Shown piece after piece: positions 1 to 64,000 of a stretch of DNA of 64,000 nt. The DNA comes from an uncultured bacterium (GTDB lineage Bacteria; Bacillota; Clostridia; Lachnospirales; Lachnospiraceae). Position 1 is the first letter of the stretch. Each line of letters opens with the position of its first letter. Made by a program: the position numbers and the translations under genes. The notes under the pieces were generated by a model, which was given only the letters and a program-made list of their open reading frames with translations, was not told the origin of the DNA and searched no databases. Location of the stretch: the NCBI GenBank assembly GCA_947643595.1, contig CANRWP010000004.1, positions 19,643-83,642 on the forward strand. The letters are read 5' to 3'.

Positions 1-1
1 G

Positions 2-3000
2 CCGGATTCCCTGCGCGCGATCGATACCTATTCTTTCTATGACTGTGCGTCCTTAAAGTCAGTTACTTTCACGGGAAATTCCCAGCTGCAGGAGATCGGA
101 CCCTCCGCCTTTGAGGACTGCAGAAGTATGGTGAATTTTACCTTTCCGGGTAATGCTACCGTCAAGGTGCTGCCGGAGAATGTATTCAAAAACTGTCAGT
201 CGTTAGAGAGTTTTACATTGCCTATCTACATTGCAGAGATTGGAGATGAGGCATTCAAAGACTGCAGGAGTTTAAAAAATATACAGTTTGCTTCCCCCTC
301 CGGCTTGACGAAGGTGGGGTTGAACGTGTTTGAAAACTGCAGTTCCATGACGGAGATCGTGTTGCCCTCTTCCATGAATACGATCGGGTACAATACTTTT
401 AAAAACTGCTCGTCGCTGAGGTTCGTGACGCTGCCGGATAATCCGTCTTTAAAGCCGATGCGATATTCCACTTTTGAGGGCTGCAGAGCTCTGGAATGGA
501 TCGATGTGCTGGGGTACGGATCGACTTTTGAAGATACGGACTACAAGTATAACGTGGAAAGCTTTAAGGCGGATGTCAGGAAGAATGAGGAAGATACTTT
601 CTATTTTATCGGAGAAGATTCCGGCTGTGCGATCCATGCCGTGACAGCGGCGCATGAGATTGCGTTTCAGTACAGAGTCAGCAAAAATTTTGAGAAGATT
701 GTCCATGATCAGACAGATGATAAGATCCGGTATACCTATCTTGTAAGTCCGGATGGTAAACTGCTGGATATCGATATTGCAGGCGGCACGCCGGAAACGG
801 TTATCATAGAAGCAAAGATCGGACCATATCCGATCACTTCTATCGGAAGCGAGTTCAGTGATGACGGCAGAGGTAATCAGGATCTGAAATCCGTTACGAT
901 CCCGAATACGATCACTGTGATAGGAGACAACGCTTTTAAGGGCTGTAATAATTTGCGGGAGGTAATTTTCCTGGAGCCGAACAATATTCAGACTATCGGT
1001 CTGGATGCCTTCAAAACGCAGGAGGGGGCTGGAGCCACTGTTACGGAACTGACTTTCTACGGTGATATCGATCTGGAGTCCATACCGTTCCAGTATGCGA
1101 TGCAGTGGGACAGCAACTATAATAATGCGAACCAGGATCGTTCCTACATTGATTTTTGTTCCGGCGACGGTACGAATATTCATGTTCGATATAATCCTGG
1201 GAAAATAGAAGGAAGCAATCCGGATTATTCACATGGCAAGCGTGAAGTGTGGAAGGTTCCGACCATCGACGTGGCAAAGATAGCATCGACAGCTTCCAAT
1301 AAGGATAATGACGATTACTATAAGTCTCTGAAAAAGGCAATGCTCGAGAGCGGATATGCGGAAGCAGATGTTGACAGTAATATGGAAACATTGGTCAAGG
1401 AGTATGATGAGAACGGGGAAATCACATCATCCAAACCTTCAGAAGATGTGATGAGAATCTTAAGGACAGCGTTTAATATTGAATTGCCGCCCGGTATTCA
1501 GAGCATTCGGAGCGAACTGTTCTCCGAGGCGACGAAGGAAAATACGGAAAAGACAACGATAGATGCGGGCAATAATTCCATAACGGTCCCGGCGGTAAAT
1601 GATGCAGCTACCGGTAACTTTAAGGCGAATACATCCGTCCGGAATATTATCATGGACGATGTGGAGGAATTGGAGCCATATACTTTCTATGGGTGTAAGA
1701 ATCTGGAGAGTGTGACAATGTACTCTTCGGAGAAAGAGGACGGAGAAAATATCGGAGATTACGCCTTTGGCCATTGTCCGGAACTGACCGGTGTCTATCT
1801 GCCGGGCAGCACGGCAGGAATTGGAAAGCGGCCTTTTGCTTCGGTTCCGAAGCTGACAGGAATAGGTTTTGTGGGCGAGACGGCTGCATCCGGTGGTAAT
1901 CCGGCGCAGAACAGAGGCGACAATTATCTCAGCGAGTATGGTATTATCTATAAACTGGAAAACGGCACGAAGGATTCTATAGTACAATGCCTGGAAGCGA
2001 GAGGCGCTTTTGAGAACGGTATCGGATCCTCCGATATAGAGGCGAAAGAGCTGGCCGGAATTAACAGCATTGCGGAAGAAGCTTTTATGAACTGTGACAA
2101 TCTGGAGCTGATCGATCTGACGGATTCGAATGTTACAAATATTCCGGAGTTCTGTTTCAGCGATTCGGATCATTTATGGAACGTATCTCTTCCGCCGACC
2201 TGTACCAGGGTGGATGATTTTGCGTTTAAAGATACGTTGCTGCGCAGGCTGCGCGTACCAAATATGTACACGATCTTCACAAACTTTGCTTTTTATGATT
2301 CGGATGAAGCGGGGAACGTGAAGCATGATGTGGAAGTTCGGACGATGAAGGGTTCTACGGCGGAAGAGCGCGCGAAGATATACAGCAAGTATGGCTGGCG
2401 GGTTTCGGATGCTTATATTAATATGATCTGCGTCACTGTGTTCCAGGATGAGAACGGGAATGTAATTGCAGAGCGGCGTGTCGAAGAAGGTGAAGCGGTA
2501 GAAGAGCCTACGGAAGAAGAGTGGGCAGCGTATTTTGAAAAATATCCTGAATTTAAGGATATGATATTTACAAGATGGTCTCCCGCCAATTATACGCCTG
2601 CAAGCAAGGAAGAAAATTATGTGACGGCAATTTTTTCCGATGAGGTGACGTATTATCATGTACGATTTGTAAACGATAATCTGTCGGTTCTTATGGAAGA
2701 AGATGTGATGAGCGGCAAGAGAACGCCGATTCCGCAGACACCGACATCGGCTCAGAATCCGGGTGCATCCTTCAGAGGATGGTTGTCGGATCCCCAGGGA
2801 CAGAGCCCCTATGATCCGATCACCTGCGACGTGACGTTTATGGCGAGCTATAACAGTGGAGGCGGATCGCAGAGCGGGAATGATCCGAATAACCCAAACA
2901 ACCCAAACAACCCGAATGATCCGAATAACCCGAATAATCCAAACAATCCGAACAATCCGGGGAACAACGGGGGCAATAACAACAATAATAATAATAATAA

Positions 3001-3943
3001 CAATAACAACAATTCCAATAAGGAGAAATATACCCTTACCGTTGTAAACGGTTCCGGTTCCGGTACTTATGAAGAAGGAACTACTGTGGTAATAGCGGCA
3101 AATTCAGCCAATACAGGGTATGAGTTTTACAATTGGACGTCCTCGGAGAGCGATACGAATTTTGCCAGCAAGACGATGGCTGCGACATCCTTTACCATGC
3201 CGAAGAAAAATCTGACGGTTACTGCGAACTACAGGGTGAAGAGCGAGACAGGCAACAGTATTACTTCTAAGAGGACACCGGGAACGATAACCTCGTCGCC
3301 GGCTTCCAACACCGGTTCGGTGAATAAGCCGAACACCAGCAGTAATAGCAGTAATACCGGAGGCAACAGCGGAAGCTCGGTGCAGGTGAGCAGGCCCGGT
3401 ATTTCCGATACAAATGTTGCATCGGCAACGGTAAACGGTTCCACGGATAATTTTGTTGTCAAGGTGACGGAGGATGGGCAGGCTACCATGGCAGTGGCCG
3501 AGGCGCTCCGGAATGAGTATGGAAGCCTGGAGAACGTTCACTACTTTGCGATGGATATCTCACTGTACGACGCGACGGGCACAAAGAAAATAACGGATAC
3601 AAATGGTCTTTCCGTGACAGTAACCCTGCCTTTGCCGGATGAACTGCGGCAGTATGGCGGAAATAATAAAGTGGGTGCAGTGACAGGCGGAAATAATCTG
3701 GAGAAATTGAATGCACGGTTTACCACGGTAAACGGTGTTCCCTGTGTGACGTTTACGGCGACGCATTTCTCACCGTATACGATTTATGTAGATACGGCAA
3801 ATCTTTCAGAGGGGGCTTACGATATCACGCCGAAGACAGGAGATGCTATCCATCCGAAATGGTTTCTGGCGATTGGCCTGGCAATGTTCTCGGCGGTATT
3901 GTTCCTGAAGAAGGATAAGAAGACAAATCCTGGGATAGCATGA
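2..3943 (+). CDS. BspA-type leucine-rich-repeat surface protein, 5' end outside window
   Basis: The reading frame is open from base 2, so the gene starts upstream of the window; the ATG at 128 is internal, because the residues before it already form a BspA-type repeat (SFYDCASLKSVTF, AFEDC). LRR_5-type repeats with the AFKDC/VFENC signature fill roughly the first 330 visible residues and recur around 1640-1870 and 2040-2300. Then come two beta-rich InlB/Flg_new-like repeats (about 2640-2850 and 3025-3237), separated by a Pro-Asn linker and an Asn run. The C-terminus has a PKTGD motif (3830-3844), a hydrophobic segment and a KKDKK tail, which reads as a variant sortase anchor. The protein is probably wall-attached and faces outward. 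BspA-type proteins often bind host or matrix ligands, but the ligand here is unknown. A hairpin terminator follows. Confidence 0.9.
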   Translation, partial: PDSLRAIDTYSFYDCASLKSVTFTGNSQLQEIGPSAFEDCRSMVNFTFPGNATVKVLPENVFKNCQSLESFTLPIYIAEIGDEAFKDCRSLKNIQFASPSGLTKVGLNVFENCSSMTEIVLPSSMNTIGYNTFKNCSSLRFVTLPDNPSLKPMRYSTFEGCRALEWIDVLGYGSTFEDTDYKYNVESFKADVRKNEEDTFYFIGEDSGCAIHAVTAAHEIAFQYRVSKNFEKIVHDQTDDKIRYTYLVSPDGKLLDIDIAGGTPETVIIEAKIGPYPITSIGSEFSDDGRGNQDLKSVTIPNTITVIGDNAFKGCNNLREVIFLEPNNIQTIGLDAFKTQEGAGATVTELTFYGDIDLESIPFQYAMQWDSNYNNANQDRSYIDFCSGDGTNIHVRYNPGKIEGSNPDYSHGKREVWKVPTIDVAKIASTASNKDNDDYYKSLKKAMLESGYAEADVDSNMETLVKEYDENGEITSSKPSEDVMRILRTAFNIELPPGIQSIRSELFSEATKENTEKTTIDAGNNSITVPAVNDAATGNFKANTSVRNIIMDDVEELEPYTFYGCKNLESVTMYSSEKEDGENIGDYAFGHCPELTGVYLPGSTAGIGKRPFASVPKLTGIGFVGETAASGGNPAQNRGDNYLSEYGIIYKLENGTKDSIVQCLEARGAFENGIGSSDIEAKELAGINSIAEEAFMNCDNLELIDLTDSNVTNIPEFCFSDSDHLWNVSLPPTCTRVDDFAFKDTLLRRLRVPNMYTIFTNFAFYDSDEAGNVKHDVEVRTMKGSTAEERAKIYSKYGWRVSDAYINMICVTVFQDENGNVIAERRVEEGEAVEEPTEEEWAAYFEKYPEFKDMIFTRWSPANYTPASKEENYVTAIFSDEVTYYHVRFVNDNLSVLMEEDVMSGKRTPIPQTPTSAQNPGASFRGWLSDPQGQSPYDPITCDVTFMASYNSGGGSQSGNDPNNPNNPNNPNDPNNPNNPNNPNNPGNNGGNNNNNNNNNNNNNSNKEKYTLTVVNGSGSGTYEEGTTVVIAANSANTGYEFYNWTSSESDTNFASKTMAATSFTMPKKNLTVTANYRVKSETGNSITSKRTPGTITSSPASNTGSVNKPNTSSNSSNTGGNSGSSVQVSRPGISDTNVASATVNGSTDNFVVKVTEDGQATMAVAEALRNEYGSLENVHYFAMDISLYDATGTKKITDTNGLSVTVTLPLPDELRQYGGNNKVGAVTGGNNLEKLNARFTTVNGVPCVTFTATHFSPYTIYVDTANLSEGAYDITPKTGDAIHPKWFLAIGLAMFSAVLFLKKDKKTNPGIA
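2882..3015 (+). repeat. 9-bp Pro-Asn-Asn/Asp codon repeats followed by an AAT/AAC run
   Basis: About nine copies of a 9-bp unit (CCN AAY AAY, some with GAT) are followed by a Gly/Asn patch and a run of 13 or so Asn codons. The DNA is repetitive enough to change length by slippage in multiples of three bases, which would lengthen or shorten the linker between the surface repeats without breaking the frame. Confidence 0.85.
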
Positions 3944-3954
3944 TGATTTTTGTG

Positions 3955-3990
3955 CAGGAAAGCTGGAGGTCCATTCAGCTTTCCTGTTTT
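3955..3990 (+). terminator. Rho-independent terminator after the LRR surface protein
   Basis: A perfect 11-bp stem (CAGGAAAGCTG with CAGCTTTCCTG) and a 10-base loop is followed by TTTT. It lies 12 bases after the stop codon. Confidence 0.85.
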
Positions 3991-4016
3991 GAACGTTTCA
4001 AAATAGGGGGCCGAAT

Positions 4017-4862
4017 ATGAAGAGAAAAGTATGGATAGGCTGCGGCGTGTTGGTTCTGGCCGTTGCGGTATGGATTGGGGCAAGAAATATAAATGCGACG
4101 GCGGAGACAGAAATCACGGATGAGGAGAATGTGGTTTCCGTTCTTGCGTCGGGAGGGGATTCAACAGAGGAATTACCGGAGGACTCCCTGGAAGAACTGG
4201 AAGCGGCAGAGGAAGCCGCAGAAGTCGGTGAAAACAGCGTGGCGGACGATTCGGAGGAAGGGCTTCTTTATCGAATTGAAACGTCAGCTGTAAATAATAT
4301 GGGGATGGTGCCGATCGTCAACGGAAGTGCTATCGTGCTGTTGGATGGCAGTTATGCGAAAACGTATCAGGGAGATTATGAACCGCAGGAGATGGATGCA
4401 TTTGCCTTAAAGGTGGAAAATGAGGCGGCAAAAGCATCATCTAATGGGAAGATCGGCGAGTGGGCTTTTTACAGAGAAGCCATGTTGAAGAAATTTGAGT
4501 TTCCGGGAGGAGTAACGTCTATCGAGAAGTTTGCCTTTGCCAGAAGTAATCTGAGCAGTGTGGTGATTCCGGAGGGTGTTACCAGCATCGGCTACGGTGC
4601 TTTTTATCATTGTGATTCACTTTCCGAGGTTTCGATACCGGACAGCGTCACAACGATCGAAGAGAATGCTTTTTCCCATACACTCTGGCTCAAAAACTGG
4701 ATGGCGGGAGGAGATGAGAGTGAAAACGAATCAGAAAATTCAGGTTCTTCCGATTTTCTCATTGTCGGAGATGGCATACTGCTTGCCTATCGCGGCAGTG
4801 AGGGAAATCCTGTGCTTCCGGAAGAGGTGAAGAGTGTTGTTCCCGGAGCACTAGGAGAATAA
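4017..4862 (+). CDS. Secreted BspA-type leucine-rich-repeat protein, apparently cut short
   Basis: The 281-residue protein begins with a typical export signal (MKRKVWIGCGVLVLAVAVWI, then an Ala/Asn-rich end). An acidic Glu-rich stretch covers about residues 30-80. A few LRR_5 repeats lie at about 140-220 (EFPGGVTSIEKFAFARSNL, VTSIGYGAFYHCDSL). The C-terminus stops inside what looks like the next repeat (VVPGALGE), and there is no wall anchor. Its end overlaps the opposing subtilisin-like gene by 12 bp. The chosen ATG follows AGGGGG. Either a short secreted LRR protein or the remnant of a longer one; it shares its repeat type with the upstream gene and may be a duplicate. Confidence 0.8.
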   Translation: MKRKVWIGCGVLVLAVAVWIGARNINATAETEITDEENVVSVLASGGDSTEELPEDSLEELEAAEEAAEVGENSVADDSEEGLLYRIETSAVNNMGMVPIVNGSAIVLLDGSYAKTYQGDYEPQEMDAFALKVENEAAKASSNGKIGEWAFYREAMLKKFEFPGGVTSIEKFAFARSNLSSVVIPEGVTSIGYGAFYHCDSLSEVSIPDSVTTIEENAFSHTLWLKNWMAGGDESENESENSGSSDFLIVGDGILLAYRGSEGNPVLPEEVKSVVPGALGE

Positions 4863-5774
4863 CATTGCAACAGGATCGATCATTCCATAGCCCTGCTGAT
4901 TCCAGGCTTCGCCTAAGTTGCGGGCTGTCTGCAGCAGACGTCTCTTACAGTATTCATTGGATTCCACCGGGTTCTTCTCGAAAAACAGTGCGCAGCACCC
5001 GGATACGATGGCGGTTGCCATAGAACTGCCGCTTTTTTTACAATAGTATTTGTCAAATATTGTTTTTCCCCGATATGGAGCCGCCTTGCAGGAGACGATT
5101 TCCGTACCGGGGGCGACTATATCAGGTTTTCTGTAGATATCTGAGACTTCACCTCTGCCGGAATAAAGCTGGCAGGGATGTCCGAAACGATAACTTTCCC
5201 GTCCTTCATGGCAGCCGACAGTAATAATGTTGCGATTCATTCCAAGCATGGAAATGCTGCCGCTTGCCGGTCCGCTGTTTCCCGCCGCACAGATGATCAT
5301 AATACCCTGATACCAGGCTTCGTTTAACAATTCTCGTATCTTGTTATATTCCTGTTTTTCATATCCTTTTCCGGTACCGATCGAAATGTTCAGCACACGA
5401 ATATGGTAAATATCTTTGACATCCAGTATCCACTCCATTGCCTCAGCCATCTTTTCCACACTGCCATCCCCTCTTTTGTCCAAAATTTTTCCGACGATCA
5501 AACGGGCATCCGGCACAATCCCTGCATAGATTCCTTCTGAAGATTTCCCGCTTCCTGCGATACTTCCACACACATGAGTCCCGTGCCCGTAATCATCATA
5601 AGGCGTATTTCTTCCTCCTATAAAATCCCGGAAAGCGAGAACAGACCCTGTCAAATCCGGATGCTTATGGTCGATACCGCTGTCCAGCACAGCAACAGTT
5701 ACAGGTGTTCTCTCAGAGATTTCATTTCTTTTTTCCAAAGTGTACAGTCCAAGTTGATTTCTGACTCTGTTCAT
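4851..5774 (-). CDS. Subtilisin-like S8 serine peptidase without signal peptide
   Basis: A 307-residue S8 peptidase with the full catalytic set: Asp in VAVLDSGID (about residue 31), His in GHGTHVCGS (about 65), oxyanion Asn in AAGNSG and Ser in SGSSMATA (about 250). There is no signal peptide, only about 25 residues before the catalytic domain, and no C-terminal anchor. This resembles intracellular subtilisins more than exported ones. The ATG is preceded by only a weak ribosome site. It converges on the LRR gene with a 12-bp overlap. The substrate is unknown. Confidence 0.9.
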   Translation of the reverse strand: MNRVRNQLGLYTLEKRNEISERTPVTVAVLDSGIDHKHPDLTGSVLAFRDFIGGRNTPYDDYGHGTHVCGSIAGSGKSSEGIYAGIVPDARLIVGKILDKRGDGSVEKMAEAMEWILDVKDIYHIRVLNISIGTGKGYEKQEYNKIRELLNEAWYQGIMIICAAGNSGPASGSISMLGMNRNIITVGCHEGRESYRFGHPCQLYSGRGEVSDIYRKPDIVAPGTEIVSCKAAPYRGKTIFDKYYCKKSGSSMATAIVSGCCALFFEKNPVESNEYCKRRLLQTARNLGEAWNQQGYGMIDPVAMLFS

Positions 5775-5973
5775 ACCGTATTAAAAAATCTTTTTTACTA
5801 TCATAATCAGAAACTCCTTGTTCGGAGTTTGTACGCTTATATTTTCCTTTGAAGCGGATAGTTCCTTGATAATTGCATAGACTTTACACTTTTAATATGG
5901 TATACTTATTAAACGCAGCGGATTTGTATGGGAATAGTGAACCTTGAGTAGAAATATGATTCGGGAGGTAGAT

Positions 5974-6462
5974 ATGACATTAACGAAAGACGATTTGCAG
6001 GCGATTTCCGATCTGGTCGATGAAAGATTGGAAATAAAGCTGGATGAGAAATTTAAGAAGGAACTTAAACCAATAAAAGATGACATAGGTGACTTAAAAA
6101 GTGATGTGAAAATACTTAGGAGCGATGTACAGGACTTGAAAGTAAGAGTAGGGATACTGGAAGCAGATGTATGTGGTTTAAAGAGCGACATGCAGGACTT
6201 GAAGAGCGATGTGAAGGTACTGAAGGGCGATGTACAGGGTCTGAAGGGCGATGTGAAGGTACTGAAGAGCGATGTACAGGGTCTGAAAGGCAGCGTAGAT
6301 ATACTCCAGGTAAAAGTCGACAGAAATACGAGGATGTTGAAAGATGTAGATATCAATCTGAGAAATGTAAAATACATTGGCATCAAAAAATTTGCCAGGC
6401 TGCAGGACGGTATGGATACGGTGACGGAGATACTGAGGATGAACGATTTAATACCGCGTTAA
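5974..6462 (+). CDS. Heptad-repeat coiled-coil protein
   Basis: A 162-residue protein made almost wholly of a predicted coiled coil. Residues 30-110 are regular seven-residue units of the form LKSDVxx/LKGDVxx, with Leu and Val at the core positions. The tail is basic and ends KFARLQDGMDTVTEILRMNDLIPR. No signal peptide or membrane segment is seen. The ATG at 5974 is chosen because GGGAGGT sits just upstream; TTG 5944 and ATG 5956 are in frame but poorly served. A smaller protein with the same design lies at 44209-44520 on the minus strand. Function unknown. Confidence 0.75.
   Translation: MTLTKDDLQAISDLVDERLEIKLDEKFKKELKPIKDDIGDLKSDVKILRSDVQDLKVRVGILEADVCGLKSDMQDLKSDVKVLKGDVQGLKGDVKVLKSDVQGLKGSVDILQVKVDRNTRMLKDVDINLRNVKYIGIKKFARLQDGMDTVTEILRMNDLIPR
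6199..6282 (+). repeat. Two tandem 42-bp repeats inside the coiled-coil gene
   Basis: Units 6199-6240 and 6241-6282 differ at three bases. Each encodes two heptads. Degenerate copies continue on both sides (about 6091-6300). The in-frame repeat could lengthen or shorten the coil by two heptads at a time. Confidence 0.85.
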
Positions 6463-6474
6463 AAGTTGGAGACC

Positions 6475-6519
6475 AAAAAAGTGTGAAGTCTGTGGAATGA
6501 TCAAGACTTGCACTTTTTT
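6475..6519 (+). terminator. Terminator after the coiled-coil gene
   Basis: AAAAAAGTG-GAAGTCT pairs with AGACTTG-CACTTTTTT, a near-perfect stem with an A tract before and a T tract after, so it can work in both directions. Confidence 0.8.
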
Positions 6520-6545
6520 GTTGCCTTTTTTGGTAAATTTGATGA

Positions 6546-6575
6546 TTGACATAAAAGTGTACGATTGTATACAAT
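6546..6575 (+). promoter_or_regulatory. SigA-type promoter with palindromic GntR operator
   Basis: TTGACA (6546-6551) and TACAAT (6570-6575) are 18 bp apart. The -10 box lies inside a perfect 12-bp palindrome, ATTGTATACAAT (6564-6575). A TTGTATACAA core is also the centre of the known Bacillus GntR operator, and a regulator of that family is encoded in this operon (8079-8756). I infer autoregulation of the citrate synthase operon. Confidence 0.7.
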
Positions 6576-6646
6576 AATACAAATAAGATGGCGTTGATAT
6601 ATGAACAGTCATGCCATATCTCTGACAGAAAGGCAGGTACATAAAG

Positions 6647-8068
6647 ATGTCTGATTTTTATAATGGAGATATTTTTACAAACAGACCCATCACGATGAAT
6701 GAAAACAATAATCTGCTTGAAATTGAGGAGCATATGTACATACTGGACGATGTGAAAAAGCCCAATGTGTTCCGCAACATGTTTCCTTATTCCGAGGTGC
6801 CGAAAATCCCGTTTAACGACAGGATCGTGCCCCACAATATGCCGCGGGAGATCTGGATCACCGATACCACATTCCGGGACGGACAACAGTCGAGGGCGCC
6901 TTACACAACGGAGCAGATCGTGAAGATATATGATTATCTGCACAAACTGGGCGGGCCGAAAGGATTGATTCGTGCCAGTGAATTTTTTCTGTACAGCAAG
7001 AAAGACAGGGATGCAGTCTATCAGTGCATGGAGAGGGGGTATGAGTTCCCGGAAGTGACGAGCTGGATCCGCGCGTCTAAAGAAGACTTTAAGCTGGTCA
7101 AAGAAATCGGCATGAAGGAGACTGGCATTCTGGTAAGTTGTTCCGATTATCATATATTTATGAAATTGAAGATGACCAGACGGCAGGCGATGGAGCACTA
7201 TCTGAATGTGATACGGGACTGTCTGGAGGAGGGCATTAGCCCCAGGTGTCATCTGGAAGATATCACGAGAGCGGATATTTACGGCTATGTGGTACCGTTC
7301 TGCCTGGAGCTGATGAAGCTGATGGAACAGTATAAGATACCGGTCAAAGTGCGCGCCTGCGATACGATGGGCTACGGCGTGAACTACCCGGGGGCGGTAA
7401 TTCCCCGGTCCGTGCAGGGGATCATCTATGCGATCTATAAACACGCCGGTGTGCCCAGCGAACTGATAGAGTGGCACGGACATAACGATTTTTATAAGGC
7501 TGTCAGCAATTCTACAACAGCGTGGCTCTACGGCTGCTGCGGCGTGAATACGTCATTGTTTGGTGTCGGTGAGCGGACCGGCAATACGCCGTTAGAGGCG
7601 ATGGTGTTTGAGTACGCTCAGCTGAAAGGCAGTCTGGATGGTATGGAGACGGCTGTCATCACAGAGTTGGCAGAGTATTATGAAAAGGAGATCGGCTATC
7701 AGATCCCGCCGAGAACCCCTTTTGTCGGGAAGAATTTCAATGTGACAAGAGCAGGCATTCATGCCGACGGGCTCCTGAAAAACGAGGAGATCTACAATAT
7801 ATTTGATACAGAGAAATTTTTGAACAGGCCGGTGCTGTGTGCAGTATCCAACACTTCCGGGCTTGCGGGGATCGCTCACTGGATCAACACTTATTACAGG
7901 CTGAGAGAGGACAGGCAGGTGGACAAGACAAGTGAGCTGGTAAAAAATGTGAAGATATGGGTGGATGAGCAGTATGCGGAAGGGCGCGTCACCGTTTTGA
8001 CGGACGACGAGCTGGTGAGCGTGATTGACGAGGAATGTAATAAGCTTGGAATCGATCTGGTAAAGTGA
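6647..8068 (+). CDS. Probable Re-citrate synthase (HMGL/isopropylmalate synthase family)
   Basis: A 473-residue member of the pyruvate-carboxylase/HMGL-like TIM-barrel family. Visible motifs are the divalent-metal Asp and Arg in TTFRDGQQSRAPYT (about residue 75), the metal-binding pair in WHGHND (about 280) and GVGERTGNTPLE. These fit citrate, homocitrate or isopropylmalate synthases. Directly downstream lie a regulator and NADP isocitrate dehydrogenase, so forming citrate from acetyl-CoA and oxaloacetate (the Re-type enzyme known from Clostridium kluyveri) fits best. The pathway would run towards 2-oxoglutarate and glutamate. No aconitase gene is in the window. Homocitrate synthase is the main alternative. 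Confidence 0.75.
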   Translation: MSDFYNGDIFTNRPITMNENNNLLEIEEHMYILDDVKKPNVFRNMFPYSEVPKIPFNDRIVPHNMPREIWITDTTFRDGQQSRAPYTTEQIVKIYDYLHKLGGPKGLIRASEFFLYSKKDRDAVYQCMERGYEFPEVTSWIRASKEDFKLVKEIGMKETGILVSCSDYHIFMKLKMTRRQAMEHYLNVIRDCLEEGISPRCHLEDITRADIYGYVVPFCLELMKLMEQYKIPVKVRACDTMGYGVNYPGAVIPRSVQGIIYAIYKHAGVPSELIEWHGHNDFYKAVSNSTTAWLYGCCGVNTSLFGVGERTGNTPLEAMVFEYAQLKGSLDGMETAVITELAEYYEKEIGYQIPPRTPFVGKNFNVTRAGIHADGLLKNEEIYNIFDTEKFLNRPVLCAVSNTSGLAGIAHWINTYYRLREDRQVDKTSELVKNVKIWVDEQYAEGRVTVLTDDELVSVIDEECNKLGIDLVK

Positions 8069-8078
8069 AGAGGGAAAA

Positions 8079-8756
8079 ATGGGAAAGTATGATGTAAAAA
8101 ATGAGGTGACGGACAAATATTCCCTGCGCGGGAGAGTTTTTCACAAGCTCAGGGATGATATTTTGAGCGGTAAGTATAAGGAGCATGAAGAGTTAAAGGA
8201 AGTGGCCATCGGAGAGGAGTTGGGAGTGTCGAGAACCCCCGTCAGAGAAGCATTCAGACAGCTGGAACTGGAGGGACTGATCCAGATCATTCCGAACAAG
8301 GGTGCTTTTGTGACCGGCATCACAGTCAAGGATGTCAAGGACATCTACATGATCCGCTCCAAGCTGGAAGGGCTCTGTGCCAGGTGGGCGACAGAGCATA
8401 TCACGAAAGAACAGATGGAAGAGATGGAGGAGAATGTCTATCTCACAGAATTTCATACAAAAAAGGGGCATATGGATCAGATCGCTGAGCTGGATAACCG
8501 TTTTCATGATATACTGTATGAGGCATGCAATTCCAAGATGCTGGAGCATCTGCTGAAGGATTACCATAATTACGTGCTGCGGGTGAGAAAAAAGAGCCTT
8601 GCTACTGACAGGGCAAGCGTTTCCAACAATGAACACCGCCTGATCATGGAGGCGATCCGGGACAAGGACGCGGACAGGGCGGAGGAGCTGGCCAACGCGC
8701 ATATGATCAAAGCGTTTCAGAATATGGTGGAGAGCGGAATTTATCAGGATTATTAA
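8079..8756 (+). CDS. GntR-family regulator, FadR/FCD subfamily
   Basis: A 225-residue protein with an N-terminal winged helix ([20 protein letters not shown], then [20 protein letters not shown]) and an all-helical C-terminal FCD ligand domain from about residue 85. Metal or ligand residues of that domain are suggested by [11 protein letters not shown] and [10 protein letters not shown]. It lies between citrate synthase and isocitrate dehydrogenase with 10- and 25-base gaps, so it is in the operon. The likely site is the palindrome on the operon's own promoter, and the ligand may be a TCA-type acid (inference). Confidence 0.9.
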
Positions 8757-8781
8757 AATAAAGGTGAAAGGAGAAGAGAGT

Positions 8782-9987
8782 ATGGAAAAAATCAAAATGA
8801 CAACTCCTCTTGTGGAGATGGACGGGGATGAGATGACAAGGATTTTATGGCAGCTTATCAAGGAGGAGCTGCTGCTGCCGTTTGTCGATCTGAAGACAGA
8901 GTATTATGATCTGGGGTTGGAGCACAGGAATGAGACGGATGATCAGGTGACGGTGGATTCAGCGGTGGCGACGAAGAAGTATGGCGTTGCGGTGAAGTGT
9001 GCTACGATCACGCCAAATGCGGCCAGGGTGGAGGAGTACCATTTAAAGGAGATGTGGAAGAGCCCTAATGGTACGATCCGTGCGCTGCTTGATGGTACGG
9101 TTTTCAGGACACCTATCGTGGTAAAGGGGATCGAGCCCTGTGTGAAGAACTGGGAGAAGCCGATCACGCTGGCAAGACATGCTTACGGCGATGTTTATAA
9201 AAATGTGGAGATCAAGGCGCCGGGACCGGGGAAGGCGGAACTGGTGTTTACCGGGGAGGACGGAACCGAGATCAGGGAAACGATCCACGAGTTTCAGGGC
9301 GCGGGTATCTTGCAGGGAATGCACAATACCAATGCTTCCATCGAGAGCTTCGCGAAGGCGTGCCTTGGTTATGCGCTCGACAGAAAACAGGATATCTGGT
9401 TTGCGACAAAAGATACGATCTCCAAAAAGTATGACCATACATTTAAGGATATTTTTCAGGAAATCTATGAGAAAGAATATAAGGATGCCTTTGAGCGGGC
9501 TGGCATCGAATACTTTTATACACTGATCGATGACGCGGTAGCAAGGGTGATGAAGTCGAAGGGCGGCTTTATCTGGGCGTGCAAAAATTATGACGGGGAT
9601 GTCATGAGCGACATGGTGTCTTCCGCCTTCGGTTCCCTGGCGATGATGACTTCCGTGCTGGTATCGCCGGATGGCGTCTACGAGTATGAGGCTGCGCATG
9701 GGACGGTGCAGAGACATTATTACAAGCATCTGGCAGGCGAGGAAACTTCCACCAATTCCGTGGCGACGATCTTTGCGTGGACAGGGGCGCTCAGAAAGAG
9801 GGGGGAACTGGACGGCAACAGGGAGCTTTCCGATTTTGCGGACAGACTGGAGAAGGCGACGGTGGAGACCATAGAGTTCGGAAAGATGACGAAGGATCTG
9901 GCGCTGATCACGAGCCTTAAGGATGTCACTGTTTTAAATTCTCAGGAGTTTATCAGAGCAATCAGAGAAAAACTGGAAGAGGTATGA
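8782..9987 (+). CDS. icd: NADP-dependent isocitrate dehydrogenase
   Basis: A 401-residue enzyme of the homodimeric, eukaryote-like class. The N-terminus [19 protein letters not shown], the substrate segment around TVFRTPIV and the [11 protein letters not shown] cofactor-binding region are all typical. It oxidises isocitrate to 2-oxoglutarate and CO2, making NADPH. ATG 8782 is chosen because AAGGAG lies 8 bases upstream; the in-frame GTG at 8764 would precede that ribosome site. It is the last gene of the operon started by Re-citrate synthase. Confidence 0.95.
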
Positions 9988-10009
9988 CGAGGATAATGAG
10001 TATGATCAT

Positions 10010-10039
10010 GGGGGGAGGACAGGATCTGCCGCTCCCCCT
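10010..10039 (+). terminator. GC-rich hairpin between convergent genes (weak)
   Basis: GGGGGAG (10011-10017) pairs with CTCCCCC (10032-10038) in the gap between the convergent icd and ABC-F genes. There is no clear T tract, so termination is only suggested. Confidence 0.4.
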
Positions 10040-10058
10040 ATGAAAGGACCTGAAGAGA

Positions 10059-11975
10059 TCATTCCATCTCCGAGAGCCGCTCCCATTCTTCGTACAGGGT
10101 ATCCAGTTCTTCTTTTATTTTTTCCTGTTCGGCGGACAGTTCCCCGAGTTTTGCGGAATTGCGGCAGACTTCATCGGAGGACATCAGCGTGTCGATATCC
10201 GCAATTTTCTGTTCCAGCTCCGTGATCCGGGCTTCCGCTTTTTTTAAATCATTTTCCAGTTTTCGCTGTCTCGCCTGCGCCGCTTTTTTTGCCTGCCAGT
10301 CGGCTTTGGCAGTGGAAATGACAGGAGTATCAGAAACAACGGAAATCCCGCCGGCATCGGCCGTCTTGTTTTCTGTCTTTTTTTCCATATAATAGTCATA
10401 GTTCCCGAGATAGCCGGTCAGCGTCTGTCCGCTCAGTTCCAGGATGCGGTGAGCCGTGCGGTTGATAAAATACCGGTCATGGGAGACGTAGAGCACGGTT
10501 CCCTCATAGTCGTTGATCGCGTCTTCCAGTATTTCCTTGGAGGTGATATCAAGGTGGTTGGTGGGCTCATCCAGGATCAGAAAGTTTGACTCGGAGAGCA
10601 TAAGCTTTGCCAGGGAGATGCGTCCTCGTTCGCCGCCGCTGCATTCTTTGATCAGTTTAAACACATCGTCTCCCGTAAAGAGGAAGGCGGCAAGAATATT
10701 CCGGATCTCGGTCGTGGTGAGCGTCGGATATTCGTCGGAGATTTCATCGTAGATGGATTTCTCCGCGTGGAGCACATGATGCTCCTGATCGTAGTAGCCG
10801 ATGTGGACATTGGTTCCCAGGCGGATCGTGCCCTCATCCGCGGGGAGCAGTTCGTTGATCATTTTCAGGAGCGTGGTCTTTCCGGTGCCGTTATCCCCGA
10901 TGATCGCCACATGCTCGCCGCGCTTTAAGGAAAAAGATATTTTCCGGAATAAAACTTCCCTGTCGAAAGCTTTGCTGAGCTCCGTGATATCCAGCACATC
11001 TTTTCCGCTGGTGATGCTGGGGATAAGGGCGATGTGCATGTCGCTGCGCACTTCCGTAGGTTTTTCCAGCACTTCTATTTTTTCCAGCATTTTTTCCCGG
11101 CTTTCCGCCCGGCGGATCGATTTTTCCCGGTTGAAGGATTTCAATTTGTCGATGACTTCCTGCTGGTGTTTTATCTCACGCTGTTGATTCAGATAAGCAT
11201 GCATCCGGTTGATGCGGTACTGTTCCTTTTTTTTCGCGTACGCGCTGTAGTTGCCGGCAAAGGTCATAACAACGCCGGCGTCGATCTCGACGATCTTTAT
11301 GGCGATGCGGTCCAGAAAATACCGGTCATGGGAGACGGTCAGTACAGCGCCCTTATATGCCGCGAGATAACCTTCGAGCCAGCGGATCGCATTCATATCG
11401 AGATGGTTGGTGGGCTCATCCAACAGGATGATATCGGGGGAGAGCAAAAGGAGTTTGCCCAGCGCCACCCTTGTCTTTTGCCCGCCGGAGAGCGTACAGA
11501 CGGGTTTGTCATACTCCGACTCCTCAAAGCCGAGCCCCTTTAAGACGCCAGTCAGCTCGCTCTTATAGGCGTAGCCGTTCTCCATCTCAAAGCGGGTGGT
11601 GAGGCGGGCATACTGGTCCATCAGATTTTCCAGCGCTTCGCCTTCCCGGTGTTTCATATCATGTTCCATCTGCCTGATCTCCTGTTCCATGACAAGGAGA
11701 TAGTTTTTGACGCTCATCAGCTCGTCGAAAATCGTGTTTTCGCTGTCCAGAATGGGATTCTGTTCCAGATAGCCAATGGTTTTGCCCCTGGAAATGCTGA
11801 CAACACCCTCATCGGGGGATAATCGTCCGGTGATGATGTTGAGCAGGGTGGTCTTACCTGCGCCGTTGATACCGATGATCGCGGCTTTTTCATGGTCTTC
11901 TATATGGAAATTAGCCTGTTTTATGATGGTTTTTCCATCGAAGGATTTTGTGATATTCTGACAGGATAAAATCAT
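10059..11975 (-). CDS. ABC-F family ATPase (YdiF/Uup-like)
   Basis: A 638-residue soluble protein with two ABC ATPase domains and no membrane part. Domain 1 carries Walker A GINGAGKTT (about 35), signature LSGGQKTR and LLDEPTNHLD. Domain 2 carries GDNGTGKTT (about 360), CSGGERGR and LDEPTNHLD. The interdomain linker is basic and a C-terminal coiled coil (about 560-638) is present. ABC-F proteins act on the ribosome, in translation rescue or antibiotic protection; with its C-terminal coil this one looks like the housekeeping YdiF/Uup type rather than a resistance type. GAGGT precedes the ATG. Confidence 0.9.
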   Translation of the reverse strand: MILSCQNITKSFDGKTIIKQANFHIEDHEKAAIIGINGAGKTTLLNIITGRLSPDEGVVSISRGKTIGYLEQNPILDSENTIFDELMSVKNYLLVMEQEIRQMEHDMKHREGEALENLMDQYARLTTRFEMENGYAYKSELTGVLKGLGFEESEYDKPVCTLSGGQKTRVALGKLLLLSPDIILLDEPTNHLDMNAIRWLEGYLAAYKGAVLTVSHDRYFLDRIAIKIVEIDAGVVMTFAGNYSAYAKKKEQYRINRMHAYLNQQREIKHQQEVIDKLKSFNREKSIRRAESREKMLEKIEVLEKPTEVRSDMHIALIPSITSGKDVLDITELSKAFDREVLFRKISFSLKRGEHVAIIGDNGTGKTTLLKMINELLPADEGTIRLGTNVHIGYYDQEHHVLHAEKSIYDEISDEYPTLTTTEIRNILAAFLFTGDDVFKLIKECSGGERGRISLAKLMLSESNFLILDEPTNHLDITSKEILEDAINDYEGTVLYVSHDRYFINRTAHRILELSGQTLTGYLGNYDYYMEKKTENKTADAGGISVVSDTPVISTAKADWQAKKAAQARQRKLENDLKKAEARITELEQKIADIDTLMSSDEVCRNSAKLGELSAEQEKIKEELDTLYEEWERLSEME

Positions 11976-12109
11976 GATAATGTACCTCGTCTGTTCATGT
12001 AAGGGAAAAGTCCGGCATATTTTATATCAGGAGAGCAACCGTTCTATCCCGGACAGTAATCAGTTTACTAAGGAAAGAGAAAACTGTCAATAAAATGTGC
12101 GAAGAGTAT

Positions 12110-12138
12110 TTGCCGAGTTGAGGATAGAGTGATATACT
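12110..12138 (+). promoter_or_regulatory. Putative SigA promoter for the mscS-rex run
   Basis: TTGCCG and TATACT are separated by 17 bp, ending 22 bases before the MscS start codon. The divergent ABC-F gene starts 135 bases upstream. Confidence 0.6.
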
Positions 12139-12160
12139 ATTATGGAAAGAGGGTGAAAAA

Positions 12161-12961
12161 ATGGCGATTGGTCAGATTATCATGATAGCAGCCTTTATCG
12201 CGATAGCCGGTGTGATGATCCAGATTGTCAATCTGATATTCCGTCGGATAGAAAAGAAAAGCAAAGCGGCACATCTGCGGTTTTCCCGTGGGATGTTCAA
12301 GGCTCTTATTATCGTATTGACGATCTATACGCTTGCCCAGCAGTTTGAGCTGACGAAGGATATGAGTACGGCACTTCTGCAGAGCGGTTCGCTGGTGATC
12401 GCGGTGGCGACTTTTGCGGCGCAGCAGGCTCTTGCCAATGTGATCAGCGGCTTCAGTCTGGCGTTTTCCAAACCCTATAACGTGAACGATAAGATCAGGG
12501 TCTCCCAGGGAAACAGTGTGGTCGCAGAAGGCATTGTGACGGATATCACGCTGCGCCATACGATCATCAGCCAGTATAACGGGGAGAGTTGTATCGTCCC
12601 CAATTCGGTTATGGATTCCGCGGTGATCACCAATACGAACTATACGGAGAACATCGGGAACTTTATGGAGATCACGGTGGGATACGATTCGGATATCGGC
12701 AGGGCGATGGAACTGATGCGGCAGATCTGCGCGGAGCATGAGCTGACGTTGAATACCGTGGAAAACAGCGTGTTTGTAAAGGGGTACAGTGCAGACGGAG
12801 TCATTCTGAAGACGACGGTCTGGACAAAGAATCTGGACGACAGTTTTCACGCCTGCAGCGATATACGTCTCTCTCTGGTGCAGAAATATCTGGAGGAGGG
12901 CATTGAGATTCCTTACCAGACGGTGACGGTTAAGTCGGGGGACGTAAAATCCGGGCAGTAG
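12161..12961 (+). CDS. MscS-family small-conductance mechanosensitive channel
   Basis: A 266-residue membrane protein. Hydrophobic segments lie at about residues 3-25 and 43-60, followed by the pore helix (about 75-105, SLVIAVATFAAQQALANVIS). The beta domain (NDKIRVSQGNSVVAEGIVTDITLRHT) and a C-terminal alpha/beta domain follow. MscS channels release solutes on hypo-osmotic shock. It is the first gene of a plus-strand run and lies 32 bases before rex. GAGGGTG precedes the ATG. Confidence 0.9.
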   Translation: MAIGQIIMIAAFIAIAGVMIQIVNLIFRRIEKKSKAAHLRFSRGMFKALIIVLTIYTLAQQFELTKDMSTALLQSGSLVIAVATFAAQQALANVISGFSLAFSKPYNVNDKIRVSQGNSVVAEGIVTDITLRHTIISQYNGESCIVPNSVMDSAVITNTNYTENIGNFMEITVGYDSDIGRAMELMRQICAEHELTLNTVENSVFVKGYSADGVILKTTVWTKNLDDSFHACSDIRLSLVQKYLEEGIEIPYQTVTVKSGDVKSGQ

Positions 12962-12993
12962 AAATAATTACAATGTAATGAGGTTTTATCGGG

Positions 12994-13644
12994 ATGGAGT
13001 ACGGCAGAGAGTTTGCGAGGGATATTTCCCAGGCGGTGGTCGGGAGACTGCCGAGATATTTTCGGTATCTCGGGGAACTGAAAGACGAGGGAGTCACCAG
13101 GATCTCCTCCAGGGAATTGAGTAATCTGATGCATGTGACGGCCTCTCAGATCAGACAGGATCTGAATCAGTTCGGAGGATTTGGACAGCAGGGATACGGC
13201 TATAATGTGGAATATTTATACAGTGAGATCGGAAAAATACTCGGGATCGATGAGACGCATCAGTTGATCCTGGTGGGCGCGGGCAATTTGGGACAGGCTC
13301 TGGTAAATTATATGAATTTTCAGCGCCGGGGATTTTTGTTCCGGGGGATCTTTGATAAAAACCCGGCTCTGTACGGTAAAAAGATCCGGGATATGGAAGT
13401 GCAGCCGATGGAAAATCTGGAACAGTTCGTGCGCGAGAACAATATCGACATCGCGGTGCTGACGATTCCGAAGGCCAGCGCCGAGTCCGTGGCGGACATT
13501 CTTTCCGGATGCGGTATCCGCGGCATCTGGAATTTTGCGCACTGTGACCTGAATGTGCCGCCGCATATCCAGGTGGAAAATGTACATCTCTCGGAAAGTT
13601 TAATGAAATTATCCTTTCGGTTAAAAAATGATGGGAGCGTATAA
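12994..13644 (+). CDS. rex: Redox-sensing transcriptional repressor Rex
   Basis: A 216-residue protein with an N-terminal winged helix (LPRYFRYLGELKDEGVTRIS, SRELSNLMHVTASQIRQDL) and a Rossmann domain with the NADH-binding VGAGNLGQAL loop at about 94-103. Rex senses the NADH/NAD+ ratio and represses fermentation and anaerobic energy genes. It is downstream of mscS, and its end overlaps the upstream part of the next frame. Confidence 0.95.
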   Translation: MEYGREFARDISQAVVGRLPRYFRYLGELKDEGVTRISSRELSNLMHVTASQIRQDLNQFGGFGQQGYGYNVEYLYSEIGKILGIDETHQLILVGAGNLGQALVNYMNFQRRGFLFRGIFDKNPALYGKKIRDMEVQPMENLEQFVRENNIDIAVLTIPKASAESVADILSGCGIRGIWNFAHCDLNVPPHIQVENVHLSESLMKLSFRLKNDGSV

Positions 13645-13651
13645 AGGTACT

Positions 13652-14296
13652 ATGTCAAGGACAAATGATATTTATAAACCGGCTTTGGAGAAAGCGAAAT
13701 TACCGATTCTGACACTCGATAACAACTGGCATAAACTGTTCACGCAGACGGAAGAGACGGCGGAGATCAGAAAGCTGGAGAAGAAGCTGAACGAACTTCT
13801 GAAAAGCCAGGGGAGAGTGACGACGGAGGAAAAAAAGTTAAAAGCGGTCAAAAGAAAACTGATGGATGAGATCATACAGCTTGCAGACCATTACGGCGGC
13901 GGCAGGGACGACATGATTCAGAAGGCGATGGACCGTCATCGGGAGATGGTGGAAGAGTGCAATGACAGACTCAAAGCGCTGCGGGAGGAGAATGGAAACA
14001 TTCCGGAGCAGATCGAAGAGACCAACTATCAGCTGATGTTGATGACCATGGAGCTGTGTTACAAACGCCTGGAAGAAAACAGAAAAGAAATTGAGTACTG
14101 CGAGGGATGGATCGAGGAGACACGGGCAAAACTCAGGGAAACTATGGTTCGCAAGCAGGAGAGAGAAACCAGTACATATGAATTGTACACCTATATGCAC
14201 AATATTTTCGGACGGGATGTCATCGACATTTTTGATATGCATTACCATCCGGAAAAATTCAGGCCAAAGAAAAAAGAAGAGGGTTATATAGACTAA
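13652..14296 (+). CDS. Coiled-coil protein of unknown function downstream of rex
   Basis: A 214-residue hydrophilic protein, rich in Glu and Lys, with helical coiled-coil stretches at about 25-60 and 80-165 and a more ordered C-terminus (TYMHNIFGRDVIDIFDMHYH). No signal or membrane segment is seen. ATG 13652 follows AAAGGT; in-frame ATGs at 13628 and 13631 would overlap rex by 14-17 bases and cannot be excluded. It ends 2 bases before the MBOAT gene. I do not recognise the family. Confidence 0.7.
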   Translation: MSRTNDIYKPALEKAKLPILTLDNNWHKLFTQTEETAEIRKLEKKLNELLKSQGRVTTEEKKLKAVKRKLMDEIIQLADHYGGGRDDMIQKAMDRHREMVEECNDRLKALREENGNIPEQIEETNYQLMLMTMELCYKRLEENRKEIEYCEGWIEETRAKLRETMVRKQERETSTYELYTYMHNIFGRDVIDIFDMHYHPEKFRPKKKEEGYID

Positions 14297-14298
14297 AG

Positions 14299-15747
14299 AT
14301 GCTGTTTAATTCGTACATTTTTTTGTTTTTGTTTCTGCCCGTTACGCTGGTTTTTTATTATCTTTTAAGCAGATATAAAAAATATACTCAGGCAAAAATT
14401 TTTCTGATAGGAATGTCAGGCTGGTTTTATGCCTATTTTAACGTTTCCTATCTGATTCTGTTGTGTGTCAGTGTGGCAGTCAATTATTTTTTTCATTGCA
14501 GAATCTGCAGAGAAAAGCATAAAACGGATATTGTCACAGGAGTCGCTTTCAATCTGCTGCTCCTGTGCTATTTTAAGTATTCTGATTTTTTTATAGAGAA
14601 TATCAATATGGTATTCGGCGCATCGATGCCGCTGAAAAATATAGTGCTGCCTCTCGGCATCAGTTTCTTTACATTTCAGCAGATATCCTTTCTGGTGGAT
14701 ACCTACAGAGGAGAGGCAAAAAGGTGCGGGTTTACGGAGTATGCGCTGTTTGTCGTATTTTTTCCTCAGCTGATCGCGGGGCCTATTGTTACCTGCGGGG
14801 AGATGATGGATCAGTTTCGCGATCCTGCGAGAAAAAAACCGGACATGAATTACCTGACAAAAGGCGTTATGCTCTTTACCCTGGGACTTGTCAAAAAGGT
14901 GATCCTCGCAGACACGCTGGGACAGGCGGTGGACTGGGGATACGGCGCGATCGAGGTGTTGGATTCCACCAACGCTTTTCTGATCTCGGTACTGTACACT
15001 TTTCAGCTGTATTTTGACTTTTCCGGCTACTGTGATATGGCGAAGGGCATCGGCTGTATGCTGCATATCGACCTGCCGGTCAATTTTCATTCCCCGTACC
15101 AATCGACGGGCATTATGGAGTTCTGGAAGCGGTGGCATATCACGCTGGGAAGATTTTTTACGAAGTATGTCTATATTCCGTTAGGCGGAAATCGGAACGG
15201 GAGATGGAAAACCTGCAGGAACAGCTTTATTGTGTTCTTTCTGAGTGGACTCTGGCACGGGACGAACTGGACTTTCGTGCTCTGGGGCGTAATGCACGGC
15301 GTGGGTTATATCATAGACTATCTGGGGAAGCCCATCTGGAAAAAACTGCCCCGGGCGCTGTCGGTGTTTTTGACCTTTTGTTTTGTAAATCTGGCATTTG
15401 TGGCTTTTCGGGCGCCGGATTTAAGTACGATGTGCGATATGTACCGACAGATCTTCTCCGGCGGGATCGGTCTGCCGATGGCGGAGATCGCCATATTTTT
15501 TCATGGCAGCGCATGGAATTATCTGTTCGAAGTCGTGCCGGGTCATTCGAGCGTCCTGAAAAATTATGGCCCTTTTGTGCTGTTTATGGCTCTGGCGCTT
15601 TATCTTGTGTTTGTGGGAAAGAACGCAGTGGAACGGGCGGAGAGCAGTCGTTTCAAAATTGGAGGAGCCATTGCCGCCGCAATACTGTTTTTGTATTGTG
15701 TCGTGTCGCTTTCGGGGGTCAGCTCCTTCCTGTATTTTAACTTTTAA
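14299..15747 (+). CDS. MBOAT-family membrane O-acyltransferase
   Basis: A 482-residue polytopic protein of the AlgI/DltB branch. The conserved block FWKRWHITLGRFFTKYVYIPLGGNR (residues about 275-300) and the catalytic His in SGLWHGTNWTFVLWG (about 316) are intact. Such enzymes move acyl groups, usually acetate, across the membrane onto exopolysaccharide or cell-wall polymers. The next gene encodes an SGNH-like partner, the normal arrangement for AlgI/AlgX- or DltB/DltD-type pairs. The polymer acylated is unknown. It is tightly linked to the gene upstream (2-base gap). Confidence 0.92.
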   Translation: MLFNSYIFLFLFLPVTLVFYYLLSRYKKYTQAKIFLIGMSGWFYAYFNVSYLILLCVSVAVNYFFHCRICREKHKTDIVTGVAFNLLLLCYFKYSDFFIENINMVFGASMPLKNIVLPLGISFFTFQQISFLVDTYRGEAKRCGFTEYALFVVFFPQLIAGPIVTCGEMMDQFRDPARKKPDMNYLTKGVMLFTLGLVKKVILADTLGQAVDWGYGAIEVLDSTNAFLISVLYTFQLYFDFSGYCDMAKGIGCMLHIDLPVNFHSPYQSTGIMEFWKRWHITLGRFFTKYVYIPLGGNRNGRWKTCRNSFIVFFLSGLWHGTNWTFVLWGVMHGVGYIIDYLGKPIWKKLPRALSVFLTFCFVNLAFVAFRAPDLSTMCDMYRQIFSGGIGLPMAEIAIFFHGSAWNYLFEVVPGHSSVLKNYGPFVLFMALALYLVFVGKNAVERAESSRFKIGGAIAAAILFLYCVVSLSGVSSFLYFNF

Positions 15748-15785
15748 AATATTTATGTAAATTTTGCAAAGGAGAACAGGACACC

Positions 15786-16832
15786 ATGGATCATAGAAAA
15801 AAATGGCTGGCGGCTTTCGGCGCAGTATGCGGAATCTGTCTGCTCGCGATGGCGGCTCTCAGCATCTATGTGGATCCGTTTTTTCAATATCATAAACCGT
15901 TACCCGATTTTCCCTATGTTTTGGACAATCAGCTAACCCAGAATCCCGGTATCGCAAAGAACATGGACTATGACAGCGTGCTTCTGGGTTCCTCCATGGT
16001 GGTGCAGTTTAATACGCAGTGGTTTGAGGATATCCTGGGACTGCACACGGTGAAGCTGGCCTATAATGCGGCCCACGCAAAGGATCAGGACAGGATCCTG
16101 ACTGTTGTGGAAGAGCATCACGAGATGCCGGAGGCGGTGTTTTTGGGGATCGATCTGTTACCTTATGCGAACGGAACAGATATCGACGCCTATCCTGTGC
16201 CGGAAATTTATTACGATGATAATATTCTGAATGATGTGGAATACTGGTGGAATAAGGATGTCCTGTTGGACTATATCATAGCGCCTTACATCGGGAAGGA
16301 TGAGGCCGATGATTTTCATACCATCTACGGGAAAAACTATTATGCGGAATACTATAACGAGGAGTATGTGTTGAGTAATTATGTGCCTTCCGAGAGGGCG
16401 GAACATGCTGTCCCGGAGGACGCCTACACGGAGGCGGCGCTGGCCAACATGAAAGAACATATCCTTCCCCATATTGAAAGTCATCCGGATACGGAATTTT
16501 ACGTGTTTTTCCCGCCTTACAGCATTCTGTTCTGGTATGACTGTATTCAGGAGAAGAATGTGGACGCCAGACTGGCAGAGTATGACGCGATCATACGGTC
16601 ATTGCTCGGCCATGATAACGTCAGAATCTTTTTCTTTCAGAATGATCCGGAGTTGATCTGCGATCTGAACCGCTATGTCGATTACACGCATTACGACAGG
16701 GAAGTAAATCTGTATATGACCGAGTGTTTTTCGAGCGGGGAAAAAGAGGTGACGGCGGATACGTACCAAAAAGAGCTTGAGGAGTTGCGGGAGCTTGTCA
16801 ATCAGTTTGATTTCAGTGTCTGGGGGTTGTAG
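15786..16832 (+). CDS. SGNH/DltD-like partner of the MBOAT acyltransferase
   Basis: A 348-residue protein with one N-terminal membrane anchor (about 7-27) and a large extracytoplasmic domain. VLLGSSMVVQF (about 66-76) resembles the SGNH block I with its Ser nucleophile, and YVDYTHYDREVN near the C-terminus resembles the Asp-x-x-His block. I infer that it finishes transfer of the acyl group delivered by the MBOAT protein outside the cell. AAAGGAG precedes the ATG. The stop is followed at once by the nnr start. Confidence 0.75.
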   Translation: MDHRKKWLAAFGAVCGICLLAMAALSIYVDPFFQYHKPLPDFPYVLDNQLTQNPGIAKNMDYDSVLLGSSMVVQFNTQWFEDILGLHTVKLAYNAAHAKDQDRILTVVEEHHEMPEAVFLGIDLLPYANGTDIDAYPVPEIYYDDNILNDVEYWWNKDVLLDYIIAPYIGKDEADDFHTIYGKNYYAEYYNEEYVLSNYVPSERAEHAVPEDAYTEAALANMKEHILPHIESHPDTEFYVFFPPYSILFWYDCIQEKNVDARLAEYDAIIRSLLGHDNVRIFFFQNDPELICDLNRYVDYTHYDREVNLYMTECFSSGEKEVTADTYQKELEELRELVNQFDFSVWGL

Positions 16833-16833
16833 A

Positions 16834-18489
16834 ATGCAGTGGGAATATATCGTGGACGCAGAGGAGATGCAGCGCGCCGATCATAATACAATAGAACATT
16901 TCAAAATGCCGCAGCTCGTTTTGATGGAGCGGGCGGCTCTGGCGGCAAGGGATCTGATCAGGCAGAGATGGCCGGAAATTTTCGCGGATGAACCAAAGGT
17001 GTTGATCGCCTGCGGAAACGGCAATAACGGCGGAGACGGCGCGGCGCTTGCCCGCCTTCTTTTTCTGTCAGGCTGTGATGTGACGGTGTTTGTCGGCGGA
17101 GGGCGGGAAAAGTATTCCCCGGCCATGCGGACGCAGATGGAAATTCTGGAACGATACAGGGAACAGGGGGACAAAACCCTGCATATCCTGACGGATGAGG
17201 AATGGATTTTGACAGGCGACGTACAGAGGCAGGGGGAGAGAGCAGATTTTGCGGGCTGCGGTCTGGTGATAGACGCGTTGTTCGGAATCGGGCTTTCCAG
17301 AGAGATAACCGGCATTTTCAGGGAGAAGATAGAGTGGTTGAACAGGCTTTCCGGAAGGAAGGTTTCACTTGATATTCCATCCGGCATCTCGGCGCAGGAC
17401 GGCAGTGAGTTCGGCTGTGCGTTCCGTGCGGATCTCACTGTGACATTCGGCTTTCAGAAAAGAGGGATGCTATTCTATCCGGGCAGAGATGTGAGCGGAG
17501 AGGTGAAAACCGCGGATATCGGTATCACAAAGGAGAGTTTTCTTGGAGAGCACCCGGCAGGGAGGACGATCGGCAGGAACCGATGGAAAGAGGGCGGAAT
17601 ATTGCCCCGCCGGGATCCAAACGGGCATAAAGGCAGTTTCGGAAAAGCTCTGCTCTTCGCAGGCAGCGCCGGGACACCGGGGGCGGCTCTGCTGGCCGGG
17701 GAGGCGGTACTGCGGAGCGGAGCAGGTATGCTGCAGATCGTTTCTCCCGCAGAAAACAGGGAGCTGATTCTCACCAGACTGCCGGAGGCCATGTATCAGG
17801 CGCTCACGGAGCAGACTGACTGGGAAAAAATGCTGAAATGGTGCGATGCGGTGGTGATCGGTCCGGGTATAGGGCAGGGTACAGCCGCACAGAAGAGTAT
17901 GGAGAAAATTCTGACATATATGTCAGAAAACCGGGCGATAAAACCGGTGATTTTGGATGCGGACGGATTGAATCTGCTGGCATCCTCAGGACGTCTTTCT
18001 GAGCTTGTAAAAATATATACCGCTCAGGGCGGCATTGTGATCATGACGCCGCATATGGCGGAATTTGCGAGGCTTCTGCACTGCAGTGTACCGGAGCTGC
18101 AGAGGGAGAGAATGGAAAAAGCGGAGGGATACTGTCGGGAGACGGGTGCTATTCTGATCAGCAAGGATGCGGCCACTCTGGTCGGTTTTCACGATAGTAC
18201 AGACCGTTTTTGTTATTACGTCAATCAGACCGGAAACGCAGGTATGGCGACAGCAGGTTCCGGTGATGTGTTATCCGGGATCACAGGTGCTCTGGCGGCA
18301 TATACGGTGGTGAACCAGAGGGAGGGCGGAGAGGGAAACGATAGAAGGGCAGCATATTTTCAGGCAGTGTGCCGTGCCGTTTATCTGCATGGGCTGGCGG
18401 GAGATATGGCAGCCGAAAAGTACGGGGAAGTGTCGATGAAGGCGGGGGATATCATTATGGCGCTGGCAGAAATATTGAAATCTTTATAA
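16834..18489 (+). CDS. nnr: Bifunctional NAD(P)HX epimerase/dehydratase
   Basis: A 551-residue two-domain repair enzyme. The N-terminal YjeF_N epimerase domain carries CGNGNNGGDGAALARLL (about 50-66) and VIDALFGIGLSREITG. The C-terminal ADP/ATP-dependent dehydratase domain (from about 250) carries GHKGSFGKALLFAGS and the NAGMATAGSGDVLSG loop. It repairs hydrated NADH and NADPH. ATG 16834 is chosen after GGGGG; the longer frame from 16777 runs inside the previous gene. Followed 41 bases later by alr. Confidence 0.95.
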   Translation: MQWEYIVDAEEMQRADHNTIEHFKMPQLVLMERAALAARDLIRQRWPEIFADEPKVLIACGNGNNGGDGAALARLLFLSGCDVTVFVGGGREKYSPAMRTQMEILERYREQGDKTLHILTDEEWILTGDVQRQGERADFAGCGLVIDALFGIGLSREITGIFREKIEWLNRLSGRKVSLDIPSGISAQDGSEFGCAFRADLTVTFGFQKRGMLFYPGRDVSGEVKTADIGITKESFLGEHPAGRTIGRNRWKEGGILPRRDPNGHKGSFGKALLFAGSAGTPGAALLAGEAVLRSGAGMLQIVSPAENRELILTRLPEAMYQALTEQTDWEKMLKWCDAVVIGPGIGQGTAAQKSMEKILTYMSENRAIKPVILDADGLNLLASSGRLSELVKIYTAQGGIVIMTPHMAEFARLLHCSVPELQRERMEKAEGYCRETGAILISKDAATLVGFHDSTDRFCYYVNQTGNAGMATAGSGDVLSGITGALAAYTVVNQREGGEGNDRRAAYFQAVCRAVYLHGLAGDMAAEKYGEVSMKAGDIIMALAEILKSL

Positions 18490-18529
18490 AAGACGCTGTT
18501 AGAGAGCGGCGAAAAGGAGTGCAATATTC

Positions 18530-19681
18530 ATGGAGAATAACAAACAACTCTTAATGGAACATAAACGTGTCTGTGCGGTGGTGGATCTGGATGCGGCAGT
18601 GAAAAATCTGGAATCCATGAGAGAAAAACTTGACCCGGAGACTAAGATGCTTGCGGTGATCAAGGCCAACGGCTACGGGCACGGCGCTGTAAAACTGGCG
18701 GAAAAGTTTGACTATCTGGACTATGTTTTCGGCTATGCGGTGGCGACGGCTGAGGAAGCTCTGCAGCTTCGGCAAAGCGGTTTAAGGAAGCCGATCCTTA
18801 TTTTGGGCTATACATTTCCGGAATGCTATGAAAAGCTGGTGGGGGAAGATATACGTCCCACCGTATTTCGGCTCGACATGGCGAGGGAACTTTCCGGCGA
18901 AGCAGTCAGACAGGGAAAGATTTTGAAGATCCATATCAAAGTGGATACCGGGATGTCACGGATCGGCATTTTCCCGGACGATACGGGAATCGCGTTTGTG
19001 AGACAGGTGATGGAGCTTCCGGGACTGGAGATCGAAGGGGTTTTCACGCACTTTGCCCGGGCGGATGAGCGGGACAAGAAAAACGCGCTGGAACAGTTTG
19101 CGATTTTTATGGAATTTGTAACGCGGTTGGAGCGAGAGCTTTCTCTGCGAATCCCATTAAAGCACTGCGCCAACAGCGCCGCGATCATGGAACTGCCGGA
19201 GACACAGCTTAATCTGGTGCGGGCCGGCATCGCCATGTATGGTCTGTGGCCCTCGGCGGAGATGGACCGGGAAAAGACAGTGCTTTGTCCGCTGTTCAGT
19301 CTGTACTCGCACATCGTCTATATCAAGACGCTGCCGGCGGGAAGAGCCGTCAGTTACGGCGGCACCTATGTGACGAAGAAAGAACAGCGGGTTGCGACGA
19401 TACCGGTGGGTTACGGAGACGGGTATCCGAGAGGTCTGTCGGGAAAGGGGAACGTACTGATCCGGGGGAAGAGGGCGCCGATTCTCGGACGGGTCTGCAT
19501 GGATCAGTTTATGGTGGATGTGACGGATATTCCGGACGCTGCGGAGGGCGATCCGGTGACGCTGATCGGAAAAGACGGCGGGGAGCAGATCACTATGGAA
19601 GAGCTCGGCGATCTCTCCGGCCGGTTTAACTATGAGCTGGCCTGCGATCTGGGGAGCCGGATTCCGAGGGTGTACATTTAA
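18530..19681 (+). CDS. alr: Alanine racemase
   Basis: A 383-residue PLP enzyme that makes D-alanine for peptidoglycan. The PLP lysine is in AVIKANGYGHG (Lys45), and the second catalytic Tyr lies in the VSYGGTYVT block in the C-terminal beta domain, with VGYGDGYPR and GRVCMDQFMVDVT following. AAAGGAG precedes ATG 18530. In Bacillus and many relatives alr is directly followed by the mazEF (ndoAI-ndoA) genes; here about 3.9 kb of other genes separate alr from mazF. Confidence 0.95.
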   Translation: MENNKQLLMEHKRVCAVVDLDAAVKNLESMREKLDPETKMLAVIKANGYGHGAVKLAEKFDYLDYVFGYAVATAEEALQLRQSGLRKPILILGYTFPECYEKLVGEDIRPTVFRLDMARELSGEAVRQGKILKIHIKVDTGMSRIGIFPDDTGIAFVRQVMELPGLEIEGVFTHFARADERDKKNALEQFAIFMEFVTRLERELSLRIPLKHCANSAAIMELPETQLNLVRAGIAMYGLWPSAEMDREKTVLCPLFSLYSHIVYIKTLPAGRAVSYGGTYVTKKEQRVATIPVGYGDGYPRGLSGKGNVLIRGKRAPILGRVCMDQFMVDVTDIPDAAEGDPVTLIGKDGGEQITMEELGDLSGRFNYELACDLGSRIPRVYI

Positions 19682-19697
19682 ATATTGTTTTGTGAGA

Positions 19698-19724
19698 CCG
19701 TCACTATGCGAATAGTGGCGGTTA
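19698..19724 (+). terminator. Terminator after alr
   Basis: CCGTCACTAT pairs with ATAGTGGCGG (one G-U pair) around a GCGA loop, followed by TTATTTG. It separates alr from the SPFH module. Confidence 0.65.
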
Positions 19725-19747
19725 TTTGCGTTTTGCAGGATAAAATG

Positions 19748-19776
19748 TTGACAAGTAGGATTTAGTAGGATAAAAT
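19748..19776 (+). promoter_or_regulatory. Promoter with AGTAGGAT repeats for the SPFH module
   Basis: TTGACA (19748-19753) and TAAAAT (19771-19776) are exactly 17 bp apart. The spacer holds two direct repeats, AGTAGGAT and AGTAGGAT, and a further AGGAT follows the -10 box; TAGTAG at 19764 and CTACTA at 19790 are inverted to each other. The segment 19751-19777 matches 23001-23027, ahead of the MarR-like gene, at about 23 of 27 bases. I infer a shared operator. Confidence 0.7.
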
Positions 19777-19818
19777 AGGATAAAAAAAGACTACTAAAAT
19801 TTTGAGGGAGACAAAACA

Positions 19819-20868
19819 ATGGCTGTTATAGATGTTGTAAAATTTGACGGACTGAAAAATCGTGACTGGATGATTTACAAACACCCTTCCGAGGAGTTGG
19901 TTTTCGGGACACAGCTTATTGTGCAGGAAGGACAGACAGCTATTTTTGTAAAAGGAGGATTAGTTGCGGATACATTTTACCCGGGAACTCATACTCTGAC
20001 GTCACAGAATTTACCGATCCTGAAATCCATTGTAAATATGCCGTTTGGCGGAAGAACGCCTTTTACTGCAGAAATTTATTTTTTAAACACTACAGTTAGA
20101 TTGGATATCAACTGGGGAACAACCGACCCGATACAGCTCATAGATCCCAAGTATTATGTCAAGTTGAGAATTCGTGCATTTGGACAGATGGGACTGAAAA
20201 TATCAGATCCGGTAACCCTGTTCAGGGAATTGATCGGCGGTATGCAGAAAGCCGATTTCGTGAAATTTGATAAGATAAAAGAATACTATAGAGGTATTCT
20301 CGTCATTAAGGCAAAATCTGCGATAGCGGACGCCATTATCACAAACCGAATATCTGCATTGGAAATATCGATAAAACTGGAAGCTTTATCACAGAGAGTC
20401 AAAGAACAGATCACACCGGAATTTGAAAAATATGGGTTTCATGTGGCGAATTTTTATATACAGTCCATCAACTTTCCAGATGAAGATTTCGAAAAAATCA
20501 ATAAAATTCTGGAAGATAAAGCGGCGTTTGAAATTATGGGAGACGGACGTTATTCGACGAAGCGTTCCTTTGACATCTATGAGGGCGCGGCCAATAATCA
20601 GAGCGGCATTGCCGGAGCATTCGCGGCAGGGGGCATCGGTTTGGGGACAGCGATGGGCATGGGCGCTTCCATGAATCAGGCTGTGGGAAATCCCATACAC
20701 AGAGAGGACACAAAAGAATGTGTCTCCTGTAAGGCTCGCATTCCGATTGATTCGAAATTCTGTCCGGAATGTGGTTTTAACAACAGCGAGATCGTCTGTG
20801 AATGCGGAACCAGAATGGAACCCGGAACGAAGTTTTGTCCGGAATGCGGAAGGAAGGTAGAGAGATGA
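19819..20868 (+). CDS. SPFH-domain protein with C-terminal zinc ribbons (YdjI-like)
   Basis: A 349-residue cytosolic-face membrane-associated protein. An SPFH-type domain covers about residues 15-255 and lacks an N-terminal transmembrane helix. A Gly/Ala/Met-rich linker is followed by two Cys4 zinc ribbons (CVSCKARIPIDSKFCPECG; CECGTRMEPGTKFCPECG). This is the architecture of Bacillus YdjI, part of the PspA-linked ydjFGHI stress operon. Genes with zinc ribbons and membrane segments follow, so a role in membrane stress or remodelling is inferred; no PspA gene is present. The stop overlaps the next start (ATGA). Confidence 0.85.
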   Translation: MAVIDVVKFDGLKNRDWMIYKHPSEELVFGTQLIVQEGQTAIFVKGGLVADTFYPGTHTLTSQNLPILKSIVNMPFGGRTPFTAEIYFLNTTVRLDINWGTTDPIQLIDPKYYVKLRIRAFGQMGLKISDPVTLFRELIGGMQKADFVKFDKIKEYYRGILVIKAKSAIADAIITNRISALEISIKLEALSQRVKEQITPEFEKYGFHVANFYIQSINFPDEDFEKINKILEDKAAFEIMGDGRYSTKRSFDIYEGAANNQSGIAGAFAAGGIGLGTAMGMGASMNQAVGNPIHREDTKECVSCKARIPIDSKFCPECGFNNSEIVCECGTRMEPGTKFCPECGRKVER

Positions 20869-21242
20869 AAAGAGGACTTGCAGCAGTATTATGGGGCTTT
20901 TTTCTACTGTTTTATATGGGAATTATTATGTATGTATTTTTCGCCATAATAAATATAGACGCTTTTAAAAATTTTGAGACGGCGATGGCTTTTGAAATGA
21001 TTGGATTTCTGTTATTGATCTATTTTGTGATGAGCAATGTTTTGTCGGGGAGTATAAAGACAGGTTTTTTCGTGCCGTTGCTCATGGTCACAATAGCATA
21101 CACGATTATTCTTGATGTTTTAAATATTGCTTTTGTAATAATCATGCCGCACGTTTTTTTCGTTTTGATTCATTTTGTTATTTTGTTTATTTATTCTTTG
21201 ATATCGATCCCCATGTATATTATGGGAAAAGATAAAAAATGA
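20865..21242 (+). CDS. Small four-helix membrane protein of the SPFH module
   Basis: A 125-residue very hydrophobic protein with about four transmembrane segments (about 7-28, 40-60, 65-85, 92-118) and a short KDKK tail. ATG 20865 overlaps the SPFH stop codon by ATGA and follows GGTAGAGAG, indicating translational coupling; a longer frame from 20802 lies inside the SPFH gene. No family recognised. Confidence 0.75.
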   Translation: MKRGLAAVLWGFFLLFYMGIIMYVFFAIINIDAFKNFETAMAFEMIGFLLLIYFVMSNVLSGSIKTGFFVPLLMVTIAYTIILDVLNIAFVIIMPHVFFVLIHFVILFIYSLISIPMYIMGKDKK

Positions 21243-21265
21243 AAGATTTACAGGAGGGAAGAGAA

Positions 21266-21688
21266 ATGGCAGACAGAATATGCCCACAGTGTGGGGCTCC
21301 AATTGATCCGACAGCAACAGAGTGCAAGTTTTGCGGGGAGAAACTGGCAGTACAGCAGGCGGCGCAACAGGTACAGCCTCAGCAGGTTTACGTTCAGCAG
21401 CCTCAGCCTCAGGTTGTAATTCAACAGGCCGCGCCGCAACAGGTATATGTTTCCGGCATCAACCCGGCATGGCCGGTAAAAAGTAAAATGGCAGCTGGGT
21501 TACTCGCGATTTTCCTTGGAGGGCTCGGGGTACATAAGTTCTATCTCGGCAAAATAGGCGCAGGGATCGTATATCTGTGTTTTTGCTGGACCTGGATACC
21601 GGCAGTTGTCGGGCTTATTGAGGGGATTTTATATCTGTGCTCAAGCGATGAAAATTTCCAGCTGAAAAATCACGTGAGAATCGGGTAA
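21266..21688 (+). CDS. Zinc-ribbon TM2-domain protein
   Basis: A 140-residue protein. The N-terminal zinc ribbon (CPQCGAPIDPTATECKFCG) is followed by a Gln/Val/Pro-rich linker (about 30-65) and a TM2 domain of two membrane helices with the GGLGVHKFYLGK turn typical of that family, ending NFQLKNHVRIG. AGGAGGG lies 8 bases before ATG 21266. TM2 proteins are small membrane proteins of uncertain function; the zinc ribbon ties this one to its SPFH and zinc-ribbon neighbours. Confidence 0.85.
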   Translation: MADRICPQCGAPIDPTATECKFCGEKLAVQQAAQQVQPQQVYVQQPQPQVVIQQAAPQQVYVSGINPAWPVKSKMAAGLLAIFLGGLGVHKFYLGKIGAGIVYLCFCWTWIPAVVGLIEGILYLCSSDENFQLKNHVRIG

Positions 21689-21694
21689 GACCGC

Positions 21695-21796
21695 ATGAAA
21701 AAAAGTATTAAATTTTTATACTGGTTACTGATGTCATTGTTGTTTTTAGCTGTATGGTACAGAAATAAAAAGATCAGTGAACTGAAAGACTACTGA
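21695..21796 (+). CDS. Possible 33-residue membrane microprotein
   Basis: An ORF of 33 codons starting 7 bases after the TM2 gene stop: a basic start (MKKSIKF), one hydrophobic helix (LYWLLMSLLFLAVW) and a basic/polar tail (YRNKKISELKDY). GGTAAGA lies upstream as a weak ribosome site. A hairpin follows 10 bases after the stop, so the ORF fits neatly at the operon end. Its small size makes it uncertain. Confidence 0.45.
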   Translation: MKKSIKFLYWLLMSLLFLAVWYRNKKISELKDY

Positions 21797-21805
21797 TCTT
21801 TGGTT

Positions 21806-21840
21806 CAGCCGTCACTGTCTGCTGCACAGAGTGACGGCTG
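21806..21840 (+). terminator. Hairpin after the TM2/microprotein genes
   Basis: A perfect 11-bp stem (CAGCCGTCACT with AGTGACGGCTG) encloses a 13-base loop. The bases after it are only mildly T-rich, so termination is probable rather than certain. Confidence 0.65.
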
Positions 21841-21897
21841 GCTGTATTTCTGACAATTTTTACATTTGGATAGGAAAAGAGTTGAGGAGGGGCTTTT

Positions 21898-22701
21898 ATG
21901 TTTTGCAGTAATTGCGGAAAAGAAATTTCCGGAATGGGAAAGTTTTGTGAACATTGCGGCAGCGCAGTGGGAAATGATGGGAATAATCGAGCCCAGTTTC
22001 AGCAACAACAGACTCAGGGAAATAACGATGGAATGACGAGGGAGGCCGAATGGTTTAACGAAAAGAAAAAGATTCTTGTTTCAAGTACCAGAAATATGTT
22101 CGCTGAGATCCTGCCGATTTTTAAAATGCCTGTCACACGTATCCAGACTATCTCGGCATCGGAAAATCCGGCAGTAGGTCTGGAATTTGTTGCGACAAAA
22201 GCAGTTCTCAGTATTTTGAGTACTTTACTGATGTTCAAATATCTGGAGGAAAATATAAGAATGCTTGATAGAATAATATCCGATTCGCATTTGAAAATTA
22301 TAGTCATGGTTCTTTTCATGACATTGGGGATGGATTGTCTGAAGGCATTTTTGTTAAAAATAACTACAGGTGTACTCAATGGAAGAACGAGTTTTTCGAA
22401 AATGATTACCGTTGTGGGAGCACGGGCATTGTATGAAGGAATTATATTTTTGGTATCATGCTTGTTTCTGTTTTTTGCCCCGGAGATCGCCTTATTCTTA
22501 CTTGTCTTGGGTATGATGATTTTTCCATATATAGAATACTCAGGCTATATGTCCGTTGCACAGGTAAATTCAGATAGAAAACCATACATATATTTTGCTG
22601 TGAAAGTTTGTATGAGTATTCTTATGATAATATTACTCCGGATCTTTGCCGCAGAGTTCATTGATGGGTTCTTCGATGAGCTCCTGTATTGGTGGTTTTG
22701 A
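21898..22701 (+). CDS. Zinc-ribbon polytopic membrane protein (Yip1-like layout)
   Basis: A 267-residue protein with an N-terminal zinc ribbon (CSNCGKEISGMGKFCEHCG), a Gln/Asn-rich linker, an amphipathic region at about 65-90 and about five hydrophobic segments up to the C-terminus. The zinc-ribbon plus multi-helix layout recalls the Yip1-domain or YdjG/YdjH-type proteins of the Bacillus ydj operon, but I cannot assign a family firmly. GAGGAGGGG precedes the ATG. It has its own gap upstream (57 bases after the hairpin). Confidence 0.75.
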   Translation: MFCSNCGKEISGMGKFCEHCGSAVGNDGNNRAQFQQQQTQGNNDGMTREAEWFNEKKKILVSSTRNMFAEILPIFKMPVTRIQTISASENPAVGLEFVATKAVLSILSTLLMFKYLEENIRMLDRIISDSHLKIIVMVLFMTLGMDCLKAFLLKITTGVLNGRTSFSKMITVVGARALYEGIIFLVSCLFLFFAPEIALFLLVLGMMIFPYIEYSGYMSVAQVNSDRKPYIYFAVKVCMSILMIILLRIFAAEFIDGFFDELLYWWF

Positions 22702-22722
22702 GCAATAGAGACTAAACGATAT

Positions 22723-22761
22723 ACAGGGCATCGTTATAAACATAATATAACGATGTCCTGT
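22723..22761. terminator. Bidirectional hairpin between convergent genes
   Basis: ACAGGGCATCGTTATA pairs with TATAACGATGTCCTGT with one unpaired base. It sits between the plus-strand zinc-ribbon gene and the minus-strand CopG-like gene and can serve both. Confidence 0.65.
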
Positions 22762-22780
22762 GATAAGAAAAAAGTAATAT

Positions 22781-22948
22781 TTATAGTTCATAGAGATCTG
22801 TTTTTGATTTTTTCTGGTTTACCCATTCTTTTGCAATCAAATTGACATACTGACTGAAAGAACGGTCATCTTTTTCGGCTAAATCTTTCAGATTATCAAC
22901 CAGATCGCTGTCCAATGTTATGCTTACTTTTGTTTTTAATGGTTTCAT
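22781..22948 (-). CDS. Small ribbon-helix-helix (CopG/Arc-like) protein
   Basis: A 55-residue protein: a beta strand (TKVSITLDSDLV), then two helices (DNLKDLAEKDDRSFSQYVNLIAKEWVNQKK), the ribbon-helix-helix plan of small DNA-binding proteins and of some antitoxins. Start 22948 is chosen because AAGGAG lies 10 bases before it; a longer frame exists but reads through non-coding-looking sequence. It diverges from the MarR-like gene and shares a 101-base promoter region with it. It could regulate the SPFH module or act as an antitoxin for the nearby MazF; neither is shown. Confidence 0.75.
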   Translation of the reverse strand: MKPLKTKVSITLDSDLVDNLKDLAEKDDRSFSQYVNLIAKEWVNQKKSKTDLYEL

Positions 22949-23000
22949 AAATTCATAACTCCTTTTTATGAAGAATAACATTATATCCCACAAAATAGTG

Positions 23001-23027
23001 TGAAGTAGCATATAGTAGGATAAAATA
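23001..23027 (+). promoter_or_regulatory. AGTAG-type operator in the CopG/MarR divergent promoter region
   Basis: The segment holds AGTAGCAT, AGTAGGAT and a TAAAAT -10-like box in the same spacing as the promoter of the SPFH gene at 19751-19777. Only about four of 27 bases differ. The -35 region here is poor (GTGTGA). Confidence 0.65.
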
Positions 23028-23049
23028 ATACTGTACCGGAGGAGATGCA

Positions 23050-23526
23050 ATGAAAAAAACGGAAATTAAAAAACAGATAAATGCATATTCTGTTATTTTT
23101 AATTACATAGAAGAATTATATACATGTTATGCGGAAGAAAATGATCTGTCATACAATGAATATCTGGTTCTGGAGGCGATATATTATGCGGAGGGAATAA
23201 GTCTGCAAAAGTGTATATGCGCTCAGACACGCCTTCCGAAACAAAATGTAAATGTCGCAGTACGCAAATTTTGGGAGCTTGGATATGTTGACCTGAGAGA
23301 AATTCCAAGAGATCGCCGCAACAAGGAAATTTGCCTGACGGAATCCGGGAGAGAGTATGCCGACAGATATTTTAAAAAATTAGAACAGATTGAGAATTTT
23401 GTAGCGGAGGGTATTTCGGATGGACAGGGTGGAGAATTGCTGAAATACGCTCAAACCATTAAAAAAAGATATGAAAAGGCTTTCAGCGAATATGCTTCGG
23501 CAGAAAGAACTGACATCAGAAAATAA
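23050..23526 (+). CDS. MarR-family transcriptional regulator
   Basis: A 158-residue protein with a MarR winged helix: LSYNEYLVLEAIYYAEG, ISLQKCICAQTRLPKQNVNVAVRKFWELGYV as the recognition region, and the wing IPRDRRNKEICLTESGRE. Helices on both sides would form the dimer. GGAGGAG precedes the ATG. The operator-like element upstream also lies at the SPFH promoter, so this protein or its CopG-like neighbour is the likely regulator of the module. Two Cys residues lie near the recognition helix (KCICA), which could allow redox sensing (speculative). Confidence 0.85.
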   Translation: MKKTEIKKQINAYSVIFNYIEELYTCYAEENDLSYNEYLVLEAIYYAEGISLQKCICAQTRLPKQNVNVAVRKFWELGYVDLREIPRDRRNKEICLTESGREYADRYFKKLEQIENFVAEGISDGQGGELLKYAQTIKKRYEKAFSEYASAERTDIRK

Positions 23527-23622
23527 AATTTCCATTGTTTTATGTATGAAAAAAAAACCACGGGAAATACTGTAAATATCACCTGCAGAAAAGATGGCAG
23601 GAAAATCCGAGAGGTGAATTTT

Positions 23623-23979
23623 ATGAGACGCGGAGATATTTACTATGCGGACCTTCGCCCTGTGGTAGGATCGGAACAGGGCGGCGTGAGACCGGTACTT
23701 ATCGTACAGAATGACACGGGAAACAGACACAGTCCAACGGTCATCTGTGCGGCGATCACTTCCAGACAAAACAAAGCAAAGCTTCCGACCCACATAGAGC
23801 TTCGCGCAGAACAGTACCAGATGGAGAAAAATTCAGTCATTTTGCTGGAGCAGCTTCGCACGATAGACAAAATGCGGTTGAAGGACAGGGTGTGTCATCT
23901 GGATGACAAAATGATGAACCAGGTGAACCGCGCACTGGCGATCAGCCTCGAGTTGACCAGAAATTCGGCGGAGAGCTGA
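23623..23979 (+). CDS. mazF: MazF/PemK-type mRNA interferase toxin
   Basis: A 118-residue toxin with the family hallmarks: [30 protein letters not shown] at the start, TVICAAITS in the middle and [13 protein letters not shown] near the C-terminus. It is close to Bacillus EndoA/NdoA, which cuts single-stranded RNA at UACAU. ATG 23623 follows GAGGTG. No antitoxin ORF lies directly upstream on the same strand; the nearest candidate is the ribbon-helix-helix gene at 22781-22948 (Bacillus antitoxin NdoAI is also of that fold). Confidence 0.92.
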
Positions 23980-23988
23980 AGTTCGGTG

Positions 23989-24034
23989 AAAACCGGCCCA
24001 TTTCCAATTTGCTTTTGGCGGGGCCGGTTTTTTG
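23989..24034 (+). terminator. Terminator after mazF
   Basis: AAAACCGGCCC pairs with GGGGCCGGTTTT, followed by a T tract (TTTTTTG). It lies immediately before the next promoter. Confidence 0.85.
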
Positions 24035-24063
24035 TTGACTGTATCTTCGATAAATGGTATATT
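24035..24063 (+). promoter_or_regulatory. SigA-type promoter for the CorC-like gene
   Basis: TTGACT and TATATT are separated by 17 bp. The promoter starts right after the mazF terminator and about 60 bases before the ATG. Confidence 0.7.
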
Positions 24064-24121
24064 GTAAGTTGATATTTTATGTATCAAAAGCATGGAATAA
24101 TAAAATAGGAGATGAATCAGT

Positions 24122-25009
24122 ATGACAGACGCAGATGGAAACCCCGATAGTTTCGGCCTGGGAACCATCGTAAAAACGGTAAAAAGAGGACTTGGCAGCA
24201 GACGGCGGGGAAAGTCGGAAGAGGTGGAAGAAGACATTTTGACTATGGTCAGCGAAGGCCAGGAGAAGGGGACCATCGAGGACGACGAGGCGGAGATGAT
24301 TTCCAATATTTTTGCCCTGAATGACAAAGAGGCGGGAGATATCATGACGCATCGCTCCCAGATCGCCGGAATTGAGGCGGAGATGACACTGAAAGAAGCG
24401 TTAGACTATATGCTGGACGGTTCTAACAGCAGATTTCCCGTCTATGAGGAAAACATTGATCACATTACCGGCATCTTATTCTTAAAGGATGCGTTTCGTA
24501 TGAATCGGATCGCGGCCAACCGGAAAATGGCGATAAAGGATATTCCAGATCTGCTCCGCAAGGCGGTTTTTGTGACAGAGAAAAAGAAAATTGATATCCT
24601 GTTCCGGGAGATGCAGCAGAAAAAGGTGCAGATGTCGATCGTCATCGACGAGTACGGACAGACGGCCGGACTTGTGACGATGGAAGATATTCTGGAGGAG
24701 ATCGTCGGCAATATTCTGGACGAATACGATGAGGAAGAGAGCCATATCCAGAAAAAGGGTCAGGACGAGTACGTGATAGATGGAATGTCGGAGCTGAAAG
24801 AACTGGAGGAGAGATTCGGTATCGACTTTGAGGAGGATGAGTTTGACACATTAAACGGTTTCCTGATCTCAAAGATGGACAGGATTCCGGAGGAAAATGA
24901 GGAGTTTTCCATCATGGTGGGAGATTACAGATTCCAGATCCTGAAAGTGGAGAACCGGAGAATTGAAAAAGTGCTGGTTGTAAAGGAAAACAGCTTATTA
25001 CATAGTTAA
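24122..25009 (+). CDS. CBS-domain CorC/HlyC-family protein without membrane domain
   Basis: A 295-residue soluble protein. Two CBS motifs (about 75-190, including [20 protein letters not shown], and [28 protein letters not shown]) are followed by a C-terminal CorC_HlyC domain (about 210-290). The DUF21 membrane domain found in larger relatives is absent, as in CorC itself. CorC-type proteins are linked to Mg2+/Co2+ export or ion homeostasis. YebC follows 14 bases later. Confidence 0.9.
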
Positions 25010-25023
25010 AGGAGATGGTACAG

Positions 25024-25752
25024 ATGTCAGGACATTCAAAATTTGCGAACATTAAACACAAAAAAGAGAAGAACGATGCGGCAAAGGGCAAAATTTTTAC
25101 GATCATCGGCCGTGAGATCGCCGTGGCGGTAAAAGAGGGTGGCCCTGATCCGGCGAACAACTTTAAACTGGCACAGGTAGTGGCAAAGGCGAAGGCCAAT
25201 AACATGCCCAACGATACGATTGAGCGCGGCATCAAGAAAGCGGCGGGCGAAGACGGAAACGTGAATTATGAGTATGTGACCTACGAGGGATACGGTCCGA
25301 GTGGTATCGCGATTATCGTGGACGCGCTCACGGACAACAAGAACCGCACAGCGGCCAATGTGAGGAACGCATTCACGAAGGGGCAGGGCAATGTCGGCAC
25401 GCAGGGCTGTGTGTCCTACATGTTTGACAAAAGAGGGCAGATCATTATCGACAAGGAAGAATGCGACATAGAAGCAGACGAGGTGATGATGATGGCTCTG
25501 GATGCAGGCGCGGAAGATTTCAACGAGGAGGAGGACAGCTATGAGGTCCTGACGGCGCCGGATGATTGCGAGACCGTGCGGCAGGCTCTGGAGGAGGCAG
25601 GTATCGAAATGGTTTCAGCCGAGGTGACGATGATCCCGCAGAATTATGTGGAGTTGACGGACGAGACAGCGATAAAGAATCTGCAGAGAACGCTGGATCT
25701 GCTGGACGAGGACGATGATGTACAGGCAGTGTACCACAACTGGGACGAGTAA
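25024..25752 (+). CDS. YebC/PmpR-family protein
   Basis: A 242-residue member of the YebC/TACO1 family, starting [21 protein letters not shown] with the conserved RNA/DNA-binding N-terminal domain, then [15 protein letters not shown] and [20 protein letters not shown]. Family members act as transcription regulators or as translation factors easing ribosome stalling at polyproline. ATG 25024 is chosen: AAGGAG is 9 bases upstream, while the ATG at 25015 directly abuts it. Confidence 0.95.
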
Positions 25753-25781
25753 TCTGTTGAAGAGAGGATAAAGGATAAATA

Positions 25782-26747
25782 ATGGAAACCATTTTGATTA
25801 AGTGCCCACATTGCGGCGAAGAAATGCAGGCGCCTGCGGAGAGAGAATCCATTCTCTGCATGTTCTGCGGGGAGAGAATCTATCTGACCGCTGTGGAGAA
25901 GACAGAGACGGAAGCGGAAACCGCAGTGGCAAAAGAGCAGACAGATGCGGGAAAATGTTATGAGAATCTGAATTTTGTGCTGGAACATGTCGGGGCGGCA
26001 TGTAAAGATTACTCTCAGAGAGTGCGGGCCTTTAAAAAGGATTCCTACCATGAATTGTTTGAGCGCTATAAAGAGGAAAACTATGCTTTTTATACCGCTG
26101 TCAAGATCGTGTTGGACAATGCCCCGGACAGCGTGGAAAGTCTGGACGGCATCTATCACCAGATAGCGTCCGGTTTTATCCGGGAACAGGAGGCAAAACT
26201 GGAGCAGGTAAAGAAAAAGAATGAAAAATTTACCGTCCAGATGGACAAAAATATGTTTATGGCCGTCTATGTTCTCCCCTCTATCAAAGAAATTGGTGGA
26301 AAAAAAGCGGACGAACTGGCGGAGGCAATCTGTAAAGAATGGGGGGAGAGCTTTAAGGACAGCAATATCATTGCTTCCGACTATGACTCCATCGTACAGG
26401 GATTCAAAAGAAAACTCTGCTATGTCACAACGGCAGTCTGTCAAAACCTGAACAAGGGGGAAGACTGCGAGGCGCTGCGGCTGATCAAAGAGTTCCGTGA
26501 CGTCTATCTCTCGGAAGCGGAGGGCGGTCCGGAGATGATCGAAGAATATTATGATATTGCCCCCACTCTCGTGAAACGGATCGCAAAGGACGCGGAGGCG
26601 CAGGCGAAATATGTCTGGCTCTGGAATACCTATCTTGCACCGTGTGTCGAGTATATTAAGAGCGGGCGGATGGAGCCGTGTAAGGAGACCTACTGTCATA
26701 TGATGGAAGAACTGAAGAGAGAATATATGACGGGGAGACGGGAGTAA
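25782..26747 (+). CDS. Zinc-ribbon protein of unknown function
   Basis: A 321-residue protein with one N-terminal Cys4 motif (CPHCG and CMFCG, residues 8-30), then a wholly helical, charged body without membrane segments. No catalytic motif is recognised. It lies 5 bases before the metY-like gene. GAGAGGATAAAGG lies upstream of ATG 25782. Unlike the zinc-ribbon proteins of the SPFH module it is cytosolic throughout. Confidence 0.75.
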   Translation: METILIKCPHCGEEMQAPAERESILCMFCGERIYLTAVEKTETEAETAVAKEQTDAGKCYENLNFVLEHVGAACKDYSQRVRAFKKDSYHELFERYKEENYAFYTAVKIVLDNAPDSVESLDGIYHQIASGFIREQEAKLEQVKKKNEKFTVQMDKNMFMAVYVLPSIKEIGGKKADELAEAICKEWGESFKDSNIIASDYDSIVQGFKRKLCYVTTAVCQNLNKGEDCEALRLIKEFRDVYLSEAEGGPEMIEEYYDIAPTLVKRIAKDAEAQAKYVWLWNTYLAPCVEYIKSGRMEPCKETYCHMMEELKREYMTGRRE

Positions 26748-26752
26748 AGAGG

Positions 26753-28030
26753 ATGAAATACCAGAAAGATACGATTTGCGTACAGTCCGGCTGGAAACCG
26801 GAGAACGGGCAGCCCAGGCTTATGCCTATCATACAGAGCACCACATTCAAATATGACAGTTCCGAACAGATGGGAAGACTCTTTGATCTGGAAGAGTCCG
26901 GTTATTTTTATACAAGACTGCAGAACCCTACCAACGATATGGCGGCGCAGAAGATTTGCGAGCTGGAGGGCGGTTTTGCGGCGATGCTGACGAGCTCCGG
27001 CCAGGCGGCCAACTATTATGCGGTATTCAATATCTGTGAGGCGGGAGATCACATCGTGATGTCCTCCACAGTCTATGGGGGCACCTTTAACCTGCTGACC
27101 TGTACGATGAAGAAGATGGGGATATCCTGCACCGTGGTGGATCCGGATGCGCCCAGAGAAGAATTGGAGAGGGCTTTCCGGGACAATACCAAATGCGTCT
27201 TCGCGGAGACGATCGCCAACCCGGCGCTGGTGGTGCTGGATATTGAAAAATTTGCGGCGCTCGCCCATGAACATCACTGTCCTTTGATCGTGGACAACAC
27301 ATTCGCGACTCCGATCCACTGTAATCCTTTTCAATGGGGAGCGGATATCGTAACCCATTCTACGACGAAATATATGGACGGACACGGCGCGACGGTGGGC
27401 GGCTGTATCGTGGATTCTGGCAATTTTGACTGGGCGGCTTATCCGGACAGATATCCGGGATTATGCACGCCGGACGAGTCCTACCATGGCATTGTCTACA
27501 CGGAAAAATTCGGCAAGGGCGCCTATATCACGAAGGCGACTTCCCAGCTGATGAGGGATCTTGGATCCATCCAGGCTCCGATGAACGCGTTTCTTCTGAA
27601 TCTGAGTCTGGAGACTCTGGCGCTGCGCATGGAGAGACACTGTGACAACGCGCTGAAAATAGCCCAGTTTCTGCAGGATCATGGGGAAGTGGCATGGGTA
27701 AATTACCCGGGGCTTCCCGGAAATAAATATTATGAGCTGGCCCGGAAATACATGCCGGACGGTTCCTGCGGGGTGATCGCTTTCGGTTTGAAGGGCGGAA
27801 GAACCGCCGCCGGCAAGATGATGGACAGGCTGAAGCTGGCAGTGATCGCCACACATGTGGCGGATTCCAAGACCTGTATGCTGCACCCGGCGAGTCATAC
27901 GCACAGACAGATGACGGACGAGCAGCTGGTGGAGGCGGGCGTGGCGCCTGACCTGATCCGACTTTCCGTCGGTATCGAGAACGCGGAGGATATTATTGCG
28001 GATCTCAGGCAGGCGATGGAATCGGAATGA
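26753..28030 (+). CDS. metY: O-acetylhomoserine sulfhydrylase-type PLP enzyme
   Basis: A 425-residue Cys/Met-metabolism PLP enzyme. The PLP-binding Lys is in THSTTKYMDGHG (Lys206); other signatures are YTRLQNPTND, SSGQAANYYAVFNI and DNTFATPIHCNPFQWGAD. Its length and the large C-terminal domain (HVADSKTCMLHPASHTHRQM) fit O-acetylhomoserine aminocarboxypropyltransferase, which makes homocysteine from O-acetylhomoserine and sulfide. Cystathionine gamma-synthase/lyase relatives are shorter, so they fit less well. Confidence 0.85.
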   Translation: MKYQKDTICVQSGWKPENGQPRLMPIIQSTTFKYDSSEQMGRLFDLEESGYFYTRLQNPTNDMAAQKICELEGGFAAMLTSSGQAANYYAVFNICEAGDHIVMSSTVYGGTFNLLTCTMKKMGISCTVVDPDAPREELERAFRDNTKCVFAETIANPALVVLDIEKFAALAHEHHCPLIVDNTFATPIHCNPFQWGADIVTHSTTKYMDGHGATVGGCIVDSGNFDWAAYPDRYPGLCTPDESYHGIVYTEKFGKGAYITKATSQLMRDLGSIQAPMNAFLLNLSLETLALRMERHCDNALKIAQFLQDHGEVAWVNYPGLPGNKYYELARKYMPDGSCGVIAFGLKGGRTAAGKMMDRLKLAVIATHVADSKTCMLHPASHTHRQMTDEQLVEAGVAPDLIRLSVGIENAEDIIADLRQAMESE

Positions 28031-28097
28031 TCTGTGGATCCTGTTTGACAAATGGCAGAATGGGCGATACGGACCCGGGATACGGAAAGGATAGAGA

Positions 28098-29069
28098 ATG
28101 GACAGACTTGCACTGGTAGTACCCTGTTACAATGAAGAGGCGGTAATGAAGATATCTTCCGAGGCGCTGCGGGGCGTGCTGCAGGATTTGATCGGGAAGA
28201 AGAAAATATCCGAGGACAGTTTTGTGCTCTTTGTGGATGATGGCAGCAAAGATAAGACCTGGGAGCTCATCGAGGAGGAGCACAGGCAGCATAAGAACAT
28301 AAAAGGCCTGAAGCTTGCGGGGAACGTGGGACATCAGTACGCACTGACGGCGGGGCTTTTCACAGCGAAGAACTGCAGCGATGTGACGGTCTCCATCGAT
28401 GCGGATCTGCAGGACGATGTGAGTGTGATTGAGGAGATGATCGATAAATTTCACGTCGGAAACGATATCGTGTACGGTGTGCGGAATGACCGCTCTTCCG
28501 ACTCTTTCTTTAAACGCTTTACGGCGCAGTCTTTCTATAAGATGATGGCTGTCATGGGCGTGAAAACCGTCTACAATCATGCGGACTTCCGACTGATGTC
28601 GAAGCGGGCCGTGGAACAGTTCTCAGAATACAGAGAATCCAATCTGTTTCTGCGGGGGATAATGCCTTTGATAGGGTATCAGACGGATTGTGTCTACTAC
28701 GAGAGAAAAGAGAGGGTGGCTGGCGAGTCGAAATATCCGCTAAAGAAGATGCTGGCGCTGGCTTTCAACGGTATCAGTTCTTTCAGCGTCAAGCCGATCA
28801 GTCTGATCACGACGTTAGGGATCATCATTATCTGCATGTGTTTTCTGGCTGCTGCCTATGCGCTGTGGAGTTATTTTACCGGTCATGTGACGGCGGGATG
28901 GACCTCGCTCATTCTGTCCATCTGGTTTTTAGGCGGTGTGCAGCTTGTCAGCATTGGGTTGATCGGGCAGTATATCGGCAAAATTTACATCGAAGTGAAA
29001 CAGCGGCCGAGGTACAATATAGAAACTTTTTTAGGGGAAACCGATGAATCTGAGAAAAAGTATATTTAG
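28098..29069 (+). CDS. GT2-family polyprenyl-phosphate glycosyltransferase (GtrB/DPM1-like)
   Basis: A 323-residue protein. The GT-A domain starts LALVVPCYNEE, with VDDGSKDKTW and SIDADLQDD as nucleotide- and metal-binding motifs (about residues 47-105). Two C-terminal transmembrane helices follow (about 235-260 and 270-295), as in GtrB. Such enzymes load a sugar onto undecaprenyl phosphate. Its end overlaps the next gene by 26 bp, indicating that the two proteins are made together. Confidence 0.9.
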   Translation: MDRLALVVPCYNEEAVMKISSEALRGVLQDLIGKKKISEDSFVLFVDDGSKDKTWELIEEEHRQHKNIKGLKLAGNVGHQYALTAGLFTAKNCSDVTVSIDADLQDDVSVIEEMIDKFHVGNDIVYGVRNDRSSDSFFKRFTAQSFYKMMAVMGVKTVYNHADFRLMSKRAVEQFSEYRESNLFLRGIMPLIGYQTDCVYYERKERVAGESKYPLKKMLALAFNGISSFSVKPISLITTLGIIIICMCFLAAAYALWSYFTGHVTAGWTSLILSIWFLGGVQLVSIGLIGQYIGKIYIEVKQRPRYNIETFLGETDESEKKYI

Positions 29070-30519
29070 CTATATAGTGTGGGCGGCCTTTGCGCCGCTT
29101 TGCTGCATCGGAATCGTTTTTGCTCTGAGCGCGGCGGGAGTCAGAGATATACTGGGGTGGCCTCTCGCCGCCGTCAATGGCGGCGTATGCGCATATCTTC
29201 TGTTTATTGTGGCAGTCTTTCTTGCACTTCGAACCATCTGCAGCGAAATACATAGACATATAAAAAACGGACAGAGAGTGAAGATGATGCTTTCCGTTAT
29301 TCTGCCGGTACTTATTCTGGTCGGTGTGGTCGTCTATCTTGTGCTCTATCTGATGTACCGTGTGCCGCTCACGCTGGAGGACGACAGTTTTTACAGGCAG
29401 GCGATCGTCTCCGCGGGGAACAGCGTGCCTTTTTCCGTGCACGGGACAAGTTTTCTGTATCCTTCTCTGCTCCATGTGATGCTCCTTATTTTTGGCAATA
29501 CGCCTTTTGCCGGCGTAGTGCTGCAGATCGTTCTGTTTTTTATCTGTCTGCTGTTTTTGTATATCGGGATGCAGGCTTTTATCGGTGTGATCCCGGCGTC
29601 GGTCTCTATGGCGGCCTTTGCCTTTCTGCCGGTTTCCCTGAGATATGTATTTTCTCTCACCCCGGAACTGTTTTATCTGTCTCTGTACCTGATCGGTTTT
29701 GGACTTGCGGGGACTCTGTACGGAAAGTTCAGGCAAAACGGTTCCTCCTCCGCGCAGAATGTCGGGGCGCTGTTTCTCGGCTTTTATGTCGGGTTTTTAA
29801 TCTATCTCGATATTTACAGTATCTCCCTGTATTTTTTCCTGGCGATGCTGTATTCGGTGGACAAAGAAAAAAGAAAACAGGCTGTTGTCTCCAATATTTT
29901 AGCACTGCTCGGCGGAGCTGTAGGCTTTCTTTTATCCGTCATCGCTGCCTCTTATTCCCAGAGTATGACTTTTTCAGGGTACCTGGAAGGGCTTTGGACA
30001 TTTTATACAAAGAATGCAGAATTTGAGATCGCGTCTGTGGAGAACGTTTTGCTCATGCCGGATACCGCCTTTGCCTGTTCCCTGTTGTTGATCTCTCTGG
30101 CCTTTTTTCTGATTCCCGCATTTTTTGTAGGGAGGAAAATGCAAAGCAGTGCCTTGATCCTGAATTTATTCCTGGTATATTGCCTGTCCGTTTTTTCCAC
30201 TCCGCCCAGGAATATGCAGATGGTCATGACTTTGGCGTGGTGTATTCTGGCCGGGGCAGGAGTGTATGGGGTTATCCGGAAGCCGGAACCGCAGACAGTG
30301 GAGGAAGATGTGATATCGGAAGATACGGAAAGGAAAGAAATGGATAAAATAGAAGAAAAAGAGGAGCAGAAAACGCCTGCTCCCGGGGAACCGCTACCCA
30401 ATCCATTGCCCGTGCCCAAAAAGAAGCCTCGTCCGGCGGCCGATTTTGGATATCAGGTAAAAGAAACGGATATGAAGTTTGATATTGAGACAGCAGAGGG
30501 AGACGACTTTGACGTGTAG
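29044..30519 (+). CDS. Polytopic membrane protein, likely partner of the GT2 enzyme
   Basis: A 491-residue protein with about 10-11 transmembrane helices over the first 400 residues and a charged, Glu/Lys/Pro-rich cytosolic tail (about 405-491). An acidic extracytoplasmic loop after the third or fourth helix (LTLEDDSFYRQAIVSAGNS) resembles the first loop of GT-C glycosyltransferases, which use lipid-linked sugars. With a GtrB-like neighbour and a 26-bp overlap, transfer of the flipped sugar to a surface polymer is inferred. I do not recognise the exact family. Confidence 0.7.
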   Translation: MNLRKSIFSYIVWAAFAPLCCIGIVFALSAAGVRDILGWPLAAVNGGVCAYLLFIVAVFLALRTICSEIHRHIKNGQRVKMMLSVILPVLILVGVVVYLVLYLMYRVPLTLEDDSFYRQAIVSAGNSVPFSVHGTSFLYPSLLHVMLLIFGNTPFAGVVLQIVLFFICLLFLYIGMQAFIGVIPASVSMAAFAFLPVSLRYVFSLTPELFYLSLYLIGFGLAGTLYGKFRQNGSSSAQNVGALFLGFYVGFLIYLDIYSISLYFFLAMLYSVDKEKRKQAVVSNILALLGGAVGFLLSVIAASYSQSMTFSGYLEGLWTFYTKNAEFEIASVENVLLMPDTAFACSLLLISLAFFLIPAFFVGRKMQSSALILNLFLVYCLSVFSTPPRNMQMVMTLAWCILAGAGVYGVIRKPEPQTVEEDVISEDTERKEMDKIEEKEEQKTPAPGEPLPNPLPVPKKKPRPAADFGYQVKETDMKFDIETAEGDDFDV

Positions 30520-30521
30520 CA

Positions 30522-31253
30522 TTATTTTTTCTGTTTTTCGATCCGTCTCTGCAGTTCTGTCATCGCCTCTTTGAGGCCGCCGACTTCGTCTATAATGCCT
30601 TCCTCCACAGCCTCGGAACCCTCCAGGATGGTTCCCACATCCTTGGTCAGCATCTTGGTCTCCATCATCAGATCCTCAAACCGTTCCTTGGTGATGCCGG
30701 AGTGATGGGCCACAAACCAGCTGATGCGGGCCTGCATCTGCTTGAAATAGTCAAAGGTCTGTTTTGCGCCGATCACCGTGCCGTTCATGCGCACCGGGTG
30801 GACGACCATTGTGCCGGTGGGGACAATGAAGGAATAGTCCGTGCTGACGGCGATCGGTACGCCGATGGAGTGGGACCCGCCCAGAACAAGGGACACCGTT
30901 GGTTTGCTGATGGATGCGATCAGCTCCGCGATGGCCAGCCCTGCCTCCACGTCGCCGCCCATTGTATGCAGCAAAAACAACAGGCCGTCGATGTTTTCAT
31001 CGTCCTCCGCAGCCGCCAGTTTCGGCAGGATGTGCTCGTACTTTGTCGTTTTGGAGTTGCTGCCCAGGTTGTCGTGGCCCTCGATTTCGCCGATGATCGT
31101 GATCAGCTGGATATGGTTTTTCTTTTTGTTCTTATCCAGGATCAGCTGTCCGCTCTCCTTGATTTCTTCGCGTGTATCTTCCTGTTTTTTGCTTTTATCG
31201 TCGCTCATGCGGTGTGCCTCCTGATTTTTTTTATGATTTTTTTTATTGCTCAC
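30522..31253 (-). CDS. ClpP-related serine protease (TepA/YmfB-like)
   Basis: A 243-residue cytosolic protease of the ClpP/crotonase fold. The catalytic triad is visible: Ser129 in GGSHSIGVPIAV, His152 in TMVVHPVRMNG and Asp in MLTKDVGTILEG. A Lys/Glu-rich N-terminal extension of about 45 residues precedes the core, and no ClpX-type gene is nearby. The family includes Bacillus TepA. Two in-frame starts each have a strong ribosome site: GTG 31253 (AAAGGAGG) and ATG 31208 (AGGAGG), giving 243 or 228 residues. It converges with the membrane protein gene, 2 bases apart. Confidence 0.85.
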   Translation of the reverse strand: MSNKKNHKKNQEAHRMSDDKSKKQEDTREEIKESGQLILDKNKKKNHIQLITIIGEIEGHDNLGSNSKTTKYEHILPKLAAAEDDENIDGLLFLLHTMGGDVEAGLAIAELIASISKPTVSLVLGGSHSIGVPIAVSTDYSFIVPTGTMVVHPVRMNGTVIGAKQTFDYFKQMQARISWFVAHHSGITKERFEDLMMETKMLTKDVGTILEGSEAVEEGIIDEVGGLKEAMTELQRRIEKQKK

Positions 31254-31338
31254 GCGGTGGATTCCTCCTTTACAAAAGCTTTTATGCGGTTTGCTTTAGG
31301 ATGTGTAAAGGGGTGAAAATTATACATTTGAATGAGTA

Positions 31339-31367
31339 TTGAATCCGTAGAATATCTGTGGTAGAAT
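31339..31367 (+). promoter_or_regulatory. SigA-type promoter for gltX
   Basis: TTGAAT (31339-31344) and TAGAAT (31362-31367) are 17 bp apart, about 80 bases before the gltX ATG. I see no T-box or riboswitch in the leader. Confidence 0.6.
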
Positions 31368-31449
31368 CAGAGGAAGCATTATAACGGTCACATTGATTAC
31401 AGAGTTTATTTTATTAAAATGCTATATATAGACAAAGGAGCACAGCACA

Positions 31450-32907
31450 ATGAAAATAAGAACAAGATTTGCGCCAAGCCCCACAGGGCGGATGCATGTG
31501 GGCAATCTGAGAACGGCGCTGTACGCCTATCTGATTGCCAAACACGAGGGCGGAGATTTTATTCTCCGCATAGAGGACACCGATCAGGAGCGGCTGGTGG
31601 AGGGCGCTGTGGATATTATCTACAGGACGCTCGAAAAAACAGGGCTTGTGCATGATGAAGGGCCGGACAAGGACGGGGGCGTCGGCCCCTACGTTCAGAG
31701 CGAGCGGCAAAAGAGCGGTCTCTATCTGGAGTACGCGAAGAAACTGGTGGAAAAGGGCGAAGCGTACTATTGTTTCTGCGATAAGGAGCGGCTCGCGGGA
31801 CTCACAAGGACCGTGGCGGGCAAGGAGATCAACATCTATGACAAGCACTGCCTTTCCCTGAGCAGAGAGGAAGTGGAGGAGAAGCTTGCGGCGGGAGTTC
31901 CCTATGTGATCAGGCAGAACAATCCCACAGACGGGAAGACAGTTTTTCATGATGAGATCTACGGGGATATCGCGGTGGAGAACACGGAGCTCGACGATAT
32001 GATCCTGATCAAATCCGACGGCTATCCAACCTACAATTTCGCCAATGTGGTGGACGACCATCTGATGGGCATCACCCATGTGGTGCGGGGGAATGAATAT
32101 CTCTCCTCCTCCCCGAAGTACAACAGGCTCTACGAAGCCTTCGGCTGGGAGGTGCCTGTGTACGTGCACTGCCCGCTGATCACGGATGAGGCGCACAACA
32201 AGCTGTCCAAGCGCTGCGGGCATTCTTCCTACGAGGACCTGATCGAGCAGGGATTTCTGACCGAGGCGGTGGTGAACTTTGTGGCGCTGCTCGGATGGAG
32301 CCCTTCGGATAACCGGGAGATCTTTACCTTAGAGGAGTTGACGGAGGCGTTTGACTACCGTCATATGTCCAAATCTCCGGCGGTATTCGACTATACGAAA
32401 TTGAAATGGATGAACGGCGAGTACATCAAGCAGATGGACTTTGACCGGTTTTACGAGATGGCGGAGCCATTCTTGAAGGACACCATCAAAAAGCCTCTGG
32501 ATCTGAAAAAGATCGCGGAGATGGTGAAGACAAGGATCGAGGTGTTCCCGGATATCCCGGCGCTGATCGACTTTTTTGAGGCGCTGCCGCAGTACGATCC
32601 TGCAATGTACACCCACAAGAAGATGAAGACCACAGCTCAGTCTTCTTTAGAGGTATTGAAAGAACTTCTTCCTGTCCTGGAAAAACAGGAAGATTACAGC
32701 AATGATGCGCTGTATCAGACACTCTGTGATTTCGCGGCAAAGAAAGGCAGCAAGAACGGCTATGTACTCTGGCCGGTCCGCACTGCGGTTTCCGGCAGGC
32801 AGATGACGCCGGCGGGCGCTACGGAGATCATGGAAATTCTCGGAAAGGAAGAATCTTTGTCCCGGATCAAAGCGGGGATAGAGCTTCTGACGCAGGCGTT
32901 ATCCTGA
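31450..32907 (+). CDS. gltX: Glutamyl-tRNA synthetase
   Basis: A 485-residue class I synthetase that charges tRNA-Glu. The HIGH-type motif is in [18 protein letters not shown] (residues 6-23) and the KMSKS-type motif in [12 protein letters not shown] (about 251). Length and helical C-terminal anticodon domain are normal. AAAGGAG lies 10 bases before ATG 31450. Its TGA overlaps the CTG that probably starts the helicase gene. Confidence 0.97.
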
Positions 32908-34826
32908 CACAGTATTCCCTGTCCAGCAAGCCGGACAGTGCGGGCAATCCGCAGCAGCAAAAGGCGATCACACACGGAGCCGGTCCCATGATGGTACTCG
33001 CGGGACCAGGCTCCGGGAAAACCTTTGTGCTGACAAGAAGAATCACACATCTGATCAACACGCATCATATCAACCCATCGGAAATTCTGGTGATCACCTT
33101 CACAAAAGCAGCGGCGGGAGAAATGCAGCAGCGTTTTCTATCACTCTGTGAAGGGGAACATCCGCCGGTGACTTTCGGCACTTTCCACGCCGTCTTTTAT
33201 TCGATTCTTAAAGAAACATCACGCTGCCGCGCCGGCAGCATCTTATCCGAAGCGGAAAAGAAAAAAGTACTTCGAGACATTATCCGGAAAAACAGGTACG
33301 ATATCAGTCCGAACGCGGATATGCTGGAAGAGATCCTCGCAGATATCGGCAGATATCAGAACTTTTCGGAAAGTTCTTTTGAAAAGCACGATGAAAATAT
33401 AAATTTTATACCACAAAATATTTCCCCGGAACTGTTCCGCAATTTGTACCAAGATTTCGTACATACAAAGGATATTCTGGGAAAAATCGATTTTGATGAT
33501 ATGGCGTTAAAATGCCGGGAACTGTTTCAGGAAAGACCGGATATTTTGAAGCGCTATCAGGCGAGATACCGCTATCTTCTGATCGACGAATTCCAGGATA
33601 TCGCCCCCATACAGTATCATCTGATTCAGCTTCTCGCTGCGCCGGAGAACAATATATTTATTGTGGGGGACGACGATCAGTCTATTTATGGTTTTAGAGG
33701 AGCAAAACCGGATATTATGCGCAATTTTCCAAAGGATTATCCGGATGCCGAAATCGTTGCCCTGCAGATAAACTATCGCAGCACTCCGCAGGTGGTCTCC
33801 TCGGCGGGAAAGCTGATCTCACATAATCGAAATCGCTTTCCCAAGGAGATTCTTTCTGCCGGTGAGTCCGGAGAGCCCCTCCGCATCGAAAAATTCGAAC
33901 ACAGCAGCAAAATGGAAGAGGAGTTGTTCCGCAGTTTATTGCGGGAAAAGAAGGCAGGAAAATTGGCAGACTGCGCTGTGATCAGCAGAACTTCCTCCTG
34001 CTTTCCGATTCTCTCTGAGAAGCTTCGCCAGGCAGGGATTCCCTGTGGCTTCCGGGAGAAGGTGAAGAGCATTTATGAACATGAGATCGTGTATGATCTG
34101 TTCGCCTACCTGGAATTTTGTGTGACGCCTCCGAAGGAAAGAAGCAGGAGCCAGTTTTTCCGGTTTATGAACAGGCCGCTTCGGTATATCAGCAGGGAGG
34201 CAGTAAATGAAATCGCTGATTTGGGACATCTGATCCGCTTTTATCGGGGAAAACCTGCCATGCAGGAAACGGTGATAAAGTTGAAAGAGGATCTGGATAG
34301 GATGCGCGCGATGCCTGTCTTTCTGGCTGTCAACTATATCCGCAAAGGTATGGGCTACGATGCCTGGCTTCTGGAGCGGTTCGGAGAAAAAGGCACGCAC
34401 AGTGACGACGAGAGCGGCAATATCATGGAGTTTGCGGATATGATACAGAACTCCGCTAAAGGGTGCCGAAATCTTTCGCAGTGGAAAGCGGTGATAGAGG
34501 AGCGAAAGAAAGAGGAGCAGGATCATAAGCTGAGCCTTCAGGATGATGCGCCGAAAGAAAACGTCACTTTGATGACCATGCACGGTTCCAAGGGGCTTGA
34601 ATACGATAAAGTTTTTATAGTAAACTGTAATGAGGGAATCACGCCACACAGGAAAGCCCGAAGCGAGGAGGAGATCGAGGAGGAGCGCCGGATGTTTTAT
34701 GTGGCGATGACAAGAGCTAAGAAGGAACTGACTTTGTTTTATATCGACTGCCAAAAAAAATCAGAAAAGGAAGACGACACATCAAAAACAATGCCGCCTT
34801 CCAGGTTTTTGAAAGAGATTGTCTGA
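32904..34826 (+). CDS. UvrD/PcrA-type superfamily 1 DNA helicase
   Basis: About 640 residues. SF1 motifs occur in order: Q motif [13 protein letters not shown], Walker [16 protein letters not shown] (motif II), [13 protein letters not shown] (III), YRSTP (IV), [16 protein letters not shown] (V) and [12 protein letters not shown] (VI). The Q motif lies upstream of the first ATG (32988), so translation must start earlier. No ATG, GTG or TTG exists in frame back into gltX; CTG 32904, overlapping the gltX stop as CTGA, is my choice. It unwinds DNA in repair or replication; at about 640 residues it is shorter than PcrA (about 720-750). Confidence 0.85.
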
Positions 34827-34849
34827 TAGATTGCATCAGCTGTTTTTCG

Positions 34850-35185
34850 TCAAAGCATCTCATCGAATTCGCAGCTGTCCAGGTATTCATCAAAAGCGTC
34901 GGATGCCTGTTCATATTCCTCGTCGTCCTCAATATAACGCAGTATTGGTTCTTCATTCGGATCGTCCGGATTTTCCGAGTAGCCGTAGATCCAGACAGAG
35001 CCCTCCGCATTGTCTTTATTTTTATCTAAGGGGAGCAGAGCGATGTAATCCTTTTCGCCGACGGAAAAGATCGTGACAACGGAACAGGTTACCGTACCCT
35101 CGTCCAGTTCGAGATCTACGGTCATTTCCTCCTGGGCCATATTTCTGTCGGGTTCAGTTATGATCTCGTGTTTTTCATTTTTCAT
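34850..35185 (-). CDS. DUF1292-family protein
   Basis: A 111-residue acidic protein of the DUF1292 (YrzB-like) family: a small beta domain (MTVDLELDEGTVTCSVVTIFSVGEKDYIALLPLD) and a YRYIEDDEEYE-type acidic tail (ILRYIEDDEEYEQASDAFDEYL). Function unknown; widespread in Firmicutes. GCGAGGG precedes the ATG; MAQEEM at 35140 is an alternative start. Its end lies 23 bases from the convergent helicase stop. Confidence 0.85.
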   Translation of the reverse strand: MKNEKHEIITEPDRNMAQEEMTVDLELDEGTVTCSVVTIFSVGEKDYIALLPLDKNKDNAEGSVWIYGYSENPDDPNEEPILRYIEDDEEYEQASDAFDEYLDSCEFDEML

Positions 35186-35384
35186 GATTTGCCCTCGCTT
35201 TCGTGGTGTTTTTTTCCCTATATTTGTCGCCGAATATATTATAAACTATTTTTGACGGATACACAATTGTGAAAACATTTTATGAAAAATCTCCCCATAG
35301 GAACAGAATTGTGGTATAATAACCGCAGTAGAAAAGAGATTTGTTTTTGAGACCTGAAACCAGCATACAACACAGGAAAACTAT

Positions 35385-37340
35385 ATGAATAAAAACTTTA
35401 CTTTGAAGAAATGGGCGGCGGAGAGTACCGGTGTCAGCGTTACGGTGCACGGTATCAGCATTCATGCGGAACTCTACGGGCAGGAAAGCAACGGTATTCT
35501 TCTGTATGATTCGGAGGACGCGGAGCCTGTCCGAATTGACTTCACGGATGAGATGAAGCTTGGCAGCACATACCGCTGTCTCTTGTCCGGGAGTTCCCTG
35601 CGGGAGTACACCTATCTGTTTCATGAGGATGGAAAGCCCGTGACGGACCTTTTGGCCAAACGCCTTTCCGGGCACAGGTATTTCGGGGAGGAGCACCTGG
35701 CTGCGGGGAAAAAGGACGCCCTGAAGAGATGTGTTTTTGTGGCTGATCAGTTCAACTGGCAGGGAGATAAAAAGCCGGGAACTGCCTATGAGGACAGCGT
35801 CTACTACGGGATGCATGTCCGCGGATTTACGAAAGACGCTTCTTCCAGAGTAAAGGAGGCAGGGACATTTGCCGGAATTCAGAAAAAGATACCTTATCTG
35901 AAAAAGCTGGGAATCACAGGGATTGTGCTGCAGCCCGTCTACGAATTTGAGGAGTGCATGAAAAAAACGGAGGCGAGGACTGCGGAGGCATTGGCTTTGC
36001 AGCCGGCAGGAGAGCCTCAGACACGCCTCAACTACTGGGGATATCTCCCAGGGTATTATCTTGCTCCCAAAAATGCGTATGCGTACAGCGATGATGCCGT
36101 GACAGAACTGAAAACACTGGTGCGTCAGCTCCACAAAAACAGTCTCGAAGTAATCCTGCAGTTTTATTTTGAACCGTATATGTCTTCGGTGCGGATCAGA
36201 GAAATTTTATTATACTGGCTAAAGAATTACCATATCGATGGTTTTGAATTGATGGGGGCGCAGCTTCCCCTGCGGGAGATCGCGTTAGAACCGGAGTTTT
36301 CAGAGTGCAAGCTCTGGAGCGAATGGTTCCCCTACGAAGAAATTGAGGAGATACGAGCGAGAAGGGCCGCGTCGCGCCTGCCTGAGTCCGGCAGACACCA
36401 GCGTCATAGGAAGACACCGATAAGAGAGACGCGCCGTCTTGCCGATTTCGGAAAAGAATACCAGAATACCGTACGTCGTTTCCTGAAGGGGGACGGCGGC
36501 GTGCTCTCAGAGTTTCTGCGGATGCAGCGCAAAAACCCGCAGGAACACGGCCGGATCAATTTCCTCGCGACCTACAACGGTTTTCGTCTTGCGGATGTGT
36601 TTTCCTACAATGAAAAACACAATGAGGCGAACGGTGAGGAAAACCGGGACGGAGAGGATGTCAATTACAGCTGGAACTGTGGTGCGGAAGGTGAGACGAG
36701 GAGGAAAAGCGTCCTTGCGCTTCGGACGCAGCTGATGAAAAATGCGCTGATCATGCTGTTCACTGCGCAGGGCACTCCGTTCCTTTTTATGGGGGATGAA
36801 TGGGGAAAATCTTCCGGCGGAAACAATAACCCTTACTGTCAGGACAATGAGGTGACCTGGCAAAAGTGGAGTCTGAAAAAGACGGAGAAAGAACTTCTCT
36901 CCTTTACGATGCAGTTGATTGCTCTCAGGAGGGCGCACGGCATTATGCACCAGAGAAGGGAGCTCCGGTTGATGGACTATCTGTCCTGCGGCTATCCGGA
37001 TCTGTCCTATCATGGGCAGGAGGCGTGGCGCACCAGCATGGAGTATCATACCCGGAGTATCGGCGTGTTGCTCTGCGGAAAATATTGTGTGACCGACGGC
37101 AGGGAGGATGAATGTCTCTATATCGCATACAATATGCACTGGGAGCCCCATGACTTCGCGCTGCCGAAGCTTATGAAAGGGAAACGTTGGAATCTGACAA
37201 TCGACACTGCGGAGGCGACTAAACCAGAGAGCAGAAGCGAGGATGACAGCGGTCAGTCTGTGACACTGCCGGGGAGATGCGTGCGCATCTACATTTCGGA
37301 GGAAACTCCTAAAGTGCGAAAAACGGCAGGATGTAAATAA
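35385..37340 (+). CDS. GlgX-like GH13 protein with its catalytic residues replaced
   Basis: A 651-residue protein with the fold of isoamylase/GlgX-type GH13 enzymes: an N-terminal beta domain (1-110), a barrel (about 120-510) and a C-terminal beta domain. Structural blocks are well kept (YHVRGFT-like YGMHVRGFTKDAS, KHNEANGEENRDG, SWNCGAEG, TPFLFMGDEWG). Catalytic blocks are not: the nucleophile block GFRFD reads GFELM, the D-x-x-x-x-N-H block reads QFYFEP, and the final H-D block reads TYNGF. No acid/base Glu block is recognisable. It may bind glycogen or starch without cutting it. DUF5662 follows 47 bases later. Confidence 0.8.
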   Translation: MNKNFTLKKWAAESTGVSVTVHGISIHAELYGQESNGILLYDSEDAEPVRIDFTDEMKLGSTYRCLLSGSSLREYTYLFHEDGKPVTDLLAKRLSGHRYFGEEHLAAGKKDALKRCVFVADQFNWQGDKKPGTAYEDSVYYGMHVRGFTKDASSRVKEAGTFAGIQKKIPYLKKLGITGIVLQPVYEFEECMKKTEARTAEALALQPAGEPQTRLNYWGYLPGYYLAPKNAYAYSDDAVTELKTLVRQLHKNSLEVILQFYFEPYMSSVRIREILLYWLKNYHIDGFELMGAQLPLREIALEPEFSECKLWSEWFPYEEIEEIRARRAASRLPESGRHQRHRKTPIRETRRLADFGKEYQNTVRRFLKGDGGVLSEFLRMQRKNPQEHGRINFLATYNGFRLADVFSYNEKHNEANGEENRDGEDVNYSWNCGAEGETRRKSVLALRTQLMKNALIMLFTAQGTPFLFMGDEWGKSSGGNNNPYCQDNEVTWQKWSLKKTEKELLSFTMQLIALRRAHGIMHQRRELRLMDYLSCGYPDLSYHGQEAWRTSMEYHTRSIGVLLCGKYCVTDGREDECLYIAYNMHWEPHDFALPKLMKGKRWNLTIDTAEATKPESRSEDDSGQSVTLPGRCVRIYISEETPKVRKTAGCK

Positions 37341-37387
37341 TATACTCGGGATGGATTCCCGGGTAGAAATGAGGAATAGGCGCAGCA

Positions 37388-38059
37388 ATGCATGTCTGGA
37401 AACATTTTAAAACAATAACACATCACAGGCATCTTGTCAGAAAAGGGTGTTTTCAGGTGGGACTGTACCGGCAGGGGCTGGTACACGATTTGTCCAAATA
37501 CAGTCCTTCCGAATTCTGGGTGGGTGCAAAATATTATCAGGGAACAAGAAGCCCCAACAACGCAGAGCGGGAGGATATCGGCTATTCTTCCGCCTGGCTG
37601 CACCACAAGGGCAGAAACAAGCATCACTACGAATACTGGATCGATTATTCTCTGAAAGCGGGGCCCGGGGGCATGCTTCCCTGTCCGATGCCGGATAAAT
37701 ATATCGCGGAGATGATCATGGACAGGATCGCTGCCTGCAAGACTTATCAGGGGGAGGCTTACACGGATAAGAGTCCTCTGGAATATTATCTGCAGGGGAA
37801 AGATCCTGCGCCGCTTCACCCCTACACGAGAAGGAATCTGGAGCGGCTTTTGCGGATGTTGGCGGAAAAAGGAGAGCGGAAAACATTTCTGTATATCAGA
37901 TACAGATTTTTAAAAAAAAGGAAGAATTTGACAGGAAAGGAAGGCAAAAAAATTGATAGACGGAAAGAAGATACTGTTCAGCGGTATGCAGGCGACGGGA
38001 AATCTGACACTCGGCAATTATCTGGGCGCGCTGAAAAACTGGGTGACGCTGTGCGATGA
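37388..38059 (+). CDS. DUF5662-family protein
   Basis: A 223-residue protein rich in His, Tyr and Trp: LVHDLSKYSPSEFW (about 32-45) and LHHKGRNKHHYEYW (about 75-88) give an HD-like spread of His/Asp residues that could bind metal, though no enzyme activity is known to me. The domain ends near residue 180. The last 35 residues are Lys/Arg-rich and lie on top of the trpS start (107-bp overlap in another frame), so the true C-terminus may carry little function. Confidence 0.75.
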   Translation: MHVWKHFKTITHHRHLVRKGCFQVGLYRQGLVHDLSKYSPSEFWVGAKYYQGTRSPNNAEREDIGYSSAWLHHKGRNKHHYEYWIDYSLKAGPGGMLPCPMPDKYIAEMIMDRIAACKTYQGEAYTDKSPLEYYLQGKDPAPLHPYTRRNLERLLRMLAEKGERKTFLYIRYRFLKKRKNLTGKEGKKIDRRKEDTVQRYAGDGKSDTRQLSGRAEKLGDAVR

Positions 38060-38957
38060 GTACGAGTGTTTTTATTCGGTGGTGGATCTGCACTCCATCA
38101 CAGTCAGACAGGATCCCGCGGAGCTGAGAAAAAGAGCGCGAAGTCTTTTAACGCTCTATATCGCGGCCGGGCTCGATCCGGAGAAAAACTGTATATACTA
38201 CCAGTCCCATGTATCCGGGCACAGCGAGCTGTCCTGGATCTTAAACTGTTATACTTATATGGGCGAGCTGAATCGGATGACGCAGTTCAAGGACAAGGCG
38301 GCGAAGCATGCCGACAATATCAATGCCGGACTGTTCACCTATCCTGTGCTGATGGCGGCTGATATCCTGCTGTATCAGACAGATGTTGTGCCGGTGGGGA
38401 AGGACCAGCTGCAGCATTTAGAGATCACAAGAGATATTGCTCAGAGATTCAACGCGATCTATGGGGATGTGTTTGCGATACCGGAGCCCTACATCGGCAA
38501 GACCGGTGCCAGCATCAAGAGCCTTCAGGCGCCGGAGAAAAAGATGTCGAAATCCGACGAGAACCCCAATGCCAGCATCTACCTGATGGATGATCCCGAC
38601 ACGGTGATGCGGAAGTTCAAGCGGGCGGTGACGGATCTCGAGGCGCAGGTGCGTTACAATCCCGAACAGGCGGGCATCTACAATCTGATCAACATCTACA
38701 GCGCCTGCACCGGGAAGACGCCGGAGGAGATAGAGAGAGAGTTTGATGGAAAAGGCTACGGCGATTTCAAGGCGGCGGTGGGCGAAGCTGTCGTCAGCGT
38801 GCTGAGACCGCTGCAGGAACGGTATACGGATCTTTGCCAAAATAAGGATTACATTAATTCCGTGATCAAAAACAATGCGGAAAAGGCAAACTATTATGCC
38901 ATGAAAACGCTGCGGAAAGTGCAGAAGAAAATAGGATTCCCGGAGAGGATCAGATAA
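37953..38957 (+). CDS. trpS: Tryptophanyl-tRNA synthetase
   Basis: A 334-residue class I synthetase that charges tRNA-Trp. The HIGH-type motif is GNLTLGNYLGA (about 16-26) and the KMSKS motif is EKKMSKSDENP (about 195). The start is TTG 37953 (LIDGKKILFSGMQATG), with AGGAAAGGAAGG upstream; the family's N-terminal strand begins right there, so later ATGs would remove it. No T-box leader is seen, and it overlaps the DUF5662 gene by 107 bp. Confidence 0.95.
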   Translation: MIDGKKILFSGMQATGNLTLGNYLGALKNWVTLCDEYECFYSVVDLHSITVRQDPAELRKRARSLLTLYIAAGLDPEKNCIYYQSHVSGHSELSWILNCYTYMGELNRMTQFKDKAAKHADNINAGLFTYPVLMAADILLYQTDVVPVGKDQLQHLEITRDIAQRFNAIYGDVFAIPEPYIGKTGASIKSLQAPEKKMSKSDENPNASIYLMDDPDTVMRKFKRAVTDLEAQVRYNPEQAGIYNLINIYSACTGKTPEEIEREFDGKGYGDFKAAVGEAVVSVLRPLQERYTDLCQNKDYINSVIKNNAEKANYYAMKTLRKVQKKIGFPERIR

Positions 38958-38970
38958 GGAGGAGAGTGCG

Positions 38971-40041
38971 ATGCAGAACAAATATGTGGCTTATGTGTCA
39001 ACCTATACGATGGGAACGTTGACGAACGACAAAAAGAGCTATGGTATCAAGATTTACGATGTGGATCTGAAGAACGGACGATTTACGCCGAAGGATCAGG
39101 TTGAGATCACCAACTCTTCCTATGTGACGATCTCCCACAATAAAAAATATCTGTATTCGATCACAGATATGGGCGTAGAGTCTTACCGCATCGAGAAGGA
39201 CGGAACGTTATCCAGAATCAATCAGGGTTCCATCAACGGCATGCGCGGCTGCTATCTGTCTACGGACTATGAGGATAAGTTTCTGTTTACGGCGGGCTAT
39301 CACGATGGAAAGATTACGGCACTGCGGCTGAATGAAGACGGGAGCATCGGAAATATCACCGACGAGATTTTCTGCAAAGGTATGGGAAGTATGGCGGAGC
39401 GCACGTCCAGGCCGCATGTCAGCTGTGTGAAGATGACTCGCGACAATAAATTCCTCTGCGCGGCAGATCTTGGGATGGATCATGTGAACGTGTACAGGCT
39501 GGACCATACGACCGGCAGACTGAAACTGATGGATATTCTCCGGAGTGATCAGGATTCTGCGCCGAGACATATGAAGTTTTCCCAGGATGGAAAATTCATG
39601 TATCTCGTCCATGAATTAAAAAATTATATTGATGTATATACTTATAAAGAGGAGAAGAACATACCGGAGTTTGAGAGGATTCAGACTATTTCCACCGTAA
39701 ACGACTACCATGCATCCAATTCGGCGGCGAGTGCGTTGAATATCTCGGAAGATTTCCGCTATATGGTAACATCAAACGCGGGGGATAATACCACAACGGT
39801 ATATAAAGTGGATAAAAAGACAGGACTTTTGGAAAAATTGTTCTGCCTGCCGATCAGCGGAGATTATCCCAAAGATGCGGTGCTGTTCCCGGACAATAAG
39901 CATCTCGTGTCTCTGAATCATGAGTCAAATACCATGACATTCTTTGCCACAGATTTGAAAAATGGATTGATTGTCATGAATACAAAGGAGATTCCGGTGA
40001 ACTATCCGAACTGTATTATTTTCCACAAGCTGGAAGGGTGA
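38971..40041 (+). CDS. Seven-bladed beta-propeller lactonase (6-phosphogluconolactonase-like)
   Basis: A 356-residue protein of the lactonase (PF10282) fold. Blade-like units repeat through the sequence, with typical PRHMKFSQDGKFMYLVHEL and CVKMTRDNKFLCAADLGMD segments. Relatives such as Pgl hydrolyse 6-phosphogluconolactone, but the fold is shared with proteins of other roles, so the substrate is uncertain. No signal peptide. GGAGGAGAG precedes the ATG, and a terminator follows. Confidence 0.85.
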   Translation: MQNKYVAYVSTYTMGTLTNDKKSYGIKIYDVDLKNGRFTPKDQVEITNSSYVTISHNKKYLYSITDMGVESYRIEKDGTLSRINQGSINGMRGCYLSTDYEDKFLFTAGYHDGKITALRLNEDGSIGNITDEIFCKGMGSMAERTSRPHVSCVKMTRDNKFLCAADLGMDHVNVYRLDHTTGRLKLMDILRSDQDSAPRHMKFSQDGKFMYLVHELKNYIDVYTYKEEKNIPEFERIQTISTVNDYHASNSAASALNISEDFRYMVTSNAGDNTTTVYKVDKKTGLLEKLFCLPISGDYPKDAVLFPDNKHLVSLNHESNTMTFFATDLKNGLIVMNTKEIPVNYPNCIIFHKLEG

Positions 40042-40090
40042 CGGAGTGGTGTCCGAGAGGATTCTATAGGGTGAAAAGAAAAACGGAATG

Positions 40091-40128
40091 GGATGCGGCT
40101 GTGTGAAAAGCAGCTGCATCCTCTTTTT
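40091..40128 (+). terminator. Terminator after the lactonase gene
   Basis: GGATGCGGCTG pairs with CAGCTGCATCC (one G-U), followed by TCTTTTTG. Confidence 0.85.
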
Positions 40129-40140
40129 GTGCTTCGGGTA

Positions 40141-40183
40141 TTGACATTTCAATCGGTATACCGTATAATTGTAGCGTGCTACA
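40141..40183 (+). promoter_or_regulatory. Consensus promoter with palindromic MarR operator
   Basis: TTGACA (40141-40146) and TATAAT (40164-40169), both perfect, are 17 bp apart. Directly after the -10 box lies TGTAGCGTGCTACA (40170-40183), an inverted repeat with a two-base mismatch at its centre. A MarR protein bound there would block the start of transcription. Confidence 0.8.
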
Positions 40184-40205
40184 TTTTGTTATGGAGAATG
40201 ATTAT

Positions 40206-40625
40206 ATGACACATGATATCGGCAAATTGTTAAAACTGATCAACGACAGATTAAAGACATCCTTCGACGCATCCTTCAAGGAGAAAGATCTTACGCTCTC
40301 CCAGACGAGAGTGCTGGAATTCATCCACATGCGGGGGAATCAGACAACGCAGAAGGAGATCGAGGAATATCTGGAAGTTTCCCATCCCACGGTGACAGGT
40401 ATTATTTCCAGGCTGGAGAAGAACGGTTTTCTTTCCTGCTATTTTGATCCGGATGACAGGCGAAATAAGATCGTGTGCAACACGGAAAAGGCCAGGATGC
40501 TGAACGCCTTTATGGCGGAGGAAAAGAACCGCATGGAGCATATGATGATAGTGGGCCTTTCGGAGACGGAGATCGGAGAATTGTTCCGGATGCTTCAGAT
40601 TATCTATGGGAATATAAAACAGTAA
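40206..40625 (+). CDS. MarR-family regulator of the adjacent MATE gene
   Basis: A 139-residue MarR protein: the helix-turn-helix QTTQKEIEEYLEVSHPTVTGIISRLEKNGFL and the wing FDPDDRRNKIVCNTEKARM are typical. ATG 40206 follows GGAG by 9 bases; upstream in-frame starts (GTG 40176, ATG 40191) lie in the operator or ribosome site. A TGTAGC palindrome precedes this gene and the MATE gene, which suggests that it represses both and is released by a drug or metabolite (inference). Confidence 0.9.
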   Translation: MTHDIGKLLKLINDRLKTSFDASFKEKDLTLSQTRVLEFIHMRGNQTTQKEIEEYLEVSHPTVTGIISRLEKNGFLSCYFDPDDRRNKIVCNTEKARMLNAFMAEEKNRMEHMMIVGLSETEIGELFRMLQIIYGNIKQ

Positions 40626-40641
40626 TTACTCAGGCATAAAA

Positions 40642-40655
40642 TGTAGCGCGCTACA
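40642..40655 (+). promoter_or_regulatory. Second MarR operator, before the MATE gene
   Basis: TGTAGCGCGCTACA is a perfect 14-bp palindrome, the same half-site as at 40170-40183. It lies 22 bases before the ATG at 40678. Confidence 0.75.
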
Positions 40656-40712
40656 TATATGTGAGGAGAAAAAAGAGATGAATGAGAGAAACAAGACGAA
40701 TATTTTTGAAAC

Positions 40713-42041
40713 ATGCCTGTTCCGCAGGCAGTACTGCGAAACGCGATTCCGGCCATGGCGGCGATGCTCATGGTGTTAATATACAATCTCGCGGATACGT
40801 TTTTCATCGGACAGACCCATGACGCGCTGAAGGTGACAGCGATTTCTCTGGCGACACCGGTGTTTATAATCTTCATGTCCGTTGGGACGGTGTTCTGTAT
40901 CGGCGGAACATCCGTGATATCCCGCGCTCTGGGGGAGGGGCGGACGGAATACACGAAAAAAGTCTGCTCGTTCTGTATGTGGAGCTGTGTGGCGGTAGGC
41001 ATTATCCTGTCTGCTCTTTTTCTGATCTTCATGGATCAGATCCTGATGTGGGTGGGAACAAGCGAAGATACCTGGGAGATGACGAAGACATATCTGACGA
41101 TCGTAGCGTTTTGCGGTCCCTTTGCCCTTCTCTCAAACTGTTACAACAATGTGATCCGCGCGGAGGGGCAGTCGACAAAAGCCATGATGGGACAGCTGAT
41201 CGGAAATCTTCTGAATGTTATTTTAGATCCGATCCTGATCTCAGGCTTTGGCATGGGAGTCGCCGGCGCCGCAGTTGCGACTGTGATCGGAAATGTGATC
41301 GGAGGAGGATATTACATCGGCTATTTCCTGCGGGGAAATTCCGTGCTCAGCATCCATATAAAGGATTTTACAATGAGAGAGAAGGTTTGCTGCAGTGTGC
41401 TGGCGATAGGGATCCCGGCGTCCCTCGGTTCACTGCTGATGAGCGTTTCTCAGATCATTGTGAACAATCGGATGGCGGGATACGGGGACATGGCGCTTGC
41501 CGGGATCGGCGTCGCAATGAAGGTCATGATGATCACAGGTATGATCTGTATCGGATTCGGACAGGGTATACAGCCTTTACTCGGTTACTGTGTGGGGGCA
41601 GAGCTATGGGAGCGCTTTAAACAGATCATGAAATTTTCCCTCACCGCAGCCCTGCTGCTCGGCGCAGTCATGACAGGCATCTGTTATCTGTTTAAGGATG
41701 GGATAGCAGGAATGTTTTTGAAGAATGCGGACGCGCTTCAGTACGCCGTGAGGTTTACATCGATCTTTCTGAGCACGAGTATCCTGTTCGGAATTTTTTA
41801 TGTGCTGAACAATGCTCTGCAGGCTATGGGTGCGGCGGTCAGCGCTTTTATCATAAGTTTGAGCAGACAGGGAATCATCTATATCCCTGCGATCTTTATC
41901 TTGCAGGCTCTCCTGAGGGAGAACGGCATCGCATGGGCACAGCCGGTCGCCGATATCCTGTCCACAGGGCTTGTCCTTCTCCTGTTCATGCGCTCCTTAA
42001 AGCAGATGCAGGGGTGCATCGGCGATGAAAAAGAGCATTGA
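40713..42041 (+). CDS. MATE-family multidrug efflux transporter, 5' frameshift
   Basis: A 442-residue polytopic protein with about 12 transmembrane helices in two homologous halves. The N-terminal signature is MPVPQAVLRNAIPAMAAML, NLADTFFIGQT. The good ribosome site (GAGGAG) belongs to ATG 40678, whose frame encodes MNERNKTNIFET and then loses register; adding one base near 40711 would join it to MPVPQ. In the main frame a TGA lies just before ATG 40713, which has no ribosome site. The rest of the gene is intact. It is either a recent null allele, a sequencing error, or is translated weakly from 40713. Likely drug/Na+ or H+ antiport. Confidence 0.85.
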   Translation: MPVPQAVLRNAIPAMAAMLMVLIYNLADTFFIGQTHDALKVTAISLATPVFIIFMSVGTVFCIGGTSVISRALGEGRTEYTKKVCSFCMWSCVAVGIILSALFLIFMDQILMWVGTSEDTWEMTKTYLTIVAFCGPFALLSNCYNNVIRAEGQSTKAMMGQLIGNLLNVILDPILISGFGMGVAGAAVATVIGNVIGGGYYIGYFLRGNSVLSIHIKDFTMREKVCCSVLAIGIPASLGSLLMSVSQIIVNNRMAGYGDMALAGIGVAMKVMMITGMICIGFGQGIQPLLGYCVGAELWERFKQIMKFSLTAALLLGAVMTGICYLFKDGIAGMFLKNADALQYAVRFTSIFLSTSILFGIFYVLNNALQAMGAAVSAFIISLSRQGIIYIPAIFILQALLRENGIAWAQPVADILSTGLVLLLFMRSLKQMQGCIGDEKEH

Positions 42042-42045
42042 GTAA

Positions 42046-42834
42046 TCAGGTGGGAAGAAAGCGTATCTTGTCGGATATCTTCACCCGCTTATACAGGTCC
42101 GCGTACTCGGAGGCCTTTAGATCCGCAATATAATTCAGTTCATAATTCTTTTCAGGGTAACGTTCTTTTACGATATCCACCGCCTTATTGTAAGCGACAG
42201 CGGCCTCCACGGCGCTGTCATAATAGCCGATCAGGTAATAACTTCTGAGGTGGATCCTTGCCCGGTATACTGCTTTTCCGTTTTTCCGGATCAGAGAGAC
42301 GCCGTGGTAAGTGTTCAATATCTCTATATTTTCATATCGAAAATCGAAAGGATCACCGTTAATAAACCGGTAATCTTTCCCGGGAACGGCATAATTTTTG
42401 ATGCCATACCGGGAGAAAAGCGTCACCTGCATGCCGTAGTCCGCCACAAAGAGGTGGTTTCCCCGGCGCATGATCTTGTGGGAGGCGTAGTAAAACAGAT
42501 CTTCCATATCAAACTTCAACTCGAGCTCCGGCTCCAGATAGTATAGAAAATAACTTTTCATCAGATAGACCGGCGTGGCAAAGTAGAGTCCGTTGTCCCG
42601 CAGATTGATTAAAACCACCCATTTTTCAAAGGAGAGCGGCAAAGTATTTCGGTAGTCGAGAATTTTTCGGGACTTTTCCGAGAGAACAGAAAACGCCAGA
42701 AGATAGGCGGCGTGGGCAGCTTTTTCCTCCGGGAAACTGCCGAGGCTGATATGCTTTTTTTGCCAGGTAATAGAGGCACGGTAGGAAGGCGTGCCATCTT
42801 TTAAACTTGTTTCGTATACACCGGGAAGGCTCAT
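42046..42834 (-). CDS. Protein with AP2-like and HNH-like segments
   Basis: A 262-residue protein. Near the N-terminus GVYETSLKDGTPSYRASITW and the following LGSFPEEKAAHAAYLLA resemble an AP2 DNA-binding domain; a second copy lies near the C-terminus (KAVYRARIHLRSYYLIGYYDSAVEAAVAYNKA). Between them, YRFINGDPFDFRYENIEILN resembles the tail of an HNH nuclease, but the leading His is replaced. This is the layout of phage homing endonucleases, apparently without nuclease residues. ATG 42834 is preferred over TTG 42867, which lies only about 15 bases after a TATAAT. It ends 4 bases from the MATE stop. Confidence 0.65.
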   Translation of the reverse strand: MSLPGVYETSLKDGTPSYRASITWQKKHISLGSFPEEKAAHAAYLLAFSVLSEKSRKILDYRNTLPLSFEKWVVLINLRDNGLYFATPVYLMKSYFLYYLEPELELKFDMEDLFYYASHKIMRRGNHLFVADYGMQVTLFSRYGIKNYAVPGKDYRFINGDPFDFRYENIEILNTYHGVSLIRKNGKAVYRARIHLRSYYLIGYYDSAVEAAVAYNKAVDIVKERYPEKNYELNYIADLKASEYADLYKRVKISDKIRFLPT

Positions 42835-42922
42835 AATATTCCGTATCCAAAAGATAGTCTGTACCAATTTTTCAAATTATTATACCATATCCCCGGCGAT
42901 AATACCATTTATATTTTTGGGC

Positions 42923-42950
42923 TTGCATTTGTTGGACGGGGGGGTATAAT
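42923..42950 (+). promoter_or_regulatory. SigA-type promoter for the DUF1266-like gene
   Basis: TTGCAT and a perfect TATAAT are 16 bp apart, with a G-rich spacer (GGGGGGG). It ends 23 bases before ATG 42974. Confidence 0.65.
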
Positions 42951-42973
42951 GAAAAATGGAAGGAGCAAAGAAC

Positions 42974-44230
42974 ATGGCCAGATACAAAGTTTCCAATAAA
43001 AATATTTACGGATTTAAGGACAATATATACCAGATGTTCCTGCTGGTACCGGTGATCATAGCGTTGGCGCTGCTTGCGGAATTCTGTTTAGGACCTCTTC
43101 TCTATAAGGGCTACCAGAAAGATGCCACACTGGAGAAAGATGCGGCGGGAAGTGAAGCGGGGGAGAATATCCCGGTGGCGGAGTCCATAGAAGAAATGGA
43201 AAGCCTCGGCACCTTTACATTTATCACCAGCGGAACGGTACTCAAATACGACACGTTCCGTGTCGGGGAGGATATCTATCACCGGATCGAATTGCCCAGC
43301 GGAGAGAAGGTCTTTGCGCATATCAACAAAAAGGCTCTTCTGGAGACGGATGAAGTCGGTGTCTATCGTTTGCCGGTGGGACAATGGAGAGAGTGGGAGG
43401 CGCCGGAAGAGGCCAGGATATATGAAGCGAATAAGTATGTTATGGACCACTACGTAGATATGTATGGGGATTATGTGCCGGTGCTGACAGAGGCAGATTA
43501 CGGTATGGTGCTGGGCAGAGCGGCTTCCGCATGGCTTTTTGTCATCGTTATGGTCCTCTACAGGGTGATCGGTGTGAGACGTTGGCGTTTCGCTCCCGCC
43601 TTTTTCTGGAAGAGAGATCCCCTCCTGCCGCGCAATGATCTGGAGTGCTGGTGCGCTTCTACTTTTGCGATCTGGGCCCATTCTTTTCCCATGCTGGAGG
43701 GATGGCCTCTGGTTACCGGTGTCCACGGAAATCGAAGAGCGGTAGCCAATTTCAAAAAGGTGGCGCTGGGAGAACAGTGGGATATCAGAAACAGGCAGGA
43801 AGGAATCCGGACTGTACACGAACTGGTGGAAAAGCATGCGGGTCGTTTTGACACGGATTACGCTGGCTGGGATCTGTGCCGTGCGACGCAGCTTCTTGGC
43901 ATGATGTATCTGGTGAAAATGATAGACAGGGAGGAACTTGACCGGGAATTCTCCGCCACAGGGAAAGTGATCCAACAGCAGTTTTCATCCTGGGATGCGA
44001 TGGCGGAAAGCTATCTGCATGGCTATGAGGCGTGGCTTAACAGGGTCGGAAGCAAGGATGCGGCGCTAAGCGCGGCATATCGAAGAAATATTTTTGAGAA
44101 GTTAAAGGCTAATCCGGACGGACCTTATTCCGTTCCCTTCCGGACGGATCTGACATGGGTTGCGGGAAGCAAGGGGGAAAGGGCTGAGGTGAATCGGGTG
44201 CTGGCGCGCTATCGGGCGAGTGGGACATGA
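42974..44230 (+). CDS. Membrane protein with C-terminal DUF1266-like domain
   Basis: A 418-residue protein with one membrane segment near residues 20-42, an extracytoplasmic domain (about 60-165), a second segment (about 175-195) and a cytosolic C-terminal domain. The latter (CWCASTFAIWAHSFPMLEGW, AGWDLCRATQLLGMMYLV) resembles DUF1266. AAGGAG lies 10 bases before ATG 42974. An in-frame ATG at 42956 lies before the ribosome site. The stop overlaps the end of the minus-strand coiled-coil gene by 22 bp. Function unknown. Confidence 0.7.
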   Translation: MARYKVSNKNIYGFKDNIYQMFLLVPVIIALALLAEFCLGPLLYKGYQKDATLEKDAAGSEAGENIPVAESIEEMESLGTFTFITSGTVLKYDTFRVGEDIYHRIELPSGEKVFAHINKKALLETDEVGVYRLPVGQWREWEAPEEARIYEANKYVMDHYVDMYGDYVPVLTEADYGMVLGRAASAWLFVIVMVLYRVIGVRRWRFAPAFFWKRDPLLPRNDLECWCASTFAIWAHSFPMLEGWPLVTGVHGNRRAVANFKKVALGEQWDIRNRQEGIRTVHELVEKHAGRFDTDYAGWDLCRATQLLGMMYLVKMIDREELDREFSATGKVIQQQFSSWDAMAESYLHGYEAWLNRVGSKDAALSAAYRRNIFEKLKANPDGPYSVPFRTDLTWVAGSKGERAEVNRVLARYRASGT

Positions 44231-44520
44231 TTGCAAACAAAGCTTTCTTCTCGCCATATCGCCTTTGCGATATTGACAGGCATGGTATTTAAGACAAAGA
44301 TGCCAGTTTGCTTGTGTGCGACACGTTTGATGTTGACGCGAAGCTCGTTTTCGATAATCAAATTTGCGGATTTCATCTGTTGTTTGACTTCTTTCATATC
44401 GGATTCGAGGGTGGCAGTTCTTTTATCCAAAGAGTCTGCTTTTGCGTCCAGAGAATCCACTTTTGTATCCAGCAAATTTACTTTTTCAAGAATCTGATCT
44501 ATTTTTTGATTAGTAGTCAT
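44209..44520 (-). CDS. Small coiled-coil protein, relative of the 5974 gene
   Basis: A 103-residue protein. MTTNQKIDQILEKVNLLDTK is followed by heptads (VDSLDAKADSLDKRTATLESDMKEV), then a predicted helix with INRVAHKQ-like basic residues. Start 44520 follows AGGAGA. The overall plan (short N-terminus, heptads, ordered tail) is that of the larger coiled-coil protein at 5974-6462. It overlaps the DUF1266-like gene by 22 bp tail to tail. Function unknown. Confidence 0.7.
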   Translation of the reverse strand: MTTNQKIDQILEKVNLLDTKVDSLDAKADSLDKRTATLESDMKEVKQQMKSANLIIENELRVNIKRVAHKQTGIFVLNTMPVNIAKAIWREESFVCNHVPLAR

Positions 44521-44811
44521 ATGATTTTCTCCTATTACGTCATCCATACATCACAGAAAAATACAGTATCGGTTGATTCCAATTTGGGGGAGTGATATAG
44601 ACTGCTTTTTATTTAGCAGAACTTATAACATGTGAGATAGAACTTTATAAAGATCAGGTAATAGACAGCTTACAACAGATCTGCAGGCCTGTCAATATAA
44701 AATCATAAAATTATACCGTTTCTCCTGTTTATTTCTCTGCATCAGAAAAAGACATCTTCCAAACCTGCCCGCTCCAAAGAAGATGTCATTGTCTATTCAG
44801 AATAGAATTTT
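44521..44811. other. 291-base intergenic region
   Basis: AT-rich sequence between two minus-strand genes. It carries the terminator of the XRE gene (44744-44790) and presumably the promoter of the coiled-coil gene. I see no ORF or RNA gene in it. Confidence 0.6.
44744..44790 (-). terminator. Terminator after the XRE regulator
   Basis: Read on the minus strand, GACATCTTC pairs with GAAGATGTC around a 19-base loop and is followed by TTTTT. It lies 25 bases past the stop of the XRE gene. Confidence 0.8.
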
Positions 44812-45066
44812 TTACAGATGTCGAAAATGCTCGTTCTTTATCTTCTGATAATAGGCGTCTTCTTCTTCACTGAAGGCAATTTCAACCACATCGCTTGCCT
44901 GACAATGCAGGATCTGGCACAGTTTGTGCAATGTTTCCATGGTAATATTTTTGTTATGCCGGATATTACTCATCGTGTGACTGCTGATATTGTAGTGGTT
45001 GATCAGGCTGTAAGTAGTAATACCACGCTTTTTCAGTGTGCGCCACAAGGCATTGTAATTGTACAT
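44812..45066 (-). CDS. Small XRE/Cro-type regulator
   Basis: An 84-residue helix-turn-helix protein: ALWRTLKKRGITTYSLINHYNISSHTMSNIRHNKNITMETLHKLCQILHCQASDVVEI matches the single-domain Cro/C1 regulators of Firmicutes. ATG 45066 is chosen because AAAGGAGA lies 8 bases upstream; the much longer frame upstream is antisense to the LytTR gene and is not coding. It is divergent from the LytTR operon, about 150 bases away, so it may act on that promoter (inference). Confidence 0.85.
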   Translation of the reverse strand: MYNYNALWRTLKKRGITTYSLINHYNISSHTMSNIRHNKNITMETLHKLCQILHCQASDVVEIAFSEEEDAYYQKIKNEHFRHL

Positions 45067-45217
45067 AATCATTTCTCCTTTGTATTGATCTTTTATTTCG
45101 TTCCCGTTCAGGACGGTTTCATTCCATTTTATATAAGAAAACAAAAAATATGCCGATAAAATAGATAAGGGGAATTTTAAATAGTGGATGGCTGACGATA
45201 TTGAGGGAAACATTTTG

Positions 45218-45928
45218 ATGGAGATAGCGATAGTGGATGATGAAAAGATCATCTGTAATGAGATAAAAAAGCGGATAAAAAAAATAAAACCCTGTTGCCA
45301 TGCAGACGAATATGCAAGAGGGGAGGATATGCTTTTTGCGGATAAACTGTACAATATCGTATTTTTGGATATACAGCTGAAGGGAAGGGACGGCATCGAT
45401 ATAGCGGAGGAACTGCGGCAGAAATCGGAGAATACGATAGTGATCTTCATCACCGGGGTAAAGGACTATGTGTTTCAGGCTTTTGATGTGGCTGCCTTTC
45501 ATTATCTGTTAAAACCCATAGATGCGGAAAAGTTTGAGGAAGTGTTTGTGCGCGCCTGGAAGGAAGCGGAAAAGCGGAAAAGGAACGAGACGGGGTTTTT
45601 GTTGATCAGAACCAGGAACCGTACATTTCCTTTGCCCAAGGACAGCATTCTCTACGTGGAGAGCAGGGGGAAGAAAGCGGAGATACATACGGCCAGGGAA
45701 ACGATCTCCATGTATGCCTCTCTGAGCGGCCTTCAGGCGGAGTTGGGGGAGGAGTTTTACCGCTCACACAGGGGATATCTTGTCAATATGGCGTATGTTT
45801 CGGAATACTATCACGACAGTATTCTTCTGGCAAACGGGGAGAGCATCTATCTGGCAAAAGAAAAATATCAGGAATTTGCGAGAGCATATATGCGCTATCT
45901 GAGAGGTGGTGGAGTCATACATGGCTGA
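45218..45928 (+). CDS. LytTR-family response regulator
   Basis: A 236-residue protein with an N-terminal receiver (MEIAIVDDEK with the acidic pocket; phospho-acceptor Asp in VFLDIQLKGRDG, about residue 50; Lys in YLLKPIDAEKF) and a C-terminal LytTR DNA-binding domain (from about 130; DSILYVESRGKKAEIHT, FYRSHRGYLVNMAYV). This is the AgrA/LytR class, normally paired with GHKL kinases. ATG 45218 follows GAGGGA; the frame from 45188 has no ribosome site. It overlaps the kinase gene by 8 bp. Confidence 0.95.
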   Translation: MEIAIVDDEKIICNEIKKRIKKIKPCCHADEYARGEDMLFADKLYNIVFLDIQLKGRDGIDIAEELRQKSENTIVIFITGVKDYVFQAFDVAAFHYLLKPIDAEKFEEVFVRAWKEAEKRKRNETGFLLIRTRNRTFPLPKDSILYVESRGKKAEIHTARETISMYASLSGLQAELGEEFYRSHRGYLVNMAYVSEYYHDSILLANGESIYLAKEKYQEFARAYMRYLRGGGVIHG

Positions 45929-47418
45929 GCGGATAACCGTTTTGTGTGAGATCATCGGTTACTTTTTGCAGGGATATTGCCTGCAGTATTTTCTCGGCCT
46001 GTTTTTGGAGAGCAGGTACCCCAGGCGGAGGATAAATTTTTTTATCATACTCAGTTATGGTGTCTTAAAGACGGCTATCGCTTATCTGATCTCTTTTGAT
46101 AAAGGGGGCAGCTTAAACGGCTTGTACCGGCTGGCGCTGCAGGCGGTTTTTCTGACGGTCCTGACATTCTGCTTATACAGGGCGGTGAAAGCTGTTACGG
46201 TTTTTCTGATTACCGCTTTTCTGGCCCTCAGCGAGATCTGTTTTTTTATCGGTTATCTTGTCATGGGCATGAGCACAGTCCTGCTGGAACTGGAACTCTG
46301 GTTTTTTACGAAAGGTTATATAGCGGAAGCCCGTTTTGACAGATTGATCCGGGGGACTGCCGCGTCACTGCAGATATTGTGTTGTGTATTGTGGGTTCTT
46401 TTGTTGTACCTTTCATTGCGGAGAGTGGCGTATTATTTCAGGGAAAAGGACCATGAGATGCAGAAAACGGAACTTCTGTTTATTCTGACGCCAGGCCTCG
46501 CCGGGCTTTTGCTCTGTGTGCTGTTACGCATCATTATGGTCACGGTGGAGGACGGCAGACCGGCTCTTTTGTACGACAGATACCCTGCTCTGCAGTTTCT
46601 CATTCCGGCGATATTGTTGGTTAGTACTTTTATCCATCGTGTACAGCGTCAGGCTTTTTCAGGATATGATCCTGCTGAGCAGGGAGAGGAGCCGGCTTGT
46701 TATTCTGGAACAACAGATCGATACACTGCAGGAACATATCAGAGAGATCGATCGTCTGTACAGCGGAGTGCGGAGCATAAAGCATGATATAAAAAATACT
46801 CTCGCCGTATTGATGAGTCTGTTCTCGGAAGACAAAGCGGAGGAGAGCCCGGAGCTTACGGCATATCTGGCGGAGCTGAACCGGAGTTTTGACAGGCTGG
46901 AATTCAGGTTTCGGACAGGAAATGCGGTGGCGGATGCACTGTTAAATATAAAATATCACGAAATTACGGGGCGCATACCGGAACTTGTGTTTGAGGCGGA
47001 CGATTTGATATTCCAGGAGGATATTCGGATCCAAAGTTATGACATTGGCGTCATTTTAGGCAATGCACTGGACAATGCGATGGAGGGCTGTATACGCCTG
47101 ATACAGCGTCAGCCGAAGGCTGAGACTTTTATCAGGCTCCGTTCTTTTCGGAGAGGGAGGTATTTCTTTCTGGAGGTGGAAAACAGCTTTGACGGGAGGC
47201 TTTCCGGAGAATGCAGGCCCGGTGTTCCCGCAACGCTGAAAGCCGATAAGCAGACACACGGCATTGGTTTTGAGAATATGAAGAAGACCGCCGAAAAATA
47301 CGGCGGTACAGTAGATTATTCCGTTGAAGGTGATTCGGGGGAAACAAAAGATTTGCCCGGTTATGCAATATTTACCTTATCCGTTATGCTGAATTCGAAA
47401 GGAGGGATGGGGATGTAA
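45921..47418 (+). pseudogene. GHKL sensor histidine kinase, frameshifted
   Basis: The N-terminal half, a sensor with about six membrane helices, runs in one frame to 46787. The kinase half continues in the next frame from before 46633. It carries the H-box SIKHDIKNTLAVLMS, N-box GVILGNALDNAMEG and G-box HGIGFENMKKTAEKYGG. Removing one T at 46621-46622 (TTGGTTAGTAC) would rejoin them as ILLVVLLSIVYSVRLFQD, a continuous last helix. The kinase is of the AgrC class, which senses peptides or other signals. As read, it makes a truncated sensor. It is the partner of the LytTR regulator and lies upstream of the five-gene cassette. Confidence 0.85.
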
Positions 47419-47484
47419 TCAAAAGATACGGAGAAAAAACAACAAAATACCTGCTGATTTCAGCGGGAAGAGAGGAGGACATGC

Positions 47485-48246
47485 ATGAGTATGGATTTAA
47501 CTTTTTTATCTGACAGCTATATGCAGCAAATACTGCATCAGCTCAGAAACGTGAGAGACCAGGAAATGCAGAAAAAAGGCGGTTTCCGGTTCGAAGATAT
47601 CCTATCGTCAAAGGAGGATGCCTCAGGCGTTGTCTCGTCAAAGAATAATATTCCGGGCACTGTGTCGGCGGAAGCGAAAGAATACGCGGAATATCTGAAA
47701 AAAACGTACGGCAATGTGATGATAAGGAGCGTCGGAAAAGACCAGCAGAGCATGGATGATCTGGGTATGGGCACAGCGGGCATGGGAAATGTGGTGATCG
47801 CGCCGAATATTTTGGAACAGATGGTACAGGACCCGGAGAAAGCCGCTTACTATGAGGGGAAGATCAAACGCTATTTTCAGGAACTGCCGAAGATCAAGGC
47901 GGAGATTTCCGCGATGGGGCACGAGATCCACTCCTGCGGCATCGTCATTCACCCCGACGGCACGGAAACCTATTACATCACCGGAGACCTGAAGCCGGAG
48001 GTGAGGGCAAGGATCGAGGCACAGATCAGGGCGGAGCAGGAGGAGAAAGCATCGCGCCGGCGAATGTATTTCATCCAGAGCAAAGAGGCCGCCGAGAGAC
48101 GCACAAAGGAACTGCAAAATTACATGAAACATAAAATGATGACGGATCAGATTCGCTTGGACCTTACCGGAGAGCGAGGGGTTCTGACTGACAGAGGAAC
48201 CGACTGGATATCCGCACTTGCTTATATGGGAGGACATATCTTATGA
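47485..48246 (+). CDS. Cassette protein 1 (DUF6033-like, paralog of the next gene)
   Basis: A 253-residue soluble protein with no signal peptide or membrane segment. The core (about 70-190) contains YGNVMIRSVGKDQQSMDDLG, VVIAPNILEQMVQDPEKAAYYEGKI and CGIVIHPDGTETYYI, followed by a basic helical coil (EEKASRRRMYFIQSKEAAERR) and a C-terminal tail. The same core is in the following protein. I recall similar proteins in Lachnospiraceae under DUF6033, but cannot confirm it here. GAGGAGG precedes the ATG. It is the first of five genes after the LytTR/GHKL pair; function unknown. Confidence 0.75.
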   Translation: MSMDLTFLSDSYMQQILHQLRNVRDQEMQKKGGFRFEDILSSKEDASGVVSSKNNIPGTVSAEAKEYAEYLKKTYGNVMIRSVGKDQQSMDDLGMGTAGMGNVVIAPNILEQMVQDPEKAAYYEGKIKRYFQELPKIKAEISAMGHEIHSCGIVIHPDGTETYYITGDLKPEVRARIEAQIRAEQEEKASRRRMYFIQSKEAAERRTKELQNYMKHKMMTDQIRLDLTGERGVLTDRGTDWISALAYMGGHIL

Positions 48247-48869
48247 GTCTGAATATGTCTATGCTAAATCCCTTTTCTTTTTATGCGTTGAAACAGAAAG
48301 CCGATATACTAAACGACCGGTCACATGTAACCGGGTATGGCAGAGAAGTGCCGCAAAACTTTTCAGATGCCGTAAAGGTGAAGGAATATACAGAATATTT
48401 AACAGCAAAATATGGCAATCTGACTGTCAAAAGCGTCGGCAAAGACAGAAAAACGCTCGACAGTCTCGGAAAATCCATGAGCGGGAACGATGTGATCATC
48501 GCGCCGAATATCCTGGAGGAAATGGCACGGGATCCGGAAAAAGCCGCTTACTACGAGGGTAAGATAGACTCTTTCTTTGCGGATATCCCGAGACAGACGG
48601 CGCTCTTTGCCGCAAAGGGACTGGACTATCAGCCCTGCGGTGTTGTGGTGCATGAGGATGGAATCGTCACTTATATTGGCGGATGCGCGGACTCCCCGGA
48701 ACGGGTGGCGCAAGTGAATGCCATCAACAGAGCGAAACGGGAGAAACAGGCGGCGCAGAGAAAAGCGGCGTTTGAGAGAAGCGAGGAGGCAGCGATCCGC
48801 ATAAGAAAGCGGATGGAACAGAAAGCAGCAGATGAGTTAACTCATGCGGAAGGAGGAAGTTTCAGATGA
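48243..48869 (+). CDS. Cassette protein 2 (paralog of cassette protein 1)
   Basis: A 208-residue protein sharing the cassette core: KEYTEYLTAKYGNLTVKSVGK, VIIAPNILEEMARDPEKAAYYEGKI and CGVVVHEDGIVTYIGG, then the same basic helical coil. It lacks the C-terminal extension of protein 1. The start overlaps the previous stop (ATGA), so it is translationally coupled. It probably arose by tandem duplication. No signal peptide or membrane segment is seen. Confidence 0.75.
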   Translation: MSLNMSMLNPFSFYALKQKADILNDRSHVTGYGREVPQNFSDAVKVKEYTEYLTAKYGNLTVKSVGKDRKTLDSLGKSMSGNDVIIAPNILEEMARDPEKAAYYEGKIDSFFADIPRQTALFAAKGLDYQPCGVVVHEDGIVTYIGGCADSPERVAQVNAINRAKREKQAAQRKAAFERSEEAAIRIRKRMEQKAADELTHAEGGSFR

Positions 48870-49735
48870 ATATCGGAAGTGTTGGATATGCAGGATATAC
48901 AGAATATACTTCAAAATATACAGCGAAATATATAGCGGAGCAGACGGGCAAAACCTCCGCCAAAACCGGATTTTCAAAATCGGTGGAAAAGGCGGAGACT
49001 GTCGGGAAGACAGGCGGAGTGACGGAAAGCGCAGTGGAGAGATACATAAAAAAACATCCCGAGGACAGATCCCACGTGGAAGGGCAGGTACGGGCCGGAA
49101 AAAAGGTTCTCGAAAAAAACGGTGTTCAGGATGTCTCCAGGGAAGATATGACAATGGAAGAGTACAAACAGTTCTTCACCGCCCTGATGGACAGTATCCC
49201 CTTCGACGCATCCCATCAGGGAGACGTGGAGATCTGGTCCATCTCCGAAAAAGGGTGGGAACAGATGAAGAACGATCCCGAGTATGAAGCGTGGGTGTTG
49301 GGGTATACCTCGGAGAACCGTTCGGTATACAATCCCTTTGCCTCCTGGCCGGGGTATTCACCGAATGTCTGTACGGAAAATTTCGGAGATTCCATCGAGC
49401 AGCATATCGGTCAGTCCGTGCCCATGAGCAGCGGGAGCAGCAAAAAAACAGATTCAGACGAAGAATCCTGGTGGGAAAAACGCCAAAAAAGGCTGAAAGA
49501 ACTGATTGAGCTGCAGGAAAAAGCGGCAAGAGAGAGGGCCGCAGCATATCGAAAGTCAGAGCAGGCGGAAATGCTGCAGGAGCAGATGATGAGCAACGCC
49601 AGGCTCAGGAATTTCCTGACGGATGGAATATCCGGGGAGGAAAATACGGTATTTTCTTCCGGGCATGTCACAGTCGCGACAAATACCTATCTGAATATGA
49701 TGGATCTGTTCAGCGGGAATATCGGGAAAATATAA
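48866..49735 (+). CDS. Cassette protein 3 (divergent relative)
   Basis: A 289-residue protein coupled to protein 2 by an ATGA overlap. The N-terminus is rich in Tyr, Gly, Thr and Ser (NIGSVGYAGYTEYTSKYTA), a disordered-looking start shared in style with protein 4. The middle (ERYIKKHPEDRSHVEGQV, WSISEKGWEQMKNDPEYEAWVLGYTSENR) echoes the DPEKAAYYEGKI segment of proteins 1 and 2. A Glu/Lys/Arg-rich coil follows (about 205-260). Function unknown. Confidence 0.7.
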   Translation: MNIGSVGYAGYTEYTSKYTAKYIAEQTGKTSAKTGFSKSVEKAETVGKTGGVTESAVERYIKKHPEDRSHVEGQVRAGKKVLEKNGVQDVSREDMTMEEYKQFFTALMDSIPFDASHQGDVEIWSISEKGWEQMKNDPEYEAWVLGYTSENRSVYNPFASWPGYSPNVCTENFGDSIEQHIGQSVPMSSGSSKKTDSDEESWWEKRQKRLKELIELQEKAARERAAAYRKSEQAEMLQEQMMSNARLRNFLTDGISGEENTVFSSGHVTVATNTYLNMMDLFSGNIGKI

Positions 49736-49777
49736 GTTTGGGCGGCAGTTTGAAAAATCATCGGAGGATATGACAAT

Positions 49778-50401
49778 ATGAGTATATACGGAATCAGAAG
49801 CGGCGGATACCCTGCAACGGCAGGGTATCCGTACGGAAGAACGGAGAGAGGAACAGGTACGGGAGTTTACGCAAAATATGCGGAAACGCTGCAGGGGTCG
49901 GACAGGGCGGACGGAAATTTTGTGCTGCACTATTTTGACCATGAAGACGGAGAAAGAGCGGTGGCGCGCAAAAAGCTGACAGCCAGCTATAACGGAGTTC
50001 CCCTGAGGAGAAGTGCTGATGATAAAAAATATACCGATAAAGAAACTGGCATCTCTTATTATGTCGCCGACGGGAAGCATCCTTATATCACCGGGGAGGA
50101 CGTGGAAAAATTAAAAGAGTTATGCGCTGCAACAGGGGAACCTCTCCTGAAAAAAATGGGTGAGATCACCGGAATGATAAGACATCTGGATGAAAACACC
50201 ACGGCTTATGTCGGGGATAACGGCACTGTGATAAAATCGAAAGACGGCAGAGAATTATCGATCAACACATCCTTGCTGTCTTATGATGTACTGTCCTTCA
50301 TGTTCCGGAATATCGGGTCATCAGGCGATTATTTTAACGAAAAATACTGGTTCGGAAAGATACAGGATGCCGTCGGAAATTATCTGACAGGCGGCAAATA
50401 G
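49778..50401 (+). CDS. Cassette protein 4, unknown family
   Basis: A 207-residue protein starting MSIYGIRSGGYPATAGYPYG, a Gly/Tyr-rich disordered-looking segment, followed by a mixed alpha/beta domain (FVLHYFDHEDGERAV, GISYYVADGKHPYITGEDVEKL, TTAYVGDNGTVIKSKDG) and an amphipathic C-terminus. No signal peptide or membrane segment. GGAGGA precedes the ATG, 43 bases after protein 3. I do not recognise a domain. Confidence 0.65.
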   Translation: MSIYGIRSGGYPATAGYPYGRTERGTGTGVYAKYAETLQGSDRADGNFVLHYFDHEDGERAVARKKLTASYNGVPLRRSADDKKYTDKETGISYYVADGKHPYITGEDVEKLKELCAATGEPLLKKMGEITGMIRHLDENTTAYVGDNGTVIKSKDGRELSINTSLLSYDVLSFMFRNIGSSGDYFNEKYWFGKIQDAVGNYLTGGK

Positions 50402-50478
50402 TACTGCATGTTGTCTGCCGCGGGATTGTCGGACAAAAATCGTGCGGCAGGACAGCGCAGAAATAAGGAGTATAAAGC

Positions 50479-52572
50479 ATGGATATATCAAATCAAAGAT
50501 CTTACCAGGGTTCATGGTATGTAAACCCGAATACCAGAACCCTGACATCAGACAGAAAAAATACGTCGATCAAAGACAGGGACGCCTTCAGCTGTATGCA
50601 GCATCTGCTGCATCCTGTGGAAGATATGGCCAGGGTGGTGCGGACACCGATGAGACTGGCTGAAAAGACCTGCGTGAACAGAATGACGAATTCCGTGACG
50701 ATCGCGGCGGGAACCCGCATTACGGTAAATGACGGCTATGTTCTGACGGTGACGGAGCGGGGCGTGGAATGCCATCATGGAGAAAATTATGATCCCTATG
50801 ATACGGAAGCCTATGTAGAAGCACAGGCACTGGCGGGCGCCCTTGGTACACTGCTGAGGAACGCCGGCGGAACACAGAAGACCACGGCGTTCAGCGAGGA
50901 GGATTATCAGACATGGACGGAGAATGTCTCATCAGTGCTGTCTTACATGGGCATTGACGGGAGCAGAGATTTTTCCGTAAACGGCATGAAATACCACAAA
51001 GACAGCGAAGGATACTGGGAGTCGGAAGAAAACAGCAGGGCGAAAGCTGCCTGGGAAATACAGCGGAGGAACAACCGGACATACACCTTTGCCGACGACC
51101 GGACAAAAAGCCAGGTCGCCTATATAAGCGGCTATTATCTGGAGCATGCATCGGAAGAAATGCGGGCGGCATGGCAGAAAGCTTTGGAAGAGACCGGCGT
51201 CAATCCCTTCCCGGAGGGTTATGCCAGCGCGCTGTCCCAGTTCGCCATGGAACAGGATTTTGCCACCGGAGGAAACGATGTTATTTTCGGGGCGGATATA
51301 GAGCGCAATATCGCGGCAATACAGAACATTCTGGACAGGATAGATCATCCGCGCAAAAATGTATCTGAGGAAGATCAGGTTTTCCTGAAGGAAGAGAAAC
51401 TGTTTTACAGGGCGATTCTTGGATACCTGACCGTATCAGAAACGACAGACAAAATGGAGACGTCCGGCGAAAAAGTTTCCTATACTTCCTATGCATCCGC
51501 AAATTACAGGATAGAGCCGGACAATGAAAATGAGTGCTTTACCATATTTAACGGACAGGGCGAACGGCTCGGCGTCTTTTTTTACTCGGATATCAAATGC
51601 AGGCAGGATACCGCAACCGGCAGACAGCTTCTGATCTCTGAGAACGGAACCATGTGGTATGAGGCGCTGGCGCTTGATCAGGAATTGAAGGAGGACTTAC
51701 AGCACATCATGGGTGTCGATGCCCTGAAAACAGAACCTCTTCAGGGATATACTCTGAAAACCCATGCCGGTACCGGTATACAGTATGTGGTCAGAGACGG
51801 CGACGAGGGACGCGGCGGCAGGGTGCTTTTGCAAAGCGAGGCGGACATCCAAAAATATGAGGCGCTGGCTGAAACATATTTCAACAGATATCCGAATCTG
51901 ATCGAAAGCAAAGAGGAGGCGTACATATGGGCTTCCTTTGAGATCAGACAAATGGCAGTGCGCACAGACCAGGGCATTCTCTCCATACATTGTGATGGTA
52001 TGTCTTACAATGATAATACGAACGCAGTAAAAAACTGGAGCATTCCTTTCGGGGAGGATACCTGTCAAATGATTTTTGAGTGGCTTGAACATGGTGGAAA
52101 CGGAGAAGCGGAGTTGGAGAAATTTTCTGTGTGGCAGGATATTCTCAAAAAGATTAACTGCAACAAAGATACAACCGAATCTGCCCTTCAGACACCATAT
52201 ATGAAATATGCCGAAATAGCTTTCTACTCTGTCGGTTCCAGGGCGCCGCAGGAGGTGAAAAAGGCGTGGATGGACGCCGCCAGAGAGACAGGCGCAAACG
52301 GTCTCGGCATAGGCGCAAACGGGATGATGACTCATATCTCTCAGATGATGGTACAGCGGTTAAAGAGAAATCTGACGGGCAGGGGTTCTGACGCAGACGA
52401 CATACTTGGAAACAGCGTTTCATCGGCACTCCAGGCGGCAAAAGAGGCTCTGTACGATCTGGAGAATCCGCTTTCGAGAAACAACGAAAATAGTCTCGAA
52501 GTGCAGTACTATCGCAGGAGAGAACGGGCATTTTATCAGGCGTTTATCAGAAATCTGGAAGGGCTTTTGTGA
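50479..52572 (+). CDS. Cassette protein 5, large protein with internal duplication
   Basis: A 697-residue soluble protein, the largest of the cassette. A helical unit at about residues 215-310 (EEMRAAWQKALEETGVNPF, later LFYRAILGYL) recurs at about 590-695 (QEVKKAWMDAARETGANGL, later AFYQAFIRNL), pointing to an internal duplication. The N-terminus holds a short beta-rich domain (SVTIAAGTRITVNDGYVLTVTERG). No signal peptide, membrane helix or known catalytic motif is seen. AAGGAG precedes the ATG. Function unknown. Confidence 0.65.
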   Translation: MDISNQRSYQGSWYVNPNTRTLTSDRKNTSIKDRDAFSCMQHLLHPVEDMARVVRTPMRLAEKTCVNRMTNSVTIAAGTRITVNDGYVLTVTERGVECHHGENYDPYDTEAYVEAQALAGALGTLLRNAGGTQKTTAFSEEDYQTWTENVSSVLSYMGIDGSRDFSVNGMKYHKDSEGYWESEENSRAKAAWEIQRRNNRTYTFADDRTKSQVAYISGYYLEHASEEMRAAWQKALEETGVNPFPEGYASALSQFAMEQDFATGGNDVIFGADIERNIAAIQNILDRIDHPRKNVSEEDQVFLKEEKLFYRAILGYLTVSETTDKMETSGEKVSYTSYASANYRIEPDNENECFTIFNGQGERLGVFFYSDIKCRQDTATGRQLLISENGTMWYEALALDQELKEDLQHIMGVDALKTEPLQGYTLKTHAGTGIQYVVRDGDEGRGGRVLLQSEADIQKYEALAETYFNRYPNLIESKEEAYIWASFEIRQMAVRTDQGILSIHCDGMSYNDNTNAVKNWSIPFGEDTCQMIFEWLEHGGNGEAELEKFSVWQDILKKINCNKDTTESALQTPYMKYAEIAFYSVGSRAPQEVKKAWMDAARETGANGLGIGANGMMTHISQMMVQRLKRNLTGRGSDADDILGNSVSSALQAAKEALYDLENPLSRNNENSLEVQYYRRRERAFYQAFIRNLEGLL

Positions 52573-52651
52573 GTTATTTTTTCTTTGACAGATGACTTCC
52601 GGCAGTTATGCCGGTCAATTCGACTGACCCAGTCAATACCGGGAACCACTC

Positions 52652-53120
52652 TTATTTTCCCCGCCGATCCGGTTCAAGGTTGGCGGGGAAAATATCCGCC
52701 ACCTCATTGATCGCGATATAGGTCTTCGGATCGATCTTATGCACCAGATTCTTCATTTTTCCCACCTGAAAACGATTCACCACAAAATAGATCAGCGTTT
52801 TGTCCAAATTGGAGTAATACCCTTTCGCGTCGATAATGGTCATCCCATTCTCAAAAGTTTCGGAGAGTGCCTTACAGACCGATAGAATACAGGGGAAGAT
52901 GGCTCCGCCGAACCGCACCGTAAGGCCGCTGCCGCATACCGAAATGATCCCGCCGAAGATAGCGCACAAAAACAGATCCTTCCTTCTTTAGTCCGAACAG
53001 AAAGATCGGAATGACGACTCCGAAAGCGTTTATGATGCCTGCAGCCGTCAGAAACAGGAGATTCATAACATTCAAAGCGTGCATTACATTTAGAACAGCG
53101 TGCAGGAGATTTTTTGTCAT
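52652..53120 (-). pseudogene. Decayed YitT/DUF2179-type membrane protein gene
   Basis: Two minus-strand fragments in different frames. The first (about 53120-52960) has NLLFLTAAGIINAFGVVIPIFLFGLKK, like the first helix and loop of YitT proteins. The second (about 52970-52652) has CAIFGGIISVCGSGLTVRFGG and the C-terminal DUF2179 domain (ENGMTIIDAKGYYSNLDKTLIYFVVN). Roughly 120-150 residues of the usual membrane domain are missing between them, so deletion plus frameshift has inactivated the gene. Confidence 0.75.
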
Positions 53121-53283
53121 ATAGTTCCAATTCCTCTTTCCAGGGTGACTTTTTCACATCATAACATGAACAGAGGGAAGACTTTTCAACAAAATAATCG
53201 AGGCTTTCAGGCATGTCCCGGACAACCCCCGCATAGAATGGTAAGAGCAGTACAAAATGTAAGAATCGGGAGGATTGTCTGAT

Positions 53284-53922
53284 ATGTATAAAAATTGTGC
53301 TCTGATATTGTGCCTTTCCATGCTGATCACCGGCATGTGCGCGGTCAATGCAAGAGAGGCAGACTTAAACCGGAAACTGTCCGGTGATGTCTTTGACATG
53401 ACATTAGAGGAAGTACAGACCATGGTAAAGGAAAACGATATACAGGAGATTTACCGTTTTCGGGAAATATTGCAGAATGTCTCATCGCCCAAAAGAACTG
53501 TGGGCTACAACGTGCTTGTCAATGAGGACGCCATATTTCTGGATGAGGAAAGCGTGGAGATTCTGTGCCGCATTGTGGAGGCGGAAGCCGGAAGCGAAGA
53601 TGAGAAAGGACGGATGCTGGTGGCAAATGTGGTGCTGAACCGGGTGGAGAGCAGCCGATTTCCCAATACGGTCAAGGGAGTCGTATTTCAAAGAGGTGGA
53701 GGGATCTACCAGTTTTCCCCGGTGGCGAACGGCAGATATTATCGTGTGAAAGTTTCAAAACAGACCAGGGATGCTGTGGAAAAAGTGCTGCGAGGTGCGG
53801 ACGAATCCCAGGGCGCTCTGTATTTTGTCAACAGACGTGCAGCGAACAGTTCCTACATGAACTGGTTTGATACGAGATGTACCTTTCTGTTTACATACGG
53901 GCGGCATGAGTTTTTTGCCTGA
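53284..53922 (+). CDS. SleB-type cell-wall hydrolase
   Basis: A 212-residue exported protein. A signal peptide (about 1-24, NCALILCLSMLITGMCAVNA) is followed by a linker and a Hydrolase_2 (SleB-like) domain from about residue 90: CRIVEAEAGSEDEKGRMLVANVVLNRVES, TVKGVVFQRGGGIYQFSPV and ALYFVNRRAANSSYMNWF. The conserved Glu in VEAEAG is the likely catalytic acid. It cuts peptidoglycan, for example in spore cortex or wall turnover. ATG 53284 follows GGGAGG by 10 bases. Confidence 0.9.
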   Translation: MYKNCALILCLSMLITGMCAVNAREADLNRKLSGDVFDMTLEEVQTMVKENDIQEIYRFREILQNVSSPKRTVGYNVLVNEDAIFLDEESVEILCRIVEAEAGSEDEKGRMLVANVVLNRVESSRFPNTVKGVVFQRGGGIYQFSPVANGRYYRVKVSKQTRDAVEKVLRGADESQGALYFVNRRAANSSYMNWFDTRCTFLFTYGRHEFFA

Positions 53923-53950
53923 CCGGACATACTTTTTTTTCATAAATTTA

Positions 53951-53980
53951 TTTACGGAAAGACACGGTATATGCTATACT
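53951..53980 (+). promoter_or_regulatory. Promoter for thrC
   Basis: TTTACG and TATACT are 18 bp apart, ending 37 bases before the thrC ATG. No T-box or threonine attenuator leader is seen. Confidence 0.55.
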
Positions 53981-54017
53981 TTCATAGAATAAAGTTTTAG
54001 TATCGGAGGACAAACAA

Positions 54018-55502
54018 ATGGTAAAATATTTCAGTACCAGAGGAGGCGGCAGTCCGGTATCGGCATCGGAGGCCGTTTTAAAGGGACTTGCGGAAGATGG
54101 CGGACTTTTCTTTCCGGACCATATTCCAGCGCTGACGAAAAGTTTAAAAGAATTCGCTGATATGTCCTATCAGGAAGTTGCTTATGAAGTGATGCAGCCT
54201 TTCCTTTCCGATTATACAGAGGAAGAGCTGAAAAATTGTATTAAAAATGCGTACGATGATAAATTTGATACGGAGGCGATCGCTCCTCTCGCCTATGCGG
54301 ACGGTGTATATTATCTGGAACTGTTTCACGGCGCTACGATCGCTTTTAAGGACATGGCTCTTTCTATCCTGCCCCATCTGATGATCACCGCGGCAAAAAA
54401 GAATCACATTCACAACGATATCGTTATCCTGACAGCAACTTCCGGCGACACGGGAAAAGCGGCGTTAGCCGGATTTGCCGATGTCAAGGGTACGAAGATC
54501 ATTGTGTTTTATCCAAAGAGCGGCGTAAGCCCGATTCAGGAAAAACAGATGATCACCCAGAAGGGGGACAACACGTTCGTTGTCGGCATTCACGGAAACT
54601 TTGACGATGCGCAGAACGGCGTAAAGAAAATATTCGGCGATAAGGAATTCGAAAAGCTGATGGCAGACAACGGATACCAGTTTTCCTCGGCAAACTCCAT
54701 CAATGTAGGCCGTCTGGTTCCTCAGATCGTATACTATGTATATGCCTATGCACAGATGTTAAAAGAGGGAAAAATTGCGGAGGGAGAGCCGATAAACGTG
54801 GTGGTGCCCACCGGGAATTTCGGGAACATCCTCGCCGCCTATTTTGCGAAGAACATGGGACTGCCCATCGCGAAACTGATCTGTGCCTCCAATGAAAACA
54901 AGGTGCTCTTTGATTTTCTGCGGACAGGCACCTACGACAGAAACAGAGACTTTGTGCTGACCAGTTCCCCCTCCATGGATATTTTGATCTCCAGCAATCT
55001 GGAGCGTTTGATCTATCTGATCGCCGGAGAAGACGCAGAAAGAAACCGAAACCTGATGATGCAGCTTTCTGTGTCAGGAAAATATGAAATATCGACACAA
55101 ATGCAGGAAAAATTGCAGGATTTTTACGGGGAATACGCCACAGAGAAAGAGACAGCGCAGACTATTGCCTCCCTTTTCGATAAATGCGGCTATGTTATCG
55201 ATCCCCATACGGCGGTGGCCTCCTGTGTCTATCGAAAATACAAAAAGCAGACCGGAGATGAGACGAAGACCGTGATCGCCTCCACTGCAAGCCCTTATAA
55301 ATTTACGAGAAGTGTGATAACCGCGATCGAAGAAGACGGCGGAGAAGCGGATGATTTCGCGCTTGCCGACAGACTCTCCTCCCTGTCCGGTGTGAAGATC
55401 CCCGAGGCGGTGGAGAGCATCCGAAAAGCTCCCGTTCTCCATGAGACCATCTGTGAGAAAGAGGAGATGGCAGATGTGGTGAAAAGATATCTTGGAATAT
55501 AG
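54018..55502 (+). CDS. thrC: Threonine synthase
   Basis: A 494-residue PLP enzyme converting O-phosphohomoserine to threonine. The PLP lysine is in HGATIAFKDMALS (Lys111), and the phosphate-binding loops are TATSGDTGKAALAGFAD and VPTGNFGN. The N-terminus YFSTRGGGSPVSASEAVLKGLAEDGGLFFP is typical of the longer class of enzyme. AGGAGG precedes the ATG. It is followed by a small membrane protein gene 22 bases later. Confidence 0.97.
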   Translation: MVKYFSTRGGGSPVSASEAVLKGLAEDGGLFFPDHIPALTKSLKEFADMSYQEVAYEVMQPFLSDYTEEELKNCIKNAYDDKFDTEAIAPLAYADGVYYLELFHGATIAFKDMALSILPHLMITAAKKNHIHNDIVILTATSGDTGKAALAGFADVKGTKIIVFYPKSGVSPIQEKQMITQKGDNTFVVGIHGNFDDAQNGVKKIFGDKEFEKLMADNGYQFSSANSINVGRLVPQIVYYVYAYAQMLKEGKIAEGEPINVVVPTGNFGNILAAYFAKNMGLPIAKLICASNENKVLFDFLRTGTYDRNRDFVLTSSPSMDILISSNLERLIYLIAGEDAERNRNLMMQLSVSGKYEISTQMQEKLQDFYGEYATEKETAQTIASLFDKCGYVIDPHTAVASCVYRKYKKQTGDETKTVIASTASPYKFTRSVITAIEEDGGEADDFALADRLSSLSGVKIPEAVESIRKAPVLHETICEKEEMADVVKRYLGI

Positions 55503-55524
55503 ATGCAAAAGAAAGGAAAAAGCG

Positions 55525-55875
55525 ATGAGTACATTTGGATTTATGGACATTATCATTATCGTCAGCGGGGCCTACCTGGTCTATGTCGCGATACAGATGA
55601 AACGCACCGGCGAGATCACCAGTTCCGCGATCATCGGAAAAGGATGTGATGTCAAGAAAGCGAAGGATCCGCAGGGATTTATTGACTATATGTATATGAA
55701 GTCCATCATTATGGGAGTGCTTGTGATCCTCAGCGGCGCACTCGATTATATGAACGATATGTATTGGAATATCCCCTATTTCGGCCTTGCCATATGCGGC
55801 ATTTTTCTGGTGATTCTGCTCATCTACTGCAAGATATCCATGAGTGCCCAAAAGAAATATCTCTCCCCAAAATAA
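55525..55875 (+). CDS. Small membrane protein downstream of thrC
   Basis: A 116-residue protein with three predicted transmembrane helices (about 6-24, 60-78, 84-104) and a polar loop (GKGCDVKKAKDPQGFIDYMY). ATG 55525 follows AAAGGA; a frame from 55492 overlaps thrC and lacks a ribosome site. I do not recognise the family. Confidence 0.75.
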   Translation: MSTFGFMDIIIIVSGAYLVYVAIQMKRTGEITSSAIIGKGCDVKKAKDPQGFIDYMYMKSIIMGVLVILSGALDYMNDMYWNIPYFGLAICGIFLVILLIYCKISMSAQKKYLSPK

Positions 55876-55924
55876 GCTTCAAACGAATATAAAAACTATA
55901 CTACTATGAAAGGATACCAAAGAA

Positions 55925-57226
55925 ATGGAGCATTATTACCAGCCCGAAATCGAATGCGCTTCGAGAGAAGAGATCCTGAAGCTGCAGAACGAGAGACTTG
56001 TGAAACAGGTAAAGAATGTGTTTGACAACGTTCCTTACTACAGAAAGAAAATGGAAGAGAAGGGTGTGACGCCGGAGGATATCAGATCCGTGGACGATTT
56101 GCACAAGCTGCCGTTTTTGACAAAGGATGATCTGCGCGACGCCTATCCCTACGGCCTGATGGCGAAACCGCTGAAGGATTGTGTCCGCATTCAGTCCACC
56201 AGCGGCACCACCGGCAGACGGGTCGTGGCATTTTATACCCAGCACGATATTGATCTCTGGGATGAGTGCTGTGCGAGAGCGATCATGGCGGCGGGCGGCA
56301 CCGACGAGGATGTGGTGCATGTCTCTTACGGATACGGCCTGTTTACCGGAGGTCCCGGCTTAAACGGCGGTTCCCACAAGGTGGGTTCCCTGACACTCCC
56401 GATGTCCTCCGGCAACACGGACAGACAGATCCAGTTCATGTGCGACCTCGGTTCCACGATCCTGTGCTGTACGCCCTCCTATGCGGCGTATCTCGGCGAG
56501 ACCATAAATGAGAGAGGATTGAAGGATAAGATCAAACTGAAAGCCGGCATTTTCGGCGCGGAGGCCTGGACGGAAGAGATGCGCCGGGATATCGAAAAAT
56601 CTCTGGGAATCAAAGCCTACGATATCTATGGTCTGACCGAGATCTCCGGACCGGGCGTATCCTTCGAGTGCAGCGAGCAGACCGGCATGCATGTCAACGA
56701 GGACCATTTCATTGCAGAGATCATCAACCCGAAGACGGGGGAAGTGCTGCCTGAGGGAGAGAAGGGTGAGCTGGTATTTACAAGCATTACAAAGGAAGCC
56801 TTCCCGCTTCTCCGTTACCGCACCCGTGATATCTGCGTACTGACCAGAAAGAAATGTTCCTGCGGCAGGACTCATGTCAAGATGACGAAACCTATGGGAA
56901 GAAGCGACGATATGTTGATCATCAAGGGTGTCAACGTATTCCCGTCCCAGATCGAGACTGTGCTTTTGAACAAGGGTTACGCGGCAAATTACCAGATCAT
57001 CGTGGACCGTGTCAACAACAGCGATACGCTGGAAGTGCAGGTGGAGATGACACCGGAGATGTTCTCCGATTCCGTCAGCGAGATCAGCAAAAAGGAGAAG
57101 GAACTGGTAAATGCGTTGAAGTCCATGCTGGGTATCTATGCGAAGGTAAGGCTTGTGGCACCCAAATCCATAACGCGGAGCGAAGGAAAAGCTGTCCGCA
57201 TTATCGACAAGCGAAATTTATACTAA
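55925..57226 (+). CDS. paaK: Phenylacetate-CoA ligase-type adenylate-forming enzyme
   Basis: A 433-residue enzyme. ATP-binding loop TSGTTGRRVVAFYTQ (about 91), substrate/ATP region AGIFGAEAWTEEMR, DIYGLTEISGPG and the C-terminal hinge GRSDDMLIIKGVNVFPSQIE are typical of PaaK. It joins aryl acids such as phenylacetate to CoA. In anaerobes this gene is often paired with an ACT protein, as here, in aromatic amino acid fermentation. AAAGGA lies before the ATG. Confidence 0.92.
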   Translation: MEHYYQPEIECASREEILKLQNERLVKQVKNVFDNVPYYRKKMEEKGVTPEDIRSVDDLHKLPFLTKDDLRDAYPYGLMAKPLKDCVRIQSTSGTTGRRVVAFYTQHDIDLWDECCARAIMAAGGTDEDVVHVSYGYGLFTGGPGLNGGSHKVGSLTLPMSSGNTDRQIQFMCDLGSTILCCTPSYAAYLGETINERGLKDKIKLKAGIFGAEAWTEEMRRDIEKSLGIKAYDIYGLTEISGPGVSFECSEQTGMHVNEDHFIAEIINPKTGEVLPEGEKGELVFTSITKEAFPLLRYRTRDICVLTRKKCSCGRTHVKMTKPMGRSDDMLIIKGVNVFPSQIETVLLNKGYAANYQIIVDRVNNSDTLEVQVEMTPEMFSDSVSEISKKEKELVNALKSMLGIYAKVRLVAPKSITRSEGKAVRIIDKRNLY

Positions 57227-57256
57227 ACACTCGAAAAGAGAAAGGGGGACAATAAA

Positions 57257-57688
57257 ATGACTGTAAAACAGATCTCCGTTTTCCTGGAAAACAGGCCCGG
57301 AGGGCTTGCGGAATTTACGAAGGTACTCTCCGACAACAGTATCGACATGCGGGCGATGTGTATCGCCGAGACGCCTGACTTCGGTATTCTGCGCATCATC
57401 GTGGATGATGTCTACAACACGGTGTGCACGATGAAGGAGGCAGGGTATATCTGCTCCGTCACGAAGGTGCTGGCGGTGGAGATCCCCGACAAGCCGGGCA
57501 GCCTTCTGCGCACGGTGACGGTTCTGGGTGAGAACGATATCAATCTGGAATATTCTTACGCCTTTACCACTCGCAAAAAAGATGTGGCTTACATGATACT
57601 GCGCGTCAATGACAATGAGAAGGCAGTAGAAGTATTGACGGAGAATGGTATTAAGCTGGTAGACCAGGATGAGATAAGCAAATTGTAA
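57257..57688 (+). CDS. Tandem ACT-domain protein paired with PaaK
   Basis: A 143-residue protein of two ACT domains: QISVFLENRPGGLAEFTKVL (about 5) and LAVEIPDKPGSLLRTVTVL (about 75), each with the ligand-binding Gly-rich turn. ACT domains bind amino acids; here the ligand is likely aromatic. It follows paaK by 30 bases, with AAAGGGGG before the ATG, and ends in front of a strong hairpin. Confidence 0.9.
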   Translation: MTVKQISVFLENRPGGLAEFTKVLSDNSIDMRAMCIAETPDFGILRIIVDDVYNTVCTMKEAGYICSVTKVLAVEIPDKPGSLLRTVTVLGENDINLEYSYAFTTRKKDVAYMILRVNDNEKAVEVLTENGIKLVDQDEISKL

Positions 57689-57701
57689 TCATCATGCATC
57701 A

Positions 57702-57755
57702 AAAAGGGAATATTCCTTTCCGGAAATCTGTTGGAATCGGAATATTCCCTTTTGA
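57702..57755. terminator. Bidirectional terminator between ACT gene and recombinase gene
   Basis: AAAAGGGAATATTCC pairs with GGAATATTCCCTTTT around a 22-base loop, with A- and T-tracts on both sides, serving the convergent genes. Confidence 0.85.
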
Positions 57756-57761
57756 GATATA

Positions 57762-58805
57762 TTATGTGTCGCTGCGAAGTTTGACCGCATTAGTCACTTT
57801 CATTCGCTTTTCATCGCTGACAGCGGCATAATGTTTTCTGGTCGTATTTACATCGCTGTGTCCGAGTACACTGGCCACAAGATAGATGTCGCCGGTTTCT
57901 TTATAGAGAGATGTGCCGTAGGTGCTGCGCAGTTTGTGCGGTGTGATTTTTTTTAAGGTCGTCACGTTCCGGGTGTATTTTTTTACCATATTTTCCACGC
58001 TGCGGACACCCATCCTCTTATTTTGCATGGAAATAAAAAGGGCATCCTCATGTCCGGTCAGCGGAATCATGTTTTCTCTCTGATCCATGTAATCCCGCAG
58101 AGCGGTTTCCACCTCGAATCCGAAATAGATCGTCGCATCATAGCCGCCCTTTCGATGTACTACAAGTGCTCCGTTATCCAGATCCACATCACTCATGTTC
58201 AGCCCGACACATTCCGACACACGAATGCCTGTCCCGAGCAGAAGCGTCAAAATGGCAATATCCCGCACTTTATTGATCTTATGATATTTCAACTGGGACG
58301 TTGTCAGTTTTTCACCCCGTTCCACCTGATCTAACAGAATGGCTACCTCCTGAGGTTCGAGCCGTATGATCTCCTTATCATGCTGCCTGGGAACCGGGAT
58401 CAGCGATGCCGGATTCTTTTCGATCTTCTCTGCACGGTAAAAGTAATTGTAAAAACTGCGCAGAGAGGCGATCTTTCTCGCTTTTCCCCGCTCTTTATTC
58501 ATAATGACACGCCCTTCCTTATCGTAGAGCGTCATGTAATCCAGATATTCCAGTATATCATCCTTGGTGATACGATCCAGCACGGAGATCGGTATTTCCG
58601 TTATCTCCATTTTGCCGCAGACCGAATTGTTTTTATGCAGAAAATCAAAAAATACTTTCAGATCGTAGGCATAGGCGAGTCTCGTCCGCGTGGAGGTATA
58701 ATCTGCCATATCATGGAAAAAAGCTTTGCAGAAAGAGGGCAGTTGCACCAGAATTTCCCGTATCTTTTCAATATTTTTTTTGTCCTGTTCTTCATAATAT
58801 TTCAT
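57762..58805 (-). CDS. Tyrosine recombinase/integrase (XerC/D-like)
   Basis: A 347-residue recombinase. The N-terminal SAM-like domain (STRTRLAYAYDLKVFFDFL) precedes the catalytic domain with the complete set: Arg in GTGIRVSE, Lys in HRKGG, His-x-x-Arg in HKLRSTYG, His in LGHSDVNTT and the Tyr nucleophile in KHYAAV. Start 58805 is preferred because GGAAGGA lies about 9 bases upstream. It could be a housekeeping Xer-type or stand-alone recombinase. No att site or phage genes are nearby. It is followed on the same strand by no gene, and its 5' end lies near the TtcA-like gene. Confidence 0.9.
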   Translation of the reverse strand: MKYYEEQDKKNIEKIREILVQLPSFCKAFFHDMADYTSTRTRLAYAYDLKVFFDFLHKNNSVCGKMEITEIPISVLDRITKDDILEYLDYMTLYDKEGRVIMNKERGKARKIASLRSFYNYFYRAEKIEKNPASLIPVPRQHDKEIIRLEPQEVAILLDQVERGEKLTTSQLKYHKINKVRDIAILTLLLGTGIRVSECVGLNMSDVDLDNGALVVHRKGGYDATIYFGFEVETALRDYMDQRENMIPLTGHEDALFISMQNKRMGVRSVENMVKKYTRNVTTLKKITPHKLRSTYGTSLYKETGDIYLVASVLGHSDVNTTRKHYAAVSDEKRMKVTNAVKLRSDT

Positions 58806-58829
58806 AGGCGCCATTTCCTTCCGTCTGTC

Positions 58830-59570
58830 TCATTCCGTTTCCTCAGTGTGTCCGACCGGTATTTTCCAGGCGGGGACCATATCCTGCACCGCATGGAACA
58901 TTCTCTCTTTCACCCCGGGATTTTCTCGATTCAACTGTTGCAGCAGCAGGTGGACATACTCCCGCTTCGTGTGCCCGTCGGCGGGACAGGGGCTTTTTAC
59001 CACGGGAATATCATATTTGTTTACAAATCCGATCACATCCGCCTCCTGCACATATATGAGCGGCCGGATCACCGTCATATCCATCCTGTCCAGATATGTT
59101 ACCGGCGCAAAGCTGTGGAAACGCCCCTCGAAGATCAGGGACAGCAGCATCGTCTCCACCACGTCGTCTTTATGATGGGCGTAGGCGACTTTTCCGCATC
59201 CCAGCTCTTTCATCGCCTGGTTCAGAGCTCCTTTTCGCATCTTGGCGCACAGGGCGCAGGGAGAGGATTCCTTTCGATCCTCAAAGATTATCCGGCCGAT
59301 ATCAGTCTTTACGATATGGTACGGCACCCCGAGTTCTGCACACAGGGCGGTGATCCTGTCCAGATTCAGATTCTCAAACCCCAGGTCCACCGTCACCGCG
59401 GTGAGGGAAAAAGAGACCGGATAAAAGCGCTTCAGACCGTTCAGGGCATAGAGCATGGCGAGGGAATCCTTGCCGCCGGATATACCGACGGCAATATGAT
59501 CTCCCTCGTCTATCATATGATAATCGTCTATGGCTTTTCTTGTATAGCTGTAGAGCTGCTGCAGTTTCAT
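58830..59570 (-). CDS. TtcA-like tRNA 2-thiocytidine/PP-loop ATPase
   Basis: A 246-residue PP-loop enzyme. The ATP loop is GISGGKDSLAML (about 31-42). SPCALCAKMRKGAL gives a CxxC pair and VVKSPCPADG another Cys, as in TtcA-type [4Fe-4S] tRNA thiolases, and the KVAYAHHKDDVVETML motif is typical. ATG 59570 is chosen; an upstream frame encodes membrane-like sequence that does not belong. It is 25 bases upstream of the recombinase on the same strand. Confidence 0.88.
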   Translation of the reverse strand: MKLQQLYSYTRKAIDDYHMIDEGDHIAVGISGGKDSLAMLYALNGLKRFYPVSFSLTAVTVDLGFENLNLDRITALCAELGVPYHIVKTDIGRIIFEDRKESSPCALCAKMRKGALNQAMKELGCGKVAYAHHKDDVVETMLLSLIFEGRFHSFAPVTYLDRMDMTVIRPLIYVQEADVIGFVNKYDIPVVKSPCPADGHTKREYVHLLLQQLNRENPGVKERMFHAVQDMVPAWKIPVGHTEETE

Positions 59571-59615
59571 ATTTCGATTTTTGTCCTTCTTTTCATGAAT
59601 TATCGATAATTTCGG

Positions 59616-59643
59616 TTGAAAGTCACGCCTGTTTTGATATAAT
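59616..59643 (+). promoter_or_regulatory. Promoter for the AI-2E-family transporter
   Basis: TTGAAA and TATAAT are 16 bp apart, about 70 bases before ATG 59713, in the gap between the divergent TtcA and transporter genes. Confidence 0.6.
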
Positions 59644-59712
59644 AATATTATTATAGTGTTTCTTAATTCATAATACCACGACAGCCATGAAAAGAAAAGG
59701 ACTGAAAACCAA

Positions 59713-61011
59713 ATGAAAAAGTTTACCAACAAGTATATGAAATGGGGGACAACGGCTCTGGTCGTACTGATCCTGGCGATCTGCTTTGTCTGTCTGATCT
59801 TCAAAGGAGAATCGATCTGGAACGGTTTGAACGTGATCTTCGGCGTTGCCATGCCCGTGATCGACGGCCTGATTATCGCTTTTATCGCAGCGCCGGTGCT
59901 GAACTGGATAGAGGACCGGCTTCTCTACCCGTTCTGTAAAAAATGCAGTGTTGATACCCGGAATACCAAAGTGAAGAAAAGGATCCGGGCAGGTTCTGTT
60001 CTGCTCACTTTTCTGTTCATCGGGATTGTCATATATTCCTTTTTTGCCATCGTGATCCCGGAGCTTGTGCTGAGCGTCCAGAGTATTATCACGCGGTTCC
60101 CGACGTATATCAACAACCTGATCGAGTTGACGGAAAAACTCCTGGCTGACAATCCGGATGTGGAAGCGTACATCGAGAGCCTGTTGAGTACCTACTCCAA
60201 AGATCTGGACAGTCTGTTGGACAATAAGGTAATGCCCACCATCAACAATTTTATCCTTTCCGCCTCCATCGGCGTCATTGGTATGTTAAAATCGCTCTAC
60301 AACCTGGTGATCGGCATGATCATTTCCGTCTATGTGCTGTCCGGGAAGGAAAAATTTGCAAGTCAGGCGAAAAAGATCTGTTATGCGCTGTTTGAACGCC
60401 CCGTCGCCAACCAGGTCATCAATGCCTGCAGGTTTACCAACAAAACCTTTATCGGCTTTTTGGGCGGCAAGATCGTGGATTCCGCGATCATCGGCGTCCT
60501 GTGCTTTTTCGGCACAAGTATTCTGAAGATGCCTTACGCCGTGCTGATCAGCGTTATTGTCGGTGTGACGAATATCATTCCGTTCTTTGGTCCCTATATC
60601 GGGGCGATCCCCAGCGCGCTGCTCGTGCTGATGATCAACCCGGTAAAGTGTATTCCGTTCATTCTCTTTGTACTGGCGCTGCAGCAGTTGGACGGAAATG
60701 TGATAGGCCCCAAGATCCTCGGCGAGTCCACCGGTCTCTCCGGTTTCTGGGTCATCTTCTCCATCACATTCTTCGGTGGTCTGTGGGGGATAGCCGGGAT
60801 GGTAGTGGGTGTACCGCTGTTTGCCGTGCTGTATGCAGGCATCAGTTATCTGATCAATAAACTCCTCGAAAAAAAGGCCCTTTCCACCAACACGGAGGAC
60901 TATGAGGGGCTGGATCATATCAGCCTGGAAAAGGTGTATGTCCCAATGCAGGACACAGAATTGTCAAAAAAATCACAATCCGGGAAAGCAAAGGAGAGCA
61001 CTGAAAAATGA
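59713..61011 (+). CDS. AI-2E-family (PerM-like) transporter
   Basis: A 432-residue membrane protein with about seven to eight helices, a large soluble loop (about 120-185) and conserved motifs of the family (GNVIGPKILGESTGLSGFW, then FFGGLWGIAGMVVGVPLFAV). Some relatives export autoinducer-2 or act as Na+/H+ antiporters, but the substrate is unproven. The ATG follows AAAGGACTG. Its TGA overlaps the dtd ATG (ATGA). Confidence 0.9.
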   Translation: MKKFTNKYMKWGTTALVVLILAICFVCLIFKGESIWNGLNVIFGVAMPVIDGLIIAFIAAPVLNWIEDRLLYPFCKKCSVDTRNTKVKKRIRAGSVLLTFLFIGIVIYSFFAIVIPELVLSVQSIITRFPTYINNLIELTEKLLADNPDVEAYIESLLSTYSKDLDSLLDNKVMPTINNFILSASIGVIGMLKSLYNLVIGMIISVYVLSGKEKFASQAKKICYALFERPVANQVINACRFTNKTFIGFLGGKIVDSAIIGVLCFFGTSILKMPYAVLISVIVGVTNIIPFFGPYIGAIPSALLVLMINPVKCIPFILFVLALQQLDGNVIGPKILGESTGLSGFWVIFSITFFGGLWGIAGMVVGVPLFAVLYAGISYLINKLLEKKALSTNTEDYEGLDHISLEKVYVPMQDTELSKKSQSGKAKESTEK

Positions 61012-61457
61012 AATTTTTGATACAGATCGCATCAAATGCCTCCGTGACGGTAGAAGATCAGATTGTCGGATCTATCCCTTACGGCTATGTGGTGCTGATC
61101 GGCGTGGAGGACGCCGATACGGAGGAGATCGCGGATAAAATGATAAAGAAGATGCTGGGACTGCGCATCTTCAGAGACGAAAACGGAAAAACAAACCTGA
61201 GTCTCGACCAGGTGAGCGGAAGCCTGCTTCTGATCTCGCAGTTTACTCTGTACGCTGACTGCAAAAAGGGGAACAGGCCCTCCTTCACGAGATCCGGTTC
61301 CGCCGAATATGCAGAAAAAATGTATGATTATATTATCGAGAGATGCAAAGAATCCGGCGCGGATGTCCGGACCGGCGTTTTCGGCGCAGAGATGAAGGTT
61401 TCCTTTACGAACGAAGGACCGTTTACCGTCATGCTGGACTCAGCGGAACTGTTTTAA
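61008..61457 (+). CDS. dtd: D-aminoacyl-tRNA deacylase
   Basis: A 149-residue enzyme of the DTD family: LISQFTLYADCKKGNRPSF (about 79-97) and the C-terminal GVFGAEMKVSFTNEGPFTVMLDS block are hallmarks. It removes D-amino acids from mischarged tRNA. The ATG overlaps the upstream stop as ATGA, indicating coupling to the transporter gene. Confidence 0.97.
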   Translation: MKFLIQIASNASVTVEDQIVGSIPYGYVVLIGVEDADTEEIADKMIKKMLGLRIFRDENGKTNLSLDQVSGSLLLISQFTLYADCKKGNRPSFTRSGSAEYAEKMYDYIIERCKESGADVRTGVFGAEMKVSFTNEGPFTVMLDSAELF

Positions 61458-61485
61458 ATTTATATAAGAAAAGGAGAAGAAAAGT

Positions 61486-63081
61486 ATGTTAAGCGCATTA
61501 TTGGGAATCCTCGGGATGGTTGCTCCTGTTGCGGCGGCGATCATAGTCATCATCATCCTTGCATCGGGTTATGTCAAGGCATCGCCGGATACGGCATACA
61601 TAATTTCCGGCCTGAGAAAACATCCGAAAGTACTGATCGGTAAGGCAGGGCTAAAAATTCCTTTTCTGGAAAAGAAGGACGAGTTAAACCTGCAGCTGAT
61701 CCCAATCGATGTGAAGACTTCCAGCGCGGTGCCCACCGCGGACTATATTAACATTAAGGTGGACGCGGCGGTAAATGTCAAGATCAGCGACAATGAAGAA
61801 CGCCTCAACCTTGCGGCGCAAAATTTCCTGAATAAACCGACGGAATATATCGCGCAGGTCGCAAGGGAAGTTCTCGAGGGCAATATGCGTGAGATCGTCG
61901 GCAAGATGAACCTGGAGGAGATGGTGAGCGACCGCCAGAAGTTTGCGACCTTAGTAAAAGAAAATGCGGAGCCGGATCTCGCTGCGATGGGACTGGATAT
62001 CGTCAGCTTCAATGTGCAGAACTTTGTGGACGGCAACGGCGTTATCGAAAACCTCGGTGTTGACAATATTGTCAAAATTCAGAAAAACGCTGCCATCTCC
62101 AGAGCGGAGAGCGAAAAAGAGATTGCCAAAGCCCAGGCTCAGGCAAAGAAAGAATCCAACGACGCACAGGTGAGTTCTGAACTCGAGATCGCGAATGCCA
62201 TCGCCAAAGCCCAGAAAGAAAAAGCGGTCGTCAAGGCGGAGGCGGACAGAGAATCAAAGGAAGCACAGATCAGCGCGGAGACAATGATTGCCCAGAAGGA
62301 AAACGATCTGGCTATCCGCAAAGCGGAGCTGCAGAAGGATGCGGATACCAAGAAGGCTATCGCCGACGCAGCATACCAGATCCAGCAGGAGATGGAGAGA
62401 AAGACCGTCGAAGTTGCAACCGCGGAGGCAAATCTCGCCAAGCAGGAAAAAGCCATCGCCCTGAAGGAAAAAGAAGTCGAACTCACGGAGCGCACGCTCG
62501 AGGCGACGGTCAAAAAACAGGCGGAAGCCGAGAAATACGCGAAACAACAGGAGTCAGATGCCAACCTGTATGAAATACAGAGAAAATCCGAGGCCCAGCT
62601 GTTTGAGCGCCAGAAAAATGCGGAAGCCGACAAGTTTGAGAGAGAAAAAGAGGCAGAAGCTTTAAAAGCGACTGCGGAAGCTCAGAAATACGCTATGGAA
62701 CAGGAAGCCGAAGGTATCCGCAGCAAAGGTCTCGCAGAAGCCGAGGCGATCCGGGCAAAGGCACTGGCAGAGGCGGAAGGTATCGAGAAGAAGGCGGAAG
62801 CCATGAAACAGATGGGCGAAGCCGCGGTGCTGGAGATGTACTTTAAGGCGATGCCCGAGATCGCGAAGAATATTGCGGAACCTCTCGCAAAAGTCGATCG
62901 GATCACCATGTACGGTGACGGAAACTCCGCGAAACTGATGAAGGATATCATGGGTACGCTGAACCAGGTTACGGACGGTTTAAAGGAATCCACGGGAATC
63001 GACCTGAATGCCGTTCTGGCGGGCTTTGCGGGCGCCAAAATCGCAGGTTCCAACAACAATAATACAGATACTCAGGAATAA
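61486..63081 (+). CDS. floT: Flotillin-family SPFH membrane-scaffold protein
   Basis: A 531-residue protein with a membrane hairpin or anchor near residues 3-27, an SPFH domain (about 30-215) and a long Ala/Glu/Lys-rich coiled coil (about 215-450), with a hydrophilic C-terminus. Flotillins organise ordered membrane regions. NfeD, its usual partner, is not adjacent. This is the second SPFH protein in the window, after the zinc-ribbon type at 19819. AAGGAGAAG precedes the ATG. Confidence 0.92.
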   Translation: MLSALLGILGMVAPVAAAIIVIIILASGYVKASPDTAYIISGLRKHPKVLIGKAGLKIPFLEKKDELNLQLIPIDVKTSSAVPTADYINIKVDAAVNVKISDNEERLNLAAQNFLNKPTEYIAQVAREVLEGNMREIVGKMNLEEMVSDRQKFATLVKENAEPDLAAMGLDIVSFNVQNFVDGNGVIENLGVDNIVKIQKNAAISRAESEKEIAKAQAQAKKESNDAQVSSELEIANAIAKAQKEKAVVKAEADRESKEAQISAETMIAQKENDLAIRKAELQKDADTKKAIADAAYQIQQEMERKTVEVATAEANLAKQEKAIALKEKEVELTERTLEATVKKQAEAEKYAKQQESDANLYEIQRKSEAQLFERQKNAEADKFEREKEAEALKATAEAQKYAMEQEAEGIRSKGLAEAEAIRAKALAEAEGIEKKAEAMKQMGEAAVLEMYFKAMPEIAKNIAEPLAKVDRITMYGDGNSAKLMKDIMGTLNQVTDGLKESTGIDLNAVLAGFAGAKIAGSNNNNTDTQE

Positions 63082-63098
63082 ATCAAAATATAAATTAT

Positions 63099-63133
63099 AA
63101 AAGCCGGTATATTGCGAAATATGCCGGCTTTTA
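63099..63133 (+). terminator. Terminator after flotillin
   Basis: AAAAGCCGGTAT pairs with ATGCCGGCTTTT around a short loop, followed by ATATT. Confidence 0.8.
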
Positions 63134-63135
63134 TA

Positions 63136-63169
63136 TTATCAATTTATCAAATTATCAAATTATCAAATC
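63136..63169. repeat. AT-rich tandem ATCAAATT repeat
   Basis: A short unit (TTATCAAA, roughly 9 bp) repeats three to four times in a row between the flotillin terminator and the minus-strand kinase gene. Confidence 0.6.
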
Positions 63170-63199
63170 AGTTAATGGCTCCACAGAGATTTTTTCTCT

Positions 63200-63235
63200 C
63201 AACTATTCGTTAAACTATCGTTTTGCGAATAGTTG
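63200..63235. repeat. 10-bp inverted repeat
   Basis: CAACTATTCG (63200-63209) and CGAATAGTTG (63226-63235) are perfect inverted copies. It lies just past the stop of the minus-strand cytidylate-kinase-like gene, so it may be its terminator hairpin, but there is no T tract. Confidence 0.55.
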
Positions 63236-63261
63236 CAGATCTCCTCATCCTCTGCTGTTTA

Positions 63262-63888
63262 TTATAAACGTCCTTTTTCCACATCCTCCACATACTGAGC
63301 CAAGAGATTGGCCGTACCGTCTATGCCAAGTCGGGCAGAATTGACGGAGAGATCGTAGGTATCGGAGCGTCCCCATTTTTTGGAGGAATAGTAATTGTAA
63401 TAGCTTTGGCGCTGTTTATCCTTTTTATTGATGGAGTCTCTCGCCTTGGCTTCAGTCATATGATAGCGCTCCATAATACGTTTTATCCTGTGCGGCTCAT
63501 CCGCATGAATAAAAATGTGGACACAGTTCGGATATTCGGCGAGCGCGTAATCCGCGCATCTTCCCACGATCACACAGGCGCCCTCGTCCGCAATCTTTTT
63601 GATCGTATCAAACTGAGCCAGGAAAATCTTGTGACTGATCGGCATATCCACAAAAGAGGAAGAATTATAGCCGAAAGAATATGTGTCCATAACCAGATTA
63701 TATAAGAAAGAACTGGTGGGACGCTCATCATGGTTTTCTATCATCTCCTGACAAAAGCCGCTCTCTTTTGCTGCTCTGCTGAGCAGTTCCTTATCGTAAA
63801 ACGGAATGTTGAGTTGTTTTGCAAGCTTTTCACCTATCTCTCTTCCGCCGGAACCGTACTGTCTTCCTATCGTAATGATTGTATTCAT
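63262..63888 (-). CDS. Cytidylate-kinase-like family protein
   Basis: A 208-residue protein with a P-loop-like ATP site, TIGRQYGSGGREIGEKLAKQL (residues 6-26). It has the Cytidylate_kin2 layout (LLSRAAKESGFCQEMIENHDE; CVIVGRCADYALAEYPN; RIKRIMERYHMTEAKARDSI). The family is related to CMP kinase, but its substrate is not established. GGAGGA lies 8 bases before ATG 63888. No neighbour on the right is visible before the window ends. Confidence 0.88.
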   Translation of the reverse strand: MNTIITIGRQYGSGGREIGEKLAKQLNIPFYDKELLSRAAKESGFCQEMIENHDERPTSSFLYNLVMDTYSFGYNSSSFVDMPISHKIFLAQFDTIKKIADEGACVIVGRCADYALAEYPNCVHIFIHADEPHRIKRIMERYHMTEAKARDSINKKDKQRQSYYNYYSSKKWGRSDTYDLSVNSARLGIDGTANLLAQYVEDVEKGRL

Positions 63889-64000
63889 ATAATGTCCTCC
63901 TTGTTTGGATTTGATTTTTTTATCTGCTTTTAATCATAATAATAATTACTCAAACTTCGCACTTGAATAAGTGCTTATGCACCTTGAAAATTCAATAATA

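Follow-up and report, generated by a model that had tools for sequence, protein, structure and literature searches.

Export of non-flagellar proteins by a flagellar type III apparatus has been described in Campylobacter jejuni, where, according to PMC2764114 and PMC5223770, the Cia proteins and other non-flagellar proteins take this route and are directed by their N-terminal sequence. For the Bacillus cereus group, the secretion of toxins through the flagellum has been disputed (PMC3009653). The operators of LytTR regulators are given in PMC11347149 as pairs of 9-bp direct repeats placed 10-13 bp apart and lying mostly upstream of the -35 element where the regulator activates.

The locus described here lies in a window of 64,000 nucleotides (the whole stretch of DNA that was analysed) from a member of the Lachnospiraceae, and consists of a LytTR/GHKL pair followed by an array of five genes, p1 to p5. 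From motifs, gene neighbourhoods and genome comparisons, it is probably a flagellar-regulon cassette coding for signal-less proteins that are exported by the flagellum, with the pair, one sigma28-type promoter and an operator. It resembles the C. jejuni system in that non-flagellar proteins would be exported by the flagellum under N-terminal direction, the export being predicted here from sequence, and differs from it in the LytTR/GHKL pair and in the combined LytTR-type and sigma28-type promoter of a multi-gene array operon in Lachnospiraceae. The putative operator has the shape of the known ones, with a spacer of 12 or 13 and a position upstream of the -35, and departs from them in being joined to a sigma28-type promoter and in a repeat sequence that is not the usual one. 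No arrays of this kind were found described in the titles and abstract starts of open-licence PMC papers, although they may be in print elsewhere, and no publication on DUF6033, the family of p1 and p2, was found among open-licence PMC papers.

The regulator, the kinase and the array proteins

The seven genes are closely packed on the forward strand between positions 45218 and 52572. The response regulator gene (45218..45928) codes for both a receiver domain (Response_reg, PF00072, E 3.8e-17) and a DNA-binding domain (LytTR, PF04397, E 9.2e-18) by Pfam, and overlaps the kinase gene (45921..47418) by 8 bases. Analysis of the latter revealed a broken GHKL kinase gene in which both parts are still present; the membrane N-part and the GHKL ATPase (HATPase_c_5, PF14501, E 3.4e-17, in the second frame) are not joined in one protein and are read from two frames, 45921-46787 and 46516-47418. 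In the near-identical strain L096 a single frame codes for the kinase (4438-5973), and the gene is also intact in a genome of the same genus (L040, 3527-5110). Since the kinase is broken in this strain, the switch may be defective here. The tightly spaced one-strand run of regulator, kinase and five genes noticed in the sequence-only reading was thus found as stated, with the correction that the kinase is frame-broken here.

The array begins 66 bases after the kinase gene with p1 (47485..48246, 253 aa), which overlaps p2 (48243..48869, 208 aa) by 4 bases, as p2 overlaps p3 (48866..49735, 289 aa); gaps of 42 and 77 bases precede p4 (49778..50401, 207 aa) and p5 (50479..52572, 697 aa), respectively. 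The p1 and p2 proteins match PF19498 (DUF6033) with 96.8 bits (E 2.1e-27) and 93.6 bits (E 1.9e-26) against a curated cut-off of 25; Pfam describes DUF6033 as of unknown function, and it is not a characterised family. The Pfam search gave no PF19498 match for p3, p4 or p5, and p3 aligned with the DUF6033 profile as a distant relative by hhalign (probability 95%, E 2.9e-8), which bears out the common core that had been proposed for the first three proteins. In p4, two array genes that stand apart in L096 have been fused, with the junction at 49970/49971. The p5 protein is a composite of three units (residues about 1-327, 331-561 and 565-697) that exist as separate genes in other genomes, and a relationship exists between units 1 and 3 (27% identity, with an E of 7e-8 calculated for that single comparison). 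Foldseek comparison with the PDB gave no match at E <= 0.001 for p1 or p5, the AlphaFold2 model of p5 being weak (mean pLDDT 67.7).

Predicted operator and promoter ahead of the regulator gene

Scans of the region for sigma70-type promoters and for terminators gave numbers near chance (15 vs 11.7 and 10 vs 7.4, respectively). The canonical LytTR repeat is WMMGTTNRK; a search with it was discarded, as the window held no pair, weak pairs occurred in 4/14 regions and 108/400 shuffles gave one. Alignment of those regions yielded the actual repeat, TTTCGTTCC-N12-TTTCATTCC, at 45096..45125 of the forward strand, a predicted LytTR-type operator with two 9-bp direct repeats, a spacer of 12 and a position upstream of the promoter. 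This pair is the sole match in the 64 kb, with 0 expected from 100 shuffles. The same pair was found in 12/213 loci, and the -10 core lay 58-60 bases from the repeat start in 13/13 places. The predicted sigma28 (FliA/SigD)-type promoter, TATA-N16-GCCGATAA, is located at 45132..45159 on the same strand, with TAAG at 45134 as an alternative -35. Compared with the motif TAAA-N15-17-CCGATA, for which the consensus for relatives was taken from PMC3720852, the -10 is exact and the -35 agrees at 3/4 positions, either -35 being imperfect.

The CCGATA core was present at -160 to -10 of 16/25 array-linked regulators vs 8/353 control ORFs (P 2e-16), the other 9/25 having no CCGATA in the scanned stretch. 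It also preceded 18/28 single-copy DUF6033 genes vs 1/49 controls, these 28 being drawn from 30 loci with L082 and L088 left out. The genome itself carries a FliA-type sigma factor (L171, 1414-2184). The strict pattern TAAA-N14-16-GCCGATA was not enriched in this genome (6 vs 11 in the reversed control), and exact CCGATA was found in 0/2 of its own flagellin genes inspected; among flagellar loci, the best match carried CCGATA in 8/14 flagellin and 2/5 FlgM genes.

A 9-bp direct repeat that no more than 5% of shuffles match was found in 18/26 upstream stretches with a -10 core, and in 15 of those 18 it started 57-60 bases ahead of the core. For this test L128 was left out, two of 28 regions (L116 and L117) had no core, and L132, L136 and L185 were scored on the weaker core CGATA. 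When 817 kb were scanned de novo for the repeat combined with CCGATA, 25 matches fell on the array strand and 9 on the opposite strand. The regulators nearest to that of the window are associated with TTTCRTTCC or near forms and the more distant regulators with other repeats; the repeat sequence thus appears to covary with the regulator subfamily, and each repeat is predicted to be bound by its cognate regulator. In L130 and L133 a TTTCRTTCC module precedes an array gene, and no matching regulator is present within the stretch examined, so that some arrays may be controlled by a distant regulator or by none.

Recurrence in relatives and association with flagellar genes

A matching regulator was found upstream of the array in 17/28 loci. 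The order of regulator, kinase, p1, p3, p4 and p5 is kept in five close loci (L096-L100), which argues that the cluster is not due to chance, and p2 is absent from two of these (L096 and L100). Single-copy DUF6033 genes with no LytTR pair nearby are also present in the stretches examined. The idea of a module was to fail if the homologs were scattered or belonged to a known family; scattered single-copy genes do exist, yet arrays are repeatedly found beside the pair. Array genes have been fused, lost and changed in copy number, which suggests that they are under fast selection, as surface or effector proteins would be.

The families tested (DUF6033, p3 and p5) are almost only found in FlhA-bearing genomes. 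DUF6033 was present in 66/200 genomes of the family, and all 66 carried FlhA, against a base rate of 111/200 (hypergeometric P 3.7e-23). The p3 and p5 families occurred in 18/200 and 16/200 genomes, with FlhA in 17/18 and 15/16, respectively. A class-wide draw gave DUF6033 over the cut-off in 18/343 genomes, with FlhA in 17/18, a count that has no base rate for comparison and in which 6 of the 18 genomes also belonged to the first draw. Array genes in FlhA-negative genomes were found in Eubacterium ramulus ATCC 29099 (G159, 99% complete, on one 4.7-kb contig) and in G467, where the full array is on a contig not fitting another contig of that genome. The proteins are signal-less and largely helical, as substrates of type VII secretion would be. 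The type VII marker WXG100 was present in 21/66 DUF6033 genomes vs 56/200 overall (Fisher P 0.41), showing no link, and this control disfavours secretion by that route, which we regard as very improbable.

In G106 an array is placed between flagellin and FliS, the order being flagellin, LytTR, GHKL, a DUF6033-like gene, five more array genes, DUF6033 and FliS; flgF and flgG are located past FliS, and the same contig carries the late operon that runs from flgM to fliC. A genome from another family has DUF6033 and a FlxA-like gene about 5 kb away from FlhA, behind CheC/CheD-like genes. FlxA-like proteins (PF14282) are encoded by an array member in L130 and by a DUF6033 neighbour in L209, with no match to any of the five window proteins by Pfam. 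In Escherichia coli, flxA is sigma28-dependent. The array proteins may instead be additional structural or filament-decorating proteins that are exported via the flagellum and remain on it, a reading that overlaps with the one we favour, the place of action being different. The adjacency to flagellin and FliS in G106 and the presence of DUF6033 in 66/111 FlhA genomes, as for a common flagellar gene, are in its favour, whereas the p3 and p5 families have a patchy distribution (18 and 16 of 200) and array content differs between strains of one species, so that these members look dispensable; we consider it possible but rather doubtful.

LytTR/GHKL pairs often regulate bacteriocins. This usual role, together with DUF6033 relatives inside radical SAM/S8 peptidase clusters in two genomes outside the family (G344, and G221 by likeness), would fit a bacteriocin or RiPP-like module under LytTR control, with products that leave by a different exporter. 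No maturase, peptidase or ABC exporter was detected by Pfam among the seven genes of the window, however, the products are of 207-697 aa, and the flagellar promoter and the FlhA profile would be left unexplained, making such a module very improbable.

N-termini and the predicted route of export

The absence of membrane-like segments claimed for the five proteins was confirmed by hydropathy, the Kyte-Doolittle value being at most 0.95 in every 19-residue window of p1 to p5 vs a maximum of 2.36 in the N-part of the kinase. In the AlphaFold2 models of p1 and p5, residues 1-60 and 1-62, respectively, are of low confidence, as expected of an unstructured N-terminus, and a better-scored part follows. 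The Tyr/Gly-rich starts reported for proteins 3 and 4 do exist and are an incomplete account, a common N-terminal type being shared by all five and by unrelated array families, with p1 as the weakest case.

A profile of this type was built from the N-termini of 11 array families, which were chosen by eye from clusters with ordinary-looking neighbour clusters omitted; flagellar proteins were kept out of training. Leave-one-family-out medians lay at 0.88-0.99 of 231 background proteins. The ranks of p1 to p5 were 0.90, 0.987, 0.987, 0.983 and 0.991, and nine other genes of the window scored 0.004-0.805. The profile separated exported from non-exported flagellar proteins with an AUC of 0.88 (72 vs 131 N-termini), most of these labels having been assigned by the author from gene order and sequence and then propagated with phmmer. 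Part of the signal is composition, as shuffled N-termini retained 37% (array) and 60% (exported flagellar) of the gain over background. By statistical likeness, p1 to p5 have an axial-type N-terminus in addition to lacking a hydrophobic segment, as expected of type III substrates.

The same evidence bears on whether the proteins leave the cell at all. Cytoplasmic partners of the motor, of assembly or of chemotaxis, controlled by LytTR and sigma28 and not exported, would fit the co-occurrence, promoter and locus evidence equally well, and the non-exported FliS (0.93) and FliH (0.87) also rank high on the profile, which in turn misses FlgF (0.46). Against this, the N-terminal type is common to unrelated families and to flagellin, FlgL, FlgM and FlaG and is absent from most non-exported flagellar proteins, and variable repertoires with fusions would be unusual for machine parts; we therefore regard retention inside the cell as unlikely.

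Taken with the flagellar co-occurrence, the repeat and the flagellar promoter motif indicate that the pair likely switches on the five proteins, which are predicted to exit through the flagellum. In this favoured model of a flagellum-exported cassette, the pair and the five array genes would be transcribed together from one sigma28-type promoter, and the regulator, bound to the direct repeat, would with sigma28 RNA polymerase switch on its own operon and hence the array. The array proteins would then be made solely when flagella are under construction and a signal reaches the kinase; the N-terminus would serve as the export signal for exit via the flagellar type III apparatus, and the folded parts would function extracellularly, either on the filament or on neighbours. 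The sequence-only reading had left a choice between intracellular proteins and a signal-controlled module with unconventional export; the predicted operator and promoter, the recurring pair and a likely flagellar exporter favour the latter, and the intracellular alternative is less likely. No observation made here speaks for the control by a peptide that the same reading had suggested. More tentatively, the arrays may constitute a fast-evolving, effector-like arsenal fired through the flagellum, each set under its own LytTR/GHKL sensor and a fused operator/sigma28 promoter, which would amount to a sensor-gated secretion system based on the flagellum of these commensals.

In gut Lachnospiraceae, flagella are treated mostly as organelles of motility and as sources of flagellin. 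If the favoured model is true, these commensals would have an unnoticed, regulated protein channel to mucus, neighbours or host, an output not yet described for common gut bacteria. For DUF6033, the p3 and p5 families and other families of unknown function, membership of the flagellar regulon becomes testable, and the regulatory prediction is that LytTR and sigma28 would act at one promoter, with operators changing along with their regulators.

Gene content and recurrence of the cassette

Analysis of positions 45218-52572 indicated that gene order, strand and spacing match the sequence-only reading, which had described a LytTR regulator and a GHKL kinase followed by five signal-less proteins (p1 to p5; genes at 47485-52572, plus strand). 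Pfam identified both a receiver and a LytTR domain in the regulator and a clear GHKL domain in the kinase. The kinase occupies two reading frames in the window assembly (45921-46787 and 46516-47418) and a single frame in strain 1XD8-76 (locus L096, RAZE01000004.1), which is near-identical to the window (about 93-99% identity over longer aligned pieces), and in the same-genus genome G184 (locus L040). A small XRE-type HTH gene, read from translation, lies divergent from the regulator at 44812-45070 (minus strand). On the minus strand at 52650-53130, the window has short frames in place of a gene for a membrane protein, which L096 carries intact at 11166-12083 (minus strand).

Proteins p1 and p2 belong to DUF6033 and p3 is a distant relative of that family, and p4 and p5 matched no Pfam or NCBIfam family above the cut-off. 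Hydropathy bore out the earlier statement that none of the five has a membrane-like segment. The PDB fold search returned nothing at E <= 0.001 for p1 or p5, and the first 60 residues of both were modelled with low confidence by AlphaFold2.

Sequence comparison indicates that the gene content of the array, the run of p1- to p5-like genes in any genome, is plastic. Locus L096 is without p2 and carries two separate genes in place of the window p4, which corresponds to those two genes fused at 49970/49971 and lacks about 490 bases between them. Protein p5 consists of three units, the first related to the third. Other genomes have these units as individual genes or in other fusions; the third is a gene of its own in L040, and the p5 matches found in 16 of 200 family genomes are mostly to one or two units.

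Scanning genome contigs for protein patterns with the middle p5 unit as query gave 45 loci, titled mostly Lachnospiraceae or unclassified, with one MAG titled Bacillus sp. The regulator recurs beside the array: 28 loci extend 6.5 kb or more upstream of the p5-family gene, and 17 of them encode a regulator matching that of the window within this distance, on the same strand. The LytTR domain was found by Pfam in all eight array regulators checked, including the three weakest matches (L116, L117 and L128). Since the GHKL ATPase family has 14 matches across 3.2 Mb of the window's own genome, the regulator-array neighbourhood is, as an estimate and not a test, well above chance.

Predicted promoter and direct repeat upstream of the regulator

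A putative sigma28-type promoter was located upstream of the window regulator, with GCCGATAA as -10 element and either TATA 16 bases or TAAG 14 bases before it. The sigma28 consensus is given as TAAA-N16-17-MCGATAa in Butyrivibrio and TAAA-N15-CCGATAT in general (PMC3720852). Between -160 and -10, CCGATA was present for 16 of the 25 array-linked regulators versus 8 of 353 control ORFs of the same loci; among the nine regulators lacking it, those of L099, L124 and L140 show it when the stretch is extended or the start is placed earlier. It was also found upstream of single-copy DUF6033 genes (18/28 versus 1/49). In the flagellar loci examined, the best match contained CCGATA for 8 of 14 flagellin and 2 of 5 FlgM genes, and for neither of the two flagellin genes of the own genome, which encodes a FliA sigma factor. 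Across the own genome, the strict pattern with a perfect TAAA showed no enrichment (6 hits versus 11 for the reversed control). The predicted motif therefore persuades through its position and recurrence rather than on its own.

Directly before the promoter box, at 45096-45125, lies a predicted LytTR-type operator, TTTCGTTCC-N12-TTTCATTCC, the sole such pair in the window. A canonical LytTR site is described as two 9-bp direct repeats separated by 10-13 bp, and most LytTR regulators are reported to bind upstream of the -35 element and to activate (PMC11347149). The window's repeat pair recurred in 12 of 213 loci examined, and its start lay 58-60 bases from CGATA in 13 of 13 places, two of which (L040 and L097) are one contig. 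Among 26 core-bearing upstream stretches, several of them from close relatives, 18 had a direct repeat matched by at most 5% of shuffles, and in 15 of these the repeat starts 57-60 bases before the core. When 817 kb were scanned for repeats of this kind ahead of CCGATA, 25 hits lay on the array strand and nine on the other, one of the latter at window position 48876. Regulators closest to that of the window (E below 1e-70) are accompanied by TTTCRTTCC or near forms, and more distant regulators by other repeats, such as GTCATTTGG (L110, and nearly so L108), ATTCACG (L106), TTCACAACA (L130) and TATTTCACA (L132); such covariation of repeat and regulator subfamily would be expected if the regulator binds the repeat. 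In L130 and L133 it is an array gene that a TTTCRTTCC module precedes, and the stretch examined contains no matching regulator.

Arrays and the flagellar system across genomes

In a single draw of 200 family genomes from 199 genera, the export gate marker FlhA was present in 111 and DUF6033 in 66, and all 66 DUF6033 genomes have FlhA (P 3.7e-23, a measure of surprise and not a tree-based test; genera are not independent). The type VII secretion marker WXG100, used as control, occurred in 56 of the 200 genomes and in 21 of the 66. In G034:C87 (about 13.9-15.6 kb), a frame of 578 aa lying about 1 kb away from a DUF6033 gene gave a weak WXG100 match. FlhA accompanied the p3 family in 17 of 18 genomes and the p5 family in 15 of 16, the sole exception to both being Eubacterium ramulus ATCC 29099. 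The array pieces of this genome, which is 99% complete and without FlhA, are on one 4.7-kb contig (NZ_KI271154.1, 4698 bp) with a direct repeat and a CCGATA core (1055) among them; they may be a relict, a horizontal gain or a stray contig.

The class-wide draw of 343 genomes gave 18 with DUF6033 above the cut-off, six of them already in the family draw; FlhA, counted among DUF6033-matching genomes, was found in 17 of the 18. Five further genomes had sub-cut-off DUF6033 matches, two of them without FlhA. The one exception among the 18, G467, is a high-GC genome of another family with a full LytTR/GHKL array (locus L208, G467:C11). The GC content of its array contig is 0.43-0.50 versus 0.61 in a stretch of another contig, and tetranucleotide usage correlates with that stretch at r -0.03 and with the next at 0.37. 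Since it is also similar to array loci of Lachnospiraceae (r 0.93-0.97, with 75-89% identity in pieces of the flanks), the contig is probably mis-binned.

In genome G106 (L185, L196) one strand carries flagellin, a LytTR regulator, a GHKL kinase, a DUF6033-like gene, five further array genes, DUF6033 and FliS, followed by other genes including an Mbl/MreB-like gene, flgF, flgG and a flgJ-like gene. Farther along this contig, on the same strand, comes the late operon: flgM, flgN, flgK, flgK, flgL, fliW, csrA, flaG, fliD, fliS, fliC. NCBIfam supplied the names flagellin, FlgF, FlgG and FlgM and Pfam that of FliS; the rest were assigned from N-termini and gene order. Genome G425 belongs to another family; there, DUF6033 and a FlxA-like gene lie behind genes that we read as CheC- and CheD-like, at a distance of about 5 kb from FlhA. 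Two FliS-like proteins are candidate export chaperones, one encoded behind flagellin in the own genome (L173, 11144-11692; by likeness) and one beside DUF6033 in G106 (L185, 7968-8447; by Pfam). At L205 (G344:C1:4050000-4069900) and L206 (G221:C1:1366000-1385900), DUF6033 relatives of the array N-terminal type, tandem in L205, adjoin genes for radical SAM proteins and S8 peptidases, which were identified by Pfam in L205 and by likeness in L206. L205 also has genes reading like an ABC transporter; this is possibly a RiPP-like or processing setting of the family.

N-terminal profile and predicted export

From 11 recurrent array families that we chose among clustered gene chains, and with flagellar proteins kept out of the training set, a position profile was built over the 16 residues that follow Met. 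Ranked against 231 background proteins, held-out families had medians between 0.88 and 0.99. The profile ranked exported axial above non-exported flagellar proteins (AUC 0.88; 72 versus 131 N-termini), with medians of 0.989-0.996 for FliC, FlgL, FlgM and FlaG, false positives in FliS (0.93) and FliH (0.87), and a miss in FlgF (0.46, one sequence). Part of the signal is due to composition, since shuffled N-termini retain 37% of the gain for arrays and 60% for exported proteins. Proteins p1 to p5 scored 0.90, 0.987, 0.987, 0.983 and 0.991, and nine other window genes 0.004-0.805.

Genes, sequence motifs, motif recurrence and profiles were observed directly. On these the cassette very probably belongs to the flagellar regulon, regulation by a LytTR protein is likely, and export of the array proteins by the flagellum is somewhat favoured. 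Export of non-flagellar proteins via the flagellar apparatus is reported for C. jejuni (PMC2764114; PMC5223770), and flagellar export of toxins in the Bacillus cereus group is described as disputed (PMC3009653). In the proposed mechanism, sigma28 would transcribe the cassette, the regulator would activate it, and the flagellar apparatus would export the array proteins, which may then act outside the cell.
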